Below are positions 1-64,000 of a DNA stretch of 64,000 nucleotides, piece by piece. Each line of letters begins with the position of its first letter. The stretch's first letter is position 1. The position numbers and the translations under genes were made by a program. Under the pieces are notes generated by a model. The model was given only the letters and a program-made list of their open reading frames with translations. It was not told where the DNA came from and searched no databases. Source of the DNA: Rhizobium sp. CCGE 510 (GTDB taxonomy: Bacteria; Pseudomonadota; Alphaproteobacteria; Rhizobiales; Rhizobiaceae); assembly GCF_000292525.1 (NCBI RefSeq), contig NZ_AEYF01000013.1, positions 1 to 64,000 on the forward strand. The letters run 5' to 3'.

Positions 1-121
1 ATCCGTCGTCGCCCGCCTGCGCGCCGATGCCGGCATCGCTCCAGGACAGACAACACGCCTTGCCTTCAATCTCGACAAGGCCGTGTTCTTCGATCCGCAC
101 AGCCAGGTGCGGATCGTGTGA
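1..121 (+). CDS. ABC sugar transporter ATP-binding protein, C-terminal end (partial)
   Basis: Only the last 39 codons lie in the window; the stop is TGA at 119-121. The tail ends FFDPHSQVRIV, which resembles the close of the C-terminal TOBE region in sugar-importer ATPases of the UgpC/MalK/MsmX group. No Walker motif is visible because the domain lies off the left edge. It sits 15 bp before the first oxidoreductase gene on the same strand, so transporter and oxidoreductases probably form one operon for uptake and oxidation of a carbohydrate. The family call rests on a short tail. Confidence 0.6.
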   Translation, partial: SVVARLRADAGIAPGQTTRLAFNLDKAVFFDPHSQVRIV

Positions 122-136
122 TGTCCAAGGGCTAAG

Positions 137-1642
137 ATGAGCAGTTCACCAGACATCGTCATCATCGGTTCAGGCGTCGGCGGCGCGACGGTCGCCGCCG
201 GCCTGGCCGCGACCGGTGCGCAGATATTGATCCTCGAAGCCGGCGATCACATCGCCGATCTTCCGGTCAATCGCGACCAGCGCGCCATCTTCCAGCGGGG
301 ACATTTTCGGCCGCGGGAAACCTGGTACGAGGCAAACGGCAAGGGCTTCAATCCCGGTAACTACTACAATGTCGGTGGCAATTCGAAATTCTACGGCGCG
401 GTGTTGTCGCGCTATCGCAAAGAAGATTTCGACGTCATTGAACATCGGGAAGGCGTGTCGCCGGCCTGGCCGTTTGCTTATGAGGAGCTGGAGCCGTGGT
501 ACGCTAAGGCGGAACGGATGTACCAGGTTCGCGGCAGCCTGGGCGAAGACCCTACCGAGCCTTATCACTCGACTGCCTACGGCTACCCGCCCGTGCCGGA
601 CGAGGTGCCGATTGCCGATATCAGGGCGCGCCTCAAGGAAAAAGGCCTGCACCCGTTTTCCCTGCCGCTTGGCCTCGACCTCGACGCCTGGCTCTCCAAG
701 GCGCGCACGCCCTGGGATGCGCATCCGAATGCACGCGACGGCAAGATGGATGCCGAGACCGCAGCGCTTGCGGTGGCGCTGAAGCATGAAAACGTGCGGC
801 TCCAAACCAATGCGCGCGTCACGCGGCTAGGCACGGGGGCGGGGGGCCGGATCGACCGGGTCACCTATGTCAGGAACGGCGAGACGCTCATCGTCTCGCC
901 TGAGATGGTGATTCTTTCGGCCGGTGCGGTCCAGTCGTCGGTGCTTCTCCTGCGCTCGAAAAACGACCGCTTCCCAAGAGGCCTGGCGAACTCCTCCGAC
1001 CAGGTCGGCCGCAACTTCATGAATCACAATGCCTCCGCCGTCATCGGCGTGTCGCCACGGTTCCGGAATACCGCGATCTACCAGAAGACCTTTGCCTTCA
1101 ACGACTTCTATCTCTCGGACGGCAAGGGTGGACCGCCTCTCGGCAACGTGCAGCTCCTCGGTCGCATCTCCGAAAAGGTTCTGAAGGGTTCGCTGCCGCA
1201 GGCGCCGGAATGGGTCCTGCGTTTCATCACCAGCCATGCCATCGATTTCTACGCGATGAGCGAGGACGTTCCCAATCCCGAAAGCCGCGTCATGGTCGAT
1301 GGAGATCGGATCATTCTCCAATGGCAGCGAACCAACTGGGATGCGCATCTGGCACTTGTCGCCAGGCTGAAGGCGATCCTGAAGTCGATCGGATTTCCGA
1401 TCGTGCTGTCGCAGCCCTTCGACAAGCGCACGCCCTCGCATCAGTGCGGAACGGTCCGCATCGGAGACGACCCGGCGACGGCGCCACTGGACCTGTACTG
1501 CCGGTCCTACGATCACCAGAACCTCTTCGTCGTCGACGCCAGTTTCCTGCCGACGTCGGCTGCGGTCAATCCCGCGCTCACCGTCGCCGGCCAAGCGTTG
1601 AGAGTTGCAGATCACATCGCATCGAAGGACTTGCAGGCATGA
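137..1642 (+). CDS. GMC family FAD-dependent oxidoreductase
   Basis: A 501-aa flavoprotein that should oxidise a hydroxyl group of a sugar or polyol. The N-terminus carries the dinucleotide-binding motif GSGVGGATVAAG (residues 11-22) followed by ILEAGD. GGNSKFYGAVLSRYR (about 80-94) matches the second GMC FAD contact. The C-terminus has the family's His region (SHQCGTVRIG) and the NPALT segment with the catalytic Asn. The layout resembles the periplasmic/membrane GMC branch (glucoside or gluconate dehydrogenase type), but no Tat signal is visible. It is the first of four co-directional oxidoreductases. The substrate cannot be read from sequence. Confidence 0.85.
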   Translation: MSSSPDIVIIGSGVGGATVAAGLAATGAQILILEAGDHIADLPVNRDQRAIFQRGHFRPRETWYEANGKGFNPGNYYNVGGNSKFYGAVLSRYRKEDFDVIEHREGVSPAWPFAYEELEPWYAKAERMYQVRGSLGEDPTEPYHSTAYGYPPVPDEVPIADIRARLKEKGLHPFSLPLGLDLDAWLSKARTPWDAHPNARDGKMDAETAALAVALKHENVRLQTNARVTRLGTGAGGRIDRVTYVRNGETLIVSPEMVILSAGAVQSSVLLLRSKNDRFPRGLANSSDQVGRNFMNHNASAVIGVSPRFRNTAIYQKTFAFNDFYLSDGKGGPPLGNVQLLGRISEKVLKGSLPQAPEWVLRFITSHAIDFYAMSEDVPNPESRVMVDGDRIILQWQRTNWDAHLALVARLKAILKSIGFPIVLSQPFDKRTPSHQCGTVRIGDDPATAPLDLYCRSYDHQNLFVVDASFLPTSAAVNPALTVAGQALRVADHIASKDLQA

Positions 1643-1684
1643 GCAGATCCATTGGCGTCAGCCGGGTTCAAACAGGACAGTAAA

Positions 1685-3340
1685 ATGGGATTCGACTACA
1701 TCATCACCGGTGCCGGTCCTGCAGGATGCGTCCTTGCAAGCCGGCTGAGCGAAGATCCGGATATCAGCGTCCTCCTGCTCGAAGCCGGCGGAGGCGACTG
1801 GAATCCTCTTTTTCACATGCCGGCCGGCTTCGCCAAGATGACCAAGGGCGTGGCCAGCTGGGGATGGCAGACCGTTCCCCAGAAGCACATGAAAGGCAGG
1901 GTGCTGCGCTATACCCAGGCGAAGGTCATCGGTGGCGGCTCGTCGATCAATGCGCAGCTCTACACCCGCGGAAACGCGGCCGATTATGACCTCTGGGCGA
2001 GTGAAGACGGCTGTGAGGGCTGGGACTATCGCTCGATCCTTCCCTATTTCAAACGTGCGGAGGACAATCAGCGCTTCGCTGACGACTACCACGCCTATGG
2101 CGGTCCGCTGGGTGTTTCGATGCCGGCGGCACCGCTGCCGATCTGCGACGCCTATATCCGCGCCGGGCAGGAGCTCGGTATTCCCTATAATCATGACTTC
2201 AACGGCCGCCAGCAGGCGGGCGTCGGATTTTACCAGCTCACCCAGCGCGATCGCCGCCGGTCCTCCGCTTCGCTGGCTTACCTCTCGCCGATCAAGGATC
2301 GGAAGAACCTGACGGTTCGGACGGGCGCCCGTGTCGCCCGGATCATCGTCGAGGGAGCCCGTGCGACAGGTGTCGAGATCGCCACCGCGCGTGGCTTGGA
2401 AATCGTGCGCGCCGAACGCGAAGTGCTGGTGACATCGGGCGCGATCGGATCGCCGAAGCTGCTGTTGCAGTCCGGCATCGGGCCGGCCGATCATCTCAGC
2501 TCGGTGGGCGTCAAGGTGCACCACGATCTGCCCGGTGTCGGCGGCAATCTTCAGGATCACCTCGACCTTTTCGTCATCGCTGAATGCACCGGCGATCACA
2601 CCTATGACGGCGTCGCAAAGCTTCACCGTACGCTTTGGGCCGGTCTGCAATATGTCCTGTTCCGCAGCGGCCCGGTCGCCTCGTCGCTCTTTGAGACCGG
2701 CGGCTTCTGGTATGCCGATCCCGACGCTCGGTCTCCCGATATCCAGTTCCACCTCGGTCTGGGTTCGGGTATCGAAGCGGGCGTCGAGCGCCTCAAGAAC
2801 GCCGGCGTGACGCTCAATTCCGCCTATCTGCATCCGCGCTCGCGGGGGACGGTGCGTCTGTCATCCTCCGATCCGGCTGCTGCTCCCCTGATCGACCCCA
2901 ACTACTGGTCCGATCCTCACGACAGGACGATGTCCCTGGAAGGTCTCAAGCTCGCCCGCGAGATCATGCAGCAGGCGGCGCTAAAGCCCTTTGTCATGGC
3001 CGAAAGGCTTCCCGGGCCTAAGGTCATGACCGACGAGCAGCTCTTCGACTACGGCTGCGCCAACGCCAAGACCGACCATCATCCTGTGGGCACCTGCAAG
3101 ATGGGAACGGGGCCGGATGCGGTCGTCGGGCTCGATCTCAAGGTCCATGGTCTTGAAGGTCTCCGCGTCTGCGATTCCTCGGTCATGCCACGCGTGCCGT
3201 CCTGCAATACCAACGCACCGACGATCATGGTCGGGGAAAAAGGATCGGACCTCATCCGCGGTCTGCCTCCGCTGCCGTCGGCGATCTTCGCCTACGAACG
3301 CAACGACACCAGGCCTCGAGCCCGCGCCGAAATCCGCTAA
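1685..3340 (+). CDS. GMC family oxidoreductase, choline/alcohol dehydrogenase-like
   Basis: A 551-aa GMC flavoprotein of the soluble choline dehydrogenase-like branch. Visible signatures are ITGAGPAGCVLASRLSE (FAD-binding, residues 6-22), LLLEAGGGD, the GMC pattern around KVIGGGSSINAQLYTRG, and the active-site DHHPVGTCKMG and NTNAPTIM (His/Asn pair) near the C-terminus. The frame is open from a TTG at 1652, but ATG 1685 is chosen because AGGACAG lies just upstream and the FAD fold begins there. The gap to the preceding gene is 42 bp and the next gene follows 12 bp after the stop, which supports an operon. Two unlike GMC enzymes side by side suggest successive oxidations of one substrate, or of related substrates. 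Confidence 0.88.
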   Translation: MGFDYIITGAGPAGCVLASRLSEDPDISVLLLEAGGGDWNPLFHMPAGFAKMTKGVASWGWQTVPQKHMKGRVLRYTQAKVIGGGSSINAQLYTRGNAADYDLWASEDGCEGWDYRSILPYFKRAEDNQRFADDYHAYGGPLGVSMPAAPLPICDAYIRAGQELGIPYNHDFNGRQQAGVGFYQLTQRDRRRSSASLAYLSPIKDRKNLTVRTGARVARIIVEGARATGVEIATARGLEIVRAEREVLVTSGAIGSPKLLLQSGIGPADHLSSVGVKVHHDLPGVGGNLQDHLDLFVIAECTGDHTYDGVAKLHRTLWAGLQYVLFRSGPVASSLFETGGFWYADPDARSPDIQFHLGLGSGIEAGVERLKNAGVTLNSAYLHPRSRGTVRLSSSDPAAAPLIDPNYWSDPHDRTMSLEGLKLAREIMQQAALKPFVMAERLPGPKVMTDEQLFDYGCANAKTDHHPVGTCKMGTGPDAVVGLDLKVHGLEGLRVCDSSVMPRVPSCNTNAPTIMVGEKGSDLIRGLPPLPSAIFAYERNDTRPRARAEIR

Positions 3341-3352
3341 GGAGTAACGACA

Positions 3353-4522
3353 ATGGTCGAAGTAAGAGTTGCAGTGCTTGGCGCCTCGGGCTGGATGGGA
3401 AAGATCCACACCATGGCCTATCAGACCTTTGCGCATTTCTTCGGCGTCTCGGACGAAACGGCGCGGATCGTGGCGCTTGTCGATCGCAACCCTGACGCAG
3501 CAGAGGGTCTCGGCAACAGGGCGCCGGGCGCCAGGATCTATCAGGACTGGAAACTGGCGGTCGCCGATCCTGAAGTCGATCTGATCGACATCTGCCTGCC
3601 TGACCACCTGCATTATCCTGTGGCCAAGGCGGCCCTGCTGGCCGGCAAGCATGTCTATTGCGAAAAGCCACTGGCAAACACCGCCGACGAGGCGCGGGAA
3701 TTGGCCGACATCGCCAGGGAAAAGGGTGTGATCACCCGTGTCGGGCACGCCTTTCCTCGAAACCCCGTCCATGATCTGGCGAAAGACATCATTCAATCCG
3801 GCGAAATCGGTGAGATCAAGCTGTTCCGCGGCTGTCAGCACGTCGACATGTTTGGCGATCCGAATGCGCCCTTCATGTGGCGCGCCGATGGCAAGCTGGC
3901 GCCGACCGGGATCGTCGGCGACACCGGTTCGCACATCTTCAGCTTCATGGATTTCCTGGTCGGCCGCGTCAGTTCACTGATCGCCGACAATCTGATCGTG
4001 ACGCCGCGCCGGCCGGTCGTCGAGGGGCTTGCCTATGGCGAGCAGGTGAAACTGTCAGGCAACGAGGCCTGGGCTGATATCACCAACCCCGACGCGACCA
4101 ACCTTTTGTGCCGGTTTGCCAACGGCGCCGGCGGGATCGTCGATTTCAGCCGCGTCGCGACCGGCCGCAAGTTCATGCAGACCTACGAGGTCTACGGAAC
4201 GAAAGGCAGCCTCGCCTATACCTATGACGAGATCAACCGGCTGCGCTTCTACTCCAACGACGACCGGACGGGGCGGCGTGGCTTCCGGGAGATCGACGTC
4301 GGGCCGGAAAATCCCACCTTCAGGGCTTTCCTTCCTCTGCCGAATTTCGGCCTGGGCTACAATGAAAGCAAGATCATCGAGGTGGCCGAGGTGATCCGCT
4401 CGATCGTTGCAAACAGGCCGATGTGGCCGACATTCGATACGGGCCACCACATCTGCCAGATCGTCGATGCATGCATGGAGTCCTCCCGGCAGAAGCGCTG
4501 GGTCGACATCCCGTTGGGCTGA
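3353..4522 (+). CDS. Gfo/Idh/MocA family NAD(P)-dependent oxidoreductase
   Basis: A 389-aa dehydrogenase of the glucose-fructose oxidoreductase / inositol dehydrogenase family. The N-terminal Rossmann fold starts AVLGASGWMGKIHTMAY. The family motif CEKPLANTADEA (Lys of EKP, near residue 104) is present, as is VGHAFPRNPV in the catalytic domain. AAGGAGTAACGACA precedes ATG 3353. Enzymes of this family oxidise or reduce sugars, inositols and their keto forms, so it may act on the product of the neighbouring GMC enzymes. The substrate is unknown. Confidence 0.88.
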   Translation: MVEVRVAVLGASGWMGKIHTMAYQTFAHFFGVSDETARIVALVDRNPDAAEGLGNRAPGARIYQDWKLAVADPEVDLIDICLPDHLHYPVAKAALLAGKHVYCEKPLANTADEARELADIAREKGVITRVGHAFPRNPVHDLAKDIIQSGEIGEIKLFRGCQHVDMFGDPNAPFMWRADGKLAPTGIVGDTGSHIFSFMDFLVGRVSSLIADNLIVTPRRPVVEGLAYGEQVKLSGNEAWADITNPDATNLLCRFANGAGGIVDFSRVATGRKFMQTYEVYGTKGSLAYTYDEINRLRFYSNDDRTGRRGFREIDVGPENPTFRAFLPLPNFGLGYNESKIIEVAEVIRSIVANRPMWPTFDTGHHICQIVDACMESSRQKRWVDIPLG

Positions 4523-4528
4523 ACGTCA

Positions 4529-6613
4529 ATGACCAGAGTTGTTCCGCAGGAAATTCTTGACGCACTGACCGATGTCGACATGCCGCGGCTTCCACCGGAG
4601 GCTTACGCTTCGGAAGCGGTTCGGTTGGCCGGCATCGAGGCTCCGGTCTATCGAGCCGGCTGCGTCGTCGTCGGATCCGGTGCCGCAGGTCTGCGTGCGG
4701 CGGTGGAAATGAAGCGGCGCGGCGATAACGTCGTCATCGTCAGTCAAAGCGCCTGGGGCGGAACCTCGGCCTGTTCGGGATCCGACAAGCAGACCCTGCA
4801 TACGGCAAACACGGCGGATCAGGGCGACAATTACAAGGCGATGGCCCGCGCCATCCGCAGCGGCGGCGCGATGGACGAGGACACGGCCTATGTCGAGGCT
4901 GTCGGCTCGTCCCGGATGATGGCGTCGCTGCAGTTCCTCGGCCTGCCGCTGCCGCAGGATCCGCTTGGTGGAACGTTGAGATACCAAACTGACCATGACG
5001 AGGTCGGCCGCGCCACCAGCTGCGGCCCGCGCACCTCGCGCCTGATGGTCAAGGTGCTGGCCGAGGAGGCGATCCGGCTCGGCGTGCCGTTCTATAACCA
5101 GACCACCGCCGTCAAAATCCTCACGGAAGGTGAAGGAGCGGACCGCCATGTCGTCGGCATACTGGCCATGCGCGCCAGCGACCGCACAGAGCAGAACCCG
5201 CTCGGCATTGCGTTGTTCGTCAGCGGAGTGATCGTGCTGGCGGCCGGCGGGCCGGGCGAGCTCTATCGCGACAGCGTTTATCCCAATGGCTGTTTCGGCT
5301 CCCTCGGACTGGCGCTCGAGGCAGGTGTCGAACTCGTCAACCTCACAGAGAGCCAGTTCGGCATCGGAACGCGCCGGGAAGGATTTCCGTGGAATCTGTC
5401 AGGCACCTACGTCCAGGCGATCCCGCATATCTACTCGGTCGATGCCGACGGCACCGAGCACCATTTCCTGGCACAATATTACCGGACGACGCAGGAGCTG
5501 GCTTCGAACGTCTTCCGCAAGGGCTATCAGTGGCCGTTCCACGCGACACGCATGCTGGATTTCGGCTCGAGCCTGGTGGATCTCGCCATATCCAGCGAAA
5601 CCACCGCCGGTCGGCGCGTGTTCATGGATTTCAATCGCAATCCACCGCCGGTACCGGGTGACCTGCCGTTCAGCCTGGAACGACTGGACGACGACGTCCG
5701 CCTCTATCTCGGCAAGGCCGGCGCCGGCCAGGAGATGCCGATCGATCGATTGAAGCACATGAACCCGCTCGCGATTGAACTCTACCGCCGCTATAAGATC
5801 GACATTGCGGCCGAGCCGCTGGAATTCGCCGTCAACAACCAGCACATGAACGGCGGCATCATGGTCGACACCTGGGGCCGCAGCAATCTTGCCGGCTGTT
5901 ATGCGGTCGGAGAAGCGGCGGGCACCCACGGAGTGACAAGGCCCGGAGGAGCGGCGCTCAATGCCGGGCAAGTCTTCGGCACCCGGGTGGCCGAGCACAT
6001 CGGAGCGAGCGGCAGAGCGAAGCAGGCCGCCACGGCGGATCTATCCGCTATCGCGGCGGCTGGCGTTACCGATCTGCTTTTCGCCCTTCGGACTGAAAGC
6101 CCGCTCACCGTCAAATCGATCCGCTCGGCAGTGCAGGCGCGAATGAGCGAGAAGGCCGGCATCATCTGCAATAAGCAGAGCGTCGGCCAGGCCTTGATCG
6201 AGGCGCGGAAGCTGAATGCTGACATTCGCGCTGATGGCGTCGCTTACGGTCGCGCAGCCGAGGCGGTCCGTGGCGTGCAATGGCGGCATATGGCGCTGGC
6301 CTCGGAAGCGGTACTCAGCGCGCTTGATTTCTTCATTCGCAATGGAGGCGGCAGCCGCGGTGCGCGCGCGATATGCGATCCGGAAGGCGAATCCCTTCCG
6401 CATGCGAGCGCCGGCCCGTTGGAGGAATATCGCTTCCGGAGGGAATGCGAAGCGCATCGCGACGAGCAGATCGTCGTTCGGCTTGAGGGCGATGAGATCA
6501 CGCTTTCGACTCGCGCAAACCGCGCTTTGGACGAAACCGCCAGGTCGTTCTTCGAGCGGGACTGGCCAGCCTGGCTGACGGGCCACATCTACGATCTCGC
6601 CGTCGACGAATGA
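4529..6613 (+). CDS. FAD-binding protein, fumarate reductase/succinate dehydrogenase flavoprotein type
   Basis: A 694-aa flavoprotein. CVVVGSGAAGLRAAVEMKRRG (about residues 47-67) is the FAD-binding Rossmann motif. NQHMNGGIMVDTWGRSNLAG, then GCYAVGEAAGTHGVTRPGGA, is the FAD/active-site block of the fumarate reductase/succinate dehydrogenase A family. The C-terminal part (after about residue 520) is helical, like the SdhA tail. No iron-sulphur subunit or anchor is nearby, so it is not a respiratory complex II but a stand-alone dehydrogenase or keto-steroid/oxo-acid type enzyme. The start is 6 bp after the preceding stop, making it the last gene of the operon. Confidence 0.8.
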   Translation: MTRVVPQEILDALTDVDMPRLPPEAYASEAVRLAGIEAPVYRAGCVVVGSGAAGLRAAVEMKRRGDNVVIVSQSAWGGTSACSGSDKQTLHTANTADQGDNYKAMARAIRSGGAMDEDTAYVEAVGSSRMMASLQFLGLPLPQDPLGGTLRYQTDHDEVGRATSCGPRTSRLMVKVLAEEAIRLGVPFYNQTTAVKILTEGEGADRHVVGILAMRASDRTEQNPLGIALFVSGVIVLAAGGPGELYRDSVYPNGCFGSLGLALEAGVELVNLTESQFGIGTRREGFPWNLSGTYVQAIPHIYSVDADGTEHHFLAQYYRTTQELASNVFRKGYQWPFHATRMLDFGSSLVDLAISSETTAGRRVFMDFNRNPPPVPGDLPFSLERLDDDVRLYLGKAGAGQEMPIDRLKHMNPLAIELYRRYKIDIAAEPLEFAVNNQHMNGGIMVDTWGRSNLAGCYAVGEAAGTHGVTRPGGAALNAGQVFGTRVAEHIGASGRAKQAATADLSAIAAAGVTDLLFALRTESPLTVKSIRSAVQARMSEKAGIICNKQSVGQALIEARKLNADIRADGVAYGRAAEAVRGVQWRHMALASEAVLSALDFFIRNGGGSRGARAICDPEGESLPHASAGPLEEYRFRRECEAHRDEQIVVRLEGDEITLSTRANRALDETARSFFERDWPAWLTGHIYDLAVDE

Positions 6614-6643
6614 GGCGGTGCCGGTAATCGGCCTCGCCAAGGC

Positions 6644-7435
6644 TCACATGGCGTCTGCGTCTGGAACGTCCAGCTCGATCATGACCGGTGCGTGGTCGCT
6701 GGTATGCTCCCAGCCGCGCGGCTTTCTCCGGACGGTTGCCGATCTCAGCCAAGGCGCGGCGGCCGGGCTGATCAGGACGTGGTCTATCCGCAGCCCCGCG
6801 TCGCGTTCGAAGCTGTTCCGCCAATATTTCCAGAACGTGTAGATGCGCTCTTCCGGATGCAGATGCCTGACGGCGTCGGTCCAGCCCTGGGCGACGAGAT
6901 CGGCATAGGCCTTGCGGACTTCGGGCCTGAAAAGCGCGTCGTCCAGCCAGCGTTCCGGCTTGTAGACGTCAATCTCTGCCGGCATGACGTTGAAGTCGCC
7001 GGCCAGGATCGAAGGCACTTCGAGTCCGAGGAGTTCAGCGGCATATTCGTGCAGGCGACGGAACCAGCGGAGTTTGTAGTCGAACTTGACGCTTGGAAAC
7101 GGATTGCCGTTCGGCAGATACAGGCATCCGATCACGACGCCGTCGATGACAGCTTCGATATAGCGGCTGTGCGCGTCATCCGGGTCACCGGGAAGACCGC
7201 GGCGTGTCAGGATCGGTGTCTTGCCCTTCGCCAGGATGGCAACGCCGTTCCAGGATTTTTGCCCGTGCCAGACGGCGCCGTAGCCGGATCGTTCGATTTC
7301 CGTTCGCGGAAACCTGGCGTCGTCTGTCTTCAACTCCTGGAGGCAGACGACATCCGGGGTGTCCTCCTTCAGCCAGCGCAACAGGATGGGCAGCCGTCCA
7401 TTGATCCCGTTGACGTTATAGGTCGCGATTTTCAC
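6644..7435 (-). CDS. xth: Exodeoxyribonuclease III
   Basis: A 263-aa Mg-dependent 3'-exonuclease/AP endonuclease of the exonuclease III family, acting in base-excision repair. Visible catalytic blocks are YNVNG at the N-terminus, CLQELK (catalytic Glu), AGDFNVMP (Asp/Asn) and SDHAPVMIEL (Asp-His at the C-terminus). The frame runs open to ATG 7537, but that would translate an intergenic palindromic repeat (7454-7558). The GTG at 7435 gives VKIATYNVNG, the usual family N-terminus, and has GGAAG just upstream. ATG 7459 is an alternative. The gene converges with the oxidoreductase operon. Confidence 0.9.
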   Translation of the reverse strand: MKIATYNVNGINGRLPILLRWLKEDTPDVVCLQELKTDDARFPRTEIERSGYGAVWHGQKSWNGVAILAKGKTPILTRRGLPGDPDDAHSRYIEAVIDGVVIGCLYLPNGNPFPSVKFDYKLRWFRRLHEYAAELLGLEVPSILAGDFNVMPAEIDVYKPERWLDDALFRPEVRKAYADLVAQGWTDAVRHLHPEERIYTFWKYWRNSFERDAGLRIDHVLISPAAAPWLRSATVRRKPRGWEHTSDHAPVMIELDVPDADAM

Positions 7436-7453
7436 AAGACTTCCGGAAAGCTG

Positions 7454-7558
7454 ATGCATGTCGCCTGGAAGTGTGCAGCGGTTCCGGGACAACGACATGC
7501 ATAAAAACAAAGGACTAAAGCGCGCCTCATGAATCAAATTTGATGCGACGCGCTTTAG
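7454..7558. repeat. Rhizobial-type intergenic palindromic element
   Basis: Two nested inverted repeats lie back to back. The outer arms ATGCATGTCG (7454-7463) and CGACATGCAT (7493-7502) are perfect complements. The second pair is CTAAAGCGCG (7515-7524) with CGCGCTTTAG (7549-7558). ATCAAATTTGAT (7533-7544) is a perfect 12-bp palindrome inside the second loop. The arrangement resembles interspersed palindromes I remember from Rhizobium genomes; copy number was not checked. It lies between two same-strand genes and could act as a transcription or mRNA-processing barrier. Confidence 0.7.
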
Positions 7559-7567
7559 GCTGGCCCG

Positions 7568-8065
7568 TCAACGCGTCGCTCCGAACACGAAGGCGAGGCC
7601 GGCGACGATCGCGACCGATGTCAGCGGCTGCCGGCGTATCCGATCCTCGATCTCGCGGACGAAGTTGCTCGCTTCCGCCTTTGCCAGGCGGGCCGTTCCT
7701 GAAGCCAGCTCCGAAGCGGTTTCCGCCACTCGACTTGCGTCTTTCTGAAGCGCGCGCATTTCGCTTCGATCGGCATCGAAGTCTGCGGAAGAGCCGCCGG
7801 TTTCGCCTGTCGAGCGCAGGGCCTGATCGACGAACGGAAACGCCTCGTCGAGCCTGGTGGGATCTGGCTCTCGTTTCACGCGCTCGGCCGCCTCGACATC
7901 GCTGCGTCCAGCAGGGATGGAGGTATGGGTGGCCGACACCGGGTCGGAGGCCGGAAAGGTGCCCTCGATACCTCTGTCGAGCTCGCCCTTTCGGGCCTGC
8001 TTCCGCTGCTCTGCCTGTTCTTTTCGCATGGACTGGACTGCGGGAGATTCGTTCGGGTTTGCCAT
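7568..8065 (-). CDS. YqjD/DUF883-like membrane-anchored stress protein
   Basis: A 165-aa protein starting MANPNESP. An AGAGGAAA Shine-Dalgarno sits 5 bp before ATG 8065 and decides the start; the frame continues upstream without a start signal. The N-terminal third is charged and contains GIEGTFPASDPVSATHTS, a motif I associate with small rhizobial stress proteins. The C-terminal half is a long amphipathic helix (ASRVAETASELASGTARLAK) ending in RRQPLTSVAIVAGLAFVFG, a single membrane segment. That is the layout of ElaB/YqjD/DUF883 proteins, which tie ribosomes to the inner membrane in stationary phase in E. coli. The role here is inferred from layout only. Confidence 0.65.
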   Translation of the reverse strand: MANPNESPAVQSMRKEQAEQRKQARKGELDRGIEGTFPASDPVSATHTSIPAGRSDVEAAERVKREPDPTRLDEAFPFVDQALRSTGETGGSSADFDADRSEMRALQKDASRVAETASELASGTARLAKAEASNFVREIEDRIRRQPLTSVAIVAGLAFVFGATR

Positions 8066-8255
8066 CACGGTTTCCTCTGTTGCTCTTCGACAATCAAATC
8101 GGTGACACGGAAAGAAGTTCCAGAAAAACGCATTCTTCCTTATGCGGCAATGCATCGACGAGCAGGCGAACGTCACGAAATTGCTCGCGGCACAGCCCGG
8201 CGCTCGCAATAATCGTTCGGAATTTCTTGTTCGTAGAATTGGCGATGAGCAAGCC

Positions 8256-8291
8256 GGACTAAAGTCCTGCCTTTTCTAGTACCTTAGGTCC
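8256..8291. promoter_or_regulatory. Two putative operator palindromes (sites A and B)
   Basis: Site A, GGACTAAAGTCC (8256-8267), has perfect 5-bp arms. Site B, TACCTTAGGTCC (8280-8291), has a conserved right half and weaker left half. They start 24 bp apart. Site B ends 17 bp before a GGAAC -35 element. Related sequences recur at 11265, 12628, 12650, 14898 and 16289 in front of neighbouring genes. Confidence 0.5.
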
Positions 8292-8308
8292 GGTTGCATT
8301 TGATCTTC

Positions 8309-8333
8309 GGAACAGCGAAAATTGTCATGCGTC
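8309..8333 (+). promoter_or_regulatory. EcfG-type (general stress sigma) promoter
   Basis: GGAAC at 8309-8313, a 16-bp spacer, then CGTC at 8330-8333. The known alphaproteobacterial EcfG/RpoE2 consensus is GGAAC-N16/17-CGTT, so one of four -10 bases differs. It would drive the Asn/Gly-repeat gene starting at 8379 (or 8355). Confidence 0.5.
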
Positions 8334-8378
8334 TATTACGCGTAGGAAACGGCGGTGAACGGACGAACGAGGCTTGGC

Positions 8379-8909
8379 ATGACTCTCTCGAAACGCGATT
8401 TTCTGAGGTTGAGCGGCAGCGCGGTTGCAGCCCTCGTCGCTGCCGCATCGCCGGTGACACTGACCCTTGCCGGCACGCTTCCCGTTCTGGCGGTCGAACG
8501 CGCACAGGCAAAGGATGGCAACAACGGCAATGGCGGCGGCAACGGCAATGGTGGCGGCAACGGCAATGGCAACGGGGGAGGGAATGGCAACGGCGGAGGA
8601 AATGGTAACGGCGGCGGGAATGGCAACGGCAATGGTGGCGGCAACGGAAACGGCGGTTCCGGGAATAGCTCCGGTGGAAGCTCCGGCAATAGTGCCGGAT
8701 CCTCATCATCTGCCACAGGGACCTCACAAGGATCGGGGGCGAGAGCGACCGAAGCTTCCGATGGTTCGATCGACGTCCGCCATTCAAACGGCATTACCGA
8801 AACCCTGCGGCGTGGCCGCTACGTCATGAAGGACGGAAAAGGCAGAACGATCATAAGCCGCCAAGCCACTGCTAATGATACCCGCCGGTTGGGCCGCTAC
8901 CTTCGCTAA
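8379..8909 (+). CDS. Exported Asn/Gly-repeat protein with Tat-like signal
   Basis: A 176-aa protein from ATG 8379 (ATG 8355, in frame, would add eight residues). It opens MTLSKRDFLRLSG, a KR variant of the twin-arginine motif, followed by a hydrophobic stretch and a likely Ala-x-Ala cleavage site near RAQA. Residues about 48-95 are a low-complexity run of NGNGGG units, then a Ser/Gly-rich linker. The C-terminal 50 residues are charged and non-repetitive, ending LGRYLR. Such Gly/Asn linkers occur in surface-associated proteins; no enzymatic motif is visible. Sites A/B and an EcfG-like promoter lie upstream. Function unknown. Confidence 0.7.
   Translation: MTLSKRDFLRLSGSAVAALVAAASPVTLTLAGTLPVLAVERAQAKDGNNGNGGGNGNGGGNGNGNGGGNGNGGGNGNGGGNGNGNGGGNGNGGSGNSSGGSSGNSAGSSSSATGTSQGSGARATEASDGSIDVRHSNGITETLRRGRYVMKDGKGRTIISRQATANDTRRLGRYLR
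8516..8665 (+). repeat. In-gene tandem repeat encoding NGNGGG units
   Basis: Variants of GGCAACGGCAATGGTGGC repeat in tandem in 9- and 18-bp steps, staying in frame. Third positions differ between units, so the protein repeat is better conserved than the DNA. Confidence 0.75.
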
Positions 8910-8930
8910 AGCGCCGCAAACTGGGTGGTT

Positions 8931-9554
8931 CTACTGCCGTTCGCGCCATTGCAGAGCCGCTTCAGTCCGGTTCGAGACGCCGAGCTTGCTCAGAATCTGA
9001 GTCATATGATGCTTCACCGTCTTTTCCTGCAGGTTGAGACGCAAGCCGATATGTTTGTTTGACAGACCTTGGGAGACCAGATCCATCACCTCGCGTTCTC
9101 GTGGCGTCAGATTATTTTTATCGGGTGCACTGCCGTGCAGCGAACTCTCCATCACCTTCGTGGACATGGTCGGCGAGATATATCGAGAGCCACTCAGCAC
9201 CGTCTGGATCGCTTCGGCGAGACCACGGGAGCCGACACCTTTGAGAACATAGCCCATTGCGCCCCGTTGCAGGGCTGTCAGCAGCGTGTCCACCTCCTCG
9301 GATACCGTCAACATCAGCACCTTAGTTGTCGGGCAGCGCGTCAGCACGTCGCCGATCGCCGACAGTCCGCCGCCGGGCATCGAGACATCGAGAAGCATGA
9401 TGTCGGGTCGGCTGTTCGACGCGATCATTGCTGCATCCTCACTGCTGGCGCCTTCTCCAACGACGGAAAAGTCGCTGATCTCCGACAGGCTGCGGGTTAC
9501 GCCCTCGCGGAAAAGCGGATGGTCGTCCACGACGCCGATAGTGATAGATGTCAT
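8931..9554 (-). CDS. NarL/LuxR-family response regulator
   Basis: A 207-aa two-component response regulator. The receiver domain (1-120) has the acidic pair in VVDDHPLF and the phospho-acceptor Asp in IMLLDVSMPGGG, plus a Lys near YVLKGVGS. The C-terminal LuxR helix-turn-helix covers LTPREREVMDLVSQGLSNKH and EKTVKHHMTQILSKLGVSNR. The start codon lies 2 bp after the stop of the upstream histidine kinase, its obvious partner. It is a natural candidate to bind the GGACYWARGTCC-like palindromes found upstream of surrounding genes; this link is inferred, not shown. Confidence 0.92.
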   Translation of the reverse strand: MTSITIGVVDDHPLFREGVTRSLSEISDFSVVGEGASSEDAAMIASNSRPDIMLLDVSMPGGGLSAIGDVLTRCPTTKVLMLTVSEEVDTLLTALQRGAMGYVLKGVGSRGLAEAIQTVLSGSRYISPTMSTKVMESSLHGSAPDKNNLTPREREVMDLVSQGLSNKHIGLRLNLQEKTVKHHMTQILSKLGVSNRTEAALQWRERQ

Positions 9555-9556
9555 CT

Positions 9557-10945
9557 CTAGTCTCCCACTTCCATAGGCTCGAAGGTCATGGTCACCGTCG
9601 TGCCTTCTTCGCCCGTTTTGACGTCGAAGGACCCTCCCAGGCTGTCGATGCGTTCGCGAAGTCCGACCAGGCCGAGGCTCGTCGGCCTCACCTCGGTCGG
9701 GTCGAAGCCATCGCCGCGGTCGCTCACCTCCACATGAACACGACCATTGCGCGAGACGGCTCTTACGGCCTGCTGAGCGCCGCCGCCATGGCGATAGGCG
9801 TTGTTCAATGCTTCCTGAACGAAGCGATAGATGCAGATCTTTACGGCAGGAGCGAGTTCGGGGCCATCATCGTCGACAATCGTGTCGACACGGGTTTCGG
9901 TCTTGCGCTGGTGCGCTTCGACCACCCGCGTGACGATCTCGCTGATCGAGGATTTCTCGATCTGCGGGAGCACCAGGCCGCTGCAGATATTACGAATTTC
10001 GGTCATTGCCTCTGCAAGACTCGAGCGTATCCAGGCCAGCTCCTTTTCACGCGTTTCGGGCTGGGTCGACGCATTGATCAACATATCGCTGTCCAGCCGC
10101 AATGAGGCATAGGCAATGTGCTGGGCTGGCCCGTCGTGCAGATCGGCACCGATGCTGCGCAGATAGGTTTCGTTGAGCGCCGCCACCCGCTGGGAGGCGC
10201 GCTGAAGCCGCCGCTGGAGCCCGCGGTTCTCTTCTAACAGTGCCGAAAGTTCGCTGACCCGTTCTTTGAGATCCTTGCGTTGCGCCTCTATCATGCGACT
10301 GCCCCGAAATACCAGAACGGAGAGAAGAAGAAAAAAGCTGGCTGTCAGGGCGGCGACGGCGCCCCAACTGCGAAGCCTGGCATGCGCCAGACTGTCACCT
10401 AATCCTTCTGCCGTCTCGTAGAACTCGATGACGGCGACCGCCTGTCCGGACCATGGCTGGAGCACCGGATTGTAGATTTCCATGAGCGGCTTGCCGAGCG
10501 TGCGCTCCTTGTCGCTTTCCGGATCGCTGGCGACCTCGTAGCGGGCGACGAGAGACCCTGCGAACGCGTTTCGAAGCTTGCCGTTTACCGCAAACTTCTT
10601 GCCCACCAGATCCTTCTCGTTCGAATAGAGGATAGTGCCGTCGCTTCGCCACAGCTTGAACGAAACAAGACGCCTGCCGAGCGCGCCCTGACCAAGCGTC
10701 TCGTCCAGAGCCTGAGCGCTGCCTTCGTCGAGCGGTGTTGCCTTTTGCATGTCGGGAAGCAGCGGTGCGACCACGCTGTCGACATAGAGTGCCGTCGCAG
10801 CACCGGAATTGTGGATGACGGCCTCTTCGATAAGGTGCGTCACGAGGATGCCCACCAGAAACATGGCGGCAATCGATATGAGCCCGCCCGCGATGAAGAA
10901 CTGGGAGGCGAGTGAGCGGGCATTCCAGCGGCGAAGCCAATTCAT
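9557..10945 (-). CDS. Sensor histidine kinase, NarX/UhpB type (HisKA_3)
   Basis: A 462-aa membrane kinase. One membrane segment lies at about residues 15-35 and another at about 195-215, framing a periplasmic sensor region of about 160 residues. A coiled coil follows (LKERVSELSALLEENRGLQ). The phospho-acceptor His is in SIGADLHDGPAQHIAYASLR, typical of HisKA_3. ATP-binding boxes are FVQEALNNAYRHG (N box), VSDRGDGFDP (G1) and SLGLVGLRERIDSLGG (G2). It is transcribed just before the response regulator. A 58-aa membrane protein lies 63 bp upstream on the same strand and may share its promoter. The signal is unknown. Confidence 0.9.
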   Translation of the reverse strand: MNWLRRWNARSLASQFFIAGGLISIAAMFLVGILVTHLIEEAVIHNSGAATALYVDSVVAPLLPDMQKATPLDEGSAQALDETLGQGALGRRLVSFKLWRSDGTILYSNEKDLVGKKFAVNGKLRNAFAGSLVARYEVASDPESDKERTLGKPLMEIYNPVLQPWSGQAVAVIEFYETAEGLGDSLAHARLRSWGAVAALTASFFLLLSVLVFRGSRMIEAQRKDLKERVSELSALLEENRGLQRRLQRASQRVAALNETYLRSIGADLHDGPAQHIAYASLRLDSDMLINASTQPETREKELAWIRSSLAEAMTEIRNICSGLVLPQIEKSSISEIVTRVVEAHQRKTETRVDTIVDDDGPELAPAVKICIYRFVQEALNNAYRHGGGAQQAVRAVSRNGRVHVEVSDRGDGFDPTEVRPTSLGLVGLRERIDSLGGSFDVKTGEEGTTVTMTFEPMEVGD

Positions 10946-11008
10946 TTTGATACCGGTAAGAGACTTGCCGACTAACCTATCGCTTCTTCAAGATTTTTCC
11001 AGACAACG

Positions 11009-11185
11009 TCAGGGTAGATCCCTGGTATCGAAGATTTCGGCGCCCCTTATGCTTTCAGTCAACTGGAGCGAGCCTCCTGACATGGCGGCGCCGAAGACAT
11101 AGAGAAGCGCAGCGAGAACGACGACAAGGGCGATGACGGACATGTTGCAGGCGTCATTGACGCGGGATCTGTTAGTCTGGGCCAT
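11009..11185 (-). CDS. Small single-pass membrane protein (58 aa)
   Basis: A short gene supported by AAGGAGAT seven bases before ATG 11185 and by an EcfG-type promoter further upstream. The product starts MAQTNRSRVNDACN, has one membrane segment (MSVIALVVVLAALLYVFGAA, residues 15-34) and a polar tail containing QLTESIRGAEIFDTRDLP. No family recognised. It lies directly upstream of the histidine kinase on the same strand, so it could be a small accessory or modulator of the sensor; this is inference from position. Confidence 0.7.
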   Translation of the reverse strand: MAQTNRSRVNDACNMSVIALVVVLAALLYVFGAAMSGGSLQLTESIRGAEIFDTRDLP

Positions 11186-11210
11186 ATCTGGATCTCCTTC
11201 ACCCCTTCGA

Positions 11211-11235
11211 AACGGCGCGGTCCTATCCGCGTTCC
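11211..11235 (-). promoter_or_regulatory. EcfG-type promoter for the 58-aa gene and possibly the kinase operon
   Basis: Read on the minus strand: GGAAC (11235-11231), a 16-bp spacer, CGTT (11214-11211). This matches the alphaproteobacterial general-stress sigma consensus exactly. The start codon at 11185 lies 25 bp downstream of the -10 element. Confidence 0.65.
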
Positions 11236-11264
11236 ACCCCCGGGACTTCGGTCTGACAGGCCTA

Positions 11265-11276
11265 GGACCTAGGTCC
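11265..11276. promoter_or_regulatory. Putative operator palindrome (site C)
   Basis: GGACCTAGGTCC is a perfect 12-bp palindrome, preceded by an overlapping CCTAGG. It lies between the divergent 58-aa gene and the methyltransferase gene, 29 bp upstream of the minus-strand EcfG-type -35 element. It is the most symmetric member of the site family. Confidence 0.55.
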
Positions 11277-11352
11277 GGCCCCCGTGGACGCCAGCAGATT
11301 CAGTCATATTTCAGCACTGAATGGTTCGAGGCTTGGAGATTTGCGAGTGACA

Positions 11353-12198
11353 ATGTCTGCCGACATCGAAAACGGCGCCCGCGCCGCATTTGCCAGTTCT
11401 CCTGCACCATTCGATGAAGGTGTGGCCGAGCTTTACCAGACACTTCTTGTGCCGGTGCTCTTCGAGCCCTATGCGGCGGAGATGGCGATCGCCGCCGACC
11501 GGTCGAAACCTGGCAGCGTTCTCGAACTCGCTGCGGGAACGGGCGCCTTGACCCGCGCTCTGCGCGCGACGCTTGATCCGCCGACCGAGATCGTGGCCAC
11601 CGACCTCAGCCGGGCGATGATCGACATCGGTGCGCCGTCGGTGACGATGTCGCGGACTCACTGGATGCACGCCGATGCCCAAAATCTCCCGTTCGCGCCC
11701 GAGATGTTCGATCTCGTCGTCTGCCAGTTCGGCGCGATGTTCTTTCCCGATAAGGTGAAGGCCTATGGCGAGGCGAAAAGAGTGCTGCGCAGCAAAGGCC
11801 GTTTCCTGTTCTCGACGTGGGATGCACTCGCCGCCAACGACTTCGCGAGATCCGTGGACGAATGCCTTGCAAGCCTCTTCGCATCCGATCCCCCGGATTT
11901 TCTCAGGCGCTTACCATATTCCTACTTCGACCGCGGCGCGATCAAGGCGCAGATGTCCTCCGCCGGGTTTGAGGCGGTTACCTGCGATCGGCTCGGATTG
12001 ACCTCGGTCGCGGCCACAGCGCACGACGTCGCGGTCGCCTTCTGCCAAGGCACGCTGCTCCGGGGAGAGATCGAATGGCGGGCGCCGGAGCGCATGTCCG
12101 AGATCGTCGACGAGGTGGCAGAGCGAGTGCAAGCGCGGCACGGAGCTTGTCCTAACGGCAGCATGAGTGCGTTGGTGGTCGTCGGCCGCGCTCCATAA
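11353..12198 (+). CDS. Class I SAM-dependent methyltransferase
   Basis: A 281-aa protein with a Rossmann-type methyltransferase fold. Motif I is VLELAAGTGALTRAL, the acidic residue after strand 2 is in VATDLSRAMID, and LPFAPEMFDLVVCQFGAMFF is the motif IV region. FLFSTWDALAANDFA closes the core as in UbiE/Methyltransf_11 enzymes. The frame is open from ATG 11284, but that start would overlap the operator region, so ATG 11353 (MSADIENG) is preferred; neither has a strong ribosome site. The substrate is unknown. It diverges from the stress-regulated 58-aa gene. Confidence 0.82.
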   Translation: MSADIENGARAAFASSPAPFDEGVAELYQTLLVPVLFEPYAAEMAIAADRSKPGSVLELAAGTGALTRALRATLDPPTEIVATDLSRAMIDIGAPSVTMSRTHWMHADAQNLPFAPEMFDLVVCQFGAMFFPDKVKAYGEAKRVLRSKGRFLFSTWDALAANDFARSVDECLASLFASDPPDFLRRLPYSYFDRGAIKAQMSSAGFEAVTCDRLGLTSVAATAHDVAVAFCQGTLLRGEIEWRAPERMSEIVDEVAERVQARHGACPNGSMSALVVVGRAP

Positions 12199-12259
12199 CG
12201 CCCTTCAGCCAACCTTTCACGCCAATCATCTGGATCCTTCAAAAAGCCTGTCCAGCGAT

Positions 12260-12541
12260 CTATGACGGCTCTCCGGCCTTCTGCTCGGTCGTATAGGAAG
12301 GTTCGTGCATGGCGCCGATGACGTGCTGCTCGATCTCGAAGCAGACTTGGTCGTACTCCCGCACCCGGCTGGAGTTGAACCCTTGTCTGCGAACAGAATC
12401 GCGCGCTTCGACGGCCATCTGGTAGGCCTCGAAGAGTTCGAGTTGCCGCGGTTCGCGCGCTTCCATGATCAGCGTCCGCATCTCCGGCAGACGCATTGCC
12501 AGGCGCCTGCGTCCCGCCTCCCTGCGGTTGGATCGTGCCAT
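12260..12541 (-). CDS. Hypothetical basic protein (93 aa)
   Basis: A 93-aa, strongly basic N-terminus (MARSNRREAGRRRLAMR) followed by predicted helices (LPEMRTLIMEAREPRQLELF). ATG 12541 is chosen because AGGAGG lies 9 bp upstream; the longer in-frame start has no such signal. No domain recognised. It diverges from the DUF1236 gene at 12742, sharing an upstream region that holds two candidate operator sites. Confidence 0.55.
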   Translation of the reverse strand: MARSNRREAGRRRLAMRLPEMRTLIMEAREPRQLELFEAYQMAVEARDSVRRQGFNSSRVREYDQVCFEIEQHVIGAMHEPSYTTEQKAGEPS

Positions 12542-12627
12542 CTCCTTCAGCCTCCTGCCTATGCGGGGAATGATCGGGGCCTTTCGATCTGAAAGTAGCG
12601 CCGGCAACGGACATTGACATGGATTTG

Positions 12628-12661
12628 GGACCAAAGGCCGAGATCGATCAGACTGAGGTCC
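12628..12661. promoter_or_regulatory. Two putative operator palindromes (sites D and E)
   Basis: Site D is GGACCAAAGGCC (12628-12639) and site E is AGACTGAGGTCC (12650-12661). They start 22 bp apart and belong to the same site family as 8256, 11265, 14898 and 16289. Site E ends 7 bp before an EcfG-type -35 element. Confidence 0.45.
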
Positions 12662-12668
12662 GGGGCGT

Positions 12669-12693
12669 GGAACGACCCCGCCTCCAGCTAGTT
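12669..12693 (+). promoter_or_regulatory. EcfG-type promoter
   Basis: GGAAC at 12669-12673, 16-bp spacer, AGTT at 12690-12693: three of four -10 bases match the CGTT consensus. It lies 48 bp before the ATG of the DUF1236 gene. Confidence 0.5.
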
Positions 12694-12741
12694 GGTTTGG
12701 CAGCGGTCACCAAGGTCGCTTCAAAACAGAAGGAGGAAAAT

Positions 12742-13140
12742 ATGCTCTCCAAGCTTATCGTCTGTGCGGCAACTGCCGCGACCCTCATGTCGGGCGTCGC
12801 ATTCGCCCAGTCCTCGACCGTCAATGGTGCGGCCGGCGGCGCAGTCACCGGAGCGATTGTCGGCGGTCCAGTCGGCGCTGCTGTCGGCGGTGTTGCCGGC
12901 GCTATCGTCGGCACCGCGATCGATCCGCCGCCGCAGAAGGTCGTCACCTATGTCCGCGAGGCTCCGGCACCGTCGGCGCGCGTGGTCGTAAAGGAGAAGG
13001 TTGTCGTCGGACAGCCGTTGCCGGAGACGGTCGTCGTGACGCCTATCCCGGATGATCCGACATATGCCTATGCGGTGGTCAATGACGAACGTGTCATCGT
13101 CGAACCGTCGTCTCGCAAGGTCATCCAGGTCATCAAGTGA
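12742..13140 (+). CDS. DUF1236-family exported protein
   Basis: A 132-aa secreted protein. ATG 12742 follows AGGAGG and begins a clear signal peptide (MLSKLIVCAATAATLMSGVAFAQ, cut after AFA). A Gly/Ala-rich segment (about 25-55) looks like a glycine-zipper membrane-contact region. The C-terminal half has TYVREAPAPSARVVV, then PDDPTYAYAVVNDERVIVEP, the DUF1236 pattern common in rhizobial envelope proteins. The biochemical role is unknown. Operator sites D/E and an EcfG-type promoter lie upstream, which suggests stress induction. A second DUF1236 gene follows 110 bp downstream. Confidence 0.8.
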   Translation: MLSKLIVCAATAATLMSGVAFAQSSTVNGAAGGAVTGAIVGGPVGAAVGGVAGAIVGTAIDPPPQKVVTYVREAPAPSARVVVKEKVVVGQPLPETVVVTPIPDDPTYAYAVVNDERVIVEPSSRKVIQVIK

Positions 13141-13151
13141 CTTGATCCTCC

Positions 13152-13228
13152 ACGCGGCCCTCTGCCGCGTCCCTTCGGAAATCATCGTTTAGATCAGCCG
13201 CACGACGACGGCAGCGTCGTCGTGCGGC
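13152..13228 (+). terminator. Two stem-loops between the DUF1236 genes
   Basis: The first stem is ACGCGGC (13152-13158) with GCCGCGT (13164-13170). The second is a perfect 14-bp stem (13197-13210 with 13215-13228) closed by a GCAG loop. Neither is followed by a T run, so they may serve as an mRNA-stability or attenuation element rather than a classical terminator. Confidence 0.4.
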
Positions 13229-13250
13229 CGAAAAAGCAAAAGAGATTGTT

Positions 13251-14090
13251 ATGAAGAGCAAGACACTCGCCGTCCTGATGACGGCACTCTCGATCGGTGT
13301 TTCGCCGGTTGGCATCATGTCCGCCTCCGCGCAGGATGCGCCGATTCTTCCCAAGAAGGGGGCGGCCCAAAGCGGCCAATCCAGCGGTGGTGTGACCCAG
13401 CAGCCGGATGCGGGCGGCACCTCCTCCTCAGGCGGCGCAGGCGCATCGACCGGCCAAGGCACGCAGCAGCCTTCGGGCTCTGACGCGAGTTCGTCGGGTG
13501 CAACCCCGGGAACCACCACCGACGGATCCTCCGGTAAAGCGGTCACCGAGCCCAACACCAACGCACAGTCAGGAAGCTCCGATAGCGCGAAGACGCCGAA
13601 GTCCGGTCAGTCCCCGACGGAAGGTCAGAAGCCTGCCGGAAGCCAAGACACCGGCACCTCTTCCGGGACCTCGAATGGCTCGGGCGAAACTCAAAAGTCC
13701 GGAGACGCCGCGAAGTCTTCCGGCGGTTCGACCGAAACCCAGTCGAACAGCAAGACAAGCGTCGAGAACAACAACACAACGGTCGACAGCAACACAAAGA
13801 ACTCCGCCAAGACCGAAACGAACACGACCAACGTCAACATCTCGGTGGAGCAGCAGACGGAAATCCGCACTGTCGTGAAGGACGTTCATATCGAGCCGGT
13901 TCGTGAGACGGATTTCACGGTCTCTGTCGGCACGACCATCCCGAAGAAGATCAGGCTCGAGCCGCTGCCGCCGCGCATCATCGAGATCGTACCGCAGTAC
14001 AAGGCCTACCGTTTCTTCCTCCTGGCGGATGGCCGGATCGTCATCGTCGACCCTTCCGCTTTCACGATCGTCTACATCATCTCGGCATAA
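13251..14090 (+). CDS. DUF1236-family exported protein with long Ser/Thr/Gly linker
   Basis: A 279-aa exported protein. A signal peptide covers about residues 1-27 (…GIMSASAQ). Residues about 30-195 are low complexity, rich in Ser, Thr, Gly, Gln and Asn (for example SNSKTSVENNNTTVDSNTKN), typical of a disordered cell-surface linker. The C-terminal 60 residues (PKKIRLEPLPPRIIEIVPQY, then FLLADGRIVIVDP) form the DUF1236 domain. It probably arose from the same ancestor as the upstream DUF1236 gene plus a linker. Function unknown; envelope location inferred. Confidence 0.8.
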   Translation: MKSKTLAVLMTALSIGVSPVGIMSASAQDAPILPKKGAAQSGQSSGGVTQQPDAGGTSSSGGAGASTGQGTQQPSGSDASSSGATPGTTTDGSSGKAVTEPNTNAQSGSSDSAKTPKSGQSPTEGQKPAGSQDTGTSSGTSNGSGETQKSGDAAKSSGGSTETQSNSKTSVENNNTTVDSNTKNSAKTETNTTNVNISVEQQTEIRTVVKDVHIEPVRETDFTVSVGTTIPKKIRLEPLPPRIIEIVPQYKAYRFFLLADGRIVIVDPSAFTIVYIISA

Positions 14091-14139
14091 CAGCCGGCGC
14101 CCGGCGGCGAGCGCCGCCGCCGGGCCTGAGGAGAGGCAC

Positions 14140-14307
14140 ATGATCTATTCCGAAGAGAAATCCGCTGGTTTGGCCCTGCCGCTGATCGCGATCCTGCTAG
14201 CGATCGCCGGCATCCTCGCCATGCTTGTCGCCACCGGCGGCCGGCATGGCAGCCCGGCCGGCCGCGTCTGGGTTCCGCAGGCGCAACAGCAGGGGGCGGG
14301 ACGATGA
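14140..14307 (+). CDS. Small membrane protein (55 aa)
   Basis: Starts MIYSEEKSAG at ATG 14140, with GAGGAGAGG a few bases upstream. One membrane segment covers about residues 11-32 (LALPLIAILLAIAGILAMLV), followed by a Gly/Gln-rich tail. The stop TGA overlaps the ATG of the next gene (14304), indicating translational coupling with the BA14K-type protein. No family recognised. Confidence 0.65.
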   Translation: MIYSEEKSAGLALPLIAILLAIAGILAMLVATGGRHGSPAGRVWVPQAQQQGAGR

Positions 14308-14873
14308 ACGCGCTCGCATCCGTCGCCTTTGGAATCGTCAGCTCCGTCGGGGCTTGCATAGCCGCCGCATCCGTTGCCTCCCACGTCGTGGCGGATTCCG
14401 AGCCTCATGCCTTCCAGGATCTTGCGGAGCCCGATCTCTGGACGACGCAACCCGTGAAAGTAGACCCTCGGCTGCAGCGTTATGAGCGAATTGCGCCTCT
14501 CTATTCCAGCTATGTCACAGAGGCGCCGGCGATCATGACGGCAATGGCGAAGCGGGAACCCGGTGGCTCGTCAAGCGAGCGCTTGGCACCGCCGCCAAAA
14601 TTTACGGCCGAGCACCTCGCCTGGTGCGGACAACGTTACCGCTCATTCGATCCTGCGACCAATACCTATCGATCCTATAGCGGTGAGATCCGCGCCTGCT
14701 CTTCGCCAAACCAGCCTGATATAGCCGAGACCGATGGAGGCGCAGGCACGAAGGCGGCGGCTTGGTGCGCCTCTCGCTATAGGTCGTATCGGCCGGATGA
14801 CAACACTTATCAACCATGGGACGGCCCGCGGCGCACCTGCGACGCGCCGGTGCTCGTGGCGACGAGCAATTGA
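14304..14873 (+). CDS. BA14K-like family exported protein
   Basis: A 189-aa exported protein with an N-terminal hydrophobic signal (about residues 1-29). Two BA14K-like repeats are visible: HLAWCGQRYRSFDPATNTY followed by RSYSGEIRAC, and AWCASRYRSYRPDDNTYQPW followed by DGPRRTC. Each holds the W-C…RYRS-[FY]-[DR]-P…NTY…C pattern of the family, first described as an immunoreactive Brucella protein. The two Cys per repeat may form disulphides in the periplasm. Coupled to the 55-aa membrane protein upstream. Confidence 0.85.
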   Translation: MNALASVAFGIVSSVGACIAAASVASHVVADSEPHAFQDLAEPDLWTTQPVKVDPRLQRYERIAPLYSSYVTEAPAIMTAMAKREPGGSSSERLAPPPKFTAEHLAWCGQRYRSFDPATNTYRSYSGEIRACSSPNQPDIAETDGGAGTKAAAWCASRYRSYRPDDNTYQPWDGPRRTCDAPVLVATSN

Positions 14874-14897
14874 TCATCGCCGTGTCGAGCCGCAATG

Positions 14898-14909
14898 GGA
14901 CCAAAGTCC
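14898..14909. promoter_or_regulatory. Putative operator palindrome (site F)
   Basis: GGACCAAAGTCC, 57 bp before the ATG of the 104-aa gene at 14966. It differs from site A (8256) at one position. No GGAAC promoter follows at the spacing seen for sites B and G. Confidence 0.5.
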
Positions 14910-14965
14910 GTATTGCAAACGCTACGGTTGTGATATCGGTTGTGTTAACGGTCGGGGAGCAGGGG

Positions 14966-15280
14966 ATGGCGACGACGCTGATAACGGAAATCCAGAGGGC
15001 GCAGATCAGGCTACGGTCCTTGAGCAGGGCGGACAGGGGAGCCCTTATCATCCGCATTCTGCGCGAGCTGAAGACGCATCGGCAAGAGGCTCTCGCCAAC
15101 GTGCCGGCCGAGCGCTGCGTCTGGATCGACAGGCTCATCGCCTCCGTTTCCTCGACGATATCGGAAATTATCGGCATGCCGGACGGCGAGTTCAATCGGG
15201 TCTTGAACGAGTTCGAAAAGCTTATGGCGACGCTGCACGATATTTCGCGTGCGGACGATCGATTGAAGACAATTCACTGA
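14966..15280 (+). CDS. Hypothetical helical protein (104 aa)
   Basis: Begins MATTLITEIQRAQIRLRSLS at ATG 14966, preceded by GGGGAGCAGGGG; the frame is open further upstream but without a start signal and across operator site F. The protein is almost entirely predicted helix, with no signal peptide or membrane segment. No family recognised. It belongs to the stress/envelope cluster by position and by its operator-like site. Confidence 0.55.
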   Translation: MATTLITEIQRAQIRLRSLSRADRGALIIRILRELKTHRQEALANVPAERCVWIDRLIASVSSTISEIIGMPDGEFNRVLNEFEKLMATLHDISRADDRLKTIH

Positions 15281-15385
15281 GGGCCTGCGGTCTTGTCGAT
15301 CGCAATCGTCGTTCTTGCTGATTGAAAATTAGGGGAGGGTGTCGCCCATCGGCAACCGATCCCATCGCGCAAGCGTTCTCCTTTC

Positions 15386-16264
15386 ATGACCGAAACGAAA
15401 TCCCCGGCTGATCTTGGTGAGGCGCCGTCTGATGACCCCAAGCCAGGCGCTGACGTTTCCTTTCCCTACGACAGGATGACCGTCGAGCAATTCCGAAGAC
15501 GCTTCCCCCGTGCCCGCTGGAGCGATTCCCGCAAGGCCTGGTTCGTTCCCGGCCGAACGGCTTCCCGACGCATCGGACGATGGCTTGCCGAGCTGGAGGC
15601 CGAAGCCGATGCCCATGCGGATGCCAAGGGACGCGACGCCTTTGTCTTCGATCCGATCGACAGTCCATATCTTCAGCTCGGCAAGGCTGGCTTTCGAATC
15701 CGCACGCCCTATTCGAAAACCGTCGTCGACGAGTTGCGTGAGGTGCCATTCTCCCGGTGGGACGGCGATCTCAAGATTTGGCACGTTCCCTTGCGATCCT
15801 ATGAGCAACTCAGGCGCCGATGGCCCGAGATCGAAGCGGCGGCCCGCAGAAACGAGCCGGAGGAGAGACGCCGTCGCGCCGAGGAGCGCAAGGGGACCGA
15901 GCTGGATCTCCGCAGCAGGCTCCGTTCCGCGGAACGTAAGCGCCGTCGTTATCCGCTTCCCGGCGACGACCTGCCTCCGATCGGGAGACCAGTCGCCATC
16001 TCCTATGGAATCGTCGTCTTCACCGAGATCACCGGCGAACTTGCCGACCCTGCCGTCGTGGCGGAATTCTATCCCGGCGGAGCCGATGATCAGGTCTGGG
16101 GATACTGGCGGGTGCCCACACTCGCAGAACTCGTCCGCACCTGGCCTGGAAAAACGCCTCCGGTTGAAGACGCCGCATGGTGGCTGCCGACGATCGAGGA
16201 ACTCAGGCCCGCCCGTCGCGCGGCAAGATCGCGTGAAGCCAAGCCCCGTGCGAAGACGCTGTGA
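15386..16264 (+). CDS. Protein with two HARP-like domains
   Basis: A 292-aa protein. Two similar segments, about residues 30-72 (MTVEQFRRRFPRARWSDSRK then AWFVP) and 107-150 (YSKTVVDELREVPFSRWDGD then LKIWHVPLRSYEQL), share the pattern hydrophobic-x3-F/L…W/D…K-x-W-x-VP. That resembles the HARP domain that precedes SNF2 ATPases of the SMARCAL1 type and binds forked DNA. No helicase domain is attached. The middle is very rich in Arg/Glu (about 155-190). The C-terminal third (about 205-270, Trp-rich) is unassigned. The family call is from pattern memory. Confidence 0.5.
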   Translation: MTETKSPADLGEAPSDDPKPGADVSFPYDRMTVEQFRRRFPRARWSDSRKAWFVPGRTASRRIGRWLAELEAEADAHADAKGRDAFVFDPIDSPYLQLGKAGFRIRTPYSKTVVDELREVPFSRWDGDLKIWHVPLRSYEQLRRRWPEIEAAARRNEPEERRRRAEERKGTELDLRSRLRSAERKRRRYPLPGDDLPPIGRPVAISYGIVVFTEITGELADPAVVAEFYPGGADDQVWGYWRVPTLAELVRTWPGKTPPVEDAAWWLPTIEELRPARRAARSREAKPRAKTL

Positions 16265-16288
16265 TCCGGAGAAGGACATTCGCGACTA

Positions 16289-16342
16289 AGCCTAAAGTCC
16301 GAGTGTCTTTGCTCAATGGAACAAGTTTCGGGGATGGCCATT
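16289..16342 (+). promoter_or_regulatory. Operator-like site G and EcfG-like promoter
   Basis: AGCCTAAAGTCC (16289-16300) ends 17 bp before GGAAC (16318-16322), the same gap as between site B and its GGAAC at 8309. A 16-bp spacer leads to CATT (16339-16342), three of four -10 bases. The ATG of the L,D-transpeptidase gene is only 8 bp downstream and lacks a ribosome site, so a leaderless transcript is possible. Confidence 0.4.
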
Positions 16343-16350
16343 TGTCGTTT

Positions 16351-17343
16351 ATGAAAACAGCCCTGTCGATATCGCTGCTCGCTTTGGTCATCTTCGTTGG
16401 TGATGCCGCCGCGGAGGAACTCAAACCTGATGACATCAACGCCGCTTCGATTTCGTCTATCGGAGCAAAGAAACAGCCCTCCGAAGATCCAGACCCGGCG
16501 ATCGTCCGACTTCAGGTGCTGCTCGACCGTGCCGGCGCATCTCCTGGCGTAATCGATGGCCTCGACGGGGAGAACGTCAACAAGGCCGTGGCCGGTTTCG
16601 AGGCTATGAACAAGCTCCCTGTCGATGGCAAGCCGGATCCGGATGTCGTTTCCCGCTTGGAAGGCAATAGCCCCATCGTTGCGAGCTATGTCGTCTCGCC
16701 AGAAGATACCAAGGGTCTCGTCGACCGGATACCCGAGGATTACGGCGAGAAGGCCAAGATGCGGAGCCTGGGATATACCAGCGTTGCAGAGAAGCTGTCC
16801 GAGCGGTTTCATATGGGTATCGATCTCGTCAACGCGCTCAACCCGGCTTCGCAGTTTGCTCCTGGCGACACTGTCTGGGTGGTGAACCCTGGTCCTTCAA
16901 GAGAAGGAAAGGTCAAGCGGATCGAGGCTGACAGGAAGACGGGGCAGGTGCTGGCCTATGCTGAAGATGGAGTGCTGCTTGCCGTCTATCCCGCGACGAT
17001 TGGAAGCGAAGACAATCCGGCGCCGTCGGGCAAGCACAAGGTCAAGGGCGTCGCCAGGATGCCGGTCTACCGCTATGACCCGAAGCTGAACTTCAAGCAG
17101 GGAAAGAACGACAAGGTCCTGACCATTCCAAAAGGACCAAACGGCCCGGTCGGCACCGTCTGGATCGACCTGACCGAGCCGACCTATGGCATCCATGGGA
17201 CACCCGAGCCGAAGCTCATCGACAAGGTTGGCTCGCATGGTTGCGTACGGTTGACGAACTGGGACGTGGAAGAGCTGGCCGGCATGGTTAAGCCGGGCGT
17301 CCTGGTGGACTTCGTCGATCGAAGTTCGGCCGCTCCGAAATGA
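16351..17343 (+). CDS. L,D-transpeptidase (YkuD domain)
   Basis: A 330-aa exported cell-wall enzyme that forms meso-DAP cross-links or attaches proteins to peptidoglycan. ATG 16351 begins a signal peptide (MKTALSISLLALVIFVGDAA). VRLQVLLDRAGASPGVIDGL starts a peptidoglycan-binding-like domain. A LysM-like stretch (FHMGIDLVNALNPASQFAPG) precedes the catalytic YkuD domain, whose active site reads YGIHGTPEPK and SHGCVRLTNWD (catalytic Cys). The longer in-frame start at 16261 overlaps the preceding gene and is rejected. Site G and an EcfG-like promoter suggest stress-controlled wall remodelling. Confidence 0.88.
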   Translation: MKTALSISLLALVIFVGDAAAEELKPDDINAASISSIGAKKQPSEDPDPAIVRLQVLLDRAGASPGVIDGLDGENVNKAVAGFEAMNKLPVDGKPDPDVVSRLEGNSPIVASYVVSPEDTKGLVDRIPEDYGEKAKMRSLGYTSVAEKLSERFHMGIDLVNALNPASQFAPGDTVWVVNPGPSREGKVKRIEADRKTGQVLAYAEDGVLLAVYPATIGSEDNPAPSGKHKVKGVARMPVYRYDPKLNFKQGKNDKVLTIPKGPNGPVGTVWIDLTEPTYGIHGTPEPKLIDKVGSHGCVRLTNWDVEELAGMVKPGVLVDFVDRSSAAPK

Positions 17344-17758
17344 GGGGAACACGGCGGTAGACCACTCTGTCCGGCATCCGCATCGAGTACTTCGAGCACC
17401 ATTGCACGGTTAGCCCGCCAGCCTGTCGATTAGTGCAAGAGTCCAAGACCGACATCCAGTTTTGCCACCATGTTGGCGGCGCTGCGAAACCTCTGGGTCG
17501 AGGGCGAGGCTCCGAGCATGGACTATCCCATCGGGGGAATCCGACGCCGGTGGGGCGCAATTGCCGTAACTCAATCTTCGCTCTGCCTGTCGCTGAAGCA
17601 GCCGGAGAGGCGGGTCATCGGAATACGGGCAGCGCTAAGGGCAACCAACACCAAGGTATAGCCGATACCAACGTGCAACTGTGGCGGTTGCAGAGATTTG
17701 ACATACTTACTCACACGCAGCCGGTTTTGACTGCGGTCGAGCAAAAAGGAGTCAACAG
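17344..17758. other. Intergenic stretch, 415 bp, no gene recognised
   Basis: Open frames exist on both strands but none has a ribosome site, a domain or a biased composition that I can support. TTGACA at 17699-17704 could be a -35 box for the PfpI gene, but no convincing -10 box follows at the right distance. Confidence 0.4.
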
Positions 17759-18466
17759 ATGAAGATCCTGATGGTGTTTACCTCGCACGACATTCTTGGC
17801 AATACCGGTCGAAAGACGGGTTTCTGGCTCGAGGAAGGCGCTGCACCCTATTATGTGTTTCGCGACGCCGGGGTCGAGCTCACACTGGCCTCGCCAAAGG
17901 GTGGTCAGCCGCCGGTCGATCCGAAGAGCGATCTGCCCGAAAACCAGACGGACGCCATGGGGCGTTTCAAACAGGATGCAGCGGCACAGAAAATTTTCGC
18001 CAGCACCTTGAAGCTAGCCGACATGCGCTCGGAAAATTTCGACGCAGTTTTCTACCCCGGCGGTCACGGGCCGATGTGGGATCTGGTCGACAATCCGGAT
18101 TCAATCTCTCTGATCGAGTCTTTCTATAATTCCGGCAAACCCGTTGCGGCCGTGTGCCACGCACCGGGCGTGTTGCATAGGGTCACATACAAGGGTGCGC
18201 CGATCGTCAAAGGAAAACGGGTCACCGGTTTCGCCAACAGCGAGGAGGAAGAAGTTCAGCTCACGCATGTCGTGCCGTTCCTCGTCGAAGATGAACTGAA
18301 GCGGCTCGGCGGATTGTATGAAAAAGCACCGAACTGGCAGAGCTTCGCCATCACCGACGGCCGGTTAATCACCGGACAGAACCCTGCCTCGTCGACGGCT
18401 GGGGCGGAGGCCCTGGTCAAACTCCTGTCCGCGACGCAGCTGGTGGCCGGCTCAAGTGCTGCGTGA
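17759..18466 (+). CDS. Type 1 glutamine amidotransferase-like protein (DJ-1/PfpI, Hsp31 type)
   Basis: A 235-aa member of the DJ-1/PfpI superfamily. The nucleophile elbow is PVAAVCHAPGVL (Cys near residue 137, followed by His). YPGGHGPMWDL holds the conserved Gly-Gly-His-Gly region, and FWLEEGAAPYY the Glu near residue 26. This pattern is that of Hsp31/YedU and related glyoxalase III or deglycase-like stress proteins. AAAAAGGAG precedes ATG 17759. It is the last plus-strand gene of the stress cluster; the exact activity (methylglyoxal dehydration or chaperone) is inferred from family. Confidence 0.85.
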   Translation: MKILMVFTSHDILGNTGRKTGFWLEEGAAPYYVFRDAGVELTLASPKGGQPPVDPKSDLPENQTDAMGRFKQDAAAQKIFASTLKLADMRSENFDAVFYPGGHGPMWDLVDNPDSISLIESFYNSGKPVAAVCHAPGVLHRVTYKGAPIVKGKRVTGFANSEEEEVQLTHVVPFLVEDELKRLGGLYEKAPNWQSFAITDGRLITGQNPASSTAGAEALVKLLSATQLVAGSSAA

Positions 18467-18505
18467 ATTGCCACTCGGGATGAGAAGCTGACAAGGCCAA
18501 GCAAG

Positions 18506-18534
18506 CGTGGTCGCAGCGTTATTCTGCGACCACG
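18506..18534. terminator. Strong hairpin between convergent genes
   Basis: An 11-bp perfect stem (18506-18516 with 18524-18534) and a 7-nt loop lie between the stops of the PfpI-type gene and phhA. No T run follows on either strand, so it is a terminator-like structure of moderate support. Confidence 0.4.
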
Positions 18535-18588
18535 AGAACGCAAGTGGACTGGGTGCGCGGCAGTTGAACGCCGCCCTATCTCAGCCGG

Positions 18589-19380
18589 TCACGAAGCCTT
18601 GGCTTCGAAAGCGGGAGCGAAATCACCGAGCGATTTCGCCTTGAGGATCGTGGCCTCGATATCCTGATCCACGATCGCTTCGAGATCGGCAAAGCTGTCG
18701 ATGACGTAGTAGATCGGCTGGAGGATATCGATGCGGTAGGGCGTCCTCAACACGCTCAGCAGATCGAACGGCCGAAATTCGCACGCCGTGCCCTGCGTTG
18801 CCGCCTTCGCCTCGCTTGGCGATGAGACGATGCCGGCGCCGAAGCAGCGGCGGCCCTGCGGCGTGTTGATCAGGCCGAATTCGACGGTGAACCAGAAGAT
18901 TCGGAACAGATGCCAGGAATAACCTTTGCCGAGGCGGACGGCGGTTTCGCCGAAATGCCGGACGAAATTGGCATAACTCTGGTTGGTCAGTAGCGGGCAG
19001 TGGCCGAAGACCTCGTGGAACAGGTCCGGTTCCTCGATATAGTCGATATGCTCGCGGCGGCGCAAAAAGGTTGCAAGCGGGAATTTGCCTTGCGACAGAA
19101 GCTCGTAAAAGCGCGAGGGCGGAATGAGCGCCGGCACGCCCTCGACGCCGAAGCCGGTGGTCTCGTTAAGGCGTCTGTTCACATCGAGAAGCTGCGGCAC
19201 CTTCTCCGGTTTGAGCCCGAGTAGGGTGACGCCGTCAAGGTATTCGCGGCAGGCGGTACCGGCCAGCATCTTCATCTGCCGCCGATAGAGTTCGCCCCAG
19301 ATCGCGTCTTCCTCGGGACTATAGTCATAGAGGCCGTCCGGGCCGGGCAATTTGGCGGTGTAACTGCTTTCCTTGGGCAT
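18589..19380 (-). CDS. phhA: Phenylalanine 4-monooxygenase
   Basis: A 263-aa pterin-dependent aromatic amino-acid hydroxylase that converts phenylalanine to tyrosine in the cytoplasm with Fe(II), O2 and tetrahydropterin. EPDLFHEVFGHCPLLTNQSY holds the two iron His ligands and FWFTVEFGLI the Glu. Length matches the single-domain bacterial enzyme. ATG 19380 (MPKESSYTAK) has GGGAGG eight bases upstream, which decides the start over a much longer open frame. It diverges from an Lrp/AsnC regulator 124 bp away and feeds the tyrosine degradation genes at 20.6-24.8 kb. Confidence 0.93.
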   Translation of the reverse strand: MPKESSYTAKLPGPDGLYDYSPEEDAIWGELYRRQMKMLAGTACREYLDGVTLLGLKPEKVPQLLDVNRRLNETTGFGVEGVPALIPPSRFYELLSQGKFPLATFLRRREHIDYIEEPDLFHEVFGHCPLLTNQSYANFVRHFGETAVRLGKGYSWHLFRIFWFTVEFGLINTPQGRRCFGAGIVSSPSEAKAATQGTACEFRPFDLLSVLRTPYRIDILQPIYYVIDSFADLEAIVDQDIEATILKAKSLGDFAPAFEAKAS

Positions 19381-19504
19381 AGGCTGTTCCTCCCGGAGCA
19401 TGACGATATTGCTGCCATTATCCTCCAGCTTTTTCGGATTTTCTTTTCTTTCCTGCTGGCTTTGGTCATGATGATGGGAAGTCTTCCCGGAGCGGGGGTC
19501 AAAA

Positions 19505-19969
19505 ATGAAAGAAACTGGGAATTTTCGCCGGACGCTTCTGCAGCTTATCCAGGCCGACGGCAGCCTTTCGCTGGCTGACCTGGCTGAGAAGGCCGGCATG
19601 TCGCAGAGTTCGGCCTGGCGGAAGATCCAGGAACTGGAAGCCGACGGCGTCATCCGCAAGCGCGTGACGCTGCTCGACCCCGGCAAACTCGATCTCAAAC
19701 TCTGCGTCATTGCCCATGTGACGCTGGAGGATCACCACGAAGAAGCGGTCGCCTCTTTTGCGTCGGTGGTGTTGGAGCGGCCGGAGATCATGGAATGCTA
19801 CGCGTTGTCAGGCGCTTTCGATTACATGCTGAAGATCCGGGCGCGGGACGTGGAAAGCTACGAAGCTTTCATGACGCGCTATCTCATGCGCAACCCGCAT
19901 GTGCGCACGGTGGTCTCGAGCTTCGTGCTGCGCGAGCTGAAATTTTCGACCGAGCTGCCGCTTTGGTGA
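19505..19969 (+). CDS. Lrp/AsnC family regulator, likely controls phhA
   Basis: A 154-aa regulator. The N-terminal winged helix includes LIQADGSLSLADLAEKAGMS then QSSAWRKIQELEADGVI. The C-terminal RAM domain (ligand sensing, oligomerisation) includes ECYALSGAFDYMLKIRARDV. It is divergent from phhA with a shared 124-bp control region, the classical arrangement of an Lrp-type activator and its target. The ligand would most likely be phenylalanine or tyrosine (inference). Confidence 0.88.
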   Translation: MKETGNFRRTLLQLIQADGSLSLADLAEKAGMSQSSAWRKIQELEADGVIRKRVTLLDPGKLDLKLCVIAHVTLEDHHEEAVASFASVVLERPEIMECYALSGAFDYMLKIRARDVESYEAFMTRYLMRNPHVRTVVSSFVLRELKFSTELPLW

Positions 19970-19979
19970 CAATGCGAGG

Positions 19980-20480
19980 TCATCGCGCGCTGTCGCCGTG
20001 CCCGCTGCCCGGCATGCGCACCGGAAAGCCCTCGAAGGTCTTCAGCGTGTCGAGCACGATCGAGGTTTTCACGTGCTGCACCGACTCGTGCGGCAACAAA
20101 ACGTCGTTGACGAATTTAGAGAGGTCGGCGAGCCCGCGGGTCGCCACCTTCAGGTGATAATCCATCTCCCCGGTCAAAGCATAGGCTTCGAGAACCTCCG
20201 GCAGTCCGTTGATCAGCTGGGAGAAACGCTGCGCATTGTCTCTATTGTGGGTGGCCAGGGTCACGGAAATGACCACCAGCATATCCAGGCCGAGTTTTTC
20301 CCGATCGAGATAGGCCCGGTAGCTGCGGATGTAGCCCTCGGTCTCCAGCCTTGTCCGCCGGCGCGAGCATTGCGACGGTGAAAGCGCGATCCGCTCTCCC
20401 AGCTCGTTATTCGTCAGCCTGCCGTCTTTTTGCAGTTCCTGCAGCAGGCGTAGATCCAATTTGTCGAGCTGTTCATCCAT
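19980..20480 (-). CDS. Lrp/AsnC family regulator, likely controls hppD
   Basis: A 166-aa Lrp-type protein. The HTH starts LDLRLLQELQKDGRLTNNEL and continues RIALSPSQCSRRRTRLETEG. The RAM domain contains EVLEAYALTGEMDYHLKVAT. It is divergent from hppD (129-bp shared region) and convergent with the phhA-side Lrp gene. HTH sequence SPSQCSRR differs from MSQSSAWR of its neighbour, so the two paralogues probably read different sites. Confidence 0.88.
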   Translation of the reverse strand: MDEQLDKLDLRLLQELQKDGRLTNNELGERIALSPSQCSRRRTRLETEGYIRSYRAYLDREKLGLDMLVVISVTLATHNRDNAQRFSQLINGLPEVLEAYALTGEMDYHLKVATRGLADLSKFVNDVLLPHESVQHVKTSIVLDTLKTFEGFPVRMPGSGHGDSAR

Positions 20481-20609
20481 TGCACGAAATCCTAAAAATA
20501 CTCACGAACTGTGCACAATATCGTCTTGCGACATGAAGAATGCAAGGATTTTGCGCGGGTTTTGGGCCACACTTTGCGCAGTCAAACTCTATCTGGTCAG
20601 GAGGAGAAA

Positions 20610-21719
20610 ATGGGTCCTTTCCCGCACGACGCGCCGCCATCCGAAATCACCGCCGACAACCCGGCCGGCACCGACGGCTTCGAATTTGTCGAGTTCGCGC
20701 ATCTCGAACCTGAGAAGCTCAGCGAGCTCTTCACACGCATGGGCTATGTTGCGGTCGCCAGGCACAAGGTGAAAGACATCACCGTCTGGCGCCAGGGCGA
20801 CATCAACTATGTCGTGAATGCCGAACCCGGTACGCATGCCGCTCGCTTCGTCGCAAAGCACGGTCCCTGCGCCGCGTCGATGGCCTGGCGTGTCGTCGAC
20901 GCTAAACACGCTTTCGACCATGCGGTGTCGAAAGGCGCCACTCCCTATGAAGGTGATGACAAGCTGCTCGACGTCCCGGCCATTACAGGCATTGGCGGCT
21001 CGCTGCTCTATTTCGTCGAGACCTATGGGGCAAAAGGATCGGCTTACGATGCCGAATTCGATTGGCTTGCCGAGCGCAACCCGCAGCCTGAGGGGATCGG
21101 TTTCTATTATCTCGACCATCTGACCCACAACGTCTTCCGCGGCAACATGGACAAGTGGTGGGCTTTTTACCGCAACCTGTTCAATTTCAAGCAGATCCAC
21201 TTCTTCGATATTGACGGCCGCATCACCGGTCTGGTCAGCCGCGCCATCACCTCTCCTTGCGGCAAGATCCGCATTCCGCTGAACGAATCGAAGGACGACA
21301 CCAGCCAGATCGAGGAATATCTGAAGAAGTACCGGGGCGAAGGCATCCAGCACATCGCCGTCGGCACCGAGGATATTTATGGGGCCACCGACCGGCTTGC
21401 CGACAACGGCCTGCGCTTCATGCCGGGTCCGCCGGAGACCTATTACGACATGTCCTATGAACGGGTGAACGGCCATAGCGAACCGATCGAGCGCATGAAG
21501 AAGCACGGCATCCTCATCGACGGTGAAGGCGTGGTGAATGGCGGCATGACGAAAATCCTGCTGCAGATCTTCTCCAAGACCGTCATCGGCCCGATCTTCT
21601 TCGAATTCATCCAGCGCAAGGGCGACGAGGGTTTTGGCGAAGGCAATTTTCGCGCTCTCTTCGAGTCGATCGAGGCCGATCAGATCAAGCGTGGTGTCAT
21701 CGGGACGGCAGCGGAGTAA
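20610..21719 (+). CDS. hppD: 4-hydroxyphenylpyruvate dioxygenase
   Basis: A 369-aa Fe(II) dioxygenase that turns 4-hydroxyphenylpyruvate into homogentisate. The iron ligands sit in [11 protein letters not shown] (His), [12 protein letters not shown] (His) and [18 protein letters not shown] (Glu at FFEF). The vicinal-oxygen-chelate layout and length are typical of bacterial HppD. ATG 20610 follows CAGGAGGAGAAA; the longer in-frame start at 20511 overlaps the promoter region. First gene of the run hppD-hmgA-fahA-maiA. Confidence 0.94.
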
Positions 21720-21761
21720 ACTCTCCCGCGCGTCTGAAAGACGCACGGCGGAGGGGAGAGT
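21719..21761. repeat. Palindromic element between hppD and hmgA
   Basis: An outer inverted repeat (AACTCTCC … GGAGAGTT) encloses an inner stem GCGTC-TGAAA-GACGC. The inner core resembles the element at 58266-58307. It may cause partial termination or stabilise the hppD message. The hmgA ribosome site (GGGAGGAG) lies just after it. Confidence 0.55.
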
Positions 21762-21778
21762 TACGGGAGGAGATAAGT

Positions 21779-23140
21779 ATGGACCAGACATCGATCCAGA
21801 CGGTCGACGGTGAAGCCGCGGCGGCTGTCAGGCTGAATTACATGCCGGGTTTCGGCAACGACTTTGAGACCGAGTCGCTTCCCGGCGCCTTGCCGCAGGG
21901 CCAGAACAGCCCGCAGAAATGCAATTATGGTCTCTATGCCGAGCAGCTTTCCGGCTCGCCCTTCACCGCGCCGCGCGGCACGAACGAAAGGTCCTGGCTT
22001 TACCGCATTCGCCCGAGCGTGCGTCACACTCGCCGCTTCTCCAACATCTCCTATCCGCTCTGGAAGACCGCGCCCTGCCTCGACGAACATTCGCTTCCCC
22101 TCGGCCAGCTTCGCTGGGATCCGATCCCCGCACCCGAGGAGAGGCTGACTTTTCTGCAAGGGGTGCGGACCATCACCACGGCGGGCGATGCCGCCACCCA
22201 GGTCGGCATGTCAGCGCATGCCTACCTCTTCAACGAGGACATGGTCGACGATTACTTCTTCAATGCCGACGGCGAACTGCTGATCGTGCCGCAGCTCGGC
22301 GCCATCAGGGTGTTCACCGAAATGGGCATCATGGATGTCGAGCCCCTGGAGATATGCCTCATCCCCCGCGGCATGATGTTCAAAATCCTCAGGACCGGCG
22401 AGCAGACGGTCTGGCGCGGCTACATCTGCGAAAATTACGGCGCCAAATTCACGCTGCCGGACCGCGGACCGATCGGCGCCAACTGCCTGGCAAATCCGCG
22501 CGACTTCAAGACACCCGTTGCCGCTTTCGAGGACAAGGAAACGCCGTGCCGTGTTCATGTGAAGTGGTGCGGAAAATTCTATGTCACTGATATCGGTCAT
22601 TCGCCGCTCGATGTGGTGGCCTGGCACGGCAACTACGCCCCGTTCAAATATGACCTCAGGACGTTTTCTCCGGTGGGCGCCATCCGCTTCGATCATCCCG
22701 ATCCGTCGATTTTCTCGGTGCTGACGGCGCCGACCGAAGATGCAGGCACGGCGAATGTCGATTTCGTGATCTTTCCGCCGCGTTGGCTGGTCGCCGAGCA
22801 CACGTTCCGACCGCCCTGGTACCACCGCAACATCATGAGCGAGTTCATGGGCCTGATCCATGGCCAGTATGACGCCAAGGAGGAGGGTTTCGTGCCGGGC
22901 GGCATGAGCCTGCACAACATGATGCTTCCCCATGGGCCGGACGCGCTTGCCTTCGAAAAGGCATCCAATACCGAGCTCAAACCCGTCAAGCTCGATCACA
23001 CCATGGCCTTCATGTTCGAGACCCGATACCCGCAGCAGCTGACGAAATACGCAGCCGAGCTGGAAACCCTGCAGGACGATTACCTCGAGTGCTGGGACGG
23101 CCTGGAACGCAAGTTCGACGGAACCCCCGGTATCAAGTGA
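21779..23140 (+). CDS. hmgA: Homogentisate 1,2-dioxygenase
   Basis: A 453-aa Fe(II) ring-cleaving dioxygenase producing maleylacetoacetate from homogentisate. The family N-terminus [19 protein letters not shown] is intact, and the iron-ligand region [17 protein letters not shown] then [15 protein letters not shown] is complete. GGGAGGAGATAAGT precedes ATG 21779. It lies 59 bp after hppD and 18 bp before fahA. Confidence 0.95.
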
Positions 23141-23158
23141 TAGCATCGGAATTGGCAC

Positions 23159-24184
23159 ATGAAACTTGCGACCTTGAAGGACTCCACCAGGGACGGCCGC
23201 CTTGTCGTCGTTTCCCGCGACCTCACCCGCTGCTCCGAAGTTGGCCATATCGCCCGGACGCTGCAGGTAGCCCTCGACGACTGGGAGCATGTCGCGCCGA
23301 GACTCCGGCTGATTGCCGAAGGCATCGAGACCGGCGCCCAGCCGACACTGCGTTTTCATGAGCATGACGCTACGTCACCTCTGCCGCGGGCCTATCAATG
23401 GGCCGATGGTTCCGCTTACGTCAACCATGTCGAACTGGTGCGCAAGGCGCGCGGCGCCGAGATGCCGGCAAGCTTCTGGACCGATCCGCTGATCTATCAA
23501 GGCGGCTCGGACAGTTTCCTCGCGCCGCGCGACCCGATCGTGATGGCCGACGAGGCCTATGGGATCGACATGGAGGGCGAGGTCGCCGTCATCACCGGCG
23601 ACGTTGCAATGGGCTCAAGTCCGGAAGCGGCGCGCGAGGCCATCCGCCTGGTGGTGCTCGTCAACGACGTGTCGCTGCGCGGCCTGATTCCCGGCGAGCT
23701 GGCCAAGGGGTTCGGCTTCTTCCAGTCAAAGCCGGCTTCGGTATTTTCGCCGGTCGCGGTCACCCCCGACGAGCTCGGAGACGCCTGGGATGGCGTCAAG
23801 CTACATCTGCCGCTGCACGTCAGCCTGAATGGCAGGCCGTTCGGAAAGGCCAATGCCGGCGTGGATATGACGTTCGATTTCGGCCAGCTGATCGCCCATG
23901 CCGCCAAAACCCGCCATCTCGTGGCCGGAACGATCATCGGCTCGGGAACGGTTTCCAACAAGCGGGACGGCGGCCCGGGCAAGCCGGTCGAAGACGGAGG
24001 CGACGGCTACTCCTGCATCGCCGAAATCCGGATGATCGAGACGATCGAAACCGGCGCGCCGAAGACCCCCTTCATGCGGTTCGGCGATCAGGTCCGCATC
24101 GAGATGAAGGACCGTGCCGGCCATTCGATCTTCGGGGCAATCGAGCAGACCGTCGAACACTATGGGGAAGAGGGGCCGCAATGA
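23159..24184 (+). CDS. fahA: Fumarylacetoacetase (FAA hydrolase family)
   Basis: A 341-aa hydrolase that splits fumarylacetoacetate into fumarate and acetoacetate. DMEGEVAVITGDV holds the metal-binding acidic residues, and VAGTIIGSGTVSNKR the oxyanion/lid region of the family. Shorter than the roughly 420-aa animal enzyme but normal for proteobacteria. The stop TGA overlaps the ATG of maiA (ATGA), so the two are translationally coupled. Confidence 0.93.
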   Translation: MKLATLKDSTRDGRLVVVSRDLTRCSEVGHIARTLQVALDDWEHVAPRLRLIAEGIETGAQPTLRFHEHDATSPLPRAYQWADGSAYVNHVELVRKARGAEMPASFWTDPLIYQGGSDSFLAPRDPIVMADEAYGIDMEGEVAVITGDVAMGSSPEAAREAIRLVVLVNDVSLRGLIPGELAKGFGFFQSKPASVFSPVAVTPDELGDAWDGVKLHLPLHVSLNGRPFGKANAGVDMTFDFGQLIAHAAKTRHLVAGTIIGSGTVSNKRDGGPGKPVEDGGDGYSCIAEIRMIETIETGAPKTPFMRFGDQVRIEMKDRAGHSIFGAIEQTVEHYGEEGPQ

Positions 24185-24813
24185 ACGAGGTCGTTCTTTA
24201 CGACTACTGGCGATCGTCGGCGAGCTATCGTGTCCGCATCGCGCTCAACCTGCTGAAGATCGACTACAGGGCGGTGCCGGTCAATCTCCTGGAGGGAGCG
24301 CACAAGACGCCGGACTATCTCGCGCTCAACCCGCAGGGGCTGGTGCCGACCCTGGTGATCGATGGAAAGATCCTGACGCAGTCGCTCGCCATCATCGAGT
24401 ATCTGGCCGAGCTGCGGCCGGAGTGCGGATTGCTGCCGGGAGACAGTGCCGATCGCCAGCACGTCCGGGCGTTGGCATACGCCGTCGCCATGGACATCCA
24501 TCCGATCTGCAACCTGCATGTCGTGTCGCATCTCATGACCCTGACCGAGAAGGCTGACGCCCGCGAGGAGTGGATGAAGCATTTTATTGCCGCCGGACTT
24601 GGCCAACTGGAGGCGATGATCGGCGAAGCCGGCGGAGCCTTCAGCTTTGGCGATGCGCCGACCATGGCCGACCTCTGCCTTGTCCCGCAGGTTTACAACG
24701 CCCGTCGCTGGGGCGCTGATATCACGCATTTCAAGCGCATCATTGATATCGACGCCCGGTGCGCCGAACTGCCGGCCTTCCAGGCGGCGCATCCCGACCG
24801 TGTGAAGCCGTGA
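24181..24813 (+). CDS. maiA: Maleylacetoacetate isomerase (zeta-class GST)
   Basis: A 210-aa glutathione-dependent isomerase converting maleylacetoacetate to fumarylacetoacetate. YDYWRSSASYRVRIALNLL carries the zeta-class SSxSxRVR glutathione site. NPQGLVPTLVIDGKILTQSL is the cis-Pro/GSH-binding region. APTMADLCLVPQVYNARRWG is the C-terminal helical domain signature. The ATG overlaps the fahA stop. It completes the homogentisate pathway; only the tyrosine aminotransferase step is not encoded here. Confidence 0.94.
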   Translation: MNEVVLYDYWRSSASYRVRIALNLLKIDYRAVPVNLLEGAHKTPDYLALNPQGLVPTLVIDGKILTQSLAIIEYLAELRPECGLLPGDSADRQHVRALAYAVAMDIHPICNLHVVSHLMTLTEKADAREEWMKHFIAAGLGQLEAMIGEAGGAFSFGDAPTMADLCLVPQVYNARRWGADITHFKRIIDIDARCAELPAFQAAHPDRVKP

Positions 24814-24868
24814 TATCACCGCTGGGGTACAACGCATCAGGCTGAGGCCCGGTAACTGGACGGAGAGA

Positions 24869-25378
24869 CTACGCGTCCCGCCAGGAAGGGAACGTCGCCG
24901 CCTGACCCAGCCGCCTGCCCGTTTCGTCGATAAGCTGCCAGACGGTCACCTTCTCGATCCAGAAACGGCGCCCGGATTTTGCGATCCTGAGGCCGCGACC
25001 ATTGTCGACGAAACCATCGCGGGCGACACTATTCAACAGCCGCTGACGCTCGGCGCGATCAGGCTGCTCGGCCGAAAGCCGCGACGGCAGCGCGATGAAT
25101 TCATCCCAGCTATATTCGAAACAGGTCTGCGCCGTGCGGTTCGCGTAGATGAAGCGCGGATCGGGCAGCGTATTGTGCGCGAGGACCACGAAAGGCGCGT
25201 GGTTGTAGAGCCAGTCCGGCCCTTGCCCGTCCTGGACAAGAGGACGACCGACGATGCGCATGTAGCTGCCGGTGAGAAGGGAGAAGAAATCGGGATCGCT
25301 CGTCAGGTCGAGGGCGTGATTGTCATAGGGAGAAGTCACGAAGGCCTCGTTGGTCAAATGCGTCGATGCAGGCGACAT
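24869..25378 (-). CDS. MEKHLA domain protein
   Basis: A 169-aa PAS-like protein. HNTLPDPRFIYANRTAQTCF and ISWDE-type spacing in FEYSWDEFIALPSRLSAEQP, followed by AERQRLLNSVARDGFVDNG and a closing GRRFWIEKVTVWQL, form the MEKHLA domain. That domain occurs C-terminally in plant HD-ZIP III factors and alone in bacteria, where its ligand is unknown. It converges with maiA and is divergent from the ClpP-like gene. Confidence 0.75.
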   Translation of the reverse strand: MSPASTHLTNEAFVTSPYDNHALDLTSDPDFFSLLTGSYMRIVGRPLVQDGQGPDWLYNHAPFVVLAHNTLPDPRFIYANRTAQTCFEYSWDEFIALPSRLSAEQPDRAERQRLLNSVARDGFVDNGRGLRIAKSGRRFWIEKVTVWQLIDETGRRLGQAATFPSWRDA

Positions 25379-25679
25379 AGCCGATATTCAATGCGCACGT
25401 CTATGATGCCTTGTGAACCGCGATCCTTTCCCGGCGAGCACCGCCGTTTACCTTGTCCCATCACTTCTGATTGTGACGCTTGCCAGAAGATCGCCCGTTG
25501 TGCATTGATCGGATGCTGCTGGGGTCGCCATCAACATTCTCTGCGAAGCCATTGTTCTTCAGACCGTAATCGGCGTCGGCTGGGTGCGGACGGCCGGGAT
25601 TCACGGGGGCAGGTGATTTCATCAGCTGGCTATACAGAGCCGCCAAGCTATGCTGCGAATGATGACAGGAGAGGTACAG

Positions 25680-27008
25680 GTGCTTGAGGGCTGGGGAAGA
25701 ACGGGGAAATCCGTCTCGTTGATCGCGATGTTGCTGGCGTTCGTCGCCATGGCCGGAGAGGGGCATGCGGCAATTTCCTACCAACGTCTGGACGGCGCCC
25801 CGGGAGAGCGTGGCCTGGTGATAAAGGGCGTGTTTGAATTCTCCGACGATCCGACGCAGCTTGTCGACGAATACAAGCAGTCCCAAGCGGACTACATCAG
25901 CTTTGACTCGCCCGGCGGAAACGTGGTCAGTGCGATCAGCTTCGGCCGCGCCATCCGCGCGCTGAATGCAAGAACACTCCAGATCAGAGCCCTGGAATGT
26001 GCATCGGCCTGCGCCTTCGCCTTCGTCGGTGGCGTCGAAAGGTTTGCCGAGCCGGGCTCCATCGGCGTGCATCGGATTTCCCTTTCCGACGATATCCCCA
26101 TGGACAACAAATTGGCAGTCTCGACCGTTCAATTGATGACCGGCGAGATCATCGGCTATCTCAACGACATGGGGGTCAGCCCCAATCTGCTTCAGCTCAG
26201 CCTGTCGATCGACAGCACCGATATAAGGTATCTCACTGCTGCGGAAATGCGGAACTGGAACATCAACACGCCCGAGGATATGCCTGCGCCGCAGGAAAGC
26301 GCGCCGCCGCCTGCCGCCGCGCCTGAGGTGAGCGCAACACCCGCCGATATGCCGTCTGACCCCAGCGCTTCCGAGGAGGCGGCCGCATCCGCACCCGGCG
26401 ACCTGACCACGGAAGCTGTTGATTTCGTCAACCGGTACAATGACGAATGGTCAAAAGACAACGCCTCGGCGCTTGATTTCATGAAGAGCATCTATGCCGA
26501 CCAGGTCTCCTTCTTCGGAACCTCGGTCGACAAAGACGTCGTGCTAAAGGACAAGGCGACCTTCGCCCAACGCTGGCCGCAGCGCATCTACAGCGTCAAG
26601 CCCGGCTCCGTGACTGCGAGCTGTGCCGGAAAATGCGAAATGTCGGGAATCGTTGAGTGGTTTGCCGGAAACAGGGACACGGGTAAGACTTCCTCCGGCA
26701 TGGCGGAATTCTCCTTCGTGTGGAACACGGCCTCTCTGCAGATCGAGTCCGAGACTGGAAAGGTACTCGCCACGGACAAGGGGACCAAGGCGCCGGATCG
26801 GTTGATCCATCAGTGGACAGGACTGGACGACATCTGCCGCACGAGTGTCGATCGCGAGGGCGCCGAGACGCTACGGGCATGCAAACGGCGCGACGAGCTC
26901 GGTCCGCTGCTCAATCGTGTCGACTGGTGCTACGGCCATAACGATGAACCCGAGAGCGATAAAATGTGGCACAAATGCGATGCCAATTCCTATAGGTATG
27001 GCGAGTAA
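25680..27008 (+). CDS. Exported protein with ClpP/crotonase-like domain (COG3904-like)
   Basis: About 442 aa. A GTG at 25680 is preferred because AGGAGAGG ends 5 bp upstream; ATG 25650 in the same frame has no ribosome site. A signal peptide covers about residues 7-32 (…VAMAGEGHA). The ClpP-like segment runs YISFDSPGGNVVSAISFGRA … ALECASACAFAFVGG, where the Ser-Ala position matches the nucleophile area of SppA/ClpP folds. A Pro/Ala linker (about 205-240) leads to a NTF2/SnoaL-like C-terminal domain and a Cys-containing tail. Peptidase activity is not proven by motif. Confidence 0.65.
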   Translation: MLEGWGRTGKSVSLIAMLLAFVAMAGEGHAAISYQRLDGAPGERGLVIKGVFEFSDDPTQLVDEYKQSQADYISFDSPGGNVVSAISFGRAIRALNARTLQIRALECASACAFAFVGGVERFAEPGSIGVHRISLSDDIPMDNKLAVSTVQLMTGEIIGYLNDMGVSPNLLQLSLSIDSTDIRYLTAAEMRNWNINTPEDMPAPQESAPPPAAAPEVSATPADMPSDPSASEEAAASAPGDLTTEAVDFVNRYNDEWSKDNASALDFMKSIYADQVSFFGTSVDKDVVLKDKATFAQRWPQRIYSVKPGSVTASCAGKCEMSGIVEWFAGNRDTGKTSSGMAEFSFVWNTASLQIESETGKVLATDKGTKAPDRLIHQWTGLDDICRTSVDREGAETLRACKRRDELGPLLNRVDWCYGHNDEPESDKMWHKCDANSYRYGE

Positions 27009-27058
27009 GGATCGCCGGTCCGCGGCGAGGTGTGGTAGTTTGTCCAAAGGGAGGGCGA

Positions 27059-27080
27059 GGTGGTCATTGCGATGACCACC
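27059..27080. terminator. Hairpin after the ClpP-like gene
   Basis: A perfect 9-bp stem, GGTGGTCAT (27059-27067) with ATGACCACC (27072-27080), and a TGCG loop lie 50 bp after the stop, between convergent genes. No T run follows. Confidence 0.4.
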
Positions 27081-27098
27081 GTCAAGCGATGACGGCGC

Positions 27099-27436
27099 CT
27101 AGCAGCCATCAAGCGCCTTTATCCTCGAGACCAGGGTCTTGCCAAACACGTAGGTGGTCTGGACATCGGCGCGACCCTGGCAGCGACGTCCATCATTGGT
27201 GACGTATTCGTACGAAACCCTGACATCATCATTGCCGCGCAGCGCGTGCCTGTGAGTTTGAGCGGCTGCGACATCGCGCCGAAGTAGGCGTGGATCGACG
27301 CTTCGTTGAGGGGCCTTGGCCGCGCTTCTCCGGAACGACCAAACGCTGAGGCGGTTTCACCATCGGCTGCAGCGAGCGCGGAGTAGAAGGCCGTCACCAC
27401 CGTGCCCATAGGATCGTGCGGAAACGTCTTGCTCAC
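27099..27436 (-). pseudogene. Frame-disrupted remnant of a small exported-protein family gene
   Basis: Coding-like sequence is split over several minus-strand frames. One frame gives VVTAFYSALAAADGETASAF and LNEASIHAYFGAMSQPLKL. A second gives LVVPEKRGQGP between them. A third gives RGNDDVRVSYEYVTNDGRRC and ends KTLVSRIKALDGC with a TAG at 27099-27101. Joined, they form a plausible protein with the VVPEKRG…YY/FYG…ALDGC layout I associate with small rhizobial proteins. At least three indels are needed. It borders the three-gene island at 27641. A sequencing error cannot be excluded. Confidence 0.5.
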
Positions 27437-27640
27437 CTCGGACGCCGGGTCAGGTCCGTCCTCGTCAATCGCGTCGTAAGTGATCCCACGGTTTGCGCCT
27501 TGGCGTGTCTTGGAAAAGCAAGATTTGCAGGTTGAGTAAGAAAAGTACGATCGTGAGATCTCGACAACTTACGCGGGATGACCAATGCTTCAAAACTGGG
27601 AGATTCGACCAGTCTTGGTCGACTGGGTTCGGGAGCATTA

Positions 27641-30076
27641 ATGGAAATCACGCATTTTTCGCCACGCGATCTGCTGGGCGCCGCGAAGTGGAGCTCACTT
27701 CTCTTCACAACCTACTCGCTCAGCCTGTCTTTTCTGGAAGCTGTTCCGCTTTCGTCGGTCAACCGCAGCTTTAAAGACTTTACGGTACTGACCGATCTCG
27801 AAGGCTATCTCTCGTCCCTCAGCGACGTAGGCGCAATTGGCGTTGGCCGGGACTACGACCTCGTTCCGATCAAGGTCGATGGTGGCGTCTTTCATCCAAA
27901 AATCTCCCTGCTTGCGGATGACAGCGGAAACATTCGCGCCACGGTCGGCTCGGGCAATCTTTCGTTCGGTGGATGGGGTTACAACCACGAGGTGCTGGAG
28001 ATTCTTCGTCCAGGTAAGGATTCGCGCTGCTTTGCCGATCTAGCCGAAATGCTAGAGGCGATGGCTGCTGCTTCAATCCCGGGACGTCGCTTCGAGTGTC
28101 TGAGGCCTCCAAGCCTCAATCAATTTATCGACATAGCACGGCGTGCGTCCATTCAGACAGGAGAAGGCAGAAGCCGTTTGCTCCATACGATGAAGGGCTC
28201 GCTCATTCCTCAATTCCGCGAGATGGCAGACGAGCTCGGAGGCGCGCGCGCCCTCACGATTGTTTCACCCTTCTTCACCCAGCACGCTGGCGTGGAAGCG
28301 TTGGCTTCAGGCCTTGAGTGTGCCGACGTGTCGGTAATGGTACCGCTAAGGGCCCCGTCAATGTTCGAATTCAAGGAGGCCACGATGGCCGGTTTTCCTT
28401 GCAAGCGGGTCACCAGCGAGCTTTTCGAAGATCGGCGCTCGCTCCACTCGAAGCTCTTCGATATCCAGTGCGAGAAAGGTCGGCTTGTGGTGACTGGTAG
28501 CGCGAACGCTACGGTGCCCGCACTGCTCGGTCGCAACATTGAAGCCGTCGTCGTCCGTCCAACCGACCGTTCAACTTCATTGGGCTGGCGCCCGACGACC
28601 CGGAGCGACAGCATTTCAACGGAGGAAAGAGAGCCTAAGCCATCGAGCGGGGCGGGGCTGATTGTCGACTACAAGGGCGGCGCCGTCGTCGGCCGGGTGA
28701 TGGGCCTCGACGCGACCGGCGACTGGGATGCTTTTCTTTCCTCTGGAACTCGGCGACAGCAAGTCGGCGCCGTGTCGATCGACGGGAGCGGCAAATTTAG
28801 GTTCGCTCCTCCGTCGAACATGGATCCACTTACCCTTGCTACATCGGTTCAGGTGATCCTCATAAGGGGTGATATCGAACTTAGGGGCTGGCTAATCCTG
28901 CGGGATCTTATTGGAGCGATTTCACGGAGAGGTCCAATCGCGCGCGTCATTAACCGCATAATCAGTGGACTGGACACCCTCGCCGACGTCGGCGCAATCC
29001 TCGACTTTTTCGCCCGCGATCCCCAACTCCTGTTCGACGCGTCCGCCCGCTCGGGAGGTGGCAAGTCCGACCGCAAGGATGCCATATCGTTCTTCGGCCA
29101 AAATCTGTCAGCTTTGCGCGGCACCAGCGCGTTTGACATGGATGGGACAGGGACGGGACTGGAAGCCGCTCACTCCGGCGATGCTTTAATCGAGGCCCTT
29201 GTTCGCCACCTCGCGAATGCGATGCCGCAATCGCACGACGATGCTGCAGACTATCCCGACGAGGATAGCGAACCGCGTGTGGGAGAGGACGTGGTGCGGA
29301 AGCCTTCCATAAAAAACAAGCGGAGCAATCAGCATCTTCAATGGCCAATCGTCGAGAAGGCGTTCGAGCAACTCTTCGCCAAGCTCGAAGAGCACCCTGC
29401 AGGCTCACAGAGGGCGGCGGGCCTTTTCGTCTTGTTCGACATGATGATCCAAATCGTCCCTCGTACCGAAGCGCCGGACGAGCTCCTCCACTTTTTGATG
29501 CGCCGTTGGCACCGAGCGGCGGTCGGGGCCAGACCCACAGACACGGATCCGACGTCCCTCGATCAATGCTTCTCAATCATTGCTACACGGATGGTCATAT
29601 CGGATGGGATGTTGGCACCGAGGATGCACGCCGCCCTGCAGACTTGGATCGGAGGGGAGTTGGACGAGGATTTCAAGAACCTCTTCGAGCCAACCGCTAG
29701 CGGTACCGAAGAGCGTCGGATCTATCCCGAAGGACAGGACGCCGAATGGAAACAGGCATGGGCGCGGCTAGTCGGGTCAAAGACACAATGGAGCGCGATG
29801 AAGGAGCTTAAAGCGGCTCTGGCGGTGGGTACGCAGGTTGTCACCATACCGGAAGGCGCCAGCCCCCAAGAGCGCAGCACCATCGAGAAGGTGGTCCAGG
29901 GTAAGTCCAAGCCCAGCCGCATCGCCTACCTTACGTCTCGGCGATCAGACAAAGTCGCGTGCCCAGCTTGCAACATGGGTCTGGCGCTCGAGCAGCGAGG
30001 CAGGCTCGCGGCCAAGCGTATTGCGTCATGCACCTACATGCGGTGCGGCTGCGTCGTCATCGACATCTCACTTTAA
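27641..30076 (+). CDS. Phospholipase-D-type nuclease with zinc ribbon (island gene 1)
   Basis: An 811-aa protein. ATG 27641 is chosen because GGGAG lies 5 bp upstream. Two HKD-type half sites are visible. The first is FHPKISLL (H85, K87) with GSGNLSFGG (N106) and NHEV. The second is LHSKLFDIQ (H269, K271) with GSANATVPAL (N289) and NIEAVV. This is the paired active site of PLD-family nucleases. The long middle (about 310-760) is unassigned. The C-terminus carries CPACNMG … CTYMRCGC, a zinc-ribbon pattern for nucleic-acid contact. It is 10 bp from the next gene and forms a unit with it and the KAP NTPase. DNA or RNA cleavage is inferred from the fold. Confidence 0.75.
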   Translation: MEITHFSPRDLLGAAKWSSLLFTTYSLSLSFLEAVPLSSVNRSFKDFTVLTDLEGYLSSLSDVGAIGVGRDYDLVPIKVDGGVFHPKISLLADDSGNIRATVGSGNLSFGGWGYNHEVLEILRPGKDSRCFADLAEMLEAMAAASIPGRRFECLRPPSLNQFIDIARRASIQTGEGRSRLLHTMKGSLIPQFREMADELGGARALTIVSPFFTQHAGVEALASGLECADVSVMVPLRAPSMFEFKEATMAGFPCKRVTSELFEDRRSLHSKLFDIQCEKGRLVVTGSANATVPALLGRNIEAVVVRPTDRSTSLGWRPTTRSDSISTEEREPKPSSGAGLIVDYKGGAVVGRVMGLDATGDWDAFLSSGTRRQQVGAVSIDGSGKFRFAPPSNMDPLTLATSVQVILIRGDIELRGWLILRDLIGAISRRGPIARVINRIISGLDTLADVGAILDFFARDPQLLFDASARSGGGKSDRKDAISFFGQNLSALRGTSAFDMDGTGTGLEAAHSGDALIEALVRHLANAMPQSHDDAADYPDEDSEPRVGEDVVRKPSIKNKRSNQHLQWPIVEKAFEQLFAKLEEHPAGSQRAAGLFVLFDMMIQIVPRTEAPDELLHFLMRRWHRAAVGARPTDTDPTSLDQCFSIIATRMVISDGMLAPRMHAALQTWIGGELDEDFKNLFEPTASGTEERRIYPEGQDAEWKQAWARLVGSKTQWSAMKELKAALAVGTQVVTIPEGASPQERSTIEKVVQGKSKPSRIAYLTSRRSDKVACPACNMGLALEQRGRLAAKRIASCTYMRCGCVVIDISL

Positions 30077-30086
30077 GGTATCGACC

Positions 30087-31682
30087 ATGCGACTCGACGA
30101 AATCGACAGATCATTGGACGACGCTCCGGGTTTCAGGGTGGTCGGCGAACTCACGCTCACGGAGAGCGGCGTCGATCCGATTGGGCTAAGACAGCTCAAT
30201 CTTGATCTTATGGACGCCACGGTCCCAGGCATCAACAATGTTACTCGGTATATCCGGCCGTACACCTTCATGGCTTGGGCGTGGTGGCGAGCCGCGCGAT
30301 ACGCCCAACGCAAGGGCATGACGCCTGAAACGATGCACGACCTCGTCGCGAGATATGAGGCGATGTACGCGTGGTCACACTCCATGGTCGGTAGTCCATT
30401 CCGTGGCGAGGTCACAGTAAGAAGATACCTCAACGCCGAACCAGGGACCGACACATTTACCTTCTCCGGACCGAACTGGGAGCGCTACAAGAAAGAGCGG
30501 ACCAGCTTCATGGCGCCTACCGAGTATGGGCCTTCGATAAAGGCGCTGCGGTTTTTGAAGCCGGAAGATGGGATGTTCGGTTGGGCCGAGGAGGCGCTTC
30601 CCGCCCTCGAAGCGATCGACGCCATTATATCCGCCAGTTTGCCGGCGCGGTTCTTTGAGCTGGATCCTCCGACCATTCGTGTCAAGGAGTTGGAAATGTT
30701 CGCCGAGGTACTGCACGTCGATGATCCGACGGATGCCGAAGTCGAAGTGTTTCGTCAACTCTTCTACGAAGTCGGCAGCTCTAACCGGGCTTGGAAAGAA
30801 GTCCGCCGGCGCAAGGCGACGATCGATCTGCTGCGCTCGATCCTTGTTGACGAAGGCCCGCTCGATATCGATGGCCTGCGTCGCGCCCTGTCAAAAAACG
30901 GCGCCATCGTATCGAACGAGGGCGATCTTGCGGAAATGCGCAAATCGGCAACCATGCTTTGCCATTTGCAGGTTCGCCAGCTTCAGCGACTTGCCACCGA
31001 AACCCTGATGCTGTGGGTTGAGGTGTTCCTTAGCGAGACCTCAAACCGTTCACGCAGCATTGACGATATAACGGACCATGCGCATCAGATGTCCCGGCTG
31101 CAGGACGCCGACTATGCGAACAGCGGATCCGTCGGAGAGTACATGGAACGGATACGCGCTGCAGCGAAAGACAAAGGCTGGCCTGCCGGCGCTGCTCTTC
31201 CACACACAGGTGTCGTGGAAATGATGCATGCTCTTCAGCACGCCCAGTACTCGGAGCGGCCTCGTATTCCAGCACTAGTGGCAAGGTCTGTAGCTATTGT
31301 CCGGGCAGTGACAAAGGAATTCGAGGGTAGGGATCTTCCCGAGGGCGTCCTGAACGCGATCGAGGGACGTCCGGACAGAATGCCGATGGGTCTGATGACA
31401 CGCCGGATTGATGCGCTTTCAGAGAGACCACTCTCCGCTTTGTGGAGAGAGGTCGTGGAGCGCTGGGTTATAGGCCAACATGTCCACTGGTCCGCCGTAC
31501 GAGGTGGTGACGGAAAGAAGCGCTTGAGGATCGGCCTCGAGGGTGACGGCTGGATGCTTGTGCGCAAGCAGCCTAGCGGCGGCTTCGCACCGACGCCGGA
31601 CAGGCTTTGGACGCTTCTCGCGCTTGGAACCGCATGCGGTATTTTTACGACGTCCGACGAATGGGAGTTCGACGTCGCGTAA
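30087..31682 (+). CDS. Protein of unknown function, DUF6361-like (island gene 2)
   Basis: A 531-aa protein from ATG 30087 (AAGG upstream); the much longer open frame runs back inside gene 1 and is rejected. The N-terminus reads MRLDEIDRSLDDAPGFRVVG, then GVDPIGLRQLNLDLMDATVP and RYIRPYTFMAWAWWRAARYA. The order 'small target motif, then a tract about a low-complexity-free, Trp-rich helix' recalls DUF6361-type proteins that I have seen listed beside PLD proteins and helicases in defence loci. That resemblance is from memory and weak. No catalytic motif, signal peptide or membrane segment is evident. The rest is mostly predicted helix, ending in a Trp-containing domain (WVIGQHVHWSAVRGGDGKKR). 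Confidence 0.5.
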   Translation: MRLDEIDRSLDDAPGFRVVGELTLTESGVDPIGLRQLNLDLMDATVPGINNVTRYIRPYTFMAWAWWRAARYAQRKGMTPETMHDLVARYEAMYAWSHSMVGSPFRGEVTVRRYLNAEPGTDTFTFSGPNWERYKKERTSFMAPTEYGPSIKALRFLKPEDGMFGWAEEALPALEAIDAIISASLPARFFELDPPTIRVKELEMFAEVLHVDDPTDAEVEVFRQLFYEVGSSNRAWKEVRRRKATIDLLRSILVDEGPLDIDGLRRALSKNGAIVSNEGDLAEMRKSATMLCHLQVRQLQRLATETLMLWVEVFLSETSNRSRSIDDITDHAHQMSRLQDADYANSGSVGEYMERIRAAAKDKGWPAGAALPHTGVVEMMHALQHAQYSERPRIPALVARSVAIVRAVTKEFEGRDLPEGVLNAIEGRPDRMPMGLMTRRIDALSERPLSALWREVVERWVIGQHVHWSAVRGGDGKKRLRIGLEGDGWMLVRKQPSGGFAPTPDRLWTLLALGTACGIFTTSDEWEFDVA

Positions 31683-31709
31683 TTGAGGACGGTATCTAAC
31701 GGAGAATAC

Positions 31710-33653
31710 ATGCGAAATTGGTTCAAACGGGGCGAGGAGACGAAAATTGCAGCACCGGAGCACAAAGAGCCCGAGGACGTGACAAGCCTCGCTGTCGAAC
31801 CGGTGACTCATCTTGACCAGTATCTTGCCTACTACATAGGAAGAAGGAAGCCCGGATACGCAGTTCTCGTCACCGGCGACTGGGGCAGCGGCAAAACCTT
31901 CCAGGTTCGGAACGCGTTGCCTGACACGCACTCCTATTACGTCAGCTTGTTCGGCCTCAATACGCCCGAAGATGTTGAGGCCCAGGTATTTACAAAGATG
32001 TTCCCTTGGGCTTCCGCGGTCAAACGGGTAGCCGACAAGGTAGATGGCACGTCCGTCAACATACCGGTTTGGGGCGCCATCGGCACTGGAGGCCTGGCCG
32101 GTTGGATCGCAGGATCCTTGATAAGGAACCAGGTGGATCTCTCCCGACCTCTGATCTTCGACGATCTTGAGAGATGCACTGTTGCCAACGACATCTTGCT
32201 GGGCCTCATCAACCGATACGTGGAGCACCATGGATGCAGGGTGATCGTCATCGCCCACGACACGAAGGTCGTGAAGTCGTTCGCGGAAAACAAGGAGAAG
32301 GTTTTCGGCCAAACAATCAATATCGTGCCGAACGTCGAAGCTGCGTTTCAAGCGTTCGTCACGTTTTTCGAGAGGCCCGGCGTCGCTGATCGTCTAGGTG
32401 AGAAGAGACGGGAGGTATTATCCATGTTCCGAGAATCCGGCGCGGCCTCGCTTCGTGTTCTAAGGCACGTGGTCGAGGACGTCGGTCGTCTGGTAAATGC
32501 TCTCGAGGATCGTCACCTCGCGAATGACATGGCCGTCATTGAGCTGATACGAATGTTTTCAGCGCTGGCCATTGAGACACGGTCCAACAGACTGGAGCGC
32601 GCGGACCTGCTCAAGCGTGGCGAAAAGATCTTCGGTTTTCGGATGGATCGGGGCCGCAACCGCGCCGACCCGCCAGAACCTCCGGCGTTCGTTGCCGCGG
32701 CGCAGAAATATTCGTCCGTCGACATCTCCAGCACGCTGCTAGGGGACGAAGTGCTGATCGAAATGCTGTTCGATGGACGTTTTGATCAGGGGCACATCCG
32801 AGACAGCCTGAACCGAAGCGCCTACTTTCTGGAGAAGGAGGCAGCTCCGCCCTGGCAGGTCGTGGGGAGCTTCGACAAATTGGACGACCAAGACGTCGAC
32901 CAGGCGCTACAGCGAATGAACGAGCAATTTGAAAAGCGCGAAGCGTCTTCGTCTGGCGAGATCCTGCATATCGTTTCGTTGAAGATGATGATGGCTTCAA
33001 GCGGCGCTTCAAAGAGTACGCTGCGACAGGTAGCGGACGCCTCAAAAACCTATATCGACGACTTGCTTAAGGCAGGGAAACTGCCTCCTAGACCGGCAGG
33101 TTGGATGTGGACTGACGATTTTGCATCGTCGCACGGTGGAGTTGGATATTGGGTCGCCGATTCGTACAAGGCGGAGTTCAAAGAGGTTTTCGATCATCTT
33201 GTAGTTTCACGGATCAAGGCGAGGGATAAAATGCTGCCGGGAGAGGCACCCGCACTTCTGGAGGTGCTGAAGTCAAACGGCCAGAAGTTTTTCGAGAAGG
33301 TCTGTCATACGCACAATGGCGTGATGGAGTATGAGGACATACCGATCCTCGCGCACATCGAACCATCCGACTTCGTGGACGCATGGCTCCTTTCGCCGAA
33401 AACGGGTTGGTACTGGATTGGAAATGCACTCAAGCAGCGTCGAAACGCAGCACCCCAATATCCGGCGCTCGCCGCAGAGATCGCCTGGTATCCGAAGGTT
33501 CATCGCGAAATGCTGAACCGCGGGAAGTCGGAAAGCGGTCTCACGCGCGTCCGGATCGAACGTGCAGCGGATCTCATAGGGCTCCCAAGATCGACGCCCC
33601 GCACCTCCGGGCCCAGGCCCGCCGCGACGCCTCGAACGCCCGCTGCATCCTAA
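31710..33653 (+). CDS. KAP-family P-loop NTPase (island gene 3)
   Basis: A 647-aa NTPase. ATG 31710 follows ACGGAGAATAC. Walker A is VTGDWGSGKTFQ (56-63), Walker B is PLIFDDLERC (about 147-156), and VIVIAHDTKVVKS looks like the sensor strand. Between Walker A and B lies a hydrophobic insert, IPVWGAIGTGGLAGWIAGSL (about 118-137). An inserted membrane segment at this place is the hallmark of KAP NTPases, which occur in phage-exclusion and defence loci (PifA being the classical case). The C-terminal 350 residues are helical and unassigned. It should act at the membrane as sensor or switch for the nuclease; this is inference. Confidence 0.75.
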   Translation: MRNWFKRGEETKIAAPEHKEPEDVTSLAVEPVTHLDQYLAYYIGRRKPGYAVLVTGDWGSGKTFQVRNALPDTHSYYVSLFGLNTPEDVEAQVFTKMFPWASAVKRVADKVDGTSVNIPVWGAIGTGGLAGWIAGSLIRNQVDLSRPLIFDDLERCTVANDILLGLINRYVEHHGCRVIVIAHDTKVVKSFAENKEKVFGQTINIVPNVEAAFQAFVTFFERPGVADRLGEKRREVLSMFRESGAASLRVLRHVVEDVGRLVNALEDRHLANDMAVIELIRMFSALAIETRSNRLERADLLKRGEKIFGFRMDRGRNRADPPEPPAFVAAAQKYSSVDISSTLLGDEVLIEMLFDGRFDQGHIRDSLNRSAYFLEKEAAPPWQVVGSFDKLDDQDVDQALQRMNEQFEKREASSSGEILHIVSLKMMMASSGASKSTLRQVADASKTYIDDLLKAGKLPPRPAGWMWTDDFASSHGGVGYWVADSYKAEFKEVFDHLVVSRIKARDKMLPGEAPALLEVLKSNGQKFFEKVCHTHNGVMEYEDIPILAHIEPSDFVDAWLLSPKTGWYWIGNALKQRRNAAPQYPALAAEIAWYPKVHREMLNRGKSESGLTRVRIERAADLIGLPRSTPRTSGPRPAATPRTPAAS

Positions 33654-33807
33654 GCCTATCCAAGCGACCGGTCTCTTCTGATAGTCGCTGCAATCGTGGC
33701 GCGTCCGTGAACGTCTCCAATGGCAAATGTTTTCGTCCGCTTCGCCGAATATTACGCGCGGCTCGAACGTGAGTAATTATCTCCGTGCGCTTTTCAATTA
33801 ATGTTTT

Positions 33808-33839
33808 ATCTCGTCCGAATTTGCTCATTCGGACGAGAT
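33808..33839. repeat. Perfect 13-bp inverted repeat at the island's right edge
   Basis: ATCTCGTCCGAAT (33808-33820) and ATTCGGACGAGAT (33827-33839) are exact complements around a 6-nt loop. It lies between the convergent KAP gene and nrdJ. Without a T run after the stem on either strand it may be a weak bidirectional terminator or a boundary mark of the island. Confidence 0.5.
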
Positions 33840-33910
33840 CATTACTGCATCACTTTAGTGGCCGTGCGACAAAATAACTGACTGCCTATAGAAGAGTAGG
33901 GAGAGCCTAC

Positions 33911-36900
33911 TCAGCTGCACCCGCTGGTCGCCCCACACGTGTCGCACTTCTCGCAAGTCCCATTCCGCACCATCGTGAAGTTCTGGCACTCCGAGCACAT
34001 GTTGCCGGTATAGCCCTGCATGATCGAGCGTTGGCGGCGTTCGGCTTCCCGCTTCTTGGCTTCGGATTTCGCCGTCGCCGCGTCCGCTGCTGCCTTGTCG
34101 GAGAAGAGTGCGGTGGCGTCGCTGGTGATTTCCTCGGTTACCTCTTCGGCAATCTCTTCGGCCAATTCCTTGGCGCGCTCCTCGTAATCGCGCTTGAAGG
34201 CGACGATTTCGGAGGTGGAGATGGCAACCGTCGGTTCCAGCTTGCGAGCAGCGCTGCCGGCAAAGACGGTGACGGTGCCGGTCGAAGTGGCGCGGGCAGG
34301 GGCGGCGGTTGCCGCACCCTTAGGTTCGCCCGCCTGGCGTTCGCCGCCGGTGCCGGAAACCAGCGTCGGCTTGTAGCCGCGGGTCCAGCCGGTGGAGAGC
34401 AGGTTGGTCTTGCCTTCCTGGATGCCCTTGCCGAGCGCGGTGTTGGAGAAATCCGACGTATCGACATGCGCCAGGTCATGGCGGCCGAGATAGGAGACGG
34501 CAAGCTCGCGGAAGACATAGTCGAGGATCGAGGTGGCGTTCTTGATCGCATCATTGCCGATGACCATGCCGGCCGGCTCGAACTTGGTGAAGGTGAAGGC
34601 CTCGACATATTCCTCGAGCGGCACGCCGTATTGCAGGCCGAGCGAGATGGCGATGGCGAAATTGTTCATCATCGCGCGGAAGGCAGCGCCTTCCTTGTGC
34701 ATGTCGATGAAGATCTCGCCGATGCGGCCATCGCCGAATTCGCCGGTCCGGAGATAGACCTTGTGTCCGCCGACGGCAGCCTTCTGGGTATAGCCCTGGC
34801 GGCGGTTCGGCAGTTTTTCGCGTTCGCGGGAAACACGCTCGACCACTCGCTCGATGATCTTCTCGGTGATGGTGACGGCCTGGGCGGCGACAGGCGCCTG
34901 CAGCAGTTCCTCCAGCGCATCCTCATCGTCCTCGTCTTCGATCAGCGAGGCATTAAGCGGCTGCGACAGCTTCGAGCCGTCGCGATAGAGTGCATTGGCC
35001 TTAAGGCCGAGCTTCCAAGACAAGAGGTAGGCGTTCTTACAATCCTCGACGGTTGCGTCGTTCGGCATGTTGATGGTCTTGGAAATCGCGCCCGAGATGA
35101 AGGGCTGGGCGGCCGCCATCATGCGGATATGGCTTTCCACCGAGAGGTAGCGCTTGCCGATCTTGCCGCATGGATTGGCGCAATCGAACACCGGCAGGTG
35201 TTCGGCCTTCAGGAAGGGTGCGCCTTCCAGCGTCATCGCGCCGCAGACATGGATGTTGGCGGCTTCGATGTCCTTCCTGGAGAAACCGATATGGTCGAGC
35301 AGGCTGAAGCTCATGTCGGCGAGCTGCTCGTCGGAAACCTTCAGCGTCTCCTTCAGGAAGTCGGCGCCGAGCGTCCACTGGTTGAAGACGAACTTGATGT
35401 CGAAGGCGCTCTTCAGCGCGGCGTTGACGGCTTCCACCTTCTCGTCGGTGAAGCCCTTGGTCTTCAGCGTCGACGGGTTGATCGCCGGCGCCTGGTTCAG
35501 GTTGCCGTGGCCGACGGCATAGGCCTCGATCTCGGCAATCTGGCTTTCGGAATAGCCGAGCGTGCGCAGTGCGTCGGGCACGGCGCGGTTGATGATCTTG
35601 AAGTAACCGCCGCCGGCGAGCTTCTTGAACTTGACGAGGGCGAAGTCAGGCTCGATGCCGGTGGTGTCGCAATCCATGACGAGGCCGATCGTGCCTGTCG
35701 GCGCGATGACGGAGACCTGGGCATTGCGGTAGCCATGCTGTTCGCCGAGCGCGAGCGCCTTGTCCCAGGCCGATTTGGCATGGGCGACGAGATCCTGGTC
35801 CGGGTTTTCCGAATGGATCAGCGCGACCGGGTCGATCGACAGGGCCTCATAGCCGGAGGTTTCGCCATAAGCGGCGCGGCGATGGTTGCGGATGACCCGC
35901 AGCATGCTCTCGCGGTTCGGCGCGAAGTTCGGGAAGGCCCCGAGTTCGCCCGCCATTTCGGCCGAGGTCGCATAGCAGACGCCGGTCATGATCGCGGTCA
36001 ACGAACCGGCAATGGCGCGGGCTTCGATGGAGTCGTAGGGAATGCCGGAAGACATCAGCAGGCCGCCGATATTGGCATAGCCGAGGCCGAGCGTGCGGTA
36101 TTCATAGGAGAGTTCGGCAATGCGCTTCGACGGGAACTGCGCCATCATCACCGAGACTTCGAGCACGACGGTCCACAGGCGAACGGCGTGTTCGTAATCG
36201 GCAATGTTGATGCGCTTGGTGGCCTTGTCCTTGAACTGCAGGAGGTTCAGCGAGGCAAGGTTGCAGGCCGTGTCGTCGAGGAACATGTATTCCGAGCACG
36301 GGTTCGAGCCGCGGATCGGGCCGCCGGCGGGCGACGTGTGCCAGTCGTTCATCGTCGTGTTGAAGTGGATGCCCGGATCGGCCGAAGCCCAGGCGGCGTA
36401 GGAAATGGTTTCCCAGAGATCGCGCGCCTTCAGCGTCTTCATCACCCGGCCGTCCTTGCGGGCGGTCAGGTTCCATTCGCCGTCATTTTCGACGGCGCGC
36501 AGGAAGTCGTCCTTGATCGAGACCGAGTTGTTGGAGTTCTGGCCGGAGACCGTGAGATAGGCTTCCGAATCCCAATCCGTGTCGTAGGTCTTGAATTCGA
36601 GATCCTTGTAGCCCTGGCGGGCGAACTGGATGACGCGCTGGACGTAATTCTCGGGAACCTGGTCCTTCTTGGCAGCGCGGATTTCGCGCTTCAGGGCAGG
36701 GTTCTTGGTGGGGTCGTAGCAATCGCCATCGTCGCCGCCTTCGCAATTGAAGCAGGCCTTCATGATCGCCTTCAGGTGCCTGGCGACGATCTTCGAGCCG
36801 GTGACGAGGGCCGCGACCTTCTGCTCTTCCTTGACCTTCCAGTTGATGTATTCCTCGATATCGGGATGGTCGATATCGACGACCACCATCTTCGCCGCAC

Positions 36901-37726
36901 GGCGCGTCGTGCCGCCCGATTTGATGGCGCCCGCTGCACGGTCGCCGATCTTCAGGAAGCTCATCAGGCCGGAGGAGCGGCCGCCGCCGGAAAGCTTTTC
37001 GCCTTCGCCGCGCAGCATCGAGAAGTTGGAGCCGGTGCCGGAGCCGTATTTGAACAGGCGCGCTTCACGCACCCAAAGGTCCATGATGCCGCCTTCGTTG
37101 ACGAGATCGTCCTCGACCGACTGGATGAAGCAGGCATGCGGCTGCGGGTGTTCGTAGGCCGACTTGGACTTGGTCAGCTTGCCGGTGAAGGGGTCGACAT
37201 AGAAATGGCCCTGGCCGGGGCCATCGATGCCATAGGCCCAGTGCAGGCCGGTGTTGAACCATTGCGGCGAGTTCGGGGCAACGCGCTGGGTGGCGAGCAT
37301 ATAGGCAAGCTCATCCTTGAAGGCCGAAGCATCTTCCTCGGAGGAGAAATAGCCGCCCTTCCAGCCCCAATAGGTCCAGGTGCCGGCAAGACGGTCGAAC
37401 ACCTGGCGCGCATCGATTTCGGAGCCGGTCTGCTCGTCCTTGGACAGGGTCTTCAGCGCCGCATCGTCGGGAACGGAGCGCCACAGGAAGGAAGGAACGT
37501 CGTTTTCCTCGACCTTCTTCAGCCGGGTGGGGACGCCGGCCTTGCGGAAATACTTCTGCGCCAGAACATCGGTCGCGACCTGGGAGAACTGCGCGGGAAC
37601 GTCGATATTCTCGAGGCGGAACACGATCGAACCATCGGGGTTCTTGATCTCGCTCGTCGCCTTGCGGAATTCGATATCCGCATAGGCGCCTTGTCCGGGC
37701 TTCGTGAAACGACGTTCGATGCGCAT
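33911..37726 (-). CDS. nrdJ: Adenosylcobalamin-dependent ribonucleoside-diphosphate reductase (class II)
   Basis: A 1271-aa reductase making deoxyribonucleotides with coenzyme B12, oxygen-independently. [20 protein letters not shown] carries the class I/II active-site block (N-x-C-x-E), and [20 protein letters not shown] is the family phosphate/substrate loop. [13 protein letters not shown]-type and [20 protein letters not shown] regions supply redox cysteines. The C-terminus ends [20 protein letters not shown], a Cys-rich tail that shuttles electrons or binds zinc. Length matches rhizobial NrdJ. Two NrdR-like boxes lie upstream. No cobalamin riboswitch was found in the leader. Confidence 0.95.
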
Positions 37727-37853
37727 GGTCTTGACCTCGTGTTGGCGCCCGGTCCCCGCGACCGGGGCGCAAAATTCCTATCCGGCGGCACTTTGTCGTC
37801 GTGCAGCCAGTCTCGTTTCCGTATTGTCACAGGGGTGTCATCCGGAGATGCCC

Positions 37854-37900
37854 TTCCTGTATCTTGTGGTGATGGTGGCTGCAAACGCTAAATATAGTAT
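37854..37900 (-). promoter_or_regulatory. Tandem NrdR-like boxes upstream of nrdJ
   Basis: Minus-strand cores CAAGATACAG (37866-37857) and CTATATTTAG (37897-37888) match the published NrdR core CWATATATWG at 8 and 9 of 10 positions. Their starts are exactly 31 bp apart, about three helical turns, which is the spacing known for NrdR pairs. They lie 130-170 bp before the nrdJ ATG. Confidence 0.7.
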
Positions 37901-38234
37901 TAACAGCTTATTATCGCCAGTCCTGATGTCACTTTTTTTGGAGGCTGAAAATCGCGCAGAAATCCCGTCAGGCCTGTTTCCGTTCCCGGCACATCGCCCT
38001 GATTCTGCATCCAATTTTTCAAAAGGGAACCGGTCTCGTTACCTCCGGTCCTGTCGCCGCCGCAACATCAGAGACAGTAAGTTTGAAACAGGTGATTCCG
38101 TCAAGGGCTGGCCGTTAATTGATTGCTAACCACAACATCTTGTGGATGCGCCTGTGAAGATTGGGGAAAGCCGGGGAGCCCTGATATAACAATGACTTGC
38201 AGGCGTCGCCGGCTAAGGAAAGGCCTGGAACGGC
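37901..38234. other. Upstream region of nrdJ without a gene
   Basis: Together with the NrdR boxes this makes a 589-bp gap between nrdJ and the next gene's stop. Several short open frames are present, none with a ribosome site. I see no riboswitch or small RNA that I can support. Confidence 0.4.
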
Positions 38235-38280
38235 AAAAAAGCGTCTTGCGGCAAATCTTGTGATGGCATTTTCGCCGCAA
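38235..38280 (-). terminator. Rho-independent terminator of the PDC-like gene
   Basis: On the minus strand TTGCGGC … GCCGCAA form a 7-bp stem, with A/T pairs extending it inwards; the loop is long. After GACGC comes a run of six T (38240-38235). It lies 36 bp past the stop codon at 38316. Confidence 0.6.
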
Positions 38281-38315
38281 ATCGGCCTGCTGATTCGGCG
38301 CGGAAATTGCACTCT

Positions 38316-38906
38316 TCAGAGCGCATCGATGGCAATGGTGACGATGGCGACGCCGATCGGTCTGTCTTCGTCATCCATGACGACGAAGCTCGCCTGGGTT
38401 TCAAGCATCTGGGTGGATTCGTTGCGTTCCGCCCGGTCGATGAAGATCTCGCGGGAGCCGTTGGCGAAGGTTCTGAGGTACTTCTCCTCGTCGCCCTGCC
38501 AATAGTCGGTAGTGATGGTGCTTTGCCCCACGTTCAGCCCGTGACTGTCGGTGACGAAGAATTCGACGATCGCCCCCTGCGAGGCGTCCTGCCTGGTTTT
38601 CAGGTAATGCGACACGGATTTGTCGAGCAGCAGCTTGACCATCTGCAGATGGTGCTGATCGACCTCCGACCGGTAGGTCTCGTCGAGCACCCGCATATCC
38701 ATTTCGCTGACATCGCGGAACTGTGCGTTCTGCTCGGCGATGGCTTTCAGCACCAGCGGCGTTTCCACCATCGGCCGGACCTGCGTCTCGACATAGTCGC
38801 GCACGAGGGGAATATAGGCAGGCTCGGCGCGGGCGGGCGCCAGCGAAAACAGACATGCCGCCAACCCGACGGCCATACTCGTTCTCATACGCCCCCACCG
38901 CGCCAT
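38316..38906 (-). CDS. Periplasmic PDC/Cache-like sensor protein
   Basis: A 196-aa exported protein with a signal peptide (residues about 7-27, …LAPARA). The mature part has a long helix (VDQHHLQMVKLLLDKSVSHY) and VEFFVTDSHGLNVGQSTITT then DYWQGDEEKYLRTF, the pattern of a PDC/Cache sensor fold as found in kinase and chemoreceptor periplasmic domains. Here it stands alone with no membrane segment after it. AGGGAAG precedes ATG 38906. The ligand is unknown. Confidence 0.65.
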   Translation of the reverse strand: MARWGRMRTSMAVGLAACLFSLAPARAEPAYIPLVRDYVETQVRPMVETPLVLKAIAEQNAQFRDVSEMDMRVLDETYRSEVDQHHLQMVKLLLDKSVSHYLKTRQDASQGAIVEFFVTDSHGLNVGQSTITTDYWQGDEEKYLRTFANGSREIFIDRAERNESTQMLETQASFVVMDDEDRPIGVAIVTIAIDAL

Positions 38907-39096
38907 GTTACTTCCCTATGCCGTATCGTCGCTGCACGCTTTAAGCGCAAATTGACGCGATTCGCACGCTGCCTAGTATATGAGCATAAGTTAAAATAGA
39001 TGTGCAGATCCAGATAGCGGATTCACGAGGCCCCGCGGACAAAATCTGGAACAATTTCAAGTGGTAAATACGAGGATCGCGCGCTCTGATCGGCGA

Positions 39097-39591
39097 TCAG
39101 CGCGGGCCCTTGGCGATCGGCTCCTGATAGGTGAAGCCCATGTCCCAAGGGAAGTAGATCCAGGTATCCTGGCTCACCTCGGTGATGAAGGTATCGATCG
39201 TGGGAACACCCTTCGGTTTGGCATAGACGCAGGCGAAATGCGCCCTCGGCATCATGGTGCGCACCTGAACGGCGGTCTTGCCGGTGTCGGTCAGATCGTC
39301 GACGACGAGCACGCCTTCGCCGCCATTTTCCTGAAGCTCGGGTGCTATTCCCTTGAGCAGCGTCATGTCGCCCTGGTTCACATAGTCATGATAGGAGGCG
39401 ACGCAGACGGTCTCGATCAGCCGGATGTTCAGTTCGCGCGAGATGATCGCGGCCGGGACGAGGCCGCCGCGGGTGATGCAGACGATCGCCTTGAACGTCT
39501 GGTCGAGGCCGGCAAGCCGCCAGGCAAGGGCGCGCGCATCGCGGTGGAACTGATCCCAGGAAACGGGAAAGGCTTTATCGGGAAGGGACAT
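39097..39591 (-). CDS. gpt: Xanthine-guanine phosphoribosyltransferase
   Basis: A 164-aa purine salvage enzyme that joins xanthine or guanine to [23 protein letters not shown] is the PRPP-binding loop. [20 protein letters not shown] is the second phosphate loop region. ATG 39591 ([10 protein letters not shown]) has GGAG at a good distance; the frame is open further but lacks a signal and contains repeats. Length matches E. coli Gpt. Confidence 0.92.
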
Positions 39592-39686
39592 CGGGCTGCT
39601 CCGCGGCATGAAAAAACAACACGCCGTTCGCCGGCGACCGGACGAACTCCAGGCGGCGATGGCAAAACGCAAATCGCGCAGCCGGA

Positions 39687-39742
39687 ACTGCGCGAGATCG
39701 CGAGCTGCACTGCGCGAGTTCGCGAGCTGCAACGCGCGAGAT
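39687..39742. repeat. 22-bp tandem repeat upstream of gpt
   Basis: Unit 1 (39687-39708) and unit 2 (39709-39730) differ at a single base (…GAGATCGCGAG… against …GAGTTCGCGAG…). A partial third unit follows (39731-39742). Each unit is internally rich in CGCGAG/CTGCGC complementarity. It lies in the 238-bp gap between the universal stress protein gene and gpt, both on the minus strand. Confidence 0.7.
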
Positions 39743-39829
39743 GTGGCCAAGGCTCGAAGCCGTCATCGGTCGCCGCAATTAACGGAATTTGCCGGCAAAA
39801 GGCAAGAGCGGCGATGATCGCTGCAACCG

Positions 39830-40672
39830 TCAACGCGACAACAGCGTCAGCGCCGTCATCGACTGCAGCAAGGTCTTCGTCGTGCCGCCGAAAATCATCT
39901 GCCAGAGCCAGGAATGCGTGTAGGCGCCCATCACCAGAAGATCGATGCTGTCGTCCGAAAGCCGGTTCTCGATCACATGCGAGGTGTTTTTGTCGACGCT
40001 TCGGGCTGTCGCAAGCGTCGTTTTCACGCCGTGGCGGGCGAGCGTCGCGGCGATCTCGGCGCCTGGCGTCAGCGGCGATTGCAGTGCTGTGTCGGCCGGA
40101 TCGACCGAAAAGATCTCCACCTCGTCGGCAGCCTTGAGGATCGGCAGCGCGTCGAAGGTGGCGCGTGCCACCTCTTTCGAGCCGTTCCAGGCGATCAGCA
40201 CGCGCTTGATCGGCTTCGGCTGCCGGATGACATAGGGGATTATCAGCACCGGCCGGCCGGTTTCAAACAGGAAGCTGTCGACGTCGACATGACTGTCGGA
40301 GGGTTTGGCCGGGTCGGCCTGCGAGGCGATCAGCAGATCGGCGCTGCGCGCGCTTTCGATCAGCGGTGCGGAGCCGTAGCCGGTGGATGTTGCAAAGCTG
40401 CGCCATTCGGAGGAGCCACCCGATGCTTCAGCCTTGGCGCGAAAGATCCGCTCCACCGCCATCGTTTCGCCGTGCGCCATATCCTGCAGCGCCTGCACGG
40501 CGACCGGATCGGGGATTTCCATCGGCGCCACCAGCGGCACGGCGGAGATGGTTTCGGCATGCAGACCGATCACATGGGAGCCGCTTTCGGCGGCGAAGGC
40601 AAAGGCGAAATCGGCAACCGCGCTGCTATTGTCCGCTGTATCGAGAATGGCGAGAATGGTTTTGTAAGACAT
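39830..40672 (-). CDS. Universal stress protein, tandem UspA domains
   Basis: A 280-aa protein from ATG 40672 (AAGGAGAATTGAT upstream). The first Usp-like half starts MSYKTILAILDTADN. The second half starts RVLIAWNGSKEVARATFDAL and ends with LVMGAYTHSWLWQMIFGGTT, the G-x-W/L…G-x-T nucleotide-contact region of Usp proteins. The two-domain form is common in rhizobia. The role is stress survival by family; no specific activity is readable. Confidence 0.85.
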   Translation of the reverse strand: MSYKTILAILDTADNSSAVADFAFAFAAESGSHVIGLHAETISAVPLVAPMEIPDPVAVQALQDMAHGETMAVERIFRAKAEASGGSSEWRSFATSTGYGSAPLIESARSADLLIASQADPAKPSDSHVDVDSFLFETGRPVLIIPYVIRQPKPIKRVLIAWNGSKEVARATFDALPILKAADEVEIFSVDPADTALQSPLTPGAEIAATLARHGVKTTLATARSVDKNTSHVIENRLSDDSIDLLVMGAYTHSWLWQMIFGGTTKTLLQSMTALTLLSR

Positions 40673-40780
40673 ATCAATTCTCCTTGCGCTGAAATGGCGT
40701 GCGCGAGGGAAGGAATGCACCGGACCGTTCTTCCGTTCCTTGACGGAGATCAAGCTCGGTCCCCGGTTCCGGCATAGTCC

Positions 40781-41557
40781 TCAAGCCTCGGCGGAATGGT
40801 TTTCGGCAATGTCCTTTCGCTGGCGGATGGCGTCGATCATGGCGTGCACCTCGGCGCCGGCCGCATCGATCGCCGCCTGCGAGCGACCGCGCACGACGAT
40901 CTCGGTCGAGAATTTCTGGCCGATATATCGGGGGTAGGAACCGATGCTGGTGTCCGGATGGGCTTTCTGGATTGCGGTCAAGGGCGTGCCGATCTCGCCT
41001 TCGCCGTAAGGGCAGGCGATGGCGAGCGACAGCACCGGCGTGCCGGTTCGAAGCGTCGGCAGCACATTGTCGACCATTGCCTGGAAGACCTGCGGAACGC
41101 CGGCCATCACATGGACATTGCCGATGATGAAGCCCGGCGCCGTCGACACCGGATTGGCGATATGGACAGATCCGCGCGGCATGCGCGCCATGCGCTGGCG
41201 CGCCTCGGTGAATTCCATCTCGCGGCGACGGTACATATCGGCAAGCAGCCTCATCGCCTCTTCATCATATTCGCAGGGCACGCCGAACGCCTTGGAAATG
41301 GCATCGGCGGTGATGTCGTCATGTGTCGGCCCGATGCCGCCTGACGTGAAGACGTAGTCATATTGAGCGCGAAGCGCGTTCAGCGCCTCGACGATCGCCT
41401 CCTCGTCGTCGGCGACGATGCGCACCTCCTTGAGGTCGATGCCGGAAAGCGTGAGCAGGTCGGCGAGATGGCCGATATTCTTGTCCTTGGTGCGGCCGGA
41501 AAGAAGTTCGTCGCCGATGGCGAGCATGGCGGCGGTGACGACGATGGCATGGCTCAT
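40781..41557 (-). CDS. CinA-like molybdopterin-binding domain protein
   Basis: A 258-aa protein with the MoCF/MogA-type domain of the competence/damage-inducible CinA N-terminus: AMLAIGDELLSGRTKDKNIG, then VFTSGGIGPTHDDITADAIS (the GGxGPT-xDD signature), and VMAGVPQVFQAM. The C-terminal amidase domain of full CinA is missing, as in COG1058 proteins. The start at 41557 (MSHAIVV) sits at the domain edge; the open frame continues upstream without signal. Probable nucleotide/cofactor pyrophosphatase or unknown role. Confidence 0.85.
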   Translation of the reverse strand: MSHAIVVTAAMLAIGDELLSGRTKDKNIGHLADLLTLSGIDLKEVRIVADDEEAIVEALNALRAQYDYVFTSGGIGPTHDDITADAISKAFGVPCEYDEEAMRLLADMYRRREMEFTEARQRMARMPRGSVHIANPVSTAPGFIIGNVHVMAGVPQVFQAMVDNVLPTLRTGTPVLSLAIACPYGEGEIGTPLTAIQKAHPDTSIGSYPRYIGQKFSTEIVVRGRSQAAIDAAGAEVHAMIDAIRQRKDIAENHSAEA

Positions 41558-41620
41558 GGGATTTTCCGTGAAATGAGGCTGGTGAATAGGTAGCGCCCTT
41601 CGGCCGCTTTGCAAACAGCC

Positions 41621-41731
41621 GAGCATGATGCCGAAAAGTGTAAGCGGTTTTCGGACGACATCATGCTCTCACTACATAATTTATAACCGGATTCAGATTT
41701 AGGTCGACCGGTCTAAAATCTGAATCCGGTT
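41621..41731. repeat. Paired rhizobial-type intergenic palindromes
   Basis: The first palindrome has arms GAGCATGATG (41621-41630) and CATCATGCTC (41659-41668), with an inner CCGAAAA/TTTTCGG pair. The second has arms of about 18 bp (41685-41702 and 41713-41731), complementary except for one bulged base, around GTCGACCGG. This fills most of the 337-bp gap between the CinA-like gene and wrbA. Similar elements are frequent in rhizobial genomes as far as I recall. Confidence 0.7.
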
Positions 41732-41894
41732 CTAGCAGGCGCGTTCATTCCAGCCGGAATGAGAAGCGCAAGTGAATTTTGGTCTACGGGCGTTGAACAC
41801 TGCGTTCTTCAAGGCGGGGCTGTGTGCGGATGAACTCGCTGATAGAATCTTCCCGACCATGACATTCAACCCACTGCGTGAAGGAAGATCGAAG

Positions 41895-42491
41895 ATGGCG
41901 AAGGTTCTCGTCCTTTATTATTCGGCTTACGGCCACATCGAAACCATGGCCTATGCGGTTGCTGAAGGCGCCAAGTCGGCCGGAGCCGACGTCACCGTCA
42001 AGCGCGTTCCGGAACTGGTTCCGGAAGAAGTCGCCAAGGCTTCCTACTACAAGGTCGACCAGGCCGCTCCGATCGCTACCGTCGAAGAATTGGCGGACTA
42101 TGACGCGATCATCGTCGGCGCCGGCACCCGCTTCGGCACGGTCGCTTCGCAGATGCGCAATTTCTGGGATCAGACGGGCGGCCTCTGGTTCGCCGGCAAA
42201 CTCGTCGGCAAGCTCGGTTCGGTCTTCACCTCTTCGGCAACCCAGCACGGCGGCCAGGAATCGACCATCCTCGGCTTCATCCCGACCTTCCTGCACCAGG
42301 GCATGGTCGTTGCCGGCCTGCCTTATGCCTTCCAGGGCCAGATGGGCACCGAGGAAGTCAAGGGCGGCTCGCCCTACGGCGCCTCCACCATCACCAACGG
42401 CGACGGCTCGCGCCAGCCTTCCGAGATCGAACTCGAAGGCGCGAAATACCAAGGCGCCCATGTCGCCAAGCTTGCTGCCAAGCTCGCCTGA
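41895..42491 (+). CDS. wrbA: NAD(P)H:quinone oxidoreductase, WrbA type
   Basis: A 198-aa flavodoxin-like enzyme reducing quinones with two electrons. The FMN phosphate loop is [33 protein letters not shown] and [13 protein letters not shown] are the other FMN/quinone-site signatures. ATG 41895 follows AAGGAAG; the longer start at 41772 is unlikely. A strong terminator lies 18 bp downstream. Confidence 0.94.
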
Positions 42492-42509
42492 TCTTTGACG
42501 CGGAATGAT

Positions 42510-42547
42510 AAGGCGCGGCGAGCGTAAGCTTGCCGCGCCTTTTTTAT
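42510..42547 (+). terminator. Rho-independent terminator of wrbA
   Basis: A 10-bp GC-rich stem (42510-42519 with 42532-42541), extended in the loop by AAGC/GCTT, followed by TTTTTTATTTT. Confidence 0.85.
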
Positions 42548-42644
42548 TTTATCCCTTGGAGATTGGCGGCGGCTTGTATCGTCTTCAGCGGTTTGGTCAC
42601 GTCGCATCACGCCGTCTGGCCACGATCTTATGCAAATCCAATAA

Positions 42645-42934
42645 TGGTGCGGACGGCGGGGGTCGAACCCGCAAAGCCTAGGCCGAGGGATTTTCTTACC
42701 AGCTACGGCTTTCGCCGCCGCCTTCCGGCGTTTGTGGTCTGGACTATACCTTCACCCTAGCGTCTGCCTTAGGTGCTGCCCGTCTAGTCTCTACACCTTC
42801 CCCTTGCGGGGCTTGGCTCGGGATTGCCATCTGAAAGGTTTCCCCGACTTTGAGCAGTTCTACATCAGGCGTTTCCGCCAGTGCACTCAATTTTGTTTTA
42901 AGTCCCTTGTGTCTACCAATTCCACCACGTCCGC
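42645..42934 (-). tRNA. tRNA-Leu(UAA) containing a group I intron
   Basis: The 5' exon (42934-42900, 35 nt) holds the acceptor strand GCGGACG, D arm and anticodon 5' half ending GGGACTT. The 3' exon (42694-42645, 50 nt) starts AAAATCCC and has a long variable arm typical of tRNA-Leu, the T arm with GGTTCGACCC, acceptor CGTCCGC and an encoded CCA. Joined, the anticodon loop is CUUAAAA with anticodon UAA. The exons are separated exactly after U34, the known insertion point of group I introns in bacterial tRNA-Leu(UAA). Confidence 0.92.
42695..42899 (-). ncRNA. Group I self-splicing intron in tRNA-Leu(UAA)
   Basis: A 205-nt insertion between U34 and A35 of the anticodon. The preceding exon base is U and the last intron base is G (at 42695), as required for group I splicing. 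Conserved core-like stretches include ACGGGCAGC and GTATAGTCCAGACC near the 3' part (P7/S element pattern). It contains no open frame long enough for a homing endonuclease. Confidence 0.85.
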
Positions 42935-42947
42935 GTGGGTATCTTCC

Positions 42948-43420
42948 TGCTAACAAAGCGGGACGGTTTTCTCAACCGATATTCAGGGGTTGGGATGCGA
43001 TTCCGTTTCAAAGTCTGGAGACCTCAATCACTCCTCTACGATTTTATATCGGCTTGGAAAGACGAGGGTCGGATATTGGGCGTTGGGAACATGGCTTTCC
43101 AAAACGATGCTCGCTTCGAATGTCCAGCTGAATTCGGAAATAAAGCAACGATTCGGCCTGCTGATCACCGCTTTGAAAAGCAACGAACGGCACGAAGGTT
43201 CAGATTTACCTTGCCGCATGCGAAGGCGCGACGATCGATCGCGAAACTTCATGCCAGTCAGCATAGAAAACTTGGCACAACCCTTAGACACAAGCTTGTT
43301 GAATTTAGCAGGACATTGGGACAAAGTACCGGCTGGGGTAGTGTTTGCGATTTCTACTGTGCAATACGTGCACTTCACTTTTCATCGTGAACGCCGGACA
43401 TGTGGTGACTAAAGGGCAAA
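42948..43420. other. Intergenic stretch between tRNA-Leu and the SARP-like gene
   Basis: About 470 bp with a visibly lower GC feel than its surroundings. Open frames on both strands (up to about 150 codons) lack ribosome sites and recognisable domains. It is probably the regulatory region of the regulator gene, or leftover sequence from an insertion at the tRNA. Confidence 0.4.
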
Positions 43421-45352
43421 ATGGCTTTTGTTCTGAAGACCTTCGGGACGTTGCAGCTCGTTGACGGGGATGGGAACGCTGTCGCGTTTCCCGAGAAAGG
43501 GCTGTTGCTTCTCGCGTATTTGTTCACAACCGATCAAGGTTCGGCGGATCGAGCGACCTTGGCTCGCTTTCTTTGGGGCGAGGCCGACAGGGACGTTGCA
43601 CTTTCGACTTTACGCAAGGTGATTTCGCGAATTAAGGCCCGTCAAAACGATCTCGGGGTAAACATCCTCTCCTCTCACGGCAACATGCTCACCCTCGACC
43701 AGGCGTCTCTGTCCTCCGATATGTTGCTGTCCGACAAGGACGAAGAGGTTGAGCCGTTCTCCCGACTGAGACAGCTGGTGAAACTGATGAACCAGCCTTT
43801 TCTGGGGCCGGTTCACAGCCATAGCCGTCATTTTCAGCGGTGGCTTGCCGAACGGGAAAACGACCATATCGAGCGTCTCGCAAATACGTTGAGAACGGCG
43901 TCCCGATTGGCCCAGTCGCGAACGGAATCCGAACTCGTGAAGAAGGCCGCGCTTATCCTGTTTCGGACCGAGCCGAAGGATCCGGAAACGCTGCAATTCC
44001 TCATACGGATCTTCAACGCGGAAGAGGAAGTTGAATCCCTTCGCAGCTATTTCGAGCAGCGGCGCAGTTCAACTTCGAAAGGCATGGCCGCGCGCACCGG
44101 ATCCGATGACGGTGACGCAAAATCTCGCCGTTCGACATCCATGTCGTCGAAGGCGAAACTCGAGGCGGCTCTTCCCCTCGGGCCGGACGATATCCGCATT
44201 GCCATTCCCCGCTTGGTGCTGCTTCCGCCCAGGAACCAATCCGCTCGGCCGCAAGCCGGTTTTCTAGCCGCATCGTTGGTGGAGGATATCACAATCGGAT
44301 TTTGCGTCTTCAACAGCCTGGAGGTCATCGCCCCGTATTCGGCGGTTCAGATCGGTCACCAGGTGGAGACGCAGAAGGCCTTCTTTGAACGACATCGCGT
44401 CAACTATATCCTCGACACGCGGATCAGCAGCAACGGCGATGAAGTGACGCTGTTCGCCCAACTGATCTTTTTCGATCAGAATCAAATTGTTTGGGCCGAA
44501 AGGTTCAGCCTCGATCGTATGGATCTCGCCAGAGACAGGAGAGTTGTTGCCCGACAGATCGCTCTCTCCGTGTCCAGCGAAATCGAGCGCCATGAGGCGT
44601 TGCGCGAAGATCTGAACCCGATCGCTTACCATCGATATCTTGTCGGCAGGCGGCACCTGGCGCGGCTGACACTTCCGAACCTGCGGCGCGCCCGCAAGGA
44701 AATGAAGGCCGCGCTCAGCGAAAGCCCCGATTTCGCCCCGGCGCAGAGTTCTATGGCGCGCACCTACTCCAAGGAATGGTTGCTGACGGCCCGAGGTGAT
44801 ATCGATCTTTTGCAATTGGCGGAGACTTTCGCAAAGCAGGCCACCAAGATGCGTTCGGACTTTGCCGACGGCTATCGCGAACTCGGTGTCGCCAAACTGT
44901 TGCAGGGCGCCTTTGATGAAAGCGCCGAAGCGATGGAGGTGGCGGAAAGCCTTGCACCACACTACGCCGACGTGATTGCCGACTACGCGGACACGTTGGT
45001 TCATTGTTCGCTCCCCGCCATGGCCTTGCGAAAGATCGAGCGGGCAATCGAGCTGAACCCGCTCGGTCCCGATACCTATTTCTGGACTGCTGCGGGGGCA
45101 AACTATGCCCTCGGCGAATTCGAAGCTTCGCTGGACTATATTGGGCAGATGGCCGATCCCAGTTTAGCGGACAGGCTGTCCGCCGCAAGTTGGGCCATGT
45201 TGGGTCATCAGGACAAGGCACGGATCTTCGTACGAAGGTTTCGTGAAGGCAACCCGGACTTCGATGTGGACAAGTGGTTGTCTGCAGTTCCAAGTAAAGA
45301 GCAATGGCATAAAGATCTTTATCGTGAAGGCCTGAAGAAAGCTGGATTTTAA
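43421..45352 (+). CDS. SARP-like winged-helix regulator with TPR repeats
   Basis: A 643-aa regulator. Residues 1-105 look like a SARP/OmpR-type DNA-binding domain: LKTFGTLQLVDGDGNAVAF, GLLLLAYLFTTDQGSADRAT, then LARFLWGEADRDVALSTLRK. After a Ser-rich linker (about 210-245), a TolB-N/cyclase-associated-type segment follows (IPRLVLLPPRNQSARPQAGF … VNYILDTRISSNGDEVTLFA). The C-terminal third is TPR-like helices (ELNPLGPDTYFWTAAGANYA). No receiver domain or membrane segment is present. A 72-aa gene follows 25 bp downstream. Confidence 0.75.
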   Translation: MAFVLKTFGTLQLVDGDGNAVAFPEKGLLLLAYLFTTDQGSADRATLARFLWGEADRDVALSTLRKVISRIKARQNDLGVNILSSHGNMLTLDQASLSSDMLLSDKDEEVEPFSRLRQLVKLMNQPFLGPVHSHSRHFQRWLAERENDHIERLANTLRTASRLAQSRTESELVKKAALILFRTEPKDPETLQFLIRIFNAEEEVESLRSYFEQRRSSTSKGMAARTGSDDGDAKSRRSTSMSSKAKLEAALPLGPDDIRIAIPRLVLLPPRNQSARPQAGFLAASLVEDITIGFCVFNSLEVIAPYSAVQIGHQVETQKAFFERHRVNYILDTRISSNGDEVTLFAQLIFFDQNQIVWAERFSLDRMDLARDRRVVARQIALSVSSEIERHEALREDLNPIAYHRYLVGRRHLARLTLPNLRRARKEMKAALSESPDFAPAQSSMARTYSKEWLLTARGDIDLLQLAETFAKQATKMRSDFADGYRELGVAKLLQGAFDESAEAMEVAESLAPHYADVIADYADTLVHCSLPAMALRKIERAIELNPLGPDTYFWTAAGANYALGEFEASLDYIGQMADPSLADRLSAASWAMLGHQDKARIFVRRFREGNPDFDVDKWLSAVPSKEQWHKDLYREGLKKAGF

Positions 45353-45377
45353 ACATCAATCGTTAGAGGGCAAAAAC

Positions 45378-45596
45378 ATGGCTACAGTTGTTGTTATTAG
45401 TGTTGAAGGTCAAGACGGGCTCTGGGTCGCTGATCTGGACGCCGGCACCGTACTGCCGCTGCCGGCCCCCAAGTCGGGCGGCCTGAAAGTGGTGACCGAT
45501 CTTCGGGCCACCGGCGCGACGGTGACAAAGGGCGTGAATGTGGCCGTCACCGTCAAGTCGGCAGAGGCGGCGTTCTCCGGTCATTATGACGGCTAG
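45378..45596 (+). CDS. Small protein of unknown function (72 aa)
   Basis: Begins MATVVVISVEGQDGLW, with GAGGGC before the ATG, 25 bp after the regulator stop and so probably in its operon. Composition is Val/Gly/Ala-rich, suggesting small beta structure: VADLDAGTVLPLPAPKSGG, ATVTKGVNVAVTVKSAEAAF. No Cys, signal peptide or membrane segment. No family recognised. It could be a partner or product controlled by the SARP-like regulator. Confidence 0.6.
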   Translation: MATVVVISVEGQDGLWVADLDAGTVLPLPAPKSGGLKVVTDLRATGATVTKGVNVAVTVKSAEAAFSGHYDG

Positions 45597-46000
45597 TGGA
45601 TGATCGTGGTGCTATAGCGCGTTTGCGTCAATGGCGTTGAAGACCCTGTAACGCTCTAAATTTTCGCATGATTTTATTCGGAGTCCAACGAAGCATTATG
45701 TGGAAACGCGCGAGACGGCGGCGAGCGGAAATTGACTTGCTCGCCGTCGAGCATCAGACATGCACTGCAGTGATGTGATCATAGTCGTTCTCTGTTCCGA
45801 TCAAGTGTACCGGGTCTCAGCGATAATCTATCGGCTCCTGTCATAGGGGGCGATACCGGTCGCCCCGGACCATTTTCATAATACCGTTTGAATATGCATA
45901 TATCTTGTGGATATAAGCGTGTTGTTGCTTGACAATGGCATTTTCGGTGCAAGGATTGCGCCGCGGCGGTTGAGTAAGTGTTGTCTTCTGGGAGTAGACG
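45597..46000. other. Intergenic stretch, 404 bp
   Basis: The first part (to about 45720) has scraps similar to rhizobial palindromic elements (GTAACGCTC…, CGCATGATTTTATTCGG), too degraded to define arms. No gene or terminator can be supported in the remainder. Confidence 0.35.
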
Positions 46001-46132
46001 ATGGTTTACGATTGGAGTGGGGCCAGGGTTCGGCGTGTCCGGATCTTCAAGGCCAGTGTCGCGCTTGTTCTGGGAACTGCGATGGCTGCAATACCACTGT
46101 TCTTCTGGGCCGTGCAGCTGCGCGATTTCTAA
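46001..46132 (+). CDS. Small single-pass membrane protein (43 aa)
   Basis: ATG 46001 follows GGGAGTAGACG. The product begins MVYDWSGARVRRVRIFKASV and has one membrane segment (ALVLGTAMAAIPLFFWAV, about residues 21-38) after a basic stretch, consistent with an inside N-terminus. No family known to me by name, though similar short proteins with MVYDWSG starts seem familiar from rhizobia. It lies between the 72-aa gene and the convergent VanZ-like gene. Confidence 0.6.
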   Translation: MVYDWSGARVRRVRIFKASVALVLGTAMAAIPLFFWAVQLRDF

Positions 46133-46142
46133 CCTGCTATAA

Positions 46143-46517
46143 TCAGCGTTCTGTGAGAGGAAGCGCATCTGGCGCTTTGGCCCCGCGCCACCTGTTGATT
46201 GCCCAGCCGGCGAGCAGCCCGAGGGCGGCGCCCGTTGCCTTGATGCCGGCATCATGCAGGCGCGGATGGCGCGTCGGCGAAAGGTACTGCAGATATTCGA
46301 TGGCGACGCTACCAGCGATCAGCAGCATGGCCACCAATTTCCACTGTTTCGGATAGGCAAGCGCAAAGGCGAGGCCGACAAGAACATAGGCGCCGGCGCG
46401 GTCGGTATCGACCGTCGTAACGGTTTCCGGCCTCAGCCCGATCGGCGAAACCGTGACGAAGAGGATGAAGGCGAGCAGCAGCCAGGCGAGCGGTTTTGCG
46501 ACGTTGAACGTGATCAT
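46143..46517 (-). CDS. VanZ-like family membrane protein
   Basis: A 124-aa protein with about four membrane segments (PLAWLLLAFILFVTVSPIGL, GAYVLVGLAFALAY, KLVAMLLIAGSVAIEYLQYL, GAALGLLAGWAIN). The conserved EYLQ…R…D pattern (IEYLQYLSPTRHPRLHDAGI) is that of VanZ-like proteins, named after a teicoplanin-resistance gene; the general biochemical role is unknown. Its 3' end is 10 bp from the 43-aa gene, converging. Confidence 0.75.
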   Translation of the reverse strand: MITFNVAKPLAWLLLAFILFVTVSPIGLRPETVTTVDTDRAGAYVLVGLAFALAYPKQWKLVAMLLIAGSVAIEYLQYLSPTRHPRLHDAGIKATGAALGLLAGWAINRWRGAKAPDALPLTER

Positions 46518-46701
46518 GGCTTTATATTAGTGGCTGACGTTTTCATTGACAGTTAAAATCAGTTCATGTGCGGCCAATTTTGCGGTGGGTTTAAGAAAGG
46601 CTTTCGCAAACAGGCTGGCGGCGAACCGCAAATGGCCGAAACGGGCTTTCATTTGCCGGCCGGCCTATGCCATAGCGGCGCTGTAATTGTGAAAATGGAC
46701 C

Positions 46702-47958
46702 ATGCCCGTGACCAGACTTGATGTCGAAAGCGCCGAAGAAGCAATGCGCAGCCTCTTTCCGGCAACGCCGCTGCAGCTCAACGATCATCTATCGGCGCGC
46801 TACGGGGCCGATATCTGGCTGAAGCGCGAGGATCTGTCGCCGGTGCGCTCCTATAAGATCCGCGGCGCTTTCAATTTCTTCCGCAAGGCAATCGGGCAGG
46901 GGGCGGTCGGCAAGACCTTCGTCTGCGCCTCGGCCGGCAATCACGCCCAAGGCTTCGCCTTCGTCTGCCGCCATTTCGGCGTGCCGGGCGTTGTCTTCAT
47001 GCCGGTAACGACACCGCAGCAGAAGATCGACAAGACACGCATGTTCGGCGCCGAATTCATCACCATCCGGCTGTTCGGCGACTTCTTCGACCAGTGCTAT
47101 CAGGCCGCGCGCGACCATGTCGAGGCGGTCGGCGGCGTCATGGTGCCGCCCTTCGACCATGCCGATATCATCGAGGGGCAGGCGACCGTTGCCGCTGAAA
47201 TCATGCAGCAACTGCCTGAAGGAACGGTGCCCGATATGGTCGTCCTGCCGGTCGGCGGCGGCGGCCTTGCGGCCGGCATTACCGGTTATCTCCACGGCAC
47301 CGTGCCGAAATCGGCTTTCGTCTTCACCGAGCCCGCCGGCGCGCCGAGCCTTAAACGCAGCATCGAGGCCGGCAAGCTGACGACGCTTGCCAAGGTCGAT
47401 AACTTCGTCGACGGCGCCGCCGTTGCCCGGATCGGCGACCTGAATTTCGCTGCTCTCTGCAATTTTCCGGCTGAGCAGGTGCACCTGATGCCGGAGAATG
47501 CCATCTGCGTTACCATTCAGGAGATGCTGAATGTCGAGGGCGTCGTGCTGGAGCCGGCCGGCGCCCTGTCGCTGACGGCGATCGCCGCGATGGACCGCGA
47601 CGCGATCCGCGGCAAGACCATCGTCGCCGTCGTCTCCGGCGGCAATTTCGATTTCGAGCGTCTGCCTGACGTGAAGGAAAGAGCCATGCGTTACGCAGGG
47701 CTGAAGAAATACTTCATCCTGCGGCTTGCCCAGCGGCCCGGGGCGCTACGGGATTTCCTCAATCTGCTCGGCCCCGACGACGATATCGCTCGTTTCGAAT
47801 ATCTGAAGAAATCAGCGCGCAATTTCGGCTCGATCCTGATCGGCATCGAAACCAAGGCGCCGGAGAATTTCGCTAGGCTGATCGGAAATTTCGAAGCTGC
47901 CGGCATGGGTTACGAGGATATCACTGAAAACGAGATCCTCGCCAACCTGATCATTTGA
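46702..47958 (+). CDS. ilvA: Threonine dehydratase (threonine ammonia-lyase)
   Basis: A 418-aa PLP enzyme deaminating threonine to 2-oxobutyrate, first step of isoleucine synthesis. The PLP Lys is in SPVRSYKIRGAFNFF. VVLPVGGGGLAAGI is the glycine loop that holds the phosphate. The C-terminal 80 residues (LRLAQRPGALRDFLNLLGPD …) form one ACT-like regulatory domain, as in the shorter IlvA forms, so isoleucine feedback is likely. It is followed 37 bp downstream by hlyU. Confidence 0.9.
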   Translation: MPVTRLDVESAEEAMRSLFPATPLQLNDHLSARYGADIWLKREDLSPVRSYKIRGAFNFFRKAIGQGAVGKTFVCASAGNHAQGFAFVCRHFGVPGVVFMPVTTPQQKIDKTRMFGAEFITIRLFGDFFDQCYQAARDHVEAVGGVMVPPFDHADIIEGQATVAAEIMQQLPEGTVPDMVVLPVGGGGLAAGITGYLHGTVPKSAFVFTEPAGAPSLKRSIEAGKLTTLAKVDNFVDGAAVARIGDLNFAALCNFPAEQVHLMPENAICVTIQEMLNVEGVVLEPAGALSLTAIAAMDRDAIRGKTIVAVVSGGNFDFERLPDVKERAMRYAGLKKYFILRLAQRPGALRDFLNLLGPDDDIARFEYLKKSARNFGSILIGIETKAPENFARLIGNFEAAGMGYEDITENEILANLII

Positions 47959-47995
47959 CTTGGCGACGACGATATCACCGTGCTAAAGGCGGATC

Positions 47996-48322
47996 ATGGC
48001 TTCGTTCATTTCAAATATCTTTTCGATGTTCTCCGGCGGCAGCAAACCCGCCTCGGAGGCGGCAGGCCCTTCCGGCGAGCCGCAGCTTTACAATGATTGC
48101 ACGATCTATGCGGAGCCGCGTAGGGAAGGCAGCCAATATCGCCTTGCCGGCCGCATCGAAAAGAAGGTCGGCGACGAGGTGCTGGTGCGCAATTTCATCC
48201 GCGCCGATCTGTTTACCTCTTCCGACGATGCGCTCGAATGCACAGTGCGCAAGGCTCAGCAGATCATCGATCAGCATGGTTCGTCACTCTTTGGTGACGG
48301 TGAGAAGCTTCGTCAGGTCTGA
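47996..48322 (+). CDS. hlyU: HlyU family protein
   Basis: A 108-aa protein with the HlyU-type domain: YNDCTIYAEPRREGSQYRLA, then GRIEKKVGDEVLVRNFIRAD and ALECTVRKAQQIIDQHG. Called a transcriptional activator after Vibrio hlyU, but the alphaproteobacterial family is a different fold from the ArsR-type Vibrio protein, so regulatory function is uncertain. AAGGCGGATC precedes the ATG. Confidence 0.75.
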   Translation: MASFISNIFSMFSGGSKPASEAAGPSGEPQLYNDCTIYAEPRREGSQYRLAGRIEKKVGDEVLVRNFIRADLFTSSDDALECTVRKAQQIIDQHGSSLFGDGEKLRQV

Positions 48323-48571
48323 AATCAGTATCTGCCGGATCGGCCTGCCGGCCACAATTATTGATGTTTTTCAATCCTGTGACCCCGTTCCTCGGGTAAG
48401 CGCAATCGTGCTCACGCATTCTTAAAGGATTGCGGTCAAAGGTATCGCCTGCAGCATGTGCGGGGCCGCCCTCGTGTTTGACTTTTTCGGACGATCGACC
48501 AATGGATCCGCTGTCGCGATCGCCGCGCCCGCGCTCCGTCGACCGCGCCGGCCTGAAGCCGGAGTGGTGTG

Positions 48572-49840
48572 ATGGGGACGTTCAACCTCGCTCTCTTCGC
48601 CGTTGAAGCCGTCGCCTATTTCTCGCTGATGGTCACGCTTCTACATTTCCGTCATCGGCTCGGTCTTGGCGTCTTCCTGACGGCGCTGGGCGTCATGCAT
48701 TTCATGGAAACCTATCTGGCGGCGGTCTTCTACGTCTCGTTGCCGTTCGGGGATGTGTCGCCGGGTTCGTCGGTCTTCTTCTCCGGCAAGCTGATGATGA
48801 TCCTGATGCTTTACCGGCAGGAGGATGCCGCGACGGTGCGCCAGCCAATCTACGGCCTGTTCCTCGGCAACCTGCTGACCGTCGGCATCGCCTGGGTGCT
48901 GCAACTGCACCTGCCGCTGCAAATGTCGCCCAATCACACGCCGGACGTCGATTTCCTCAAAGAGATGGGCTGGTTGATGGTCTGGGGCACGGCGCTGCTC
49001 TACGTCGATTCACTCGGCATCATCCTGCTTTACGAAAAACTCGGCGATTTCTTCCGCCGGCGCGTCGTACTGCGTTTCCTGATTTCCGGATTTGTGCTGC
49101 TGACCTTCGACCAGATCGGCTTCTTTGCCGCGTTGAATTATTTTCTGGATGTGCCGATCGCTGCATTCTGGGCCGGATGGAAGGCGAAAATGCTGGCCGT
49201 CTGCCTCTATGCGGCGATGTTTGCGATCTACGAATATCGTATTCGCCGGGGCGGAGCGAGCGTGTCGGCACGCTCGATCAGCGACGTGTTCGGCGACCTG
49301 ACATTCCGCGAGCGTTACAACGATCTTCTGGAGCGCACCGGCCGTGATATGCTGACCGGCGTTTACGATCGCACGCGCATGGAGGTTGAAGCACCGCTAA
49401 TGCTGCGCGAGGCACTGAAGCAGGGGCTGTTTGCCACCGTCCTCATTCTCGATGCCGATCACTTTAAGGATGTCAACGACGGCTACGGTCATCTCCAGGG
49501 CGATGAGGTTCTGAAGGCGATCGCCGCCCGATTGGGGACGACGTTGCGCTCGAGCGACCGTGTCTTCCGCTTCGGCGGCGAGGAATTCGTTGCCATCTGC
49601 CCGGGCACCGACCACGAGGAAGGTCTGCTGCTTGCCGAGCGCCTGCGCTGGACGATCGCCACCAGTGTCAAGACGCCGGATGACCGGCCGGTCACGGTCA
49701 GTATCGGCGTTGCGACCGCCGACGAGGACGGTGTCGACTTTACCGCTGTGCTGGCGGCGGCCGATGGCCGGCTTTATGCTGCCAAGAAGAGCGGCCGCAA
49801 CTGCGTCATCGGCCGTTCCGGCATGGTGAAACTCGGTTAA
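48572..49840 (+). CDS. Diguanylate cyclase (GGDEF) with N-terminal membrane domain
   Basis: About 422 aa. ATG 48572 has GGAG seven bases upstream. The N-terminal half has about six hydrophobic segments (FAVEAVAYFSLMVTLLHF, … FLISGFVLLTFDQIGFFAAL). The catalytic domain (about 250-415) has FRFGGEEFVAICPG (GGEEF, active form), preceded by RSSD five residues before it, a complete product-inhibition I-site. It should make c-di-GMP in response to a membrane cue. A PilZ protein, a possible c-di-GMP receptor, is encoded at 56.8 kb. Confidence 0.9.
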   Translation: MGTFNLALFAVEAVAYFSLMVTLLHFRHRLGLGVFLTALGVMHFMETYLAAVFYVSLPFGDVSPGSSVFFSGKLMMILMLYRQEDAATVRQPIYGLFLGNLLTVGIAWVLQLHLPLQMSPNHTPDVDFLKEMGWLMVWGTALLYVDSLGIILLYEKLGDFFRRRVVLRFLISGFVLLTFDQIGFFAALNYFLDVPIAAFWAGWKAKMLAVCLYAAMFAIYEYRIRRGGASVSARSISDVFGDLTFRERYNDLLERTGRDMLTGVYDRTRMEVEAPLMLREALKQGLFATVLILDADHFKDVNDGYGHLQGDEVLKAIAARLGTTLRSSDRVFRFGGEEFVAICPGTDHEEGLLLAERLRWTIATSVKTPDDRPVTVSIGVATADEDGVDFTAVLAAADGRLYAAKKSGRNCVIGRSGMVKLG

Positions 49841-50030
49841 CCCCGTCGCACTGGTCACCGTTGGCTGCGGCAGTGTTTGGGATGTTGCTCATACCGAAAC
49901 ATTATCCAATAGATTTCAGTAAATTCAATGGGTTGCGTTGACGCTAAAAACGGCTTGTTAGCCTAACATAAACGTGATCTGCCTTGCCGCAATGTTCGAA
50001 TGAGCGTTGTTGCGAGGGGCGCGCGAAAAC

Positions 50031-51221
50031 ATGAGTAATTCGGCTGCACGGAAGAAAGTCGATGGCGGCGAGTTTATCGTTTTGTGTATCGGCGGATTTT
50101 TTCTTTCGATCGCCTATGGCGTCACCTTTCTGATCCCGGCGCTGGTCGGTCAGCGCGGTGGGGACGAGGCGCTGGCCGGCCTTGTCATCTCGGCCGCGAC
50201 TGTCAGCACCGTTATTCTCGTCATCTTGTCAGGCCACATCGCGGATGCCATCGGCTCTGCCCGGGCGGTGGCTGTTTCGGGACTGTTTCTTGCGGCATCA
50301 GCGCTGGGATTTGCCATGGTCCCATCGGCCGGGTTGAGCCTGATGATTGTCGGCTTCATTCTCGGCATCGGCTGGGGCACGTTTTATGCGCTTGGACCGA
50401 TTCTGGTCGCGGCGATCGTCGAACCCGAGCATCGGATCAGGTTCTTTGCCTTGCTTTCAGGATCGATGATGTCGGGCATCGGTGCCGGGCCGATCATTGG
50501 CCGTATTGCCACCGGCTGGTCCATGCCGATCGAGACGGCTTTCACCTTTGCGTTCCTGTCCAGTCTCGCCGGTGGCGTGCTTTATTTTTTGCTGCATCGC
50601 CGGCTGACAAATGCCGGCAAGATTCTGCCCCACGTCAACAAGATCTCGTTTGGCGCTGCGCGTGAGGTCATCGGTTCGCGGGCAATCTATTCCATCGTCA
50701 TGGTCGGCATCGGCGGCGCGATCTTCGGTGGGTTGTCCAGCTTTCAGACGAGCTACGCCAAGGCGCACGGATTCGACTACTCTTTGTTTTTCATCGGCTT
50801 CATGTCCGCCGCGATTCTGAGCCGGCTGTTCGTGGCGGGATATGTGGTTAGGAAAGACCCGCTCTATTCGCTTTTGGTCCTGACAAGTATGACGCTGGCA
50901 TCGATCCTGCTCTTCCTGATGCTGACATCAAATCAGTTTGTCTATCTGGGAGGTGCAGCGATGCTGGGGCTGGGCTATGGGCTGACCTATTCCGTCATCA
51001 ACGGCCTCGCGGCAAATGAAGCTCCTGCCGGCCTTATGCCGCAATCGCTTCTGTTATTCTCGCTGGCCTATATCATCGGCGTCTTCGGCTTTCCCCTGAT
51101 TGCCGGCCATCTGATCGTCTCCGCCGGCATCCAGGCCATGCTGTACGTCGTGCTCCTGCTTGCCGTCGTCAACTTGGCAATCGTTCTGTTGCGTATTGCC
51201 CACCGTGCGCGGAATGGCTGA
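50031..51221 (+). CDS. MFS transporter
   Basis: A 396-aa protein with about 12 hydrophobic segments (first: FIVLCIGGFFLSIAYGVTFL). The loop 2-3 motif of the family appears as LSGHIADAIGSARAVAVSG (G-x3-D…G-R/A-R). ATG 50031 (MSNSAARKK) is preferred to ATG 50007 since it starts just before the first membrane helix. The substrate is unknown. It converges with the SDR gene. Confidence 0.82.
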   Translation: MSNSAARKKVDGGEFIVLCIGGFFLSIAYGVTFLIPALVGQRGGDEALAGLVISAATVSTVILVILSGHIADAIGSARAVAVSGLFLAASALGFAMVPSAGLSLMIVGFILGIGWGTFYALGPILVAAIVEPEHRIRFFALLSGSMMSGIGAGPIIGRIATGWSMPIETAFTFAFLSSLAGGVLYFLLHRRLTNAGKILPHVNKISFGAAREVIGSRAIYSIVMVGIGGAIFGGLSSFQTSYAKAHGFDYSLFFIGFMSAAILSRLFVAGYVVRKDPLYSLLVLTSMTLASILLFLMLTSNQFVYLGGAAMLGLGYGLTYSVINGLAANEAPAGLMPQSLLLFSLAYIIGVFGFPLIAGHLIVSAGIQAMLYVVLLLAVVNLAIVLLRIAHRARNG

Positions 51222-51286
51222 GCGAAACTGGTGGCAAGATGCGCGGCTCGGGCAAGTTCGACTTGCCCAGGCCTGTTCGCTTGCGC

Positions 51287-52063
51287 TTAACCGGCGCGGA
51301 AGATCTTGGCGCCGGACGGGGCGCTCGTCATGCCGCCATCAACAGTGATCTCGATGCCGGTGACATTGGCCGCATCATCTGAGGCCAGATAGAGTGCTGC
51401 CTTGGCGATTTCGTCGGCTTCGCTCATGCGGCCAAGCGGGCTCATCCCGCCGATACGGGCTTCCAGCGCCGACATCGCGTCTTCCGTCTGAGCCATCGGC
51501 GACCAGATCGGCGTCTTCGTGCCACCTGGTGTCACCTGGTTGACGCGGATGCCGCGGGGCGCGAGTTCGGAGGCCATGTTACGCGTCAGCGCGCGGACCG
51601 CCGCCTTGGTCGCCGCATAGGCCGACCAGCCGGGCGCGCCGAGCACGGCATGCACCGAACCGTTGAGGATCACCGACGCGCCGTCGCTGAGATGCGGCAG
51701 GGCTGCCTGCACGGTGAAGAAAACCGCCGTGAGATTGGTGCTGATGATCTGATTGAATTGCTCCGGCGATGTCTCGCCGAGCGGCGTCGCGCCGCCGATG
51801 CCGGCATTGGCGAAGACGATGTCGAACTTGCCGACTTTTTCGGCGGCTTCCGCAAAGGCCTTCTCGGTAGCGGCGGCATCGGTGACGTCGACCTTCAGCG
51901 CCAGCACGCCGGCGCCGAGCGCCTTTTCGGCGGCAGCCAGCGTTTCCGGGTTGCGGCCGGTGATCACCACCCTGGCGCCCTCATCGATGAAGACCTTCGC
52001 GGTCGCAAGACCGATACCGCTGTTTCCGCCGGTGATCAGCGCGACCTTATTTCTTAGACGCAT
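51287..52063 (-). CDS. SDR family NAD(P)-dependent oxidoreductase
   Basis: A 258-aa classical short-chain dehydrogenase. The cofactor motif is LITGGNSGIGLATAKVF, the NAG motif is VFANAGIGGATPL, and the catalytic set is LNGSVHAVLGAPGWSAYAAT then K (Ser, Tyr, Lys). R in VVITGRNPE suggests NADP preference. AGAGGAG precedes ATG 52063. It is divergent from a TetR regulator that probably represses it. Confidence 0.9.
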   Translation of the reverse strand: MRLRNKVALITGGNSGIGLATAKVFIDEGARVVITGRNPETLAAAEKALGAGVLALKVDVTDAAATEKAFAEAAEKVGKFDIVFANAGIGGATPLGETSPEQFNQIISTNLTAVFFTVQAALPHLSDGASVILNGSVHAVLGAPGWSAYAATKAAVRALTRNMASELAPRGIRVNQVTPGGTKTPIWSPMAQTEDAMSALEARIGGMSPLGRMSEADEIAKAALYLASDDAANVTGIEITVDGGMTSAPSGAKIFRAG

Positions 52064-52100
52064 GATTCATGCTCCTCTTGGAATTGGCAACGATCTGGAT

Positions 52101-52136
52101 TATGATCGTTATCTATAAGGATTACGACTGTAATCC
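52101..52136. promoter_or_regulatory. Putative TetR operator between SDR and tetR genes
   Basis: GGATTACGACTGTAATCC (52119-52136) is an inverted repeat with 7-bp arms GGATTAC/GTAATCC. A second, weaker half-related stretch (GATTATGATCGTTATC) lies just upstream. Position in the 106-bp divergent gap fits an autorepressor operator. Confidence 0.55.
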
Positions 52137-52169
52137 ATATGAGTCAAGAGGCAGTACCGGGAGATTTCG

Positions 52170-52745
52170 ATGGGTCGTTCGCAGCTGGAAAAACAGAAGA
52201 CGCACGAGAGGATCGTCGAGACCGCGTCGAAGCGGCTGCGCGAGGCGGGGCTCGACGGTATCGGCGTCGCCGACCTGATGAAGGAGGCGGGACTGACCGT
52301 CGGCGGCTTCTACAAGCATTTCGCCTCCCGCGACGATCTCGTCGCCGAGGCGATCCAGTCTGCATTCGATTCATGGGGACGCAAGCTGGAAGCCGAGGGG
52401 GTGAACCCGGCGGAGATGACGGCTGCCGATGTCGCCGATCGTTACGTCAGTGTCCATCACCGCGACAATCCCGGCGACGGTTGCCCCTTTGCGGCGCTGA
52501 CCTCCGATATATCACGCAGCGGCGAGAAGGCGCGGGCGATCGCCACCGACGGGCTCAAGCGCAATTTCGCGTCATTGGCGAACAAGGCTGCGGGTGCGGA
52601 CGAAGGATCAAGGCGGCGCAAGGCGATCATGGCCTTCGCGATGATGGCCGGCGGGGTCGGCCTTGCGAGAGTTTCATCTGATGGGGAACTCTCGGACGAA
52701 ATCCTGGCGACGGTCCGGGATTTTGTCGCCGATATCGATAAATGA
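52170..52745 (+). CDS. TetR/AcrR family regulator
   Basis: A 191-aa repressor. The N-terminal helix-turn-helix covers TKRLREAGLDGIGVADLMKE then AGLTVGGFYKHFASRDDLVA, the highly conserved TetR block. The C-terminal ligand domain includes DNPGDGCPFAALTSDISRSG, resembling the subgroup with a GCPF-type motif that senses small electrophiles or quinones. Divergent from the SDR gene. GGGAG precedes the ATG. Confidence 0.9.
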   Translation: MGRSQLEKQKTHERIVETASKRLREAGLDGIGVADLMKEAGLTVGGFYKHFASRDDLVAEAIQSAFDSWGRKLEAEGVNPAEMTAADVADRYVSVHHRDNPGDGCPFAALTSDISRSGEKARAIATDGLKRNFASLANKAAGADEGSRRRKAIMAFAMMAGGVGLARVSSDGELSDEILATVRDFVADIDK

Positions 52746-52769
52746 AAACGGCCGGCAAGAGCCGGCCGT
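52744..52769 (-). terminator. Rho-independent terminator of azoR
   Basis: A 9-bp stem ACGGCCGGC/GCCGGCCGT (52748-52756 with 52761-52769) and an AAGA/TCTT loop. On the minus strand it runs into TTTT (52747-52744), next to the tetR stop. Confidence 0.65.
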
Positions 52770-52793
52770 CCCATGTAGCGTTTTAGACGCCGA

Positions 52794-53408
52794 TCAGGCG
52801 GCCAGCGCGATTTCCTGGACGCGCGATTTGGCGGCGTCGATGGCCTTTTCCGCAGCTTCCGGACCGAATGCCAGGCCTTCGACATAGATGGTCTCGATAT
52901 CGGTGATGCCGAGGAAGCCGAGAACCGACTTCAAATACGGTACGGCATGGTTCAAGGGAGCGGCCGGACCCTGCGAATAGACGCCGCCCGAGGTGAGCAC
53001 CACGTAAACCTTCTTGCCGGTGAGCAGGCCGACCGGGCCGCTTTCCGTGTACTTGAAGGTCACGCCGGCGCGGGCGATGTTGTCGATCCAGGTCTTCAGC
53101 GACGAGTAGATGTTGAAGTTGATGAGACCCGTGCTGATGACGATCGTATCGGCGGCAAAGAGTTCATTGACAAGTTCGTCGGAGGTCTTGATGGCGGCGA
53201 CTTCCTCGGTGGTGCGGGCTTCGGCCGGCTTGCGGATGGCGCCAGTGAAAAGGTCGTCGATATGCGGCAGCGGGTTGGCGGCCAGGTCGCGGCGAACGAG
53301 GACGCTGCCCGGGCTCTGGCTGTTCAGCTTCTCGGCGAGATCGACGGCGATCGGCGTCGAGAGCGATTCGGCACGCGGGCTGGACGTCAGAAGAAGGATG
53401 GACGACAT
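52794..53408 (-). CDS. azoR: FMN-dependent NADH-azoreductase
   Basis: A 204-aa flavodoxin-like quinone/azo reductase. SSILLLTSSPRAESLSTPIA is the FMN loop. ADTIVISTGLINFNIYSSLK and YVVLTSGGVYSQGPAAPLNH match the family's P-x-x-N/M-x and GG-Y blocks (here GLINFNIY in place of the usual PMYNFxIP). Divergent from a LysR gene that may respond to quinones. Terminator at 52744-52769. Confidence 0.88.
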   Translation of the reverse strand: MSSILLLTSSPRAESLSTPIAVDLAEKLNSQSPGSVLVRRDLAANPLPHIDDLFTGAIRKPAEARTTEEVAAIKTSDELVNELFAADTIVISTGLINFNIYSSLKTWIDNIARAGVTFKYTESGPVGLLTGKKVYVVLTSGGVYSQGPAAPLNHAVPYLKSVLGFLGITDIETIYVEGLAFGPEAAEKAIDAAKSRVQEIALAA

Positions 53409-53531
53409 GGTGCATTTCCTTTTGAATTGAATTTGACGGCCCGTGGCTGGGAGGTGAGCCGCAGTCTCGACGAGGAAAATAGGTCTGGCCCGCTATCGAA
53501 AAAACGGTGATAATGTCGATCGAAACTATCG

Positions 53532-54515
53532 ATGGAATGGATGGATATGCTTCCGAACCCGACCCTGGACCAATTGCAGGTGTTTTTGACCGTCGCCGAG
53601 ACCGGCAGCTTTTCGGCCGCCTCGCGGGCGCTGAACCGGGCGCAGTCGGTCGTCAGCTATACGATCGCCAATCTGGAGGCGCAGCTTGAAGTGGCGCTTT
53701 TCGAGCGCTCAGGCGCCCGCCAGCCGAAGCTGACGGAGGCGGGCAAGGCGATGCTGGAGGATGCGCGGCGTATTCTGGGCGACCTGCAGGTGATGCGGGC
53801 CCGCGTCAAGAGCTTGCGGGAAGGGCTTGAAGCGGAGGTGTCCGTCGCCATCAGCGTCATGGTGCCGTCCCGGGCCGTGGTCGATGTGCTGCACGAATTT
53901 CGCGAAAGGTTTCCATCCGTTTCGTTGAACCTCAATGTCGGCGAGCTCGGCGTCGTCATGGACCTCGTCCTCAGCGGCAAGGCGACCATCGGCATTGGCG
54001 GCGCAGTCCTCAAGCAGGATGATTCGGTCGTCACCGAGCGGATCGGCCACTCCTTCATGCTGCCGGTTGCGGCGCCCAACCACCCGCTTGCCGGGATCGA
54101 TCGGCCGCTGACGCTGGGCGACGTGCGCGAGGAAGTGCAACTCGTCGTCACCGATGCGTCGGGCCGGACGAAGGGCCGCGATTTCAACGTTCTTTCCTAC
54201 AAGACATGGCGCGTCAGCGATATTGCCACGAAGCATCAGCTCATCAAGGCCGGTCTCGGCTGGGGCGGTCTTCCGGCTTCAGTGATGCATGACGATTTGC
54301 GCAGCGGCGCGCTTATCCATCTCGACCTGGAGGCCTACGAACAGGGCGAGTATGCCATCTATTCGATGCGCCAGCTCGCCAACCCGCCCGGACCGGCTGC
54401 GGCCTGGATGATCGAGGCGTTCCGCACGCGGCTTTCGGCCTGCCCGAACCAAGCCGATTTCCATGCTGAGATGGCGGAGCTGCGTGAGCCTGCGACGCCG
54501 CTCGCGGCCGAATGA
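53532..54515 (+). CDS. LysR family transcriptional regulator
   Basis: A 327-aa regulator with the LysR helix-turn-helix at about residues 15-75 (LDQLQVFLTVAETGSFSAAS, then ALNRAQSVVSYTIANLEAQL) and a periplasmic-binding-protein-like effector domain. In-frame ATGs at 53532, 53541 and 53547 have no clear ribosome site; the first is given. It diverges from azoR (124 bp) and probably controls it. Confidence 0.88.
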   Translation: MEWMDMLPNPTLDQLQVFLTVAETGSFSAASRALNRAQSVVSYTIANLEAQLEVALFERSGARQPKLTEAGKAMLEDARRILGDLQVMRARVKSLREGLEAEVSVAISVMVPSRAVVDVLHEFRERFPSVSLNLNVGELGVVMDLVLSGKATIGIGGAVLKQDDSVVTERIGHSFMLPVAAPNHPLAGIDRPLTLGDVREEVQLVVTDASGRTKGRDFNVLSYKTWRVSDIATKHQLIKAGLGWGGLPASVMHDDLRSGALIHLDLEAYEQGEYAIYSMRQLANPPGPAAAWMIEAFRTRLSACPNQADFHAEMAELREPATPLAAE

Positions 54516-54537
54516 CGAAGGCGCGAGCGCGCCTTCG
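54516..54537. terminator. Hairpin between convergent lysR and nucleotidase genes
   Basis: A perfect 9-bp stem CGAAGGCGC/GCGCCTTCG around GAGC, directly after the LysR stop. There is no T run on either strand, so support as a terminator is moderate. Confidence 0.45.
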
Positions 54538-54554
54538 CCGGCATCTCTTGCCGC

Positions 54555-56543
54555 TTAAAGCACCAGCCTGAACTTCGAGAAACCGTCGGCGCCGTCGCCG
54601 GCATCCTCGATCTTGACGCTCTTGACCGCCGCGAGGAACTGCTTCGCCTTTGGGCCGCTCTCGAAGGTTGCCGTCGTGCCCGGCAGCGGCTTGAAGGTCC
54701 AGTTCGCATCGGCCGTCGGATTGATCGTGCCCTGGTCGTGGATGTAGCGGACGATGACGTCGCGATTGGTATCCGGCGCCTGGAAGATCACCTTGTCCGC
54801 GGCAATCTCCGGGAAATTGCCGCCGCCGCCGGCGCGGTAGTTGTTGGAGACGACAACGAACTTCTGGGCAGGATCGATCGGCTTACCGTCGAAGGCGAGA
54901 TTCTGGATGCGGTTGGCATCCGGATTGATCGCCTTGCCGGACGAATCATATTTCGGCGGCTGCGACAGGTCGATCTGATAGGTCACGCCGTCGATGACGT
55001 CGAAATTGTAGGACGGGAAGTCGTTGTTGAGCAGAGCCGCGTTCTTCGAGCCGGCCTCGATGTGGTTGAACATGCCGGCCGACATTTCGAGCCAGTTCTT
55101 CACCTGTGCGCCGGTGATGGCAACGGCCTGCACCGTGTTCGGGTAGAGATAGAGGTCGGCGACGTTCTTGATGGCGATGTCACCGGCCGGAACGTCGGTA
55201 TAGTAGTCGGCGCCGCCGCGGCCGCCGGCCTTGAAAGGGGCGGTCGCCGAAAGCACCGGCAGATCCTTGAACTTCGTGTCGGCCAGCATCTGCTTGATGT
55301 ACCAGGTCTGAGCCTGGGAGACGACCTGAACGGAGGGATCGTCGGCGACGAGCGCGAAGTAGGAATAGAGCGGTGCCGACGTTTTGCCGACGGGGGTGCG
55401 GACATAGGCAAGCGTCGCCTCATGCTCGGCTTTGGCGGCCTCGACCACATCCTTCTTGTCGGCATAGTCGGCGACCACCTTCTTCTTGTCGTCGCGATGA
55501 TAGATCGGCCGGGCTTCCGAGGTGAAGTCGACGATCTTCCAGCTATTGCCGTCTTTTTCCAGCAACAGGTCGATCAGGCCGAGATGCGAACCCCAGAAGC
55601 CGGCCATTACGGCGGGCTTGCCATGCAGCGTGCCCTTGACCGGATCGGCATTGGCGATGCCGTCCCAGCTCTTCGGGCCGGGGAAGACGAGATGCTGGTG
55701 GCCGGTGAAGATCGCATCAATCCCCTGGACGCCGGCCAGATGCAGCGAGGCGTTTTCCATCTTTTCGGACGGCGCGGCTCCGTCGATGCCGGAATGGGAG
55801 AGCGCGATGACGATATCGGCGCCGGCCTCCTTCATGGCGGGAACCCAGGCCTTGGCGGCCTCGACGATGTCACGCGTCTGCGCCTTGCCTTCGAGATTCT
55901 TGATGTCCCAGAGCATGATCTGCGGCGGTACGAAGCCGATGAAGCCGATCTTGACCGGGCTCTCCTTGCCGGCGCCGTCCTTGATCTGTTTTTCCACGAT
56001 AAGGTAAGGCTTGAAGAAGAGATCGTCCTGCTTCGGGTCCGAGGCGAGCTGGCCCTTGGTCAGGTTGGCGCAGACGAAGGGGAAGTTCGCGCCCGACAGG
56101 ACCTTGAACATGAAGTCGAGCCCGTAATTGAACTCGTGATTCCCCAGCGTTCCCACCGTATAGCCGAGGGTGTTCATCGCCTTGATCACCGGGTGGACGT
56201 CGCCGTCCTTCATGCCGTGCTGATAGGCCATATAGTCGCCCATCGGATTGCCCTGCAGCACATCGCCATTGTCGATCAGCAGCGAGTTGACGGCCTCGGC
56301 GCGGATATTGTCGATGATCGTTCCGGTGCGCGACAGCCCCATCGTGTCGTTCGGCTTGTCGGCATAATAGTCATAGGGGAAGACGTTGACGTGAATATCC
56401 GTCGTTTCCATCAGGCGAAGATGGGCCTGGTTGGCGCTGGCGCGGGCGCTGAAGGGATGCAGCAGCACCAGGGCGGAAGTGGCGGCAAGCCCGCCAAGCA
56501 GGGAACGGCGGCTCATGACGCCAACGTCGAAAATGGAAGACAT
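54555..56543 (-). CDS. cpdB: 2',3'-cyclic-nucleotide 2'-phosphodiesterase/3'-nucleotidase
   Basis: A 662-aa periplasmic phosphoesterase that releases nucleosides and phosphate from 2',3'-cyclic nucleotides. A Tat signal is seen (MSRRSLLGGLAATSALVLL). Metallophosphatase motifs: METTDIHVNVFPYDY (D-x-H), LIDNGDVLQGNP (G-D), TLGNHEFNYGLDF (GNHE), and VIALSHSGIDG with FTGHQHLVFPG (H…GHxH). The C-terminal 5'-nucleotidase domain has FVVVSNNYRAGGGGNFPEI. ATG 56543 follows AGGAGAG. Single gene; may serve phosphate or nucleotide scavenging. Confidence 0.92.
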   Translation of the reverse strand: MSSIFDVGVMSRRSLLGGLAATSALVLLHPFSARASANQAHLRLMETTDIHVNVFPYDYYADKPNDTMGLSRTGTIIDNIRAEAVNSLLIDNGDVLQGNPMGDYMAYQHGMKDGDVHPVIKAMNTLGYTVGTLGNHEFNYGLDFMFKVLSGANFPFVCANLTKGQLASDPKQDDLFFKPYLIVEKQIKDGAGKESPVKIGFIGFVPPQIMLWDIKNLEGKAQTRDIVEAAKAWVPAMKEAGADIVIALSHSGIDGAAPSEKMENASLHLAGVQGIDAIFTGHQHLVFPGPKSWDGIANADPVKGTLHGKPAVMAGFWGSHLGLIDLLLEKDGNSWKIVDFTSEARPIYHRDDKKKVVADYADKKDVVEAAKAEHEATLAYVRTPVGKTSAPLYSYFALVADDPSVQVVSQAQTWYIKQMLADTKFKDLPVLSATAPFKAGGRGGADYYTDVPAGDIAIKNVADLYLYPNTVQAVAITGAQVKNWLEMSAGMFNHIEAGSKNAALLNNDFPSYNFDVIDGVTYQIDLSQPPKYDSSGKAINPDANRIQNLAFDGKPIDPAQKFVVVSNNYRAGGGGNFPEIAADKVIFQAPDTNRDVIVRYIHDQGTINPTADANWTFKPLPGTTATFESGPKAKQFLAAVKSVKIEDAGDGADGFSKFRLVL

Positions 56544-56822
56544 CGAAACTCTCCTATAGGGATCATGCATCGTCCGGCCCGTCAGAATTAAGACGATTTG
56601 GCGAGGAGTACACTGCAAAAATGACAGGACGGCAAAACAATCCGCGGTGGAAGCGGCATGGCTGCGAAATGCAATTTATGCTGCAGTCTGGCTGTCGGGG
56701 CCAGGATCAATTTAAGGGTCGGCGCCAGACCGCCGCAGCCACAGGGTGCCGTCAATCTGGACGTCACATCGGCTCCAGCGACTGGATCTCAGCCGCATCT
56801 TCGCCGCGAAGGCGGTGCGGCC

Positions 56823-57224
56823 TTACGATTTCAGCGTCAACGTCGCCGAAGGAGATGGGCGGTCGCCGTTGGTGGCGGCTCTAAGTTGGCGCACCGCCAG
56901 CACCGGCCGTATTTCCTGATGGAAGAAACGGAAATAGGAGGAGACCTGCGCCCGGGCATTCGAGTTGACGTCGAACTGGATGCCGACGCGGCCATTGTGC
57001 ATCCAGCGGATGACACCTTCGATGAGCCCGAGGTTTTCGGCTTCGATGCGCACCTTGCTGCCGGAAGCGGCGTGGAGCGGTCCCCTCATCTCCAGGGCGG
57101 CGCCGGTTGCCGACAGGTTGAGAATGCGGGCATCCACCTGGCTGTTCAGGTATTTAACATGGCCGAAGACACGGCAGCTTTTCCGGTCGGCCTTGCGAGC
57201 CGTGATTTTGAGGTTGCGGGTCAT
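56823..57224 (-). CDS. PilZ domain protein
   Basis: A 133-aa single PilZ domain, a likely c-di-GMP receptor. The signature is RKADRKSCRVFG for the basic RxxxR loop, ILNLSATGAALEMRG for the D/NxSxxG strand, and NGRVGIQFDV for the closing strand. The Asp of DxSxxG is Asn here, which may weaken c-di-GMP binding. ATG 57224 follows AAGGGAGAACGC; the frame is open further without signal. The downstream gap to cpdB holds nothing recognised. Confidence 0.8.
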   Translation of the reverse strand: MTRNLKITARKADRKSCRVFGHVKYLNSQVDARILNLSATGAALEMRGPLHAASGSKVRIEAENLGLIEGVIRWMHNGRVGIQFDVNSNARAQVSSYFRFFHQEIRPVLAVRQLRAATNGDRPSPSATLTLKS

Positions 57225-57307
57225 GCGTTCTCCCTTGAGATGGCAGGGAGTATAGCGCCCGAAAATTGAAATGGTTTTAGGGGCTTGGCTAAAATTGCAG
57301 TGAAACG

Positions 57308-58189
57308 TCAATTGGCGGCGGCAGCCCTGCGGCCCACCACATGTTCGCGCCAGATGGTGAAGATTCCGGCCGCAACCACGATGGCCGAGCCGATGATCGT
57401 ATTGAGGCTGAGCGTTTCGTCATAGATCGTCACACCGATGATCGAGGCGTAGACCAGTGACAGATAGGTCAGCGGCTGGACGGCGGCGGCATCGAGAAGA
57501 TCGTAGGCGCGGATAAGGAAATAATGGCTGGAAATGCTGGTCATGCAGACGAGCGCCATCCATCCCCAGTCGCCGGGCGACATCCAGCTCCAGTAGAACG
57601 GGCCGACCAGCGTCATGGTCACGCCGCCGACGACGCCGGTATAGAAGAAACTAGTCATCGACGAATCGTCGCGGCTGACGAGGCGGGTGGCGATAACGTA
57701 GAAGGCGAAGTTGAAGCAGGAGATGACGGCGAGAAGCAGCTTCACGTCGAAAAACTCGCCTTCCGGCTTCAGGATCAGCAGCACCCCGAAAAGTCCGGCG
57801 CCGATCGCTGCCCACCGCCGCCAACCGACCCGCTCGCCGAGGATCGGTATCGCCAGCAGCGCGACCAGGATCGGCGTCGCGGAAAAGATCGCCTGTGAAC
57901 GGGCAAGGCCGATCACCGCAAAACAGGTGATGGCCAGAACCACCTGAACCGCAAGCAGAACGCCGCGCGTCACCTGAAGGAAGGGGCGTTTGGTGCGGGC
58001 CGTCGCCTTGATACCGCCGCGCATCTTGGAGGCGAGGATGACGGTGAAAAGTGCGAAGGCCCAGTAGCGGATCATCGTCACGAAGATCGGCGGATAGCTC
58101 GTCGCCAGATGTTTCGAGATGGCGTCCTGCAGGGAGAAGATGGTGAGCGCCAGCAGAACGAAAATATAGCCTTGAGTCTTCGATGTCAT
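57308..58189 (-). CDS. DMT-superfamily transporter (EamA domains)
   Basis: A 293-aa protein with about ten membrane segments in two EamA halves: YIFVLLALTIFSLQDAISKH … and VISCFNFAFYVIATRLVSRD …. PLTYLSLVYASIIGVTIYDE near the end is the typical EamA second-half block. Exporters of amino acids or metabolites are common in this family; the substrate is not readable. It lies upstream of the PilZ gene on the same strand. Confidence 0.85.
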   Translation of the reverse strand: MTSKTQGYIFVLLALTIFSLQDAISKHLATSYPPIFVTMIRYWAFALFTVILASKMRGGIKATARTKRPFLQVTRGVLLAVQVVLAITCFAVIGLARSQAIFSATPILVALLAIPILGERVGWRRWAAIGAGLFGVLLILKPEGEFFDVKLLLAVISCFNFAFYVIATRLVSRDDSSMTSFFYTGVVGGVTMTLVGPFYWSWMSPGDWGWMALVCMTSISSHYFLIRAYDLLDAAAVQPLTYLSLVYASIIGVTIYDETLSLNTIIGSAIVVAAGIFTIWREHVVGRRAAAAN

Positions 58190-58265
58190 GACGTGCCATT
58201 ACTGCATGATTTCATCCTTAAATCGGAACCGTTTCGGGATGGAATTATGCAGAAGTCTAAAGTGT

Positions 58266-58307
58266 TACAGCGTCCTCTGCGCGTCTGAAAAGACACGCGG
58301 CGCTGTA
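58266..58307. repeat. Rhizobial-type intergenic palindrome
   Basis: TACAGCG (58266-58272) and CGCTGTA (58301-58307) frame an inner GCGCGTCT-GAAA-AGACACGC stem. The core resembles the hppD/hmgA element at 21719-21761. It lies between the Lrp gene and the EamA gene, both on the minus strand, and may end the Lrp transcript. Confidence 0.6.
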
Positions 58308-58366
58308 GCGGGAAACGCCCGCGCGCGCCGGAAGTTTGGGCAGGCTTTCCGCGGATATGCAAGGGC

Positions 58367-58828
58367 TCAAAGCCCGACATTCGGCTTGTCGATGATTTCT
58401 CTGAGCGCGAAGCTCGAATTGATCTTGACGACATGGGGCAGGGCCGACAGCCAGTCGCGGTGGATGCGCTCATAGTCCTCGAGATCGCGGGCGGCGACCC
58501 TGAGGATATAATCGTATTCGCCCGACATCAGGTAACAGACCAGTACATTGGGGCAGAGCTTCACCGCCGCCTCGAATTCGGCCAGGGTCTTGGCGAACTG
58601 GCCGGACAGCGAGATATGCACGATGGCGATCATCTTGTAATTGAGCGCCTTGTGCGAAAGCCGCGCGTGGTAGCCGCCGATGACGCCGCTTCTTTCAAGG
58701 ATGTCGAGCCGGCGCGAACAGGCCGAAGGCGACAGCCCGATCCTTTCGGCAAGCTCGGCATTGGTGATGCGGGCATTGGCCTGCAAGGCCTTAAGAATCG
58801 CAAGATCGATGGTATCCAGATTGGCCAT
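58367..58828 (-). CDS. Lrp/AsnC family regulator, likely controls ald
   Basis: A 153-aa Lrp-type regulator. HTH: AILKALQANARITNAELAER, then IGLSPSACSRRLDILERSG. RAM domain: VLVCYLMSGEYDYILRVAAR. ATG 58828 (MANLDTID) is preferred over an open extension. It diverges from alanine dehydrogenase (154 bp), the arrangement known for AldR-type activators that respond to alanine. Confidence 0.9.
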   Translation of the reverse strand: MANLDTIDLAILKALQANARITNAELAERIGLSPSACSRRLDILERSGVIGGYHARLSHKALNYKMIAIVHISLSGQFAKTLAEFEAAVKLCPNVLVCYLMSGEYDYILRVAARDLEDYERIHRDWLSALPHVVKINSSFALREIIDKPNVGL

Positions 58829-58982
58829 TCGAAGAACCTTCGAAAAAAGATAGAGTGTACGCAATAATCGCCGAAAAATTGCCGCTTCGCAAATCGTCTT
58901 TGCAAGGACATTTCACGGCCTTGGTGGTTGGATTCCTCATCCGAAAAATCCGCAGCCGCGGAGATCGATGAGAGGAACGCAA

Positions 58983-60101
58983 ATGCGTGTCGGTTGCCCG
59001 AAGGAAATCAAAAACCATGAATACCGCGTCGGCCTGACGCCGGCTTCGGTGCGCGAATATGTTGCCCATGGCCATGACGTCTGGGTGGAAACCAAGGCGG
59101 GCGGCGGCATCGGCGCCGATGACGCCGCCTATGCCGCGGCCGGCGCGAAGATTGCCGCTTCCGCCAAAGATATCTTCGAAAAATGCGACATGATCGTCAA
59201 GGTGAAGGAGCCGCAGCCTTCCGAATGGGCGCAACTGCGCGATGGTCAGCTTCTCTATACATATCTGCATCTGGCCCCGGATCCCGATCAGACCAAGGGT
59301 CTCATCGCCTCCGGCGTCACCGCGATCGCCTATGAGACGGTGACCGACGAGCGTGGCGGCCTGCCGCTGCTGGCGCCGATGTCGGAGGTTGCCGGCCGCT
59401 TATCTATTCAGGCGGGCGCGACCGCCCTGCAGAAGGCCAATGGCGGCCTCGGCATTCTGCTCGGCGGCGTACCCGGCGTCCTGCCGGCCAAGGTTGCGGT
59501 CATCGGCGGTGGCGTCGTCGGCCTGCATGCCGCCAGGATGGCCGCCGGCCTCGGCGCCGATGTCAGCATCCTCGATCGGTCGCTGCCGCGCCTGCGCCAG
59601 CTCGACGATATCTTCGCGGGCCGCATCCACACCCGTTATTCCAGCATCCAGGCGCTGGAGGAGGAGGTCTTCTCGGCAGATCTCATCATCGGCGCCGTGC
59701 TGATCCCCGGTGCGGCCGCGCCGAAACTCGTCACCCGCGAGATGCTGTCCGGCATGAAGAAGGGCTCGGTCATCGTCGACGTCGCCATTGACCAGGGCGG
59801 CTGCTTCGAGACCTCGCATGCGACGACCCATTCCGATCCGACCTATGAGGTCGACGGCGTCGTGCATTATTGCGTCGCCAACATGCCAGGCGCGGTACCC
59901 GTCACCTCGGCGCACGCGCTGAACAACGCCACGCTGGTCCACGGCCTGGCGCTTGCCGATCGCGGCCTGCGCGCCATTGCTGAAGACAAGCACCTGCGAA
60001 ACGGCCTCAACGTGCACAAGGGCCGCATCACCAACAAGCCGGTCGCCGAGGCGCTCGGCTACGAGGCTTTCGCGCCGGAAAGCGTGCTGAACGTAGCGTA
60101 A
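58983..60101 (+). CDS. ald: Alanine dehydrogenase
   Basis: A 372-aa NAD-dependent enzyme interconverting L-alanine and pyruvate plus ammonia. [20 protein letters not shown] is the family N-terminus with the substrate Arg. The catalytic Lys is in MIVKVKEPQ and the His in [30 protein letters not shown] is the NAD fold. GAGAGGAACGCAA precedes ATG 58983. In rhizobia this enzyme matters for alanine use and bacteroid nitrogen metabolism. Confidence 0.95.
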
Positions 60102-60117
60102 GCTACCTGACTCAAGG

Positions 60118-60621
60118 TTAGGCGCCGGTCTCTGCAAGAACCGGCGTCTTTACCTTGTCGATCCGGCATTGGAAGCAGTTGTTGCGCGCCGAGCGCACGT
60201 GCACGTAAGCGATCTCCGGCCGGGCCAGCAGCTTTTCGCCATAGGCCAGGATATCGGCTATAGCAGTCACTGCGCCGGTGCCATAGACGATGCGGTCGTT
60301 CTCGCTATAGCCGCGGACGATGAAGTCGGGGCTCATCGTCAGCATCGGCGGCTGGATTTCCTCGGCGGCATAACGTCGGCAGGGTTGCTTGTGCAAGAAG
60401 ATCGGCCCAGTTTCGGCATAGGGCTGCAGCACCGGAAAGGGCCGGTAGGCAAAAACCAGCAGCGCCTCACCCTCTTCAATATTCTGCAAGCAGTGGCGGC
60501 AAGGATCGCCGTCACCGTCTGATATCATCGTCTCGGGTAAATTGTCATAGGCGTCACGGCCGCCGCTCCAGAGATGTTCGGCGTCCCTGGTCGGCATGGC
60601 GGCAAAACGAATGGCGGTCAT
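60118..60621 (-). CDS. DUF1203 domain protein
   Basis: A 167-aa protein with Cys pairs in DPCRHCLQNIEEGEALLVFA and ARNNCFQCRIDK, and the central RPFPVLQPYAETGPIFLHKQ then PCRRYAAEE, as in DUF1203. The CRHCL pattern suggests metal or zinc binding. ATG 60621 follows AAGGAGA. Function unknown. The 3' end overlaps the terminator of ald. Confidence 0.8.
   Translation of the reverse strand: MTAIRFAAMPTRDAEHLWSGGRDAYDNLPETMISDGDGDPCRHCLQNIEEGEALLVFAYRPFPVLQPYAETGPIFLHKQPCRRYAAEEIQPPMLTMSPDFIVRGYSENDRIVYGTGAVTAIADILAYGEKLLARPEIAYVHVRSARNNCFQCRIDKVKTPVLAETGA
60123..60150 (+). terminator. Terminator of ald
   Basis: CGCCGGT (60123-60129) and ACCGGCG (60140-60146) form a 7-bp stem with a 10-nt loop, followed by TCTTT. 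It overlaps the 3' end of the convergent DUF1203 gene. Confidence 0.5.
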
Positions 60622-60745
60622 GGCAAATCTCCTTGTGATCGCCATGAAATTGCACCCGGACGAGTGCGCAAGCCACCCGATTCTTGCGCGTGAGAAAAGA
60701 GAGGCTATTCTTCTTGAAAAGCTGCATGGCGAAAGGAGAAGGCTT

Positions 60746-60913
60746 ATGGCCGACGTCGATCTGGCGCTGCTGGCGCAACAGAATGCAGAAATATTGGACG
60801 AGCTAAAGGCTCTGCGCCGCGAACTGGCTGAACTTAAGGAACAGTCGGGTCGCACGCTCGATTTCGAGCGCCGCAACGATCCGCGCCGCCCGAGCAGCCT
60901 GACGCAGCGTTAG
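60746..60913 (+). CDS. Small coiled-coil protein (55 aa)
   Basis: ATG 60746 follows AAAGGAGAAGG, a strong ribosome site that decides the start against a longer frame. The product begins MADVDLALLAQQNAEILDEL and continues KALRRELAELKEQSGRTLDF, a heptad-like helix, ending in a basic Pro-rich tail. No family recognised. It lies divergent to the DUF1203 gene. Confidence 0.6.
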   Translation: MADVDLALLAQQNAEILDELKALRRELAELKEQSGRTLDFERRNDPRRPSSLTQR

Positions 60914-60943
60914 CTGCCTTCGACTGAGCCAGGATGGAAGTCG

Positions 60944-61504
60944 TCAGCCTTTCCGCGCCATCTCCAGCAGCTCCTTGTCGCTCAGCGGCCGGACGATGCC
61001 GGTGCCGGTCGAGACCGGGGAGAAGCCGTACATCTGGTAGAGCTGCAGTGCGCGCGGGTGGTCGAGATTGTTGGTGGTGGTGGTGACCCGCTTGGGATTG
61101 AGCGACCAGATGGCGTAGAGCGCCTGCAGCAGGAACCATTTGCCAATGCCGAGACCGAGCGCGTGTTCGATCAGGCCGAAATGGCTGAGCTCGATCGTAT
61201 CTTCGTTCTCGCAGAAATATTCGTAGAAACCGGCGGGCGCGCCGTTCACATAGAGAACGCTGATATTGTTGCGCTTGTCGTTCAGCGTCTCGGTGAGCTG
61301 CTCGTCGCTCATGCGCAACCGGTCCACCCATTGCCAGCGTGCGCCGACCTGCCGGTAGAGATAGCGGTAAAAGGGCAAAGGGATCTCAGGCGCGCGCATG
61401 ATCGCCGTCTGGATATTGACGGGCACCGGCATGCTCGCCTTCGGCGGCGCCGTCATTTCGAGCCGGGTGATGTGCGCTTTCAGCGAAAGAGGTGTCTTCC
61501 CCAT
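60944..61504 (-). CDS. GNAT family N-acetyltransferase
   Basis: A 186-aa acetyltransferase. The acetyl-CoA loop region is EHALGLGIGKWFLLQALYAI (G-x-G-x-G-K/A pattern), and LDHPRALQLYQMYGFSPVST is the C-terminal GNAT block with the Tyr. The start is 5 bp after the sseA stop, so it is the last gene of the cysK-alaX-sseA run. The substrate is unknown. Confidence 0.85.
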   Translation of the reverse strand: MGKTPLSLKAHITRLEMTAPPKASMPVPVNIQTAIMRAPEIPLPFYRYLYRQVGARWQWVDRLRMSDEQLTETLNDKRNNISVLYVNGAPAGFYEYFCENEDTIELSHFGLIEHALGLGIGKWFLLQALYAIWSLNPKRVTTTTNNLDHPRALQLYQMYGFSPVSTGTGIVRPLSDKELLEMARKG

Positions 61505-61509
61505 GGCGA

Positions 61510-62379
61510 TCAGGCTTTGACCGGTGCCGGCGGACCGGTGACGATGGGCGTATCGTCACGGCTGCCCCATTCGCTCCACGAACCGTCATAAAGCTTGTTG
61601 TCGTGATGGCCGAGCGATTCCAGCGCCAGCGTGATGATTGCGGCGGTGATGCCCGAGCCGCAGGAGGTGACGACGGGCTTGGAAAGATCGATGCCGGCAT
61701 CCTCGATCGTCTGCCTGAGTTCGGGCAGCGACTTGAACCGGCCCTGGTTGGCGAAGGTGCCGGAGGGCAGGCTGCGGGCGCCGGGCATATGGCCGGAGCG
61801 CATGCCGGCACGCGGCTCGGGCTCGGCGGCGGCGAAGCGGCCGGCGCTGCGGGCATCGGCGATCTGCATCGCGCCGCTCGAGACGATATCGCGCATCGTA
61901 TCGAGCGTCACCACGCGGCTCTCGTCGAAGTCAGGCGTGAAACGCGCCGGCGCATAGCTGGGCATGGTGCTTTCGAGCGGCCGGCCTTCGGCCTTCCAGC
62001 CGTCGAGACCGCCATCGAGCACGAAGACGTTCTTTGCACCCATCACCCGGAACAGCCACCAGACCCGCGGCGAGGCGAACAGGCCGATGCCGTCATAGAC
62101 GACGATGCGATCGTTCTCGCTGATGCCGAGCCGGCCGGCCTCAGTAGCGAAATAACCGGGTGAGGGGATCGTGTGCGGCAGCGAGGTCGAATGGTCGGCG
62201 ATCTTGTCCTGGTCGAAGCGGATGGCGCCGGGAATATGGCCGGCCGCATATTCGGCATCGGCATCGCGCTTCTGCGCCGGCAGATAGAAAGAGGCGTCCA
62301 GCACGCGCAAATCCGGGTTCCCGAGCTCGGCCTGCAGCCAGTCGGCCGACACGACGAAACGGCTCTTGGTCTCACTCAT
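61510..62379 (-). CDS. sseA: 3-mercaptopyruvate sulfurtransferase
   Basis: A 289-aa tandem rhodanese. The inactive N-terminal domain opens VSADWLQAELGNPDLRVLDA, and the C-terminal domain carries the catalytic Cys in PVVTSCGSGITAAI. The CGSGITA loop is typical of mercaptopyruvate rather than thiosulfate transferases. It sits in a sulphur/cysteine operon with cysK and alaX. Confidence 0.9.
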   Translation of the reverse strand: MSETKSRFVVSADWLQAELGNPDLRVLDASFYLPAQKRDADAEYAAGHIPGAIRFDQDKIADHSTSLPHTIPSPGYFATEAGRLGISENDRIVVYDGIGLFASPRVWWLFRVMGAKNVFVLDGGLDGWKAEGRPLESTMPSYAPARFTPDFDESRVVTLDTMRDIVSSGAMQIADARSAGRFAAAEPEPRAGMRSGHMPGARSLPSGTFANQGRFKSLPELRQTIEDAGIDLSKPVVTSCGSGITAAIITLALESLGHHDNKLYDGSWSEWGSRDDTPIVTGPPAPVKA

Positions 62380-62397
62380 TATGGTCTCCCTTGATGG

Positions 62398-63135
62398 TCA
62401 GGCTTCGTCGCCGGGCGTGCCGAAGCGGATGCGGAAGCGCCGGTTCTCCTTGCCCTTTTTCTCGATCTTGGCGATGTGGATCTGCCCGACTTCCTGTGTC
62501 TCGGAGACATGTGTGCCGCCGCAGGGCTGGCTGTCAATCGAGGAGTTTTCGCCGATGCAGACGAGGCTGACGCGCCCGAGCCCGATCGGCGGGCGGACAT
62601 TCTTCGATTTGACGATATCGGGATTGGCGGCAAGTTCATCGTCGGTGATCCATTGCAGAGTGACCGGATGGTTCTGACCGACCAGTTCCATCAGCTTGGC
62701 CGTGACTTCGTCCTTGTCGATCGTCTCGCTCATGTCGAAATCGATGCGGCTCTCCTCCTCGCCGACGGCAGCCCCGGTGATCGGATAGGAGCAGACGACG
62801 GACAGCAGGTGGCAGGCCGTATGCATGCGCATCAGCCTGTAGCGGCGCGGCCAGTCGACATGCAGCACCAGCGTCTCGCCGACCACAGGCTTCGGCTCGT
62901 TTTCGAGCGGCACGTGGATGATGATATCCTTGCTTGGACCGTATTTCGTCTGGCTAAGGGCGATCTTGGTGCCGTCGGTTCGTTCAAGCTCGCCGGTATC
63001 ACCCGGCTGGCCGCCTGATGCCGCATAGAAGCAGGTCTGGTCCAGTTCGATGCCTCCGTCTTCGTTCACGGCCGTGACGACTGCCTCGCAGGTCGAGAGA
63101 TAGAAGTCGTCACGAAAGAGGGCATTGACGGGCAT
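62398..63135 (-). CDS. alaX: Alanyl-tRNA editing protein (AlaX type)
   Basis: A 245-aa free-standing editing domain that hydrolyses mischarged Ser/Gly-tRNA(Ala). Zinc ligands are in MRMHTACHLLSVVC (H-x3-H) and DSQPCGGTHVSETQEVG (C…H). CFYAASGGQPGDTGEL is the N-terminal glycine-rich block. Length matches AlaX-M/L proteins. Lies 6 bp after cysK and 18 bp before sseA. Confidence 0.9.
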   Translation of the reverse strand: MPVNALFRDDFYLSTCEAVVTAVNEDGGIELDQTCFYAASGGQPGDTGELERTDGTKIALSQTKYGPSKDIIIHVPLENEPKPVVGETLVLHVDWPRRYRLMRMHTACHLLSVVCSYPITGAAVGEEESRIDFDMSETIDKDEVTAKLMELVGQNHPVTLQWITDDELAANPDIVKSKNVRPPIGLGRVSLVCIGENSSIDSQPCGGTHVSETQEVGQIHIAKIEKKGKENRRFRIRFGTPGDEA

Positions 63136-63141
63136 GGGATC

Positions 63142-64000
63142 TCACGCGGGCTCATAGGGAACGTTTATGTCGGGCGACCTGGCCATCCAGCCCGGAACCG
63201 GCAGCCCCTTCGATGTCAGGAAATCCGGGTTGAAGAGCTTCGACTGATAGCGGTTGCCGTAGTCGCAGAGGATGGTCACCACGGTGTGACCGGGTCCGAG
63301 ATCCCGGGCGAGATTGACCGCGCCGGCAATGTTGATTGCTGTCGAGCCGCCAAGGCAGAGGCCCTCGTTTTCGACGAGATCGAAAAGATAGGGAAGCGCT
63401 TCGGCATCGGACACCCGATACGAAAAATCGGGGGTGAAGCCTTCGAGATTGGCCGTGATGCGGCCCTGGCCGATGCCCTCGGTGATCGAGGAGCCCTCGG
63501 ATTTCAACGTGCCGTTCTGGTAGAATTCATAGAGAGCGGCGCCGTCGGGATCGGCGATGCCAATCCTGATGTCTGCGTTGAAAGCCTTCAGGCCAGCGGC
63601 GACACCTGCCAGCGTGCCGCCGGAGCCGACCGAGCAGATGAAGCCGTCGATCTTGCCGTCGGTATCCTTCCAGATTTCTCGGGAGGTCGTTTCGACATGT
63701 GCCTGGCGATTGGCGACGTTGTCGAACTGGTTTGCCCAGATCGCCCCATTCGCTTCGGTCTTCGCCAACTGCTCGGCGAGCCGCCCGGAGACCTTCACGT
63801 AGTTGTTCGGGTTCTTGTAGGGAACGGCAGGCACTTCGACGAGTTCGGCGCCGAGCAGTTTCAGCGCGTCCTTCTTTTCCTGGCTCTGTGTTTCCGGGAT
63901 GACGATGACGGTGCGGTAGCCGAGCGCCTTGGCGACCAGCGTCAGCCCGATGCCGGTGTTGCCGGCCGTGCCTTCGACGATGACGCCGCCGGGCCGAAGC
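63142..64000 (-). CDS. cysK: Cysteine synthase A, N-terminal part beyond the window
   Basis: About 286 C-terminal residues are in the window. The PLP enzyme makes cysteine from O-acetylserine and sulfide. IVEGTAGNTGIGLTLVAKAL is the substrate-binding loop (T-x-GNTG), and SVGSGGTLAGVAAGLKAF the phosphate loop. LCLGGSTAINIAGAVNLA supplies the Ser near the PLP ring. The C-terminal DYGNRYQSKLFNPDFLTSKG marks the longer 340-aa subgroup. The catalytic Lys lies off the right edge. Confidence 0.92.
   Translation of the reverse strand, partial: LRPGGVIVEGTAGNTGIGLTLVAKALGYRTVIVIPETQSQEKKDALKLLGAELVEVPAVPYKNPNNYVKVSGRLAEQLAKTEANGAIWANQFDNVANRQAHVETTSREIWKDTDGKIDGFICSVGSGGTLAGVAAGLKAFNADIRIGIADPDGAALYEFYQNGTLKSEGSSITEGIGQGRITANLEGFTPDFSYRVSDAEALPYLFDLVENEGLCLGGSTAINIAGAVNLARDLGPGHTVVTILCDYGNRYQSKLFNPDFLTSKGLPVPGWMARSPDINVPYEPA

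Follow-up and report, generated by a model that had tools for sequence, protein, structure and literature searches.

A conserved gene pair for a TDP1-like phospholipase D protein and a ZacA-like partner, a candidate defence module beside a KAP NTPase gene in Rhizobium sp. CCGE 510

Helicases are found in many nuclease-based defence systems, and the list in PMC12278908 names over a dozen. Azaca, attributed to Millman et al. 2022 in passages of PMC10952713 and PMC12278908, is composed of ZacA, ZacB and ZacC, and the same passages name its phospholipase D (PLD) domain and the helicase ZacC. According to a passage of PMC4081073, BfiI, of the PLD superfamily, is metal-independent and works through a covalent intermediate. 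A PLD-superfamily protein is also part of DISARM. PADLOC further holds candidate systems (PDCs), most of them unvalidated according to an excerpt of PMC12988326. The locus studied here lies in the window, a stretch of 64,000 nucleotides of Rhizobium sp. CCGE 510 (contig NZ_AEYF01000013.1), and its features are collected in Table 1.

Table 1. Positions of the accessory segment, the three ORFs and their motifs in the window
Feature	Position	Strand	Basis or remark
Accessory segment, about 6.3 kb	27506..33828	.	no nucleotide match among gap stretches from 14 congeners
PLD/TDP1-like nuclease-type protein, 811 aa	27641..30076	+	ORF, Pfam and predicted fold
Catalytic motif 1 of the PLD protein, H85-x-K87...N106...E117, without D	27893..27991	+	conservation
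Catalytic motif 2 of the PLD protein, H269-x-K271...N289...E301, without D here	28445..28543	+	conservation
C-terminal Cys cluster of the PLD protein, zinc-ribbon-like: C774, C777, C797, C802, C804	29960..30052	+	alignment
ZacA-like partner (middle) protein, 531 aa	30087..31682	+	ORF; AF2 model mainly of helices, mean pLDDT 90.4
N-terminal stretch (residues 28-64) in which the partner is best conserved	30168..30278	+	in relatives, ZacA is matched by the equivalent region
KAP-family P-loop NTPase, 647 aa, PDC-S49 homologue	31710..33653	+	outside the conserved pair
Walker A of the KAP protein, GDWGSGKT, residue 56	31875..31898	+	
Walker B of the KAP protein, LIFDD, residue 148	32151..32165	+	

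The ORF coordinates bore out an earlier note on this DNA in that three genes follow one another on the same strand, with 10 bp between the PLD and partner genes and 27 bp between the partner and KAP genes. The PLD ORF is also open from the ATG at 27578, and the start at 27641 was favoured by the family alignment and a preceding GGGAG. For the KAP gene, the TTG at 31683 is a possible alternative to 31710. The Pfam search assigned the first protein to PF13091 (PLDc_2; E 8.3e-7, two stretches) and the third to PF07693 (KAP_NTPase; E 8.1e-8, 32.3 bits against a cut-off of 20). The best PADLOC matches were ZacB for the PLD protein (E 6e-17, residues 96-336) and the candidate PDC-S49 for the KAP protein (E 3.7e-132).

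The H, K, N and E of both PLD motifs were invariant in 40 of 40 listed sequences. The D position of HxKxxxxD is occupied by A92 in motif 1 and by Q276 in motif 2, and a D was found there in 0/40 listed sequences for motif 1 and 4/40 for motif 2. An H-x-K...N arrangement without D resembles TDP1, which is not known to carry the HKD-type D either. In the Cys cluster, conservation among the listed PLD relatives was 40/40 for C774, 33/40 for C777, 20/40 for C797 and 38/40 for C802, and C804 was not conserved among these 40. The protein had been described as a PLD with two HKD motifs and a zinc ribbon; the PLD domain and the Cys cluster stood, and the HKD designation fell with the absence of the motif D. 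In the predicted structure (pLDDT 85.6), residues 1-328 form a TDP1-like double-PLD fold. The VIA-align match to TDP1 had Z 23.7 over 298 residues at 3.5 A, the next PLD enzyme following at Z 19.5, and Foldseek gave a TDP1-like match at 4.7e-9. This likeness is at the level of the fold, and the enzyme may act on a phosphodiester of another kind.

The PLD protein shares the H-x-K residues and the superfamily with BfiI and NgoFVII, and its match to RE_NgoFVII was weak and below the cut-off (E 0.0018). In BfiI and NgoFVII one site is shared by a homodimer, whereas the window PLD carries two motifs in one chain and has a separate partner protein. A further difference is that no methyltransferase gene lies in the window segment. 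The likeness to DISARM consists of the PLD-superfamily protein, with a weak DrmC match (E 0.0017), and of a related pair (L098, sister clade) standing beside a class 1 DISARM-like operon. However, the segment 27506-33828 holds only three ORFs and none for DrmA, DrmB, DrmD or a methylase.

The PLD protein and its partner are a tight conserved pair. Relatives of the partner were drawn from plasmids, genomes of the order and a scan of species genomes (at least 49 loci), and the neighbourhood analysis with iterated profiles covered 63 listed loci, including the window. The PLD gene stood directly upstream of the partner gene, on the same strand, in 54 of the 59 listed loci with a strong partner ORF; this count keeps the near-duplicates L004, L025 and L026 as well as L066 and L067, scores L059 as paired despite its short PLD ORF, and leaves the remnant-only loci L010, L011, L014 and L070 outside. 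The exceptions were L003 with the reverse order, L030 and L054 at contig ends, L013 with a truncated partner and no PLD, and L004 with the PLD ORF in three pieces. The listed pair loci belonged to Alpha- and Deltaproteobacteria, Acidobacteria and Verrucomicrobia. The distance between the two genes ranged from -460 to +10 with the longest ORFs used, and in some annotated loci they overlap by 4 bp. Among recurrent neighbours of the listed loci, the partner was present in 60 and the PLD in 56, and the next cluster occurred in 8, all sphingomonad. PLD and partner distances were correlated with r 0.97 over 40 listed loci, a value reached in 0 of 2000 permutations, and shared ancestry alone can give such a correlation.

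The distribution of the pair within the order was patchy. A PLD match was found in 6 of 394 genomes, and the partner adjoined it in five, namely the window's own, G256, G376, G302 and G340; in G111 the PLD match had no partner. The partner was detected in 3/397 genomes, and two more were found by profile, adjoining PLD matches. In a sister clade, the partner preceded the PLD in 8/8 opened plasmid loci, taken from 18 plasmid records with partners, and these loci came from Alpha- and Betaproteobacteria, Bacteroidota and Streptomyces. One ORF of G376 (L099:7630-9210) was tried as a family member and dropped from the alignment as unrelated. Relatives of the partner occur on plasmids. On Agrobacterium and Rhizobium plasmids, some copies of the pair (L010, L011, L014, L013 and L004) were decayed or split, which is a sign of turnover.

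Among described systems, Azaca was the nearest. The PLD protein had ZacB as its top PADLOC match, and partner proteins matched no PADLOC model except ZacA at E<=0.01. Moreover, the two genes are adjacent, as in Azaca. Zac is presumably the gene prefix for Azaca, and the passage of PMC12278908 agrees with this. The ZacA model did not match the window partner itself. It matched, at E<=0.01, 6 of the 42 listed members of the window clade (best 1.7e-4) and, in the sister clade, 6 of 9 (best 3.2e-5). In profile comparison, the two partner clades aligned over 475 columns (E 1.5e-32) and the two PLD families over 297 columns (E 3.6e-42). A ZacA search over 150 genomes of the phylum gave no match, and its controls likewise gave none. 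The best relatives of the pair appear to be ZacB and, through the partner family with modest E-values, ZacA.

The partner model was confident (Table 1). The window partner had no Pfam or PADLOC match and one NCBIfam row far below the cut-off (E 0.024), and Foldseek of its model against solved structures gave nothing at E<=0.001. The description of a middle protein without known motif accordingly held for the protein itself, and through its family it is probably a distant relative of ZacA. The best VIA-align score was Z 6.0, mostly with transporters. A yeast RNA polymerase III subunit (winged helices) was rejected as a relative because a match of 56 residues at Z 5.8 was too weak. HTH_45 (Pfam) was found in one of nine sister-clade proteins, which gives no more than a hint of a winged helix in the partner. 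DUF6361, which may have a similar motif, was considered as an identity of the partner and dropped: PF19888 matched in 0/150 genomes of the phylum, where no control matched either, no DUF6361 match was given by Pfam in the nine sister-clade proteins at E<=0.01, and no paper naming DUF6361 was found in the literature search. Viral contigs gave no match with a single-protein query or with an alignment query, and no match was found in phage records.

The pair differs from Azaca in the helicase. No helicase ORF lies in the window segment, and since ZacC is missing there, the pair is called Azaca-like and not Azaca. Elsewhere in the window genome, one weak ZacC match was found on contig 44 (E 6e-4). 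With eight helicase queries, a same-strand helicase within 500 bp of the pair was present in 3 of the 59 listed loci (L036, L038 and L048). Near the pairs of L023, L036 and L038, the ZacC model matched DrmD-like helicase genes (the three E-values being 2.9e-11, 4.2e-8 and 4.3e-7) that follow the pair at a distance of 1.3-5.4 kb and in the same orientation. In L036:10755-15902 and L038:10757-15943, the pair was followed on the same strand by an L006-like helicase of about 1720 aa and the DrmD-like gene, a possible larger assembly. This long helicase is presumably of the DUF1998 type. The sister-clade pairs of L158 and L161 adjoined a helicase-type gene on their own strand, and the pair of L098 was followed by a DrmD gene; the helicase-type genes by L161, L158 and L098 were of restriction-modification (R-M), Zorya or DISARM type. 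As helicases stand near some pairs, a helicase may be supplied in trans or by a neighbouring system.

An Azaca-like locus with its own helicase was found in G376. In L185, a partner matching ZacA (5.5e-7), a PLD and an 809-aa helicase matching ZacC (2.8e-18) stand in a row. The order is thus partner, PLD, helicase, whereas the window clade has PLD and then partner. The L098 pair, ahead of the DISARM-like operon, is on the same contig as L185. The region of about 70-120 kb on contig 15 of G376 (L098, L099 and L185) is a dense defence island: besides the class 1 DISARM-like operon, which the partner-PLD pair immediately precedes, it holds the Azaca-like locus and a gene for a Mokosh-like helicase.

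The third protein matched PDC-S49 with residues 42-629 over model positions 7-605 of 624. Its setting differs, for here the KAP gene stands behind another module. A membrane segment between Walker A and Walker B is typical of many KAP proteins. In this protein, the interval had a peak mean Kyte-Doolittle value of 1.3 over 19 residues, and the weak hydrophobic stretch was not conserved among 12 relatives. A membrane segment is therefore not established: of the P-loop NTPase with an inserted segment that had been proposed, the NTPase with its Walker A and B was confirmed, and the segment was weak and unconserved. The literature search found no paper naming PDC-S49 and none joining KAP NTPase, phospholipase D and anti-phage.

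The KAP gene did not travel with the pair. With the single sequence and with a wider KAP profile, a KAP relative was found at 0 of the 62 other listed pair loci, in flanks of up to 9 kb that were far shorter at L002, L003, L054 and contig ends. Counting the window's genome, 14/394 genomes of the order had a KAP relative, and the locus of one of the 14 (L094) contained only a short piece. Around the remaining 13 KAP loci, neither PLD nor partner was found in retrieved flanks of up to 9 kb, and no KAP neighbour was common to more than 3 of the 14. The trio as a conserved unit, as the earlier note had it, was rejected on these counts within the flanks searched. Its further proposal, that the KAP protein senses invasion at the membrane and licenses the nuclease, found nothing in support. 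The KAP protein is probably an independent defence candidate and only a neighbour of the pair. The 27-bp spacing may still permit co-transcription and local cooperation.

The genomic setting was examined by blastn of window positions 26900-34100 against 16 gap stretches (L141-L156) of 14 congeners. Matches of the left flank ended at or before 27505, and those of the right flank began no earlier than 33891 except in one congener, where the start was 33829. The gene nrdJ (33911-37726) was present in 60/60 genus genomes searched, including the window's. In 11 genomes, again with the window's, one contig carried both flanks, 1.6 kb to 87.5 kb apart; the left-flank match had to extend at least to query position 2122, which in G535 it did through a 58-base piece. 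This variable site, on the upstream side of nrdJ, corresponds to window 27009-33910 and L141-L156. A conserved protein of 422-426 aa is encoded in the gap of several congeners (L147:535-1812; homologues in L141, L144, L145, L146, L148 and L153). It is 86-93% identical to the L141 copy, was not seen in the window, and no solved relative of it was found.

The gap-stretch ORFs of congeners (82 of 88 listed) matched 70 PADLOC families at E<=1e-10, including Hhe-like and PDC-S37-like genes and type II methyltransferases. Neighbours of the pair elsewhere (88 ORFs, 50 listed loci; 11 loci skipped by name, and none contributed by L030 and L054) matched 208 families, and 38 window genes used as a control matched one; these tallies count models and not genes, the ORF sets are neither equal in size nor of one origin, and the control comes from a single genome. 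The proposal of a defence locus was thus upheld in part. The matches of the PLD and KAP proteins to defence models, the variable nrdJ site and the defence-type neighbours agree with it, and the trio as its unit does not. The earlier note knew of no described system with exactly this set of genes; the KAP protein is already covered by the PADLOC candidate PDC-S49, and the pair resembles Azaca.

We consider it probable that the locus is a two-gene module for DNA defence, Azaca-like but lacking its own helicase gene, followed by an independent PDC-S49-type KAP gene. The pair would most likely be a DNA-targeting nuclease licensed by the ZacA-like partner. The PLD protein would act as a metal-independent phosphodiesterase, presumably on DNA. 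Its two H-x-K...N...E motifs would come together as a single active site in a pseudo-dimer of the TDP1 type, cleavage would pass through a covalent phosphohistidine intermediate, and the C-terminal zinc ribbon may help to hold the DNA. The ZacA-like partner would bind the nuclease together with foreign or damaged DNA, and might hold the nuclease inactive as long as no target is engaged. The KAP NTPase would act separately. An anti-phage or anti-plasmid effect of the pair is plausible from these comparisons. More tentatively, and with rather more doubt than confidence, the pair may be an undescribed two-gene immune system of several phyla, in which a TDP1-like PLD nuclease and a partner recognising target DNA work without their own helicase or ATPase. 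PADLOC coverage of such a system would be poor because most partner proteins match no PADLOC model.

Other explanations were compared with this Azaca-like module. The three genes might form one system in this genome, with the KAP protein powering or licensing the PLD/ZacA-like complex in the place of ZacC. The common strand, the gaps of 10 and 27 bp and the single accessory segment fit this, as does the helicase ZacC as third component of Azaca in the passage of PMC12278908. We regard it as unlikely, since KAP was found at 0/62 listed pair loci and the pair at 0/13 KAP loci within the searched flanks, and the KAP protein has no conserved neighbour and matches PDC-S49.

The pair might also be an operon for DNA repair or adduct removal and not for defence, composed of a TDP1-like phosphodiesterase and a DNA-binding partner. 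The closest solved fold is indeed a tyrosyl-DNA phosphodiesterase (Z 23.7 vs 19.5), and H-x-K...N without D is a feature resembling TDP1. However, the patchy distribution (partner in 3/397 genomes of the order), the plasmid-borne relatives, the variable site and the sister-clade pairs beside R-M, Zorya and DISARM genes make repair quite improbable. An equally improbable account is a toxin-antitoxin-like logic on mobile elements, in which the partner would serve chiefly to hold a toxic PLD nuclease in check, competitors being excluded as a by-product. Adjacent genes with a 4-bp overlap in some loci, plasmid-borne relatives and decayed copies would suit it, but the proteins are large, and usual toxin-antitoxin pairs are unlike proteins of about 800 and 500 aa.

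For the family, the result provides new partner profiles, where PADLOC finds 6/42 listed members at E<=0.01. The KAP gene 27 bp away is no proof of a three-gene system. An Azaca-related nuclease pair without a helicase of its own raises the question of what the ZacA-like protein senses, and this sensing could be addressed with two genes.
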